A stretch of DNA of 24,497 bases from a virus, in IMG/VR virus record IMGVR_UViG_3300032293_000207, positions 1-24,497 of that record; one strand, written 5' to 3'. Position numbers and translations under genes: made by a program. Shown piece by piece: positions 1 to 24,497 of this stretch. How positions within the stretch are numbered: position 1 is the first letter of the stretch; every line of letters begins with the position of its first letter. A model generated the notes under the pieces. That model did no database searches. It was not told the DNA's origin and worked only from the letters and a program-made list of their open reading frames with translations.

Positions 1-546
1 ACTCACTTGTTCTTCATTGATGCTGACATACGCTTCAATCCTGCTGATGTCTTTCCTATGCTGGATGCCGACAAGGATGTTATCTGTGGCATCTACCCTA
101 AGAAAGAAATCAACTGGCATAACGTGAGCCGAGCCGTAGAAGCTGGAGTATCTACAGAAGAACTGAAATGGCACACAGGTAGCTTTGTGGTCAACCTGGT
201 GGGTTACTCAGGCGAGGTTACTGTGCCGGTTGGTGAGCCTGTAGAGATTTGGAATGGCGGCACAGGCTTCATGATCATCAAGCGGGAAGTCTTTGAGAAG
301 TTGGCTGACTCAGTGCCAAGCTATACCAATGATGTCACTGACCTTGCTGGCAACATCAAGGCTGATGAGATCAAAGAGTTCTTTGCAACCAGTATCGAAC
401 CAGGCACGAACCGGCTACTGTCAGAGGATTATCACTTCTGCCGCATTTGGCGGGAGGCTGGCGGTAAAGTTCACGCAGCACCCTGGGCGCATCTAGCGCA
501 CGTTGGAACCTATGTCTTTGAAGGCGCACTAACGCCAGCACCATAA
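1..546 (+). CDS. Glycosyltransferase, GT-A fold (5' end outside window)
   Basis: The reading frame is open from base 1 (T-H-L-F-F-I-D-A-D), so the gene begins upstream and only its C-terminal ~181 codons are here; the TTG at 7 is not a convincing start. The segment FFIDADIRF has the aspartate-rich (DxD-type) signature that binds the metal and nucleotide sugar in GT-A enzymes. It is followed by an acceptor-side segment NGGTGFMIIKREVFEKL and a late LSEDYHFCRIWREAGGK segment, the order seen in phage and bacterial family-2-like glycosyltransferases. It would move a sugar from a nucleotide donor to an unknown acceptor, perhaps phage DNA, a virion protein or host surface glycan. It lies on the opposite strand to the structural block and is followed after 10 bases by a small HTH gene, so it may belong to a separate early or accessory transcription unit. 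Family-level call is good; substrate is unknown. Confidence 0.8.
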   Translation, partial: THLFFIDADIRFNPADVFPMLDADKDVICGIYPKKEINWHNVSRAVEAGVSTEELKWHTGSFVVNLVGYSGEVTVPVGEPVEIWNGGTGFMIIKREVFEKLADSVPSYTNDVTDLAGNIKADEIKEFFATSIEPGTNRLLSEDYHFCRIWREAGGKVHAAPWAHLAHVGTYVFEGALTPAP

Positions 547-556
547 GGAGAACAAC

Positions 557-796
557 ATGGTAAAAAAAGAGTTTATGAAAGAGAACGAACTCCTTGACAT
601 GATCAAGGATGAGTTTCGTTTGAAGAACGATAGGGAGTTGGCGCTGTACTTAGAGGTGCAGCCATCAATGGTGAGCAAGCTACGCAATGGCAAGACACCA
701 TTCACAGCGCACCAGATTCTCTTAATCCATGACGCAACAGATTGGAGCATTGCGAAGATCAGGAGTTACCTGCCTAGCAATAGCGCAAAGGAATGA
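557..796 (+). CDS. Small helix-turn-helix DNA-binding protein (79 aa)
   Basis: A 79-residue Cro/XRE-like protein. Residues about 25-32 (DRELALYL) form the first helix of the HTH and 36-45 (PSMVSKLRNG) the recognition helix, followed by a helix that packs against it (HQILLIHDATDWSI). The Shine-Dalgarno is AAGGAG, 8 bases before the ATG at 557. Such small one-domain proteins act as phage transcription regulators, but no operator pair can be assigned here. The stop codon overlaps the ATG of the next small ORF (ATGA at 793-796), suggesting coupled translation. It sits just upstream of the convergent junction with the late operon. DNA binding is likely; whether it is a repressor or activator is not visible. 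Confidence 0.75.
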   Translation: MVKKEFMKENELLDMIKDEFRLKNDRELALYLEVQPSMVSKLRNGKTPFTAHQILLIHDATDWSIAKIRSYLPSNSAKE

Positions 797-888
797 TTCT
801 CTACGCTATCGCTGGCGGGTTGATAGGGATGGGTCTAACCATCCTTATCGCTTTGATTGCCTTTTTGCTGTTTTTGCACTTTGCCTAA
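793..888 (+). CDS. Possible 31-residue single-pass membrane peptide
   Basis: ATG at 793 overlaps the TGA of the HTH gene as ATGA. The 31 codons encode an almost wholly hydrophobic peptide (starts MILYAIAGGLIGMG, ends LLFLHFA) with no charged residues, which would form one membrane helix. Coupling and composition argue that it is real. Against it, its last 44 bases overlap the 3' end of the better supported minus-strand gene at 845-1000, and no family is recognised. Function unknown. Confidence 0.4.
   Translation: MILYAIAGGLIGMGLTILIALIAFLLFLHFA
827..844 (-). terminator. Hairpin directly after the last minus-strand gene
   Basis: GGATGG (827-832) and CCATCC (839-844) form a perfect 6-bp stem with a 6-base loop. 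It begins on the base after the TAA of the 51-residue minus-strand gene (845-847), the right place for an end-of-operon structure. There is no T-run behind it, so it is not a classical intrinsic terminator, and it lies inside the plus-strand 31-codon ORF. Weak call. Confidence 0.25.
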
Positions 889-1000
889 AAGCGGCTGCGG
901 TGGGAGCGCCCTTGCTCCCTACCTTCCGCATCTGTTCTCCACTACCTGATGCGATCCTGGCACGTTTGGCATTGATGTTTGCGTACAGTCCTGGCTTCAT
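845..1000 (-). CDS. Conserved 51-residue basic phage protein
   Basis: ATG at 998-1000 overlaps the TGA of the methyltransferase (AAATGA), and TAA is at 845-847. The protein begins MKPGLYANINAKRARIASGS and continues with KGAPTAAAFRQSAKTAK. I recognise this pattern (GLYANI.AKR.RI..GSGE.MRK.G.KGAPT) as a small conserved protein in many phages of aquatic origin; its function is not known. It has 13 Lys/Arg against one Glu, so it is strongly positive and could bind nucleic acid, which is inference. It is the last gene of the minus-strand operon and its 3' end overlaps the plus-strand 31-codon ORF by 44 bases. Confidence 0.8.
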   Translation of the reverse strand: MKPGLYANINAKRARIASGSGEQMRKVGSKGAPTAAAFRQSAKTAKRQSKR

Positions 1001-1509
1001 TTGATTCCCCAAAAGTATAAGTCGTGCGACGTATCATTGGTTGTAAATTGGTATTCCTTAAATACTGACAAATCTATTTCCTGCCGTACATCTTCCTCTG
1101 TCAGGTTCCGGTAGTAGTCACCACAGAAGGGTGCGTCATGCGGGTTCGAGCGCCGTGTGCCGTGTTCTGCTCTGCCAGTGGTGGCACAGCTAAAGAACAC
1201 CAAGCTGCTGCCCATTCTGATCATGTTCTTGAGTGTCGCTACCCATTCAGGATTATGCTCAAAACACTCACAGCTTGCCACAACGTCAAAGCTATTATCA
1301 GGGTAGGCGAGGTCTTCGCCTCTAGCCACCACATCAACGTCGCGTCCTTCGCCAAGATCAATCCCAACATAGGTGCATTGTTCGAAGAACTGTCTTATTG
1401 AGCCATTGATGTTCAGGCTACCCACTTCCAGCACTTCCTTGCGTATGAAGTGATCAGGAAACTTTTCCTTGAGGCTGGCAACAAACTCCATTTGCTGAGG
1501 ATGACTCAC
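997..1509 (-). CDS. Class I SAM-dependent methyltransferase
   Basis: A 170-residue Rossmann-type methyltransferase. From the GTG start, residues 26-31 VLEVGS are motif I (SAM-binding loop), residues 47-54 YVGIDLGE give the motif II acidic residue (D51), and residues 74-85 FDVVASCECFEH correspond to the motif IV region. GTG at 1509 is chosen over TTG at 1521 because it forms a GTGA overlap with the stop of the upstream gene (1506-1508) and gives the N-terminus MSHPQQMEFV. An internal ATG lies at 1491. No target-recognition domain is present, so the substrate (sugar, small molecule, protein or nucleic acid) cannot be told; there is no DPPY-type DNA adenine methylase motif. It is coupled both to the DUF6321-like gene upstream and the 51-residue gene downstream. 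Confidence 0.8.
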   Translation of the reverse strand: MSHPQQMEFVASLKEKFPDHFIRKEVLEVGSLNINGSIRQFFEQCTYVGIDLGEGRDVDVVARGEDLAYPDNSFDVVASCECFEHNPEWVATLKNMIRMGSSLVFFSCATTGRAEHGTRRSNPHDAPFCGDYYRNLTEEDVRQEIDLSVFKEYQFTTNDTSHDLYFWGIK

Positions 1510-1739
1510 CGGCAACCCCAACGTCTTCTAGCCGCCTTGCCGCGCTCACCCTTCCAGGACTTCGACCGCGCACAGAAAGACTTGTGGCGGGGGCTTGAGG
1601 TGTCTTTGGTAGGGGCTTTCAAATCGCTACCAGTGGCACGGTTGTACTTGGCGCGACCTTTAGCGGTCAGACCACCACCTGCTTTCACAGATAGCTTCTC
1701 ACCTCTCCCAACAGACAGACTAGGATTTTTTTGGGGCAT
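1506..1739 (-). CDS. DUF6321-like small basic protein (77 aa)
   Basis: The recognisable protein starts at ATG 1739 (MPQKNPSLSV), although the frame is open further upstream. Residues 19-43 contain KAGGGLTAKGRAKYNRATGS followed by DLKAP, the hallmark I associate with DUF6321 family phage proteins. The end also fits, with SFCARS at about 54-59 and a tryptophan-glycine-cysteine near the C-terminus (residues 74-76). The function of the family is unknown. The protein is rich in Lys and Arg and has two cysteines. The start lies 20 bases inside the endolysin gene, and the stop is shared with the methyltransferase GTG. It belongs to the tail of the lysis transcription unit. Confidence 0.8.
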   Translation of the reverse strand: MPQKNPSLSVGRGEKLSVKAGGGLTAKGRAKYNRATGSDLKAPTKDTSSPRHKSFCARSKSWKGERGKAARRRWGCR

Positions 1740-2163
1740 AAGGACGGGTTCCCTTCTTATCAATGATAAGCGCCATCTTACGGGCGCGTTTATCTTTAGG
1801 GGCAATGCTAACGTGCGTCCAACTATCAAACTCTCTGATCACCTGGTCAAAGGGTAGCTTGGCTGCAATGATGGCCTGTACTACTTGATCGGGTGTCATG
1901 CCGGTCACCCTGATGTCTGCCGCCTGTCCTTTGCAGTGCTGGCTGGTCTTGCTACCACCAACGCTAGAGTTGACTTCGGGCGCACGATAAGCAGAGTTAA
2001 TGCGTAGTGGCTTACCTACTGCTGCCCTAACATCTTCCAGGAACGAGGCCAGCCGCTTCAGATCAAACAGAGCATCATTGTCTGGCGTGTTATCCAAACC
2101 CTTTCGTGCTGCCGTTTCGCTAACGGTCAGTTCTTCCAGGGAGAAGTGTTCAGACAGCTTCAT
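1720..2163 (-). CDS. Endolysin: peptidase M15 family L,D/D,D-carboxypeptidase-type
   Basis: A 147-residue peptidase of the M15_3/VanY-like group that hydrolyses peptidoglycan cross-link or stem peptides, used by many phages as lysin. The N-terminal FSLEELTVSETA motif is typical of this group. Zinc ligands and catalytic residues are visible: H76 and D83 in SQHCKGQAAD (pattern SxHxxGxAxD), E111 as the probable general base, and H117 in WTHVS. Length matches the single-domain family; there is no signal peptide or cell-wall-binding domain, so it needs a holin for export. Its ATG overlaps the stop of the holin gene as ATGA (2160-2163). High confidence for the family; the exact bond cleaved is not shown. 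Confidence 0.92.
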   Translation of the reverse strand: MKLSEHFSLEELTVSETAARKGLDNTPDNDALFDLKRLASFLEDVRAAVGKPLRINSAYRAPEVNSSVGGSKTSQHCKGQAADIRVTGMTPDQVVQAIIAAKLPFDQVIREFDSWTHVSIAPKDKRARKMALIIDKKGTRPYAPKKS

Positions 2164-2654
2164 TTCTTCAGCGCGTCAGTTTTGTCTTTGGAGCCTTGAG
2201 AGGAACCGAAGTAGAAACTCAGCACCTGACCTGCCACCGCAGTCACAAAGCCTAAGACAAAGATCACAATACGCTCTTGCGAATCAGCAATCTCTACAAA
2301 GCAGAGGATGCCCACAAGGGAAAAGGTTGCAACCACAGTAAAGATAGCCAGGAAAGGCATTACCGCCTTTTCCCACCAAGGAACATCTTTGTTGGTCACG
2401 ATAGCAATACGGTTCGCCCTAGCACTATCTCTATCTTTCTGATCCAGTTCAGCCATAAACTCAGCGTGTTTCATGGCGGCTGCTTCTACCTCGGCTAACA
2501 TGGAAGGATCAAGGATGCCATCCTCATTAGGGGTTAGCTTGACACCTAGCTTTGACTCTACTGCGTCTAAACCTTTATCCATCACGGCATCAGCCACCTT
2601 CTGCATACCAGCGCCAGCAAGCTGCGAAAGTATTGGGGCAAGTAACGGCAACAT
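2160..2654 (-). CDS. Holin, GTA/3TM-type
   Basis: A 164-residue protein with an amphipathic Ala/Leu N-terminus (MLPLLAPILSQLAGAGM), a charged middle (residues ~45-85) and two strong membrane segments at about 96-120 (KAVMPFLAIFTVVATFSLVG) and 128-150 (IVIFVLGFVTAVAGQVLSFY), ending in a charged tail. This matches the holin family described for gene transfer agents and many phages, in which the motif WWxKxxxPFL precedes the first main helix. It would form the inner-membrane lesion that lets the M15 peptidase reach the cell wall. The ATG overlaps the stop of the preceding gene as TAATG (2652-2656), and its own stop overlaps the endolysin ATG. Position and topology agree well. Confidence 0.8.
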   Translation of the reverse strand: MLPLLAPILSQLAGAGMQKVADAVMDKGLDAVESKLGVKLTPNEDGILDPSMLAEVEAAAMKHAEFMAELDQKDRDSARANRIAIVTNKDVPWWEKAVMPFLAIFTVVATFSLVGILCFVEIADSQERIVIFVLGFVTAVAGQVLSFYFGSSQGSKDKTDALKK

Positions 2655-3223
2655 TAGAACGCTCCCTTTTGATTAACCATCCAGAGCATTGCCCAGGCAA
2701 ATGCTACGACGATAAATATAACGACTGCGCCACCAACCAAGTGAAACACAACCTCAAGATGCTCCTGCTTCTTACGACGCGCTTGCATCTCTACCGCTTT
2801 CTTGTGCAGCAACTTCTCTGTTTCTGCTCTGCGTCTACCATCACGCAGCTTTTGCAATCGTTCCATGAACTCGTCGTATAACCCAGGTTCTTGGAACTGG
2901 TAAGTAAACATCTCTCGTAACTCAACATAAAACTGCTTTAGCTGCCTTTCAGCAACCATCATGTCGATTACGATCTCATAGTCACTGCGCTTATCCTCCG
3001 GCACATTCTCCGGCGGGTTTTGTTGTAATTCTTTGGCTTTAGATATTCCTTCTTCTGCTTTGCCAGCGGCAGAAAAAAAGCTGGTCAGTGCGCTCAATGA
3101 ATCATGGGCAGACTTTCCAGCTTCAGCGCATTCCTTAATCTCATCAAATGCTTCTTTTGCTACATCAAAGGCTTGTTTAGCACCTTTGATCAGTGAAATT
3201 GCTGTAGCAATCTCGACAATCAT
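2654..3223 (-). CDS. Lysis-region coiled-coil protein with C-terminal membrane helix (189 aa)
   Basis: I cannot assign a family. The first ~60 residues are amphipathic and Ala-rich, residues ~85-150 are highly charged and helical (long Arg/Lys/Glu stretches such as RDGRRRAETEKLLHKKAVE), and residues ~160-183 form a hydrophobic helix (VVFHLVGGAVVIFIVVAFAW) followed by a short tail. This is a cytoplasmic coiled-coil protein anchored by its C-terminus, or a tail-anchored regulator. It directly precedes the holin with a TAATG junction, so a role in lysis timing or as an antiholin/spanin-like partner is possible but inferred. The start has a strong GGAGAGG site, 4 bases before the ATG. Confidence 0.65.
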   Translation of the reverse strand: MIVEIATAISLIKGAKQAFDVAKEAFDEIKECAEAGKSAHDSLSALTSFFSAAGKAEEGISKAKELQQNPPENVPEDKRSDYEIVIDMMVAERQLKQFYVELREMFTYQFQEPGLYDEFMERLQKLRDGRRRAETEKLLHKKAVEMQARRKKQEHLEVVFHLVGGAVVIFIVVAFAWAMLWMVNQKGAF

Positions 3224-3250
3224 TTTGCCTCTCCAGCTCCCCTGTGAACA

Positions 3251-3772
3251 TTATCTTATCTGTTGCGCTGTCATGATAATAGATGGAATAGCAGGGTGAA
3301 CAACCGGACTTGTTGCAGACGGTTCTGCCAAAAACTCGACGTTAGCATTGTCTGACGAATACACCATCTCAACGTACTGACCTGCCGTGACAGACACAAT
3401 GAAGTTCCATGCCGCGACCTGATAAGGGCTGCTGCTGGAGATGGTTAGCCTGGTGTCAGAGTTAGCAATGTCAGTGCCGTTCAAACGAAACCAGATATTG
3501 ATGGTGCTTCCAGAGCCGCCGCCACCCTGGTGATGCGCCTGTGCTGAGAACTGGATGTTGTAGGTTCCAGCGTTAGCAAAGGTCATGCGAGATTTCTTAT
3601 TGCTGGTTCCTAGTTCCATAGAAACACCGCTGGCATCTGCCGTGTTTTCACAGTACAGCAGGGTTGGCGTGTTAACACCATCTGACTGTGTTATGGAACT
3701 GTAAAACGACCCGTAATAGCCAGCAAACTGAGTCGTGTTATTGATTATCAGACCACCGGCAGTTCGCAACAT
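3251..3772 (-). CDS. C1q/TNF-like beta-jellyroll adhesin or fibre tip
   Basis: A 173-residue beta-rich protein. After a short N-terminus (MLRTAGGLIINNTTQF) the body follows the phage C1q-like pattern: NTPTLLYCENT, then SGVSMELG, SRMTFANAGTYNIQFSAQ, INIWFRLNGTDI, AAWNFIVSVTAGQYVEMVYS and a final PAIPSIIMTAQQI. In such proteins the jellyroll trimerises and binds ligands or caps a fibre. The N-terminal MLRTAGG resembles the MLKVAGG start of the fibre-like protein at 12733-13368, and both genes follow a paralogous ~108-residue gene. Start is TAATG-coupled to the preceding gene. Surface-exposed receptor-binding or decorating function is likely, target unknown. Confidence 0.7.
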   Translation of the reverse strand: MLRTAGGLIINNTTQFAGYYGSFYSSITQSDGVNTPTLLYCENTADASGVSMELGTSNKKSRMTFANAGTYNIQFSAQAHHQGGGGSGSTINIWFRLNGTDIANSDTRLTISSSSPYQVAAWNFIVSVTAGQYVEMVYSSDNANVEFLAEPSATSPVVHPAIPSIIMTAQQIR

Positions 3773-4098
3773 TAGACACCATCCCCCGACACAATCGTGA
3801 CAACAGCAGTGCTGGTGGCAGTTGCGCCAGTAAAGTAACGGTTAGAGTTCAGGGTAAAGACTTCCACCGAGTTTGGCATCAAGGTCAGTACTGATCCGTT
3901 GACCGTAGTGTTAGCCATAGTTGCAGCAGCAGCCGCTGTAGTTCCAAAACCAAGATAGACAACTACATTGCCTTGGTTATGAATACGGTACTGAGTTGCG
4001 CCGATAATGCTAGAAGTAGACAGAACAGCCGTAGGCGGCGACACCGCTGCGGTGAACGTCACTGTGTTCCCCATAGGGGTGAAGGCCATAATCCCCAT
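3772..4098 (-). CDS. Small beta-rich virion protein (108 aa), paralogue of 13378-13707
   Basis: The protein reads MGIMAFTPMGNTVTFTAA and continues with PTAVLSTSS, QYRIHNQGNVVVYLGFGTTA, NRYFTGATATSTAVV and a final GDGV. The same landmarks in the same order occur in the 109-residue protein at 13378-13707, so the two are paralogues. Composition (Val, Thr, Ala; no charged stretches) and the hydrophobic alternation indicate a small beta-sandwich, probably a fibre base, cap or adaptor. Its ATG overlaps the previous stop as TGATG, and its stop overlaps the adhesin start as TAATG. Similar short proteins sit next to tail-fibre genes in other phages; exact role not known. Confidence 0.65.
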   Translation of the reverse strand: MGIMAFTPMGNTVTFTAAVSPPTAVLSTSSIIGATQYRIHNQGNVVVYLGFGTTAAAAATMANTTVNGSVLTLMPNSVEVFTLNSNRYFTGATATSTAVVTIVSGDGV

Positions 4099-4337
4099 CA
4101 GTACACCTTCTTGCCACCGCCAGAAGTCGGGCTTTCTTTGCTGTTGTAGCTATCATCAAAGCACAAGGTCGAACGGAAGCCGCCCATAGGCACTTGACCT
4201 GGTTGCCACTTCTGATATCGTTCTGTCGCATCAGATGGTTTCTGAGGACGGATTGCTTTCGCGTATTTTTGGCTGTAGTTGAGTTCTTCAGCGCCTGGAA
4301 CGCTACTCTTGAGGGTTAGGTCTTTCTTGTCGCGCAT
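4098..4337 (-). CDS. Conserved hypothetical phage protein (79 aa)
   Basis: A hydrophilic 79-residue protein without recognisable domain. Features are an initial RDKKDLTLKSS, a central KAIRPQKPSDATERYQKW, and a C-terminal MGGFRSTLCFDDSYN followed by SGGGKKVY. There is no membrane segment or signal peptide. The start lies 35 bases inside the upstream membrane-protein gene, with a GGAAAGGA ribosome site just before it; the stop is coupled (TGATG) to the 108-residue beta protein. Reading-frame length, ribosome site and coupling support a real gene. No function is proposed. Confidence 0.6.
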   Translation of the reverse strand: MRDKKDLTLKSSVPGAEELNYSQKYAKAIRPQKPSDATERYQKWQPGQVPMGGFRSTLCFDDSYNSKESPTSGGGKKVY

Positions 4338-4527
4338 CTTTAATCCTTTCCATCTTTATCAAAAGGAAGCTGAACAGCGCAAACACGGCTAACGCTACCA
4401 GCCTCTCCCACTGCAATCCCCACATTGTCCAGCAAGCGAGGGCGAAATTCAGGCACATCGCCAAAATCACCAACAATCTCTCGCTGATGACGCTCAAAGC
4501 CAGCCTTACCAGTTGAATAGCATCCAT
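4303..4527 (-). CDS. Small membrane protein with two hydrophobic helices (74 aa)
   Basis: The protein begins MDAIQLVRLALSVISERLLV and has two hydrophobic segments, at about 13-37 (ISERLLVILAMCLNFALACW) and 41-57 (VALAVFALFSFLLI), then a charged tail ending RPNPQE. The ribosome site is AAGGGG in the 37-base gap before the ATG. I have an impression of similar small two-helix proteins in related phages near ejection and fibre genes. An alternative ORF in another frame (4340-4558) covers the same bases but lacks this membrane pattern. It would sit in the host inner membrane; a second holin-like or superinfection role cannot be excluded, but nothing here proves one. Confidence 0.65.
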   Translation of the reverse strand: MDAIQLVRLALSVISERLLVILAMCLNFALACWTMWGLQWERLVALAVFALFSFLLIKMERIKDARQERPNPQE

Positions 4528-4564
4528 ACAAATATCCCCTTAAATAATGGATGCTCATATCATA

Positions 4565-4762
4565 CTACTCGTCATCATCTGACGCAAAGCCAGCACCCCA
4601 ATCATCGTCGGTAATCCTTGCCTTTAGTTGCTCAAGTTTTAACGCTCTGTCGAGAATCTTGGTTTTGTCGGTCAGACTAGCCATCGGGTCGCTCATAGTC
4701 GATGTTAGTAATTGACTAATAGCATCCTCTAGCTGTGGATTTATCCCCTTCTGCTTCTTCAT
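4565..4762 (-). CDS. Conserved acidic-tailed small protein (65 aa)
   Basis: The sequence starts [19 protein letters not shown], has a helical middle (SDPMASLTDKTKILDRALKL) and an acidic C-terminus (DDDWGAGFASDDDE). I recognise the overall pattern from phage genomes of this kind but know of no assigned function. The ATG overlaps the stop of the 42-residue gene upstream (ATGA, 4759-4762). Helix plus acidic tail would suit a small partner or chaperone of a virion protein; this is inference only. Confidence 0.65.
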   Translation of the reverse strand: MKKQKGINPQLEDAISQLLTSTMSDPMASLTDKTKILDRALKLEQLKARITDDDWGAGFASDDDE

Positions 4763-4887
4763 CTCTTTGCCTTGCGTTTCTGCATTTGCTGCTGTGGACG
4801 CTGCATCTTACGCATCGGTTTGATCATGGTTGGTGGTGGCGTTACTTCACCTACACCTGCTTCTTGGGGTCTAGTTTGACGCATCAT
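4759..4887 (-). CDS. 42-residue Gln/Lys/Arg-rich small protein
   Basis: Two adjacent ATGs at 4887 and 4884 follow an AAAGG ribosome site, and the first overlaps the stop of the DUF6496-like gene as ATGA. The protein starts [20 protein letters not shown] and ends in a Met/Gln/Lys/Arg-rich tail ([11 protein letters not shown]). It has 11 basic against two acidic residues. The stop overlaps the ATG of the next gene as ATGA. Its placement, with 4-base overlaps on both sides, is the main evidence that it is translated. No family recognised. Confidence 0.6.
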
Positions 4888-5021
4888 TTTCTACCTTTCT
4901 TGGCTTTTCTAGCTACACTCAAGGCAATAGCCACCGCTTGCTTCTGCGGTCTGCCACGCCTCACCTCACGACTTATGTTCTTACTAATAGTCTTCTGACT
5001 AAAACCTTTCTTTAACGGCAT
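4884..5021 (-). CDS. DUF6496-like 45-residue protein
   Basis: The protein reads [20 protein letters not shown], then [25 protein letters not shown]. The pattern MPLKKGxSxKxIxxNI followed by [15 protein letters not shown] is the signature I associate with DUF6496, a family of tiny proteins found in phage and bacterial genomes with no known function. It has 15 Lys/Arg and one Glu. The ATG shares bases with the TAA of the large gene upstream (TAATG, 5019-5023) and its stop overlaps the next start (ATGA). Nucleic-acid binding is plausible from charge alone. Confidence 0.8.
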
Positions 5022-7069
5022 TATTGACTCCCTGCAATAGATTCTACTGCTCTGCGACCCAAAAACCCTACACCAGCAACACCAGCAAAATAACCGAGAA
5101 TTTTTCTGGCTTGAGTTCTTGCCTGAACTAAATCTTCTAGTTTGGCAACATCTCGCATCATTGTTCTGTAACCAGCGTCATCAATAATGCCGCGATCTAA
5201 CAAATCTTTAGCTGCTTTGGCAACTGAATTTTGGATGTCTGTTGCTGTTTTTGCGGCATTAACATCATCTTGCATCTTAGTTAATGACCTAACCGCTTCT
5301 GCCTGTTTTTCTCTGGTTTGAATGAATGTCTGAATCGGTGCTGCTTTCTCACCCGTTCTAGTTCTTCTCAAAGCCTCTGCTAGCGATTCGCCTGGACGTT
5401 GTGTTGGCGGTGCAGCCGTGCCGAGCGCCTCTTGCAGCCGACGCTCACTTTCTTTGCTCAGTTTTCTGGCGCGTTCAGCCTCCTTGCCGGTTTCTTTAGC
5501 AACCACACCAGCCGCCTTTTCAGACAATTTGGCATCATCAACAGCGCGTTGTGCGGCCTCTCTTGATGATTTAAGGCTCTTAAACTCGTCGTACAAACCT
5601 AATTGACGCAACGGACGTTCATTACTTTGCAACCAAGTTCGAAAAGCAGCTTCGGATGGAACAACCTCTTTACCAAACAAATCACGGGTAAAGTGCAGAC
5701 GCGCAGCCTCACGCAGGTTTGGACTCGACTCTAGCAATCGACTAAATACCGGATTCCCAAGTTTTGCCTTGTTGATGACCTCGCCAACTACTTGTGCTTC
5801 GGTCAACTTTTCAGCCGCACTAATGGGATCAATGTCCAGAACGCGCTTCAATCCACCCTGCCGTTCCATAATGTCCAACGGCCTAGACAAACTGCTAAAC
5901 CGACCCAATGCCTGACGGTAATCTTGTGGCATTTGGCGAATCAAGTTTCCGCGCAACGATTTCAATCCACGCAAGACTTCTTGATCTGCACCCGTCTGAG
6001 GAAAGAATTTATTGATAATGTCTTTGCTAAGATATTTGCGGAGTGAATCAGCCGAATACAAACTCAGGGCATCCACATCACCCGTTTTTGCCAAAGACTC
6101 AATCTCTGCCATCATTGCTTTGACTTGCGGATTTCGTGACTTTTTGCCAATTTCCTGCGCTTGGGTTATCAAACCTAACGTGCTAACAGTCGGCGTATCA
6201 CCCGAAGCCTGAATAATTCCTCCAAGACCAGACTCAGTTTTTCTCGCGTCAATTAAAGTTTTGTTAAGCGTTTTTGTGACGTTTCGTATTTCTTGCCCAA
6301 ACACTTCCACAGGAATACTAGGCTGTGCAAGCATCCGTTGCTCTAAGGCGCTGACTGCTTGCTGTGCCGCAAGTGTTTGTTGTTCAGCGCGTTCTGCAAG
6401 TTGATCTGCTCTAGCCGCACTCTGCTCTGCTTGAACTCGCCGCGCACCCGCAGCCTCTCGAACAGGCTGTCTAACTTGCGCCTGAAGTTGAGCAGCTTGT
6501 TGTTGTGCTGTTAATGGCGCTTTAGCTGCGCGTTCAGCAGCAACCACAGGTTGTCTTTCCATTTGGCTAACTACGCCCGCAGCACGTTCTCTTTGTCGTT
6601 CTGCCTCTGAAATTGGCGCTCCGTAGCGTTCTGCGGTTGCTTTTTTAACTGCCTCTGCTTCTTTTGTTACATCTCGACCAAGACTGCGCTTGATAAGACC
6701 AGCGCCATAACGACCAGCGCCTACGACACTAGTAGCACCAAGTGGCGCAAAACTTGTTAACAACTCAGCTAATGGGCGACGTTTAGGGCTGACCATGCCA
6801 GCCTTTTCCATTTGCTTACCTATGTATTCAGACCCTAAAAACGGTTCGTCTTTGTATCCAAATGGACGTAAGGCCATAGCACCAATGTCTGCTGGCGCAC
6901 CTAAAGTTCCAGCAACTAATGATCTGTTAATGACATCGGTTACTGGTTCAACGTACTTTTCCCCAAAAGACTTTTCTGGAACTAAGTCTTCATAACCACC
7001 ACCTTTGCTACCACCTTGACTGCGATCAGTTTTGGAGGTGGGAACCAAATCTTCGTAACCATCAGCCAT
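5021..7069 (-). CDS. Putative DNA-ejection/internal virion protein (682 aa, coiled-coil)
   Basis: A long, Ala/Gln/Arg/Glu-rich protein with no catalytic motif that I can see. The N-terminus carries the heptapeptide GYEDLVP twice (residues 4-10 and 25-31) separated by a Ser/Gly linker. A hydrophobic Gly/Ala region follows at about 50-125, then a long predicted coiled coil at ~140-247 ([20 protein letters not shown] and following), another helical charged region in the last third, and a C-terminal hydrophobic segment ([17 protein letters not shown], about 655-672). Size, helical content and position, last of four such genes before the lysis end, fit the internal proteins that podoviruses push into the host with their DNA. 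The ATG follows the preceding stop directly. Structural role likely; the ejection assignment is inference. Confidence 0.6.
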
Positions 7070-8536
7070 TTATAACTCCTGACCAGTGTTTTTCTTAAAT
7101 CGTTCTTTTACCTTTGCTGGATCAGCGCCTTGTTGTATTGCGGCATTTGCATTTTTTCTTTCTGTGGAAATATCAACATTTCCAGCAGGAGGTGTAGGCA
7201 TCGCACTGCCACTTTGATAAGTATCCAAGAATCCAGGAGCTTGAATCTGAGGAACGCGATATCCAGAATCTCGCAAGAAATCTGCGCGTCTTTGTGATGT
7301 TCCGACAGAATAGTTGATCTGTTCTTGAAGATTATTCAGAACATAATTAGGATCATCTCCAGGGTTTGTGGTGAATGAACGATAGTTCTGCAACTCATTG
7401 CCGGTAAGTGTCGCACCATATAATGCGTGACGGTTAGGTGCTTGCAGCAAGTTATACCTAGCCCACCATGCAGCTGCCTTTTGACCTTCTGGATCAGATA
7501 ATCTACGTTTTGACTCTAGCGACAAATCAGCACCAAAACCAAGTAAACCTAAACTAGCGTACTCAGGCTTAAATTCTGACTTTAGTTTTTGCAAATCATT
7601 TGCCAACGACGATAATCCTGCAACATCTTTAACTTGTTTTTCACTTAGAGGCTTTCCTCCAACGCCACCGCCATCTTTCATCGCAGCAATGTCACGGCGT
7701 GTCCGATCCTGCATCTCCGCTAATTGCAATCTAAATGCTTTGTCTTCCCTACGACGTTCAGCTTCTGCTTCTTGTTTAATCACAATCTGAAACATCTTGT
7801 CGGCAGCCTCAACATTCTGCTTTGCTAACTCTAACGACTTAGGCAGACCATACTTAGCTTTGTAATCCCGCATAAAGTTAGCGCCCTGTTCGGCAAACAG
7901 TGCGTCTGCTTCTAGTTCAGCCTTCTGCCGGTCATATGCTGCCAACCTAGTAATGCGTTCCAACTCACGCCCTAGTGTTTCAGAACGGGTTTTAAGTTGT
8001 CTTAGATTAGTGTCGAACAGGTCTTTTTCTTTGGCGTACAAGTCCATACGACCTTTTTGATAGCCAGTAGCCATGCCATTCATCGCAGACATAGCAGCCT
8101 GGGCATTACCTTTGCCACCAACACCAATCGCAAACCCCACCACACCAATCAGGCTGTAGAGTGTTGCCAAATCCATCGCATTGTCTTTGGTCGGTGTGAA
8201 CGGCACTTCCATCTGCTTATCCACATCAGCCAACCCGCGCATCGCCGCAGAGTCTTCTATAGCTGTTCTTTCAACATCCAGCGCTTCACCTCGCGCCCTA
8301 GCCTTTCCAGCAGTCCTAGCCGCAACATCCTGCTCTTGGGCAAACTCAAATTTCTGTTTGTCCTCAATCGCTGTCTTCAATTCAGCTTGCGGTTCTTCCA
8401 TAAACGTCTGGTAGCGCGACACCAAATCACCCTTGGGCGCAGCAGGAGGCGTTTCCGGTTTAGGTGCAGCAGGTGGCTTGGACTTTGCCCTAGCTACTGG
8501 GTCACCTACGTTCATGCTAAGAGGACTTGTTGCCAT
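7070..8536 (-). CDS. Putative internal virion/ejection protein (488 aa, coiled-coil)
   Basis: The first ~45 residues are Ala/Pro/Lys-rich and probably unstructured. Residues ~50-115 are charged and helical, a Gly/Ala hydrophobic segment lies near 123-150 (LATLYSLIGVVGFAIGVGGK), and residues ~160-290 form long Arg/Glu/Lys/Gln-rich helices such as EAEAERRREDKAFRLQLAEM. The last third has a compact region with NRHALYGATLTGNELQNYRS and a flexible tail. No lytic transglycosylase or other enzyme motif is visible. It is coupled to the 371-residue gene by TAATG and abuts the 682-residue gene. Such triplets or quartets of helical proteins downstream of tail genes are typical podovirus ejection proteins; family-level evidence is only positional and compositional. 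Confidence 0.55.
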   Translation of the reverse strand: MATSPLSMNVGDPVARAKSKPPAAPKPETPPAAPKGDLVSRYQTFMEEPQAELKTAIEDKQKFEFAQEQDVAARTAGKARARGEALDVERTAIEDSAAMRGLADVDKQMEVPFTPTKDNAMDLATLYSLIGVVGFAIGVGGKGNAQAAMSAMNGMATGYQKGRMDLYAKEKDLFDTNLRQLKTRSETLGRELERITRLAAYDRQKAELEADALFAEQGANFMRDYKAKYGLPKSLELAKQNVEAADKMFQIVIKQEAEAERRREDKAFRLQLAEMQDRTRRDIAAMKDGGGVGGKPLSEKQVKDVAGLSSLANDLQKLKSEFKPEYASLGLLGFGADLSLESKRRLSDPEGQKAAAWWARYNLLQAPNRHALYGATLTGNELQNYRSFTTNPGDDPNYVLNNLQEQINYSVGTSQRRADFLRDSGYRVPQIQAPGFLDTYQSGSAMPTPPAGNVDISTERKNANAAIQQGADPAKVKERFKKNTGQEL

Positions 8537-9651
8537 TAGACAATCCTTCCCTGCTGTGGCTGAGTAAACGGAGCCTGACCGCCCATACTTCTAGCAAGCG
8601 TCGAGAAATAGTTATTTGTTAGTTCATTCACATACTGGTCTGCTTGCAATCCTGTACGAATAGCACCGGCTGCGATCTGATCACCAATATTGGCAATCTT
8701 CAGACCCATGTCATATTTGTTTGCCAACAGTTGCTGGAGGAAGGCTTGTTCTTGCACGGCTGCTTGTTCTGCGCCAACGCCGCCACGACCTGCCGCACCT
8801 TGGGCTGCACGCGCTCTTAGTGCCTGTATCTGCTGCTGCTCTACAGGTGTGAGTTCGCCACGTTCTGCTTGCTGAACCATAGCCTCGCCACGCTGCTTAT
8901 AAGGCGCTGCCATAGCCTGTAGTTCTTCTTTAGCCTGTCTTCCCTGCGCTGCTGATTGTCTTGCAGCGATAATCGCTGGCAGACTTTGTAAACCAGCAAT
9001 GCCTAGCTTTTCCAGTGTGTCTGGACTTGTCAGGTTAGCTTTGATTCTTTCCGTCACGCTAGGCTGCTTAGAAAGCGCTGCCTCGACCTCTGGAACGGTA
9101 GTGTAAGCACCGCGCATAAAGGGTGTTGATTCAGCAGCCGCAATCTGTGGCATACGAAGACCTTCAGACACCCCCGTTGGCGCTCTCAACCCCGTACTTC
9201 CAGGTCGCACGTTGTACAAACCTAGTGGGCTTGTTGCGTCCACCGCATCAGGTGAAACGTAACCCCCCGTTCTTGGATTAGGAACGTAGTTGTCAGGAAC
9301 TAAACTGTAGGTATCCTGAAAACTTGGTGTGGTTGTTTTAACTGGCGCTTCAAAATCACTTGGGGAATATCCAAAGTTTTCAGCCCTTGTATAGCCGCCA
9401 GTTTGAATATCTGGCGAACCAGCATATTTCATCAAATCATATTCACCTTGGTAGAACTCCATCAGACCCGTGTCAGGGTTAATAGTGCCAGCGCCACCAG
9501 CATCTTTCAGCATGGACGCTTCTCTAGGAGTGATGTGAACAAGCATAGAATCGCCGCCACGACCCTTTTGGGCTAGCTGTTTGGCAATCTGCTTAAGGTC
9601 GCTACTCTCTTGAATAGTGGCCTTTAATAGTTTTGCGATCTGCTTAGTCAT
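8536..9651 (-). CDS. Putative virion/ejection protein (371 aa) with THxTPxEA-like N-terminal motif
   Basis: Residues about 35-67 contain SMLVHITPREASMLKDAGGA followed by GTINPDTGLMEFY, a motif I recall from many phage structural proteins of unknown function (general form MLxHIxPxEAxxLKxxGGxGTxNPxTGLxEF). The middle is Pro/Tyr/Gly-rich and extended; residues ~200-330 are Ala/Gln-rich helices (QQQIQALRARAAQGAAGRGG), and the C-terminus is polar. The start overlaps the end of the 724-residue gene by 8 bases, and the stop is TAATG-coupled to the next gene. With its neighbours it probably forms part of the internal or distal tail machinery. Confidence 0.55.
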   Translation of the reverse strand: MTKQIAKLLKATIQESSDLKQIAKQLAQKGRGGDSMLVHITPREASMLKDAGGAGTINPDTGLMEFYQGEYDLMKYAGSPDIQTGGYTRAENFGYSPSDFEAPVKTTTPSFQDTYSLVPDNYVPNPRTGGYVSPDAVDATSPLGLYNVRPGSTGLRAPTGVSEGLRMPQIAAAESTPFMRGAYTTVPEVEAALSKQPSVTERIKANLTSPDTLEKLGIAGLQSLPAIIAARQSAAQGRQAKEELQAMAAPYKQRGEAMVQQAERGELTPVEQQQIQALRARAAQGAAGRGGVGAEQAAVQEQAFLQQLLANKYDMGLKIANIGDQIAAGAIRTGLQADQYVNELTNNYFSTLARSMGGQAPFTQPQQGRIV

Positions 9652-11818
9652 AACCAGTGCCTCCTAATTCATCTGATAGTTTTAGCGATTCCACGTTCCA
9701 TACTGGCTTACGTTCTCTACCCTTTTTGTCCATGTAAGACCCGCCAGGATCACCCACATTCAACGCTTGGGCTAACGCACTAGCACCAGGCATCATGGGG
9801 AAAGGCGCTCCCAATAGAGTAGTCAGCGGAACCGTTTCAACTGCCACCGTTCCTTTTGGCTTTTTCTTCTTTCTTCTGACGGAAGTTCTTGGCCCTGAAG
9901 AATCGCCAGTATCTGTACCGGCTGTTTCATCTGCTCCACCCTGATCAGCTTGATCTTCTTGGAATGGCCCAGTATCGTCAGCAATACCTGTCAAATTGAT
10001 AATTTCTCTGTCTTGATCAGTCAGGGTTGATGTCGAGCCACCACCAGCAGCCCCACCACCGGTAGTTCCCCCACTACTGCCGCCACCAGTGCCGGTAGGT
10101 ACACGGGTTGGTGTTCCGGTTCCTGTCTGCGTATTCGTCTGAGTTTGGGTTTGCGTCTGAGTATTTGGCTGTGTCTGTGTACCAGTTTGAGTCGCAGTCG
10201 CTTCTCGTCTTGCTGCTTCCTCGAACTCTCGTTGTAGCTGATCAGGACTTACTTCGGTAGCCCGTTGCGTCCAGAAATCGCGTCCAGCCTGTTCTGCCTC
10301 GCGGTTTAGGTAGCGATCATAAAGCGCTTGAATTGCGTCTGGTTGATTTAGAGGAGAAGTTGCATCACCTGGTTTTCTAACTATGCCTGTTTTTATTAGG
10401 TCAGCACCCCACTCGAACGGAGATGCCGTGACCGTAACTTCAGGCAATACATCAAGCGGATTAAAGTTGGGATCACCCAACCTACGCGCTGCTAATAGCG
10501 CTTCTTCATCTGTTTCCTGTCCAATGTTGCCAGGTATAAGCAAAGCAGCAGCACCAGCCATGGTTCTAGCAGCCGTAGAAGCGCCAGCATCTTGCAGAGA
10601 TTTGATGGTCGCTTCGTTTCCGTACTTCTGAGCAAATTCAGGCGTGTTTGCAATCACATCTTTAAGCAGTTGCGCCCTGCCTTCTGCGCTACTAACAATT
10701 CTCTCTAACGCTGTTCCCGCCTGACGTTCTGTTGCAGACAGTACATTTTGCAAAGTAGAACTGTTAGCAACAATCTTATCAAGCACGGACTGTGGCAACT
10801 GAGTAACCATGTTTCTAACAATATTGCCTTCTACAGCGTTCGCTAAAGCCGATCCTCCCGCTGGCATCGCCATGCCCGCAACCTCTACTTTAGAAGTAGG
10901 ATCAGAATACGCTTGCATAATCAGGTCTTCAACATTGGCTAGTTGCTGTCCTGGGGGTAGTGCGCTTGTTTGGGTTTTTGCCTTTTGTTGTGCTATGTAA
11001 TCTTGACCCGCACCAGTTGCAGCGCTTAAAAGTGCGCTTGACCCAATGTCTTGACCAGTAATTCCTGCCTCTGTAGCGCCGCCGAGCGCTGAAGATATGC
11101 CGGATGCAAGTGTTCTATTTGTTCCCTCTGGAACCAAATCCAGTGCGCCATAACCTGCGGCTTGTCCAGCGCCACCACCAAGCGCAGCCAATGCCGCCTG
11201 TCCAACGTCACCCGTTTGGATCAATGTTCCTGTACCAGAACCAACAGCACCAGCAGCAGCAGCAGGTAATGCAGCGCTACCTCCGATGGTTCCGCTGAGA
11301 TTACCGGCTTGTTGAGCGCCCTGAACCGCTTGACCTGCCATAGTACCGGCGTAAGTACCAGCGCCAGCCGCAAGACCTGCTCTCAAAATGTCAGAACCAG
11401 TACCTCCCGCCGCAGCGGTTACACCAGCATTAACAACGCCAGCACCAAGCGCTGCCGCCCCCGCTGCTGTTGTTGCGCCTAACGCAGACCCAATAGCAGG
11501 AAGTAACGCCGGAGCCACAGCGCCAATGATCGGAACAATGAATGGCGCTAACGCTTGGAAGAAGTTGGTTTTTCTATCTGGTGTATAGCCCGATTCTCCA
11601 GGAAGCGCGATTGTCGAAAAGGGATCAGTACCCATGCCACTACCACGGGGCTGACCGGCTTGTGGGTTTTCTGTTTTTGCAGCTTCTCGAAACTCAACAT
11701 TCAGTTGGGCAGGAGGAACTTCTTTCGCTCTCTGTTCCCAAAAGGCTTGTCCTGCCGCATCTGGCTGGCGACCCAAATCCCGTAAGAACAGTCTGGCAAC
11801 GTGCTGTTGAGCATCCAT
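9644..11818 (-). CDS. Large virion protein with two DUF4214-like domains (724 aa)
   Basis: Two related ~45-residue helical domains are visible: residues ~5-49 (ARLFLRDLGRQPDAAGQAFW then EQRAKEV) and ~496-539 (ALYDRYLNREAEQAGRDFW then TQRATEV). Both follow the DUF4214 pattern (Y/FxxxLxRxxDxxGxxFW), which elsewhere occurs in extracellular and S-layer-like bacterial proteins. Residues ~85-280 are an exceptional Ala/Gly-rich stretch (e.g. APALLPAIGSALGATTAAGA) that could be membrane-active. Residues ~542-566 are a Thr-Gln repeat linker, 567-598 a Gly/Ser linker, and a cluster RRKKKKPK lies near 648-655. It is the first of four long genes thought to encode ejected or internal proteins. Whether the paired domains bind peptidoglycan, glycan or another virion protein is not known. 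Confidence 0.6.
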   Translation of the reverse strand: MDAQQHVARLFLRDLGRQPDAAGQAFWEQRAKEVPPAQLNVEFREAAKTENPQAGQPRGSGMGTDPFSTIALPGESGYTPDRKTNFFQALAPFIVPIIGAVAPALLPAIGSALGATTAAGAAALGAGVVNAGVTAAAGGTGSDILRAGLAAGAGTYAGTMAGQAVQGAQQAGNLSGTIGGSAALPAAAAGAVGSGTGTLIQTGDVGQAALAALGGGAGQAAGYGALDLVPEGTNRTLASGISSALGGATEAGITGQDIGSSALLSAATGAGQDYIAQQKAKTQTSALPPGQQLANVEDLIMQAYSDPTSKVEVAGMAMPAGGSALANAVEGNIVRNMVTQLPQSVLDKIVANSSTLQNVLSATERQAGTALERIVSSAEGRAQLLKDVIANTPEFAQKYGNEATIKSLQDAGASTAARTMAGAAALLIPGNIGQETDEEALLAARRLGDPNFNPLDVLPEVTVTASPFEWGADLIKTGIVRKPGDATSPLNQPDAIQALYDRYLNREAEQAGRDFWTQRATEVSPDQLQREFEEAARREATATQTGTQTQPNTQTQTQTQTNTQTGTGTPTRVPTGTGGGSSGGTTGGGAAGGGSTSTLTDQDREIINLTGIADDTGPFQEDQADQGGADETAGTDTGDSSGPRTSVRRKKKKPKGTVAVETVPLTTLLGAPFPMMPGASALAQALNVGDPGGSYMDKKGRERKPVWNVESLKLSDELGGTGYD
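10121..10198 (-). repeat. Thr-Gln dipeptide repeat tract
   Basis: In the 724-residue protein, residues ~541-566 are nearly only Thr and Gln with a few Asn/Gly/Pro (TATQTGTQTQPNTQTQTQTQ). In DNA this appears as degenerate six-base units of the gtttgg/gtctga type. It links the second DUF4214-like domain to a Gly/Ser tract and is probably an extended spacer. Confidence 0.7.
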
Positions 11819-11830
11819 GTCGTTTCTTCC

Positions 11831-12163
11831 TTAGATCAATTTCGCAGCAGTTGCAAACACGGCAAGCGCTTGGTAATCAATATCACCTTGCATACCTTCA
11901 GCGTCATCCAGGCCAAACTTTCTTAACCGATCTAGAAACATAGGATAGGCTTGCTTGTCCTGAATCGTCATTTCTGCCAGCTTTCCCAACTCTTTTAGTT
12001 GTTCTGGCGACAATCCCGTTTCTTGCATCATTTGCGTCAGCATCTGCTGTGCTTGCTGAACCTGAGGATTGCTCATCGGGCTAGCGCCACCTTGCATGGC
12101 TTGCATCACATCTGCGTTTTGTTGCATCGCAACATTGCTATTTGCTTGGGGTGGAAGTTCCAT
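11831..12163 (-). CDS. Small conserved phage protein, Gln/Met-rich (110 aa)
   Basis: ATG at 12163 (MELPPQANSNVAMQQ) is chosen because it lies just after the stop of the upstream gene (12166-12168) with GGAAA before it; the same frame is open 22 codons further upstream but that part is not protein-like. The N-terminal half is Gln/Met-rich and likely flexible (QQAQQMLTQMMQETGLSPEQ); the C-terminal half forms helices (LKELGKLAEMTIQDKQAYPM and the final DYQALAVFATAAKLI). No domain assigned. It lies right before the 724-residue gene and could be a small virion component or chaperone; inference from position only. Confidence 0.6.
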   Translation of the reverse strand: MELPPQANSNVAMQQNADVMQAMQGGASPMSNPQVQQAQQMLTQMMQETGLSPEQLKELGKLAEMTIQDKQAYPMFLDRLRKFGLDDAEGMQGDIDYQALAVFATAAKLI

Positions 12164-12165
12164 GA

Positions 12166-12510
12166 TTAGTTTTCCAGTTCTAAGGCAGCAACAATCTGTT
12201 CGTGAATATAAAGGTGACTGGCTATCCAATCATAGAAATCTTCTTCTCGATTCCAGTCCGTATCAAGCAAATTAAACGGGTTATTTAGACCTAAAAGGTT
12301 GGCAAAAGCCTGGTGTTCGTCCTGATGAACCTGCAACCAGTCATCCAAATTGTCTAAATCAGCCTCCATTAGGGGGTAAATAGGCACGGTAAAGCCAGCA
12401 TCCATGAATGTTTGCTGAAATAACCTGTGTTGCATCCCGTTTTCGAACAAAAACTCTCCTAGCGAATCCTTGTCGCCAAATTTGACGATGCTAAGAGTTT
12501 CCATGTTCAT
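12166..12510 (-). CDS. Conserved phage protein of unknown function (114 aa)
   Basis: An acidic protein, rich in Asp, Leu, His and aromatic residues, including DLDNLDDWLQVHQDEHQAFA and DFYDWIASHLYIHEQIVAAL. I recognise the arrangement of an Asp-Leu-x-x-Trp-x-x-x-His segment followed by a C-terminal W/YxxxHxxxHxxI segment from phage proteins located among tail genes; none has an assigned role to my knowledge. The ATG overlaps the upstream stop as ATGA (12507-12510). The clustered histidines could bind metal but show no enzyme signature. Confidence 0.65.
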   Translation of the reverse strand: MNMETLSIVKFGDKDSLGEFLFENGMQHRLFQQTFMDAGFTVPIYPLMEADLDNLDDWLQVHQDEHQAFANLLGLNNPFNLLDTDWNREEDFYDWIASHLYIHEQIVAALELEN

Positions 12511-12719
12511 GCTTTGTCAGCTTTCCCGTCCAAACGGTCGAAAATCTTGCTCAACATACCTTTGATATCAGAAATATCGGTCTTGTAGTCCTCTTTCGTG
12601 ACGTAAAGGTGGGGTAAATCACGAATATCATCGTCAATACGGTTCAACATTCTAGTGATGCTGTTCAATGTCCAGCCACCAAAGAATGCTGCTATACCAA
12701 CGATGATGTTAAATAGCAT
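12507..12719 (-). CDS. N-terminally membrane-anchored small protein (70 aa)
   Basis: ATG at 12719 (MLFNIIVGIAAFFGGWTLN) has the better ribosome site (GGAAGG, 5 bases upstream) than the TTG at 12731. Residues 1-19 form a membrane helix or uncleaved signal anchor; the rest is charged and helical (TRMLNRIDDDIRDLPHLYV, then KEDYKTDISDIKGMLSKIFD), predicting a periplasmic or cytoplasmic coiled coil. Proteins with this layout are frequent near phage tail-fibre and lysis genes; a spanin-like or fibre-chaperone role is possible but unproven. The stop overlaps the next start. Confidence 0.65.
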   Translation of the reverse strand: MLFNIIVGIAAFFGGWTLNSITRMLNRIDDDIRDLPHLYVTKEDYKTDISDIKGMLSKIFDRLDGKADKA

Positions 12720-12732
12720 TTGGCCTTCCAAT

Positions 12733-13368
12733 TTAGACCCCGTAGTAAGGAATTTTCTTATTTACGCCGCCAATCTGAATAGTAATGTAGCCTTCAGGAA
12801 CTAACGGCAAACTGGACGTTGCAAATGTGGCACTCGCAGCCGTAGTTCCAGTAAAGTTGACGTTATTAGACGTTACATTAGCCGTAACATCGCCGCCAGT
12901 GATCGTAACTGCATTGGCATTCTGAATAGACATCGTGCCAAGGCCAGACACAGCGCTATTAGCAATAGCAATGGCTACATTAGAAGCGCTAGTGATTCTG
13001 CCCTGTGCATCTACGGTAACTTGCGATACCTGAGTTGCAGTACCGTAAGTTCCTGCGGTCACTGCTGTGTTTGCCAGGTTAATAGTGACGTTGCCGGTTA
13101 GCGCACCACCGCCTGATATGCCAGTACCAGCAATAACATTGACTGTATTTGGCACAGCACCTGTTACGTTTGCCACAGGAACGCTGTCTAGCGTAATTGT
13201 GACGTTGCCAGTAAGCTGACCGCCACCCGACAGTAAACCGCTAGTTAAAACAAAAGTCGTGTTTGGTGTTGCGCCTACGTTAGCCGCAGTTAAAACGACA
13301 ACGCCTGTCTGACCGTTAACAGACGTTACGCCACCGCCCCCGCCAACTCCTCCCGCGACTTTTAACAT
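12733..13368 (-). CDS. Tail-fibre-like protein with repeated SGGGxLTGNVTI motif (211 aa)
   Basis: The N-terminus MLKVAGGVGGGGGVTSVNGQ followed by TGVVVLTAANVGAT matches the SVNGQTGxVxLxAxDVGA motif widespread in phage tail fibres. Two SGGGxLTGNVTI segments follow (around residues 45-57 and 85-97), then a VDAQGRITSASNV element, all typical of trimeric beta-fibre shafts. The C-terminus PLVPEGYITIQIGGVNKKIPY is also typical of fibre ends. The start has GGAGATATC upstream (9-base gap after the 109-residue gene). Its MLxxAGG start is shared with the adhesin at 3251-3772. Likely a receptor-binding or appendage protein; the receptor is unknown. Confidence 0.75.
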   Translation of the reverse strand: MLKVAGGVGGGGGVTSVNGQTGVVVLTAANVGATPNTTFVLTSGLLSGGGQLTGNVTITLDSVPVANVTGAVPNTVNVIAGTGISGGGALTGNVTINLANTAVTAGTYGTATQVSQVTVDAQGRITSASNVAIAIANSAVSGLGTMSIQNANAVTITGGDVTANVTSNNVNFTGTTAASATFATSSLPLVPEGYITIQIGGVNKKIPYYGV

Positions 13369-13377
13369 GATATCTCC

Positions 13378-13707
13378 TTATAGACCGTCGCCAGGTGTGA
13401 TGTACACAACTGCCGTGCCTGATGATGTCACTCCAGTAAAGTAAGCATTTGGCACAAAGGTCAATATCTCATCCGTACTTGGCAACAATGGAAACGCTGG
13501 CTGAGTGCTGGTTACTGCTGTGGCTGCGGTATTAGCCGCATCTGCGGTCGTGCCATAACCTAAAAATACAATGCCAGTACCTGCGTTAATAACGCGATAT
13601 TGGTTGCCACCCAAGGTAGTAGAGGAACACTGAACCGGAGTTGGGGCAGTTGTAGCAGCGGTAAAGACCACCGTATTGCCAGTCTTGGTAAAAGCGTTAA
13701 TTCCCAT
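13378..13707 (-). CDS. Small beta-rich virion protein (109 aa), paralogue of 3772-4098
   Basis: The protein begins MGINAFTKTGNTVVFTAATT and shares PTxVxxSS, QYRxxNxG, VxLGxGTTA, YFTGxT, TAVV and GDG with the 108-residue protein at 3772-4098. It is probably a beta-sandwich without enzyme motif. Its ribosome site (GGGAGGT, 5 bases from ATG) lies in the 3' end of the upstream gene, which it overlaps by 11 bases. It precedes a fibre-like gene just as its paralogue does, which suggests a conserved partnership, for instance as fibre attachment or capping subunit. Confidence 0.65.
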   Translation of the reverse strand: MGINAFTKTGNTVVFTAATTAPTPVQCSSTTLGGNQYRVINAGTGIVFLGYGTTADAANTAATAVTSTQPAFPLLPSTDEILTFVPNAYFTGVTSSGTAVVYITPGDGL

Positions 13708-14062
13708 TTTGCACCTCCCAAGCCTGTGCTGATTCGTTCCACGAATACATTTGATCGTCAGTAGGCATCGGAACTGGCGCAGTCCACTGCAAAGTTTCCT
13801 CTACCAGTATCCATGAAGGATACGGTTGCGGCGGTATAAAAGCATCGCGCTGACCATCATAGGCATAACCAATACCAGCGTAATTCTTTCTGATGTTGCC
13901 GTTATAGCTAGTCTGTTTCCAAGTTCCAGCAAACAAACGCTCACAGAAGGCTGTACCAATGTATTCTTTCTCAACCCCATTAGCATCTGCCGTATCTTTG
14001 TTATCAACAACGATAACGCGAAGCACTACATTATTAGCATCTAATTCAGCAAAGTGTGCCAT
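13697..14062 (-). CDS. Conserved phage protein of the MAHFAxLDxNNVV type (121 aa)
   Basis: The N-terminus MAHFAELDANNVVLRVIVVDN and the middle KQTSYNGNIRKNYAGIGYAY, followed by DAFIPPQPYPSW, are hallmarks of a small family I know from cyanophage and other environmental phage genomes, usually among tail or fibre genes, without assigned function. The C-terminus WNESAQAWEV is a second conserved-looking element. There is no membrane or signal segment. The ATG shares bases with the oxygenase stop (TAATG at 14060-14064). Virion-associated or fibre-related role is inferred from context. Confidence 0.75.
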   Translation of the reverse strand: MAHFAELDANNVVLRVIVVDNKDTADANGVEKEYIGTAFCERLFAGTWKQTSYNGNIRKNYAGIGYAYDGQRDAFIPPQPYPSWILVEETLQWTAPVPMPTDDQMYSWNESAQAWEVQNGN

Positions 14063-14664
14063 TACGCCTCCAGTTTCAAACCTGTTAATTGCATTTCATC
14101 GCCAACTATGCCAACAGGGAATGTGTTGAACGACATACTTATCCTGACATCATCACCTTGTACTGTTGGCACGTTATGCTCTAGCGACGATGGAAACAGA
14201 ATTAACCGCCCTTTAATGGCCTCAAACCACCAGCTTTCCGAGTTGTATAAGTTCCAATCTTCAGGTGGAAACTTAATTTGCTGCCAACCAGAACGATAGA
14301 AATAAATACGGTCATCAGGGTTAGTATTGAAATAAAAGACCCCTGATACAAAGCTGTTCGGATGAGCGTGTTTGTGATGAAACTGACCTTGTTCAGAATA
14401 GTTGAACCAGCTTTGCGTAATCCGTAGGTGTACGTCATGCTTTGGGTTGCTTGTCGCTTTGAAGTATTCAGCGACACAATCCTCTATCCAACCGCGCAAG
14501 GAAGTCATTACCGAATCGCGCAATACAAAATTATTAACGCTAGTTGTATTTCCGTCATTCGGTCTAGTTTCTTGACCGCGAACAAACAATAGTTCTTCAT
14601 CCGTTAATTCACGGTTTAGATCAAACATCCCAACAGGTGTTGGAAATAGATGGTGCATATTCAT
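14062..14664 (-). CDS. 2-oxoglutarate/Fe(II)-dependent oxygenase (TIGR02466-like)
   Basis: A 200-residue double-stranded beta-helix oxygenase. The segment HHKHAHPNSFVSGVFYF (residues 96-112) matches the metal-binding strand of the TIGR02466/2OG-FeII_Oxy family (pattern HxHxxSxLSGVxYx). The second half supplies the distal histidine H163 in LFPSSLEHNVP and the 2OG-binding arginine R174 in DDVRISMSFNTF. The N-terminus LFPTPVGMFDL is also typical. Such enzymes hydroxylate substrates while converting 2-oxoglutarate to succinate; they are common in aquatic phages, but substrates are not established. It is coupled on both sides (ATGA with the 83-residue gene, TAATG with the 121-residue gene) and sits inside the fibre cluster, so a virion protein or a cell-surface polymer are candidate substrates. 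All expected residues are present. Confidence 0.88.
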   Translation of the reverse strand: MNMHHLFPTPVGMFDLNRELTDEELLFVRGQETRPNDGNTTSVNNFVLRDSVMTSLRGWIEDCVAEYFKATSNPKHDVHLRITQSWFNYSEQGQFHHKHAHPNSFVSGVFYFNTNPDDRIYFYRSGWQQIKFPPEDWNLYNSESWWFEAIKGRLILFPSSLEHNVPTVQGDDVRISMSFNTFPVGIVGDEMQLTGLKLEA

Positions 14665-14912
14665 GCGGCAACTTCCTCAAACTCTTTTTCTTTTGCACCC
14701 ATAGCTTCTAACTGTTCTGGCAACCAAATCGTCGGGATGCTTTCCTCAAACTCTTTAATCTTTTCCATGACCCAATAAACTTCTTCCATCGACGGACATG
14801 GGCGAGGATCATCCCAACGGGTAAACACATTATTAGAAATTTCCCACTTGGCATTAGGACGCAACATTTGCATTGCTACGTCGATGCCATAAAACCTGTA
14901 GATTTTCTTCAT
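14661..14912 (-). CDS. Conserved hypothetical phage protein (83 aa)
   Basis: The protein contains KKIYRFYGIDVAMQMLRPNA, then KWEISNNVFTRWDDPRPCPS, then a helical EEVYWVMEKIKEFEESIPTI, ending in an acidic helix. I recognise this architecture (YxGIDxAxxxLRPxAKWEI then WDDPRPCPSxEEV) from phage genomes, often beside tail-fibre genes, but no function is established to my knowledge. It precedes the oxygenase with an ATGA overlap, so the two are probably made together. Confidence 0.7.
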   Translation of the reverse strand: MKKIYRFYGIDVAMQMLRPNAKWEISNNVFTRWDDPRPCPSMEEVYWVMEKIKEFEESIPTIWLPEQLEAMGAKEKEFEEVAA

Positions 14913-14914
14913 AA

Positions 14915-16543
14915 TTATGAGTTGAGTTTGATAATTACTATGCCAGAACCACCTGCGCCAGAGGCTTGAGTAGTAGAGGTAGCACCACCACCTCCCCCAC
15001 CAGTATTTGCAGTTCCTGATGTTGGCAAAACCGCTGGTGCGGCATCAGACCCACCAATCCCACCACCACCATCGCCACCAGCGCCACCGCCACCACCAGT
15101 GCTATGTGAGTTGCCACCGCCGCCACCGCCAGCATAGGTGACAGAAGCGCCAGAAATAGATGATGCTGTACCAGCGCCCCCGTCGCCGCCTTTGCTAGGA
15201 GAGGAGGTTCCATTTCCTCCTACTGCAGAAGCCCCGCCGCCACCGCCAGCCCTTCCTCCATTGCTACTTCCGATGCCATCACCACCATTATTTCCTTGTG
15301 ATGGGGTTGTGGATGGTGTGTTACCTGTACCCCCATTACCCGCACCAGTTGAACCGGCAGCGCCACCGCCCCCAGAACCAGCGTTGCCTCCATTTCCTGA
15401 TGCGTATGCACCAAAGCCACCACCGGCAGAAGTAATTGTTGAAAACACAGAGTTAGAACCTGGATTACCAGCGCTTGGCGTATTTGCAGCAAGACCAGCA
15501 CCACCAGCACCTACAGTAATCGTATAAACAGTCCCCGCGCTTACCGCTAATGCAGTGCCAGTTCTAAATCCACCAGCGCCACCACCACCTCCTGCTTGAG
15601 TGCCGGAACTTGAACCGCCGCCACCACCACCACCGGCAACTACCAAGTAGTCAACGCTAGTCACACCTGTTGGGCAAGTCCAACGGGATGAGCCTTTGAA
15701 AACGAGTACATTGCTAGATGGTGCTGTGTACTTAATGATGACTACGCCAGAGCCGCCCGCACCGCCAGATGTTCCTGTGTGAGTAGAACCGCCGCCACCA
15801 CCAGAATTTGTAGTTCCTGCACCAGCCGGAGTGGTTGTTGTTCCATTTCCACCACCACCAGCACCACCAGTGCCAGCCACGGAACCTTGACTTGTTCCAG
15901 CACCGCCACCACCACCAGCATAAGTAACTGATGAGCCACTGATTGTTGACGCAGTTCCATTACCACCATCACCCGATTTGCCTGGCGCAGGAGAATTAGT
16001 TGCGTTTTGTCCAACAGCAGAAGCTCCACCGCCTCCACCGCCGCCATAGAAAGGCGCAGCTACAGCTTGACCGCCATTATTACCTTGAGATGGCGATGTA
16101 CTAGGAGTGTTGCCATTGCCAACAGTTGTGGTTGCACCATAAGACGCGCCGCCACCAGAACCGCCGTTACCTGAGTCACCAGCTGTTGATGTTGCACCTT
16201 TCCCACCACCTGTTGATGTAATAGTAGAAAATATTGAGTTACTGCCATTTACTCCAGGGCCACCAGCGGGTGACGCGCCACCACCACCAACAGTTATCGT
16301 ATAAGTAGTTCCAGCCGTTACAGAAAACCCAGTGCCAGTTCTAAATCCACCAGCGCCACCTCCACCGCCAGCACCATGACCACCACCACCTCCACCCGCC
16401 ACCACTAAGTAGTCAACCTGCGTGACATTATCTGGACAAGTCCAGTTAGCAGTAGCGTTGAAGGTTTCAATGATGGTTAAGCCGCCGCCGCCACCTCCGG
16501 CGGCAGGTGCTGCCATCAACAATGCTTGTAGGATGCCTGTCAT
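14915..16543 (-). CDS. Glycine-rich repeat tail-fibre-like protein (542 aa, duplicated)
   Basis: ATG at 16543 (MTGILQALLMAAPAAGGGGGG) is chosen because it overlaps the upstream stop as ATGA; an in-frame start at 16570 adds nine residues unlikely to be real. The protein is a tandem duplication of a ~260-residue unit. Each unit opens with W-T-C-P-x-x-V-T-x-V-D-Y-L-V-V-A-G-G-G-G-G-G, then GGFRTGT, YTITVGxGGA, SxFSTIT, a long Gly/Ser/Asn-rich stretch and GSGxVIIK. This is the phage and bacterial glycine-rich domain that folds as a polyglycine-II-like bundle in some fibre tips. It follows the 181-residue gene and precedes the 83-residue/oxygenase pair. Receptor contact is likely by analogy with glycine-rich phage adhesins. 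The complementary strand is open over long stretches only because of the GC-rich repeats. Confidence 0.8.
   Translation of the reverse strand: MTGILQALLMAAPAAGGGGGGLTIIETFNATANWTCPDNVTQVDYLVVAGGGGGGHGAGGGGGAGGFRTGTGFSVTAGTTYTITVGGGGASPAGGPGVNGSNSIFSTITSTGGGKGATSTAGDSGNGGSGGGASYGATTTVGNGNTPSTSPSQGNNGGQAVAAPFYGGGGGGGASAVGQNATNSPAPGKSGDGGNGTASTISGSSVTYAGGGGGAGTSQGSVAGTGGAGGGGNGTTTTPAGAGTTNSGGGGGSTHTGTSGGAGGSGVVIIKYTAPSSNVLVFKGSSRWTCPTGVTSVDYLVVAGGGGGGGSSSGTQAGGGGGAGGFRTGTALAVSAGTVYTITVGAGGAGLAANTPSAGNPGSNSVFSTITSAGGGFGAYASGNGGNAGSGGGGAAGSTGAGNGGTGNTPSTTPSQGNNGGDGIGSSNGGRAGGGGGASAVGGNGTSSPSKGGDGGAGTASSISGASVTYAGGGGGGNSHSTGGGGGAGGDGGGGIGGSDAAPAVLPTSGTANTGGGGGGATSTTQASGAGGSGIVIIKLNS
15553..16360 (-). 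repeat. In-frame tandem duplication inside the glycine-rich fibre gene
   Basis: An identical 31-base stretch occurs at 15553-15583 and 16330-16360, exactly 777 bases (259 codons) apart. It encodes part of the AGGFRTGT region in both units. The flanking sequence is alike but diverged, showing an internal duplication maintained or homogenised in frame. Confidence 0.8.
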
Positions 16544-17085
16544 GTCAGATTTGTGCCAGAAATGATCCACACATTGCTAGTAACTTTCAACGCTGTTGCT
16601 ACACCAAACTGAGCCAGCGTTCTGCTACCAGTTGCCCCATTAGAAGCCAAATACAAAGTGTCGGAAGTCAACGAAATGGTCACGCTGTTGGCAGACCCAT
16701 TCACAATCGTTACCGCGCTTCCCGTCGTGAATGCTACGTTAGAGTTTGCAGGAAATGTATAAGTTGCCGCAGCCTGGCCTACCGGATGGTAAATATGCTT
16801 ACCAGCATCGGCAATCACGACGTTGTAGTTTCCGTTTTGACTATTCTGAGGAAGCCCCATATAGCCAACCACATTGACGCTATCAACAGTTGCGTTAGCT
16901 ACGTTTGCTGTAATGCTGCCGCTGCTAATAATGACGTTAGCCAGCGTCATGTTGTTCAACGTAGTAACCGTATTTCCTAGCTGAATAGCAGTGTTGCCAA
17001 GCGTGATTGGCGTAGCAAAGTTTGCATCCAACTGCGTCAATGGAATCGACGCTGTCGCTGTAGCAAATGTATTTGGAACTGGCAT
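16540..17085 (-). CDS. Fibre- or appendage-like structural protein (181 aa)
   Basis: The N-terminus MPVPNTFATATASIPLTQLD followed by ANFATPITLGNTAIQLG is a pattern I know from phage tail-fibre or tail-associated proteins (FAxATxxIPLxxLDxNFxTPxTxGxT). The middle has repeated Thr/Asn/Val-rich strands with a GYMGLPQNSQNGNYN element, often found in fibre heads, and DAGKHIYHPVG, followed by beta strands to the C-terminus. It directly abuts the nozzle gene (no gap). The combination suggests a short fibre or fibre adaptor attached at the tail tip; a precise role cannot be given. Confidence 0.7.
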   Translation of the reverse strand: MPVPNTFATATASIPLTQLDANFATPITLGNTAIQLGNTVTTLNNMTLANVIISSGSITANVANATVDSVNVVGYMGLPQNSQNGNYNVVIADAGKHIYHPVGQAAATYTFPANSNVAFTTGSAVTIVNGSANSVTISLTSDTLYLASNGATGSRTLAQFGVATALKVTSNVWIISGTNLT

Positions 17086-19053
17086 TTAGAACCTCACTCT
17101 CAATTCATGTTCGTAGTCAAAACCATGGATAACCATTCCAGTTGTGTTTGAGTTAATGGTCATACCTAAATACTTACCCCACTGCTGCGCGTCAGTTTTG
17201 TATAGCACATAGCCCTGACCACCAATCCAACTTATTGATGCTAAGGAATTATTTATCCAAGGAATGACACTTCCAAAATTATTAACCCAAGAAACAAAAT
17301 TTCCAAGTGCGTATGGTGGGCTAGAACTTGTTTCGCTATCAATCGTTGTACTTAATATTGCGCTATTAGAAATAGTTGCTTCAATACCAATCTTTAACGC
17401 TTGTTTTGTTCTGATCGGATCGGTCATCGGCATCAGTGCCGTTTGAATCATGCTTGATATTTCTGTATTCGCATCTGCGTATAGCTGCAACAAATCCGTT
17501 CCGGTCGTGCCGTACATATTTATTTTGCCGCCCGTAGGGATCGACGTAATAAATTTCATGGCTGTGTTCTGATTCGAGAAAAACCACTTTTTCTCAAAAA
17601 ACACTGCCTGTATATACCGATACGTTCCGTTGTCGTTGTAACGGATATTGAACGCCGCACACAGAATGTTATTCAGCAACACCTGACCGCCAGTAATCTG
17701 TGTCGTGCTGAAATCAATGTCGGGGAATATCCCGTCCAACTGGTCAGAAATCTTAGAAGTGGTCGAGCCAACCAGCGCATAAGCTCCGTACTCGTTCATA
17801 AACAATACCGAACGGAAGAACGGGAAAATCGCATACCGTAGCCGAGTACCCACAGACGCAGATACGTTGGTGTTCGTAAATATGGTTGTGCCTAGCGCTG
17901 TGACACGAACATCAGAAAAGACGTTAATGCTGTCTTCGCCAAAGATGTACAGGAAGTTATTTGCTGATAACAGTTGGACAATATTGCTGTGGAGCGTGTT
18001 GTCTGTCAGAACAAGGTTGCCAGCAGACACACTTGTAAAATCGCTATAAGAACCAGCAGCAGAGTAATAAACAGTCCTTCCCTGGCTAACCCAAGTCCTG
18101 CCCGAAAAGGTCTGTATGCCAGAAACTTCGTCGGTCTGGATAACGGCTTTGGCTGACGCATTGTTGCCTCCCCCGCCCGTAATCGTCACGGTAATGTTGG
18201 CATTGTTGGTGTAGTTGGTTCCAGGATTGGTCATCACAATCCGTGAAATCTGACCACCAGACAGAATTGCCGTAGCCGCAGCATTTGTGCCACCACCACC
18301 TGCAATCGTCACAACGGTATTTGATACGTTGGTGTAGCCAGTGCCACCGTTCGTGACATTGATACTGACCGTGCCTTTTCTGAACGTCACCAAGCCAGCA
18401 ACTGCTGTCGCTGCATTGCTGCTACCGCCACCTGTAATCGTGACGGTCGGAGGAGATGTGTAACCTGTTCCGGCTTCTGTTAGCGTGATAAACGAAACCG
18501 CATTAGCAGTAACCGTCGCTTGAGCCGTTGCCTGAACGCCACCAGTTTCATTGGGAGCCGAAATAATAACGGCAGGAGTGCTTGTGTATCCAGTGCCAGG
18601 TTTAGTAATTGCTATTGATCCAACAGAACCAATAGTAACAAGATCAGTACCATCCCAAGAAAAAACGCCTCTCTCTGGATCACCAATCAGTATTCTTTCG
18701 CTTTTCCACTGAGTAACATTGATTCCAGTATTGGAAAACGTACCAATGACCGCTACATTGCTTTTTGTGTAATTCGTAACATTGACCGCTTCTGCGCGAC
18801 CATCTTCACAAAAGCCTAACGCATAATCTTCATTGTTAATGTTGCAAGAAGAAAGCGTCGTTACTGTGTTTGCAAAAGAAACATTGGCTGTTGAGTAATT
18901 AGGAATAATTTTTAAGTTGGCATAACCAATCGGCATGGCGTTTTCTAGCCATGCAAATTCTTCCTTATCAATAGCCGTGCGGTTAGCCTTGGTGTTAACA
19001 CCTTTGAAATTCTTGACTACCTCGTAGCTTTTCTTTTGCTCTGTCGCAGCCAT
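17086..19053 (-). CDS. Tail nozzle/stabilisation-type protein with inserted repeats (655 aa)
   Basis: The N-terminus (VVKNFKGVNTKANRTAIDKE followed by EFAWLENAMPIG) is typical of large podovirus tail proteins resembling P22 gp10 or nozzle proteins, which form a hexameric beta-propeller closing the tail. Residues ~60-145 and ~310-600 are strand-rich, with WDGTDLVTIG and SGRTWVSQGRTVYYSAAG as propeller-blade-like segments. Between them, residues ~146-305 are four GTGY-type repeats that look like an insertion. The gene follows the adaptor after two bases and abuts the 181-residue fibre-like gene. Role: seals DNA in the capsid and forms the distal tail; assignment is by pattern and order rather than a catalytic motif. 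Confidence 0.7.
   Translation of the reverse strand: MAATEQKKSYEVVKNFKGVNTKANRTAIDKEEFAWLENAMPIGYANLKIIPNYSTANVSFANTVTTLSSCNINNEDYALGFCEDGRAEAVNVTNYTKSNVAVIGTFSNTGINVTQWKSERILIGDPERGVFSWDGTDLVTIGSVGSIAITKPGTGYTSTPAVIISAPNETGGVQATAQATVTANAVSFITLTEAGTGYTSPPTVTITGGGSSNAATAVAGLVTFRKGTVSINVTNGGTGYTNVSNTVVTIAGGGGTNAAATAILSGGQISRIVMTNPGTNYTNNANITVTITGGGGNNASAKAVIQTDEVSGIQTFSGRTWVSQGRTVYYSAAGSYSDFTSVSAGNLVLTDNTLHSNIVQLLSANNFLYIFGEDSINVFSDVRVTALGTTIFTNTNVSASVGTRLRYAIFPFFRSVLFMNEYGAYALVGSTTSKISDQLDGIFPDIDFSTTQITGGQVLLNNILCAAFNIRYNDNGTYRYIQAVFFEKKWFFSNQNTAMKFITSIPTGGKINMYGTTGTDLLQLYADANTEISSMIQTALMPMTDPIRTKQALKIGIEATISNSAILSTTIDSETSSSPPYALGNFVSWVNNFGSVIPWINNSLASISWIGGQGYVLYKTDAQQWGKYLGMTINSNTTGMVIHGFDYEHELRVRF
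18139..18618 (-). repeat. Four GxGYT repeats inserted in the nozzle-like protein
   Basis: Four units of about 42 residues begin at residues ~147, 189, 231 and 272: ITKPGTGYTSTPAVIIS, LTEAGTGYTSPPTVTIT, VTNGGTGYTNVSNTVVTI and MTNPGTNYTNNANITVT. Each is followed by a Gly/Asn/Ala-rich loop. The unit resembles short beta domains used as spacers in phage adhesins. Confidence 0.8.
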
Positions 19054-19055
19054 AG

Positions 19056-19901
19056 TTAGAACGGAGTGCTATAAGGGTCAGGCATTCGCCTTGTGAATGT
19101 GGTGTTAAGAACAGAACGAACCTTGCTAAGATATTGCTGATAGAAAATTTCAGATTCGCCATAAGACTGTTCTTTGAACTTCGCCGTGTATGCTGCGTAG
19201 TACGCCACGGGTGTCGTGTACGGGTCAATAATACTGTCCACTTCCGCGCCATTGACTAAAGGCACTGGCAGGATTGTTGTATCGACCTCAATTGTATAAA
19301 CCTGGTCAGGAATCGGAGAAATGTAAATCTGGTTCTGACCAAAAACTGAAAACGCCACAGGCCGACCAATGTAGTTCTGCCAATAGCGAAGCTGTGCGTT
19401 GAACTGCGTCCAGGGCATATAAGACAGCGGGTAGCGGCTGTTTCCCCAAAACACATTGATGTTCAAAATATCTAACGTCTGACCAGTTTCCGGCAGACTG
19501 TCATAAGGAATGATTTCAACATTACCCGCATACTGGAATGTTGCTGTGCCATTTGTGAACGGCGTTGAAGGCGGGTAACTAGAAGTGTAGTCAGGATAAG
19601 GTGGCGGCGTATCGCTCGTTGTTCCACCAATGGTGACTACATAGGTAAAGATGTTTGAGAAAATTAGGTCGCCAGCACTGACAGTCGTATTTGCTGCCCA
19701 TGCAACAGGATTACCAGAATAGCCGGTTGGGGCTATTGGTGTTTGTGCAACCTGTAATTTTCTTAAACAGCCGGTATCTCTGGCGACACGATCCCGCGCT
19801 CCGTTGATGTAATCAGTCAGTTCGGAGTCAGAATAGAAGTTGCCATTGGCATCGTGCAGCAGCCTACGGACTTCCGTGATGTAGCCATTGAGCGTTGCCA
19901 T
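19056..19901 (-). CDS. Head-tail adaptor (SU10 adaptor/P22 gp4-like), with inserted domain (281 aa)
   Basis: The N-terminus TLNGYITEVRRLLHDANGNF followed by YSDSELTDYINGARDRVARD is the helical signature of podovirus adaptor proteins (SU10 adaptor or P22 gp4 type), which form a dodecameric ring under the portal. The C-terminal part (PYTTPVAYYAAYTAKFKEQS and YGESEIFYQQYLSKVRS) supplies the second helical half. Between them, residues ~52-127 (NPVAWAANTTVSAGDLIFSN, followed by TYVVTIGGTTSD and NGTATFQYAGN) look like a separate beta-rich module. It lies between the 112-residue gene and the nozzle, the expected position for a neck component. Confidence is good for the adaptor fold, lower for the function of the insert. 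Confidence 0.8.
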   Translation of the reverse strand: MATLNGYITEVRRLLHDANGNFYSDSELTDYINGARDRVARDTGCLRKLQVAQTPIAPTGYSGNPVAWAANTTVSAGDLIFSNIFTYVVTIGGTTSDTPPPYPDYTSSYPPSTPFTNGTATFQYAGNVEIIPYDSLPETGQTLDILNINVFWGNSRYPLSYMPWTQFNAQLRYWQNYIGRPVAFSVFGQNQIYISPIPDQVYTIEVDTTILPVPLVNGAEVDSIIDPYTTPVAYYAAYTAKFKEQSYGESEIFYQQYLSKVRSVLNTTFTRRMPDPYSTPF

Positions 19902-19914
19902 TTAAGACCCATAT

Positions 19915-20253
19915 CTAAGCGGCTTTAACGACTGTTCTCCCCCGATGTGCTTTCGGCACAAGGGGGGTTACTGAGTCATCGCCAGGGGATAAAAAGCGAT
20001 TCTTTTCTGGTTTCTCAAGGGTTATCTCAAACTTCGCCAAACGTTCATGACCTTCGTCAATCTCGTTGGTTGATTTGCACAACCCAAGTCTTACCATCGC
20101 CGGAAGTTTGTCTTCCTGCTGATAACCGAAAACGTGACGCGCCATGTCTACGCTCACCTCTACAGGTTCATCTACAGGGAACTTGTAGTTGTTAAAAGCA
20201 AATTCATGGATCAAAGGCTTTTCGCCCCGATTGGTCACATAAACAGTTGTCAT
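19915..20253 (-). CDS. Conserved head/neck-region protein (112 aa)
   Basis: The protein begins MTTVYVTNRGEKPLIHEFAF and has VDEPVEVSVDMARHVFGYQQ followed by EDKLPAMVRLGLCKSTNEI. I recognise this arrangement (VYVTN, then a PVEVxxxxAxHxFG segment, then RLGxxKTxxD) from phage genomes, next to capsid or neck genes, without a defined function. The C-terminal ~30 residues are charged and flexible. It starts with an ATGA overlap with the preceding gene and precedes the adaptor by 13 bases. Likely a virion or assembly protein. Confidence 0.7.
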   Translation of the reverse strand: MTTVYVTNRGEKPLIHEFAFNNYKFPVDEPVEVSVDMARHVFGYQQEDKLPAMVRLGLCKSTNEIDEGHERLAKFEITLEKPEKNRFLSPGDDSVTPLVPKAHRGRTVVKAA

Positions 20254-20660
20254 AGCGTAACAATGTCACCGTAAACAGTAATGTCGCAAGTGCCGCCGCT
20301 AACTGCCGTGTTCACTTTTACAAACAGCGAACCGGCAGAGTACACCGTCGTAGCAGCACCAGTGGCAAGGGTAATATCTTGCCAGGTTGATGTGCTAGTA
20401 ACGGAGGACAGAACAGTTGCATTGCTAACCGCATTCGAAGCATTCCCATCATTGCTGGTGAGAATCGTGACGTTTGCAGTAGCAATGCTCTGGTTTGCGT
20501 TAGCGACGGTAATCCTGCGAACAATGTAAGTAGAACCACCCACTACAGGCAGTTGAGCAACTGCATTACCAGTTGAACCCACGCTGACTGTTACCGCTTG
20601 GGCAAGACCAAAGCTGCCAAAGCTATCAGGGTAGAGCGAGCCTACATGGTTAGCATTCAT
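20250..20660 (-). CDS. Small beta-rich capsid-region protein (136 aa)
   Basis: A Thr/Val/Ala/Ser-rich sequence with few charges and repeated strands (TYIVRRITVANANQSIATAN, ATVLSSVTSTSTWQDITLAT, DITVYGDIVTL). There is no enzyme motif and no signal sequence. Such beta-sandwich proteins downstream of the major capsid gene are often decoration proteins or capsid fibres. It lies 9 bases after the 111-residue gene and overlaps the 112-residue gene by ATGA. The role is inferred from position and fold type. Confidence 0.6.
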   Translation of the reverse strand: MNANHVGSLYPDSFGSFGLAQAVTVSVGSTGNAVAQLPVVGGSTYIVRRITVANANQSIATANVTILTSNDGNASNAVSNATVLSSVTSTSTWQDITLATGAATTVYSAGSLFVKVNTAVSGGTCDITVYGDIVTL

Positions 20661-20669
20661 GTCGCCCCC

Positions 20670-21005
20670 TTATGTGTTGTAAGTGCCGCTTACATTCTCT
20701 CCACCGTCAACGGTAAAGAGCGTGATGGTCGGAGTACCTGACAACACATTCGCACGGACGTTTGTACCGTCTGCAATGAACAAGCCACCAGTGTTATTGG
20801 CAACCACAACGCTCCAAGAAGCATTGCTAATGTTGCCAGTGCTATTGGTGTTGAGTTCAATAGTGACGTTTGCAGTCGGCGCGATGTAGTAAGTACCGGC
20901 TGGCAACACAACGGTTGCAGTGCCAGCAACGTAAGTCTGGAAATAAGCCGACGCAGCGTTAGTGGCTGCACCAGCGACCAGGATTTTATTTAAGCCAAGA
21001 GCCAT
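20670..21005 (-). CDS. Small beta-rich capsid-region protein (111 aa)
   Basis: The protein starts MALGLNKILVAGAATNAASA and continues with strand-rich Thr/Asn/Val segments (TATVVLPAGTYYIAPTANVT, TGGLFIADGTNVRANVLS, TITLFTVDGGENVSGTYN). It is uncharged and has no cysteine. It follows the major capsid gene by 12 bases with a GGAGAAAT ribosome site. A decoration or capsid-fibre protein is the most likely reading; a relation to the neighbouring 136-residue protein is suggested by composition only. Confidence 0.6.
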   Translation of the reverse strand: MALGLNKILVAGAATNAASAYFQTYVAGTATVVLPAGTYYIAPTANVTIELNTNSTGNISNASWSVVVANNTGGLFIADGTNVRANVLSGTPTITLFTVDGGENVSGTYNT

Positions 21006-21017
21006 GACTATTTCTCC

Positions 21018-22019
21018 TTACAGTGTCAAAGAGTTGTAGCCCGTGACCTTGGTCATCGACTTAGGCTTCGTATTGACCAGTTCTGCAATCGTCAGCACTG
21101 CGCCAACGTAGCCGATCTGCCAGTTTGGAAGGGTCGATTCAAAGCCCGTGAACACAAACGAACCCTGCTCATGAATATAGAGCGACAGGTAGTTGCTGTT
21201 CAGGAAGTACACAGTACCTTCAGGGCAATACGGGTCTGGATAGATTGGTACACCAGCGACCATCAGCGCACGGAATGCAGCCTGAGGGCCATTAGCGTCA
21301 CCGTCGAAACCGTTACCTGGAGTGATCATGTATTGCTCTTGACCAACAAAGTCTTGAGCAAGCAGAGTCCAAGTACCGAAACCGCAAACACCAAACGAAG
21401 GCACTTCAGCGCCGTTCTTCACGGTTCCGCTGATGTACTGAAGGATGTTCTGACGGGTTGGGTTGACCGAACCAGCGGCGTACTCTTTCGATTGCCACCA
21501 GCTATAGGTCGAACGATTGATGTTGCCGTAAGTACCTGACGAAGAAACCGCAGCCGGTAGACCGATGAACTGCTGCGTGTTTGTCGTGTTGGTGTACAGC
21601 GCAGTCGCCATTGCGTCCATCATCACGTTAGTCGCGTCGTTCATACGCGCTTCGATCAGAGGAATGATAGCTGCGTCTTGCTGGACTGCGCCTTCCATGC
21701 CGAGGAACGGCACTGGAGCAATCATCAGCTTCAGGTTAAATTCAGCATTGTAAGCACCCTGCTGAACGGACGGTTGAGCGAACGAGCCGCTGTAGTCCGA
21801 CCACTGAGCGTTTACAAACTGAGAACCCTGGACGGGAACGGTTACGGACGAAACACCGCCGGAAGCCTGTTGCGAGTTAGCAATCAGAGCCGCCATAAGC
21901 GGAGTCGAGTTATAGAGTTGTACGACCAACTTCGGGATAAACGCACGCCGAGTGACATAAGTCAGTTCAGTAAACTGCGTACTACCCGTTGCCGGAAGAA
22001 TACCGCCACCAATAGGCAT
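21018..22019 (-). CDS. Major capsid protein, HK97-fold type (333 aa)
   Basis: The length, the Tyr/Phe/Trp- and Gly-rich composition and the position right after the scaffold gene identify the major capsid protein. The N-terminal segment FTELTYVTRRAFIPKLVVQL is an N-arm/helix start, SSVTVPVQGSQFVNAQWSDY leads into an E-loop-like region, and EARMNDATNVMMDAMATALY is the long spine helix. FRALMVAGVPIYPDPYCPEG is the P-domain/A-domain beta region, with a C-terminal GAVLTIAELVNTKPKSMTKV. It forms the icosahedral shell. The ribosome site GGAGATAAACT precedes the ATG. The fold is called from general resemblance to phage capsid proteins of this type. Confidence 0.85.
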   Translation of the reverse strand: MPIGGGILPATGSTQFTELTYVTRRAFIPKLVVQLYNSTPLMAALIANSQQASGGVSSVTVPVQGSQFVNAQWSDYSGSFAQPSVQQGAYNAEFNLKLMIAPVPFLGMEGAVQQDAAIIPLIEARMNDATNVMMDAMATALYTNTTNTQQFIGLPAAVSSSGTYGNINRSTYSWWQSKEYAAGSVNPTRQNILQYISGTVKNGAEVPSFGVCGFGTWTLLAQDFVGQEQYMITPGNGFDGDANGPQAAFRALMVAGVPIYPDPYCPEGTVYFLNSNYLSLYIHEQGSFVFTGFESTLPNWQIGYVGAVLTIAELVNTKPKSMTKVTGYNSLTL

Positions 22020-22050
22020 AGTTTATCTCCGAGTCAAAGAATCCCCTGTT

Positions 22051-22581
22051 TTATAAACCAATGGGTCGCGGGTTTTTCCGCAACTCATTGAGAGCTTTTG
22101 CTGCTTCATCCCGTGCGCCAGCAACAGGGTTTTTCCAGTATTTCGACAGGTCAAACTTGTTGATGGCAGACGGGTTATAGCCACTCGGCGTAGGCGCTGC
22201 CGATTGTTGCATCCAGCGCCAGTATTCCGCAGCGGCTTCGTGGTTGGTGATACCTTTTTCCAGCATCACTTTTTCCACTTCTTCAATATCTGAATCATTG
22301 TCAATCAGACCCTTAGACTTTAGCTTCGAGCGACGCTTGTTAAGTTCATCAAGCGCATCTTTTTCGCGCAGTCTTGCTTCCAACTGAGCCACACGGTCAT
22401 TTGCCTTTTCGACAGCATGACGGGTGTAGTCTTCAATTTCCAACTCAGGAATAGGCATCTCCGGCTTCATTTTCTTCACTTGGCGAAGAAAGTCTTTACG
22501 GGTGTCTGGATTTTCCGAGAGTTGTTTAGCCAGCAGTGCCAGTTCGTCACGGGCTTCTGGTGTCAGGTCTTCGAGTGACAT
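22051..22581 (-). CDS. Scaffolding/capsid assembly protein (176 aa)
   Basis: A highly charged, helical, cysteine-free protein (LTPEARDELALLAKQLSENP, VEKANDRVAQLEARLREKDA, LDELNKRRSKLKSKGLIDND) with a C-terminal ALNELRKNPRPIGL tail. Its coiled-coil middle (~65-110), the single start and its place immediately upstream of the major capsid gene are the usual signs of a phage scaffold, which guides shell assembly and leaves before maturation. The ribosome site is AAGGGG. No protease gene is visible nearby, so removal may be without cleavage. Confidence 0.8.
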   Translation of the reverse strand: MSLEDLTPEARDELALLAKQLSENPDTRKDFLRQVKKMKPEMPIPELEIEDYTRHAVEKANDRVAQLEARLREKDALDELNKRRSKLKSKGLIDNDSDIEEVEKVMLEKGITNHEAAAEYWRWMQQSAAPTPSGYNPSAINKFDLSKYWKNPVAGARDEAAKALNELRKNPRPIGL

Positions 22582-22601
22582 GGTTTAATCCCCTTAATAA
22601 A

Positions 22602-22787
22602 TTAGATAACGCGCTTACCGTCACCAGGCTTTTGAACTTGCATCTTGTTCTTGCTGCCTGTTGCCGCTGCGTTTTTGAGGCCACCCATTTCAGAAAAACG
22701 GGGGGTATTAATGATCTGCCCATTTTGCTGATTGTTGTCGATAGCACGACGGGGCGATGCTGCACCACGGGGTTTGAATAAGTCCAC
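22602..22787 (-). CDS. Conserved-type small head-region protein (61 aa, GTG start)
   Basis: GTG at 22787 is preceded by TAAGGAG with a 6-base spacer, which decides the start; the same frame runs upstream to 22886 but that part overlaps the preceding gene and looks unlike protein. The protein starts VDLFKPRGAASPRRAIDNNQ and contains NTPRFSEMGGLKNAAATGSK, ending QKPGDGKRVI. It is basic, hydrophilic and without hydrophobic core, so probably disordered. It sits between the 159-residue gene and the scaffold. Function unknown. Confidence 0.65.
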   Translation of the reverse strand: MDLFKPRGAASPRRAIDNNQQNGQIINTPRFSEMGGLKNAAATGSKNKMQVQKPGDGKRVI

Positions 22788-22797
22788 AATAATCTCC

Positions 22798-23277
22798 TTA
22801 CATAGGTTGAGGGGTTGCGCCTGGCATCTGCATACCAGGTATTGCTGGCGCTGCTGCCAAAGCCTTACCTTCCGGCGTTGCGCCACCCGCCTGTGGAAGT
22901 GTCTGTAGCATCTGAAGAATTTCAGACTGCTTCAATTCGTTTACAGATTCTTTCTTGCCGCCAACGACACCTGACAAGGTACGCAGCGCAGACAATACTT
23001 TCACGCCTTCAGCAGAACTGCTGCCCAAAGCCGGTAACGCCTGTTGAATTAGGTCAATAGCCAAACCAAGGCTAACCAGTGCGCCCTCTTTATTGCCCAT
23101 TTTTGGTTCTGGCGTAGACATTGGGGCAGCCATTGGCATTGTCTGATCTGTAGCAGAAGCCTCTGAGTCCAAAGGCGACGGTTGCTGCGCGTCACGCTCA
23201 GAACGCATCATCTTCATCAACTGATCCGGTGGAACGCTCATAGTAACCCCATAAATTTCGACAATAGCATCAGCCAT
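22798..23277 (-). CDS. Head-assembly-region protein, Met/Pro/Ala-rich (159 aa)
   Basis: The N-terminus from ATG 23277 is MADAIVEIYGVTMSVPPDQL; a TTG six codons upstream (23295) is possible, and neither has a clear Shine-Dalgarno. Residues ~35-60 are a flexible Ser/Pro/Met region, residues ~65-125 are helical (EGALVSLGLAIDLIQQALPA, KVLSALRTLSGVVGGKKESV, NELKQSEILQMLQTLPQAGG) and the tail is Ala/Pro/Met-rich. No domain recognised. Lying between portal and scaffold, it may be a minor head or portal-associated protein. An inverted repeat lies just upstream. Confidence 0.6.
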   Translation of the reverse strand: MADAIVEIYGVTMSVPPDQLMKMMRSERDAQQPSPLDSEASATDQTMPMAAPMSTPEPKMGNKEGALVSLGLAIDLIQQALPALGSSSAEGVKVLSALRTLSGVVGGKKESVNELKQSEILQMLQTLPQAGGATPEGKALAAAPAIPGMQMPGATPQPM

Positions 23278-23297
23278 GTCGATAGATTCTGTCAAGT

Positions 23298-23326
23298 AGG
23301 GGCGTATATTTACCTTCCCCGCCCCT
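23298..23326 (-). other. Hairpin in the leader of the 159-residue gene
   Basis: AGGGGCG (23298-23304) and CGCCCCT (23320-23326) form a perfect 7-bp stem with a 15-base loop, located 21 bases upstream of the ATG of the 159-residue gene and 21 bases after the end of the second tiny ORF. It has no following T-run. It may affect message stability or translation; no known element is recognised. Confidence 0.35.
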
Positions 23327-23346
23327 TGCGGGATTATCCCTAAGGA

Positions 23347-23388
23347 TTACTTACAAGCCTTACGGCCTTTGCGTGATTTGCGTGCCAT
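23347..23388 (-). CDS. Tiny basic peptide MARKSRKGRKACK (13 aa)
   Basis: ATG at 23388 has GGAG six bases upstream; the reading frame of 13 codons (MARKSRKGRKACK) ends at TAA 23347. Seven of 13 residues are Lys or Arg, one is Cys, and none is acidic. Upstream in-frame ATG at 23400 would add four residues (MEKT). It is the second of two similar ORFs between the 55-residue gene and the 159-residue gene. Too short for composition tests alone, but the ribosome site and the twin nearby support translation. Confidence 0.5.
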   Translation of the reverse strand: MARKSRKGRKACK

Positions 23389-23465
23389 GGTCTTCTCCAT
23401 TTGCAGCGGCCACCTAGTTCATGGGTCAAGCAGCCACACCCCTTTATCTTCTTACGAAGAAACTC

Positions 23466-23507
23466 TTAACGACGAGTTTTGCGACCGCGCTTCATTTTCT
23501 TGTACAT
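23466..23507 (-). CDS. Tiny basic peptide MYKKMKRGRKTRR (13 aa)
   Basis: ATG at 23507 follows an almost ideal AGGAG with a 6-base spacer. The 13-codon frame encodes MYKKMKRGRKTRR and ends with TAA at 23466. Eight of 13 residues are basic. It starts 16 bases after the stop of the 55-residue gene and is followed at 23389-23465 by 77 bases with no obvious ribosome-site-bearing gene. Peptides like this could bind DNA during packaging or be early host-directed factors, which is inference. Confidence 0.5.
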   Translation of the reverse strand: MYKKMKRGRKTRR

Positions 23508-23523
23508 AGCTAACTCCTGAAAG

Positions 23524-23691
23524 TCATCCCCTTACTGATCTACCGTAAGTCCGAACACTTGGGCTACGGTCAAAATTCTTAACGCCTTGCACCCGATATT
23601 GCAGGCTTGGGTTTCTAGGCGAGTCTTGCATAGGCTGTGTTGTACCAGCGCGGGGCTGGTCAGCTCTAGGTGCGATACTTGGTTCAGCCAT
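23524..23691 (-). CDS. 55-residue small protein downstream of the portal
   Basis: The ATG at 23691 shares bases with the portal TAA (TAATG), and the frame ends at TGA 23524. The protein starts MAEPSIAPRADQPRAGTTQP and ends VRTYGRSVRG. It is Arg/Pro/Ser-rich, has a central QYRVQGVKNFDRSP and no hydrophobic core, so it is probably disordered. The GGGGGA sequence before the ATG is a usable ribosome site. No family is recognised; direct coupling to the portal suggests a head-assembly accessory. Confidence 0.65.
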   Translation of the reverse strand: MAEPSIAPRADQPRAGTTQPMQDSPRNPSLQYRVQGVKNFDRSPSVRTYGRSVRG

Positions 23692-24497
23692 TATTCCCCC
23701 ACCATTTTCAAATCAGGTTTACTTTCCGATTTTGGCGGCTGCTGTGGAGGCTGCTGCGCTTGTTTTTCTTCCATGCGCTTTAGTTTCTCTTTAAGCAACT
23801 GCTTCATCGGCGGTTCAAGCAAATCTATCAACGATTCCTTGTCGATAGCGCCAGCCTTAAACATATTAAACGCTAATTGCCGCAAGTCTTCAGTAAATAT
23901 CGGACTATTCGAGTGCGCGTCCACCTTTACCACATAGTTATTGGTAAATTGATCAGCAATGAACGGAACATTCTCCGTATCCATCAATCTGGTGTTGTCG
24001 TAAGCCTGAATCAGCTTTAAGAACAAGGTGGATACTTTTTCGAGGCTGTCTTCAACAATAAGCGCACGTTTTTTCGCTCTGGAGGAGCCAAGTCGGGCGA
24101 GTTGGCTGGCGTGACCCTGGCTTCTAACGCCAGTTTCGCCTCTACCTGAGAGTACGCTTGTAATACCTGACGCTTCCGCGAACATCTGATCCACTTCACG
24201 GATTACCTCGAACAAGTCGCCAGGCATTTGCGGAGCCATCTTCTCGACCTTGGCGTTAGGCATATCGGTTGCTAGCAAGCCACCAGCCCGATTCAAGGCA
24301 AAGTTCTTCTCATCCAGAATGCCGGTAAAACCAATCAATGCAGTCGGTGGAGAAACTTGCTTAGACAGCAAGTCCAAAATCTCCGTCATTCGCTTGTTCC
24401 GCAAGGACTGCAAAAACACCAAACGCTGAACTTCGCTCTGACCCCAATAATAATCGTACATGGGGTTAGGGCAAATCTGAACGAACGGCAGTTCGCC
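23691..24497 (-). CDS. Portal protein, C-terminal part (5' end outside window)
   Basis: The frame is open from the window edge (GELPFVQICPNPMYDYYWGQ) and ends at 23691, so the first part of the gene lies beyond 24497. Features typical of podovirus-type portals: PFVQICPNPMYDYYWGQSEV leading into the long wing/stem helices, SLRNKRMTEILDLLSKQVSP, a GITSVLSGRGETGVRSQGHA segment, ALIVEDSLEKVSTLFLKLIQ, and a C-terminal crown-like region with a Gln/Pro-rich tail (EEKQAQQPPQQPPKSESKPD). The portal dodecamer forms the DNA gate at one capsid vertex and anchors the adaptor encoded at 19056-19901. It is the first gene of the visible late block; terminase is expected outside the window. Confidence 0.8.
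   Translation of the reverse strand, partial: GELPFVQICPNPMYDYYWGQSEVQRLVFLQSLRNKRMTEILDLLSKQVSPPTALIGFTGILDEKNFALNRAGGLLATDMPNAKVEKMAPQMPGDLFEVIREVDQMFAEASGITSVLSGRGETGVRSQGHASQLARLGSSRAKKRALIVEDSLEKVSTLFLKLIQAYDNTRLMDTENVPFIADQFTNNYVVKVDAHSNSPIFTEDLRQLAFNMFKAGAIDKESLIDLLEPPMKQLLKEKLKRMEEKQAQQPPQQPPKSESKPDLKMVGE

Follow-up and report, generated by a model that had tools for sequence, protein, structure and literature searches.

The J/VP8 proteins of microviruses (phiX174, G4, alpha3 and SpV4) are short polypeptides that are rich in arginine and lysine, linked to head assembly and devoid of an enzymatic domain. In this family of ssDNA phages, a C-terminal phenylalanine is buried in the capsid protein, and the SpV4 member has 38 residues (PMC11281519). 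Adenovirus Mu (protein X) is a very short, arginine-rich polycation, cut by a protease from a 79-residue precursor in a virus with a dsDNA genome of 26-48 kb; it has 19 residues and is present at 100-300 copies in the virion (PMC7998265). At the level of RNA, a pseudoknot in the leader of T4 gene 32 acts as a translational operator (PMC3014915, PMC535899), which a 2010 review regarded as possibly the sole viral case of translational autoregulation by such a structure (PMC3014915).

We analysed a 24,497-nucleotide stretch of viral DNA (IMG/VR record IMGVR_UViG_3300032293_000207; the window), in which a sequence-only reading had pointed to two short ORFs, here called mini-ORF1 and mini-ORF2, and had likened their peptides in charge to J-type proteins. 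The basic charge stands (net +8 and +7 in 13 residues), and the peptides further resemble J/VP8 proteins in their arginine- and lysine-rich composition, their apparent link to head assembly and their lack of an enzymatic domain. However, they are 10-15 residues long, and all homologues end in arginine or lysine rather than in an aromatic residue. Moreover, they are encoded by two or three tandem genes with a pseudoknot leader in a dsDNA tailed phage, which has an SU10-type portal and a tailed-phage major head protein (and, in relatives, a terminase), rather than in an ssDNA microvirus with a single-jelly-roll capsid. On the features compared here (C-terminus, length and virus type) they are thus not members of the J family, although they may work in a J-like way by neutralising charge. 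Adenovirus Mu is a similar polycation from a dsDNA virus of similar genome size, but the mini-ORF peptides, known here from their genes, would be made directly rather than from a precursor.

As in T4 and RB69 gene 32, an H-type pseudoknot (PK-A) lies 5′ of the ribosome site of mini-ORF2 in the phage mRNA, in front of a gene whose product is expected, by analogy, to bind nucleic acid; covariation and linkage to mini-ORF2 place PK-A in this leader, and regulation by it is our proposal. T4 gene 32 encodes a large ssDNA-binding protein, whereas mini-ORF2 has 10-15 codons. The T4 pseudoknot is found about 67 nt upstream, with an A+U-rich tract after it, whereas the roughly 20 nt of mixed sequence between PK-A and the AUG of mini-ORF2 contain no UUAA(A) tract. 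Short tag-like ORFs flanked by pseudoknots are also found in tmRNA, but the mini-ORFs have their own Shine-Dalgarno (SD) sequence and ATG, and their peptides are cationic rather than degradation tags. A tmRNA was rejected, as ARAGORN finds no tRNA or tmRNA gene and no tRNA-like domain.

Two very short basic genes in the late operon

The genes of the locus are as follows.

23691 to 24497, minus strand: C-terminal part of the SU10-type portal protein (PF23899, E 3.2e-9; phrog_1216 portal), the anchor for comparisons
23524 to 23691, minus strand: 55-residue ORF between portal and mini-ORF1, kept in relatives; its start overlaps the portal stop
23514 to 23518, minus strand: AGGAG ribosome site of mini-ORF1, 6 nt 5′ of the ATG
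23507 to 23466, minus strand: mini-ORF1, MYKKMKRGRKTRR, 13 residues, 42 bases including TAA, net charge +8
23395 to 23398, minus strand: GGAG ribosome site of mini-ORF2, 6 nt 5′ of the ATG
23388 to 23347, minus strand: mini-ORF2, MARKSRKGRKACK, a tandem xRK repeat, 42 bases including TAA, net charge +7
22798 to 23241, minus strand: next gene (MSVPPDQ..., 147 residues), with its conserved start at ATG 23241

The two ORFs are where the sequence-only reading had placed them, with the ideal ribosome sites that it described, and neither peptide in the window contains an acidic residue. The same reading had put them in a loosely packed stretch between portal and scaffold genes. The gap that contains them (23523 to 23242) is indeed the longest in the late operon, but what the pair directly follows is the 55-residue ORF, which that reading had left out, so that the portal gene is not the immediate neighbour of the pair. 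The 55-residue ORF has a basic C-terminus (RSPSVRTYGRSVRG) and no match in Pfam or PHROG, and the adaptor encoded in the window is also of SU10 type (PF24175, E 1e-10). On the far side, the TTG at which the ORF finder begins a 165-residue ORF belongs to a TTGACA box (23295), and the conserved start is the ATG listed above. The minus-strand order is thus portal C-terminus, 55-residue ORF, mini-ORF1, a 5-bp hairpin, PK-A, mini-ORF2, a hairpin, a second pseudoknot (PK-B), TTGACA and the next gene.

A filter for 10-16 codons, an SD core placed 5-8 nt 5′ of the ATG and a net charge of no less than +7 was passed by exactly these two ORFs in the window, and by none in 200 dinucleotide shuffles of it. 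In the complete 35.6-kb genome of a relative (MW202753), even a looser filter returned only the two homologues. Relatives were gathered by portal-anchored IMG/VR searches, one codon-pattern search, two GenBank genomes and one Legionella-MAG contig, which yielded at least 335 portal-bearing loci, at least 233 of them distinct over 560 nt; the group is larger than this. Among the matches listed from IMG/VR and GenBank, all 233 distinct portal-downstream regions have at least one mini-ORF and none lacks a copy; 199 have two and nine have three, while the number with a single copy is overstated, as a few of these have a second copy that starts with GTG or whose SD is weaker. Conservation across so many distinct regions excludes chance, and the mini-ORFs are, judged from these comparisons, almost certainly genuine genes of 10-15 codons.

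Genes of this kind are left out by standard gene finders, and they were missed in both related GenBank genomes, MW202753 and MW202825 from Manatee Spring, whose records annotate antisense CDSs across the mini-ORF gap instead (two at 4740-5038 of MW202753; one in MW202825, L082 3954-4214). Read antisense, the pair is spanned by an open frame in only 20-63 of 209 regions, depending on the frame, so these CDSs look spurious and are rejected as annotation artefacts. The phages that carry the mini-ORFs form a large, uncultured freshwater group. Comparable mini-ORFs are absent from the distant phages Mx8, BUCT555, ppBjS10J-1, Mwe-JY13 and a TM7 phage, which have a related capsid protein; the genes are therefore not required by this head type generally, and the cassette is, as far as collections show, particular to this lineage. 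Among contigs from bacterial genomes, the only match is one of 3.6 kb that had been assigned to a Legionella MAG (L200, CAISKC010000485.1), a weak hint of the host because short contigs are often misbinned.

Selection acts on the encoded peptides. On loci picked by portal alone, pN/pS in frame is 0.30 (MY type) and 0.19 (MRK type) for mini-ORF1, and 0.27 (13 residues) and 0.40 (12 residues) for mini-ORF2. In all classes the value exceeds 1.2 in both other frames (1.3-7.3 for mini-ORF1, 1.6-4.5 for mini-ORF2). Identical residues are written with varied codons: arginine by CGT, CGC, CGG, AGA or AGG, lysine by AAA or AAG, and threonine by all four. A four-base SD core (GGAG, AGGA or GAGG) precedes 485 of 506 mini-ORFs, mostly at 6-8 nt, compared with 9.8% of random positions. 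Frameshifts or lost starts in relatives, which the sequence-only reading had named as evidence against the genes, did not occur, and the conservation of start, stop and ribosome site that it called for is what we found, with change that is mostly synonymous. Its length of 13 residues holds for both peptides in the window, but is merely the commonest among relatives, where lengths range from 10 to 15 and variants differ by whole codons with the frame kept.

Relatives of mini-ORF1 follow the consensus MYKxxKRGRKTRR or MRKxxKKxRKSRR, with fixed residues (Y2 in one branch, T or S at 11) and a C-terminus of RGRKTRR or KxRKSRR. Mini-ORF1 is thus more specific than mini-ORF2, which is essentially a tandem xRK repeat in which x is A, G or S. 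Only one of 450 mini-ORF peptides has an acidic residue, a count confined to this set because the filter behind the other sets removed most acidic residues. The conserved property of the peptides, on these alignments, is charge, above all in mini-ORF2.

Codon use resembles that of the capsid and scaffold genes. CGT and CGC supply 83% of the arginine codons in the mini-ORFs against 42% over nine other genes of the window; the share is 83% in the window's capsid (MCP) gene and 69% in the scaffold-like gene, both with few arginine codons (n = 6 and n = 13), which limits the argument. In MW202753, all eight mini-ORF arginine codons are CGT or CGC; the share is 49% over the other genes counted (Fisher p 0.003) and reaches 89% for scaffold and 83% for capsid. 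This bias suggests, on small numbers, that the mini-ORF product is abundant and late.

Two pseudoknots and a promoter

Each mini-ORF in the window has a hairpin and then an H-type pseudoknot 3′ of it, RNA structures that the sequence-only reading had overlooked.

23447 to 23460, minus strand: hairpin UCUUC-GUAA-GAAGA after mini-ORF1; most relatives have a small hairpin here, of varying sequence
23408 to 23441, minus strand: PK-A, H-type, supported by covariation of both stems and by co-occurrence with mini-ORF2
23441-23438 with 23426-23423, minus strand: PK-A stem S1, GGGU with ACCC
23435-23428 with 23415-23408, minus strand: PK-A stem S2, GGCUGCUU with AGGUGGCC
23336 to 23347, minus strand: hairpin AUCC-UUA-GGGAU (one bulge) after mini-ORF2, overlapping the last base of the stop codon
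23298 to 23333, minus strand: PK-B, H-type with an A-rich loop 3; 31 diverged relatives share its topology and position
23333-23330 with 23319-23316, minus strand: PK-B stem S1, UCCC with GGGA
23326-23320 with 23304-23298, minus strand: PK-B stem S2, AGGGGCG with CGCCCCU
23290 to 23295, minus strand: TTGACA, the -35 box of what is probably a sigma-70-type promoter serving the scaffold-side genes, conserved in relatives

The elements of PK-A run in the order S1-L1-S2-S1′-L3-S2′, for example AGGG-UA-UGGCUGACU-UCCCU-UUCU-AAGUUGGCC. Covariation was assessed in 44 sequences of less than 88% similarity. A MAFFT alignment misplaced the 3′ strand of S2, as loop 3 varies in length, and the stems were therefore counted on blocks whose halves had been anchored separately, with pairing not used. 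In these diverged sequences, 88% of S2 cells and 97% of S1 cells are paired, with 33 and 19 double-change cells, respectively. Such levels were reached in none of 2000 shuffles (a count that ignores relatedness and is no formal probability), and with slid partners pairing drops to 27-51% for S2 and 68-89% for S1. One S2 pair occurs as CG, AT, TA and GC, and whole stems are swapped between relatives (GGUUUCUC/GAGAAACC, UCUCGCUC/GAGUGGGA); some lines retain a small internal mismatch. Nested folding of the region only modestly beats shuffles (z -1.8); a structure that is in large part knotted would be expected to behave in this way.

PK-A is tied to mini-ORF2. Where mini-ORF1 has been lost (L222, L251/L254, L264, L274/L275, L288, L289, L327, L334, L335 and L347), the hairpin and PK-A are kept before mini-ORF2; where mini-ORF2 has been lost (L096, L299, L329/L333/L339/L343), PK-A is lost too. 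By-eye checking of the automatic co-occurrence table left no exception, the apparent ones being due to short search ranges, mini-ORF2 copies ending in SCK and stray motif matches. On this evidence PK-A is the leader of mini-ORF2, gained and lost jointly with it, and its S2 ends about 20 nt 5′ of the AUG, at the edge of the ribosome footprint. PK-A occurs once per genome, with no second copy as a trans target in the window or in MW202753. A known riboswitch or other Rfam RNA was rejected, since no family matched at gathering level in the window or up to E 10 in 23200-23700; this is a weak test, as covariance models do not score pseudoknots.

The stems of PK-B also vary among relatives (GACAU/AUGUC, CAUC/GAUG, CCUC/GAGG, GGGGGAC/GUCCCCC). 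In 31 relatives the summed stem energy averages -26.0 kcal/mol against -13.5 kcal/mol in shuffles, and 84% beat the shuffles' 5th percentile. PK-B is retained without mini-ORF2 in L299, L329 and L333, and therefore goes with the junction rather than with mini-ORF2. Right after it, TTGACA is found in 201 of 234 regions and TTGACT in 27. TAnnnT stands exactly 16 nt past the -35 box in 78 of 231 regions (random, 3.5%), and the -10 box is poor in the window itself. PK-B would probably protect or end the upstream transcript just before the scaffold-side promoter. An intrinsic terminator was rejected, there being no T tract 3′ of the stems.

Possible roles of the peptides

For a polycationic peptide that is under selection, probably abundant and encoded among head genes, binding of nucleic acid in assembly or packaging is the simplest reading. 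The full proposal, to which we give about an even chance, is that the mini-ORFs encode late, abundant polycations that bind nucleic acid in head assembly or packaging, with mini-ORF2 under a pseudoknot leader. One to three micro-genes near the scaffold and capsid genes would supply, late and in quantity, unstructured peptides of 10-15 residues, which would bind nucleic acid chiefly through charge and whose most likely use is in building the head or packaging the genome, for example by neutralising the DNA being packaged; more broadly, they may help to neutralise or organise the DNA or RNA of the phage. Parts of this proposal meet objections: neutralising a 35-kb genome would take very many copies, and the specific residues of mini-ORF1 exceed what bare charge needs.

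Translation of mini-ORF2 would be set by its own leader, the hairpin and PK-A. Because a knot in front of a gene whose product would bind nucleic acid is reminiscent of T4 gene 32, we propose that PK-A tunes mini-ORF2 translation, possibly autogenously; the product or another phage factor would likely bind PK-A and adjust initiation. It is unlikely that the mini-ORF2 peptide itself recognises PK-A, repressing its own synthesis once free peptide is in excess over DNA; if it did, the self-regulated gene would be exceptionally small and would belong to a large lineage of phages unrelated to T4. Among phages, PK-A may be the second instance, after T4 gene 32, of a pseudoknot in the leader of a gene whose product binds nucleic acid. 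Furthermore, if the packaging proposal is correct, protamine-like peptides of about 13 residues can be encoded directly by tailed phages with dsDNA genomes. Tryptic proteomics is expected to destroy these peptides, because nearly every residue is a cleavage site. Across hundreds of genomes the cassette has been gained and lost naturally, which makes the peptide and the leader-knot claims testable.

The alternative that survives best, with a small but real prospect, is that the peptides are arginine-rich RNA-binding regulators, which would bind the hairpins or pseudoknots beside them and, between the portal and scaffold units, regulate transcription, translation or the stability of the RNA. Arginine-rich RNA-binding peptides are similar in length and composition, the mini-ORFs adjoin structured RNAs with PK-A tied to mini-ORF2, and mini-ORF1 holds specific residues. 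However, the low-complexity repeat of mini-ORF2, with its changing length, argues for charge over specific recognition, the capsid-like codon bias points to more product than a regulator needs, and mini-ORF1 persists without PK-A (L096, L299 and L333).

Conserved RNA structure is dense in the region and short ORFs can couple translation, so the element might instead be a structured mRNA in which only the act of translation matters, by keeping ribosomes on the message or exposing the next ribosome site, with the peptides themselves functionless. We consider this quite unlikely: residues are kept while codons vary, mini-ORF2 retains its charge despite changes in sequence and length, copies are duplicated, deleted and reordered, and mini-ORF1 and mini-ORF2 are 66-243 nt apart, with every phase represented.

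It is also quite unlikely that the peptides act on the host, a role that the sequence-only reading had allowed for, be it on the nucleoid, the ribosome, RNA-degrading enzymes or the membrane at lysis. Strongly cationic peptides are able to disturb nucleic acids or membranes, and many small phage proteins target the host (PMC11323111), but these genes lie among head genes rather than in an early host-takeover region, their products lack hydrophobic residues for membrane action, and they occur in every genome found, apparently unlike typical host-directed accessory genes. Finally, ORFs as short as these often arise by chance, and a pseudoknot can promote frameshifting, but there is practically no prospect that the mini-ORFs are chance ORFs or an artefact, or that they are the ends of a single longer protein, joined at the pseudoknot by readthrough or a frameshift, given the shuffles and the 233 regions, the near-equal phases of the mini-ORF1 to mini-ORF2 distance (74, 73 and 62 regions for the three values modulo 3) and a mini-ORF1 sense frame that is never open across to mini-ORF2.

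Copy variants and other small genes

Mini-ORF copies have been gained, dropped, duplicated and reordered among relatives. Length changes in mini-ORF2 (L005 compared with L010, and generally) come in 9-nt xRK units, in frame wherever seen, as expected of slippage in a coding repeat. In L096, PK-A, mini-ORF2 and PK-B are gone in one piece, a natural deletion that leaves TTGACA directly after mini-ORF1 and could serve as a control. An extra basic type ending in SCK (MARKTKKGRKSCK and similar) stands 5′ of mini-ORF1 as a third copy in L206, L224, L305 and L308, with no pseudoknot directly after it in these triplet loci, and replaces mini-ORF1 in L246.

The stretch from the portal to mini-ORF1/2 contains further inserted small ORFs, most of them basic, in L187, L112, L125, L200 and L211; that of L187 has 50 residues and sits between mini-ORF1 and the hairpin, while L200 and L211 have MANKEKKEEKKPQKYTGPRKYRGEGKKRGRIT after the portal. 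The portal-side junction thus seems to be a collecting site for small basic genes. Elsewhere in MW202753, the annotation of positions 26877-27662 names a dpG-synthase-like protein, a hint that phages of the group modify their DNA with 7-deazaguanine.
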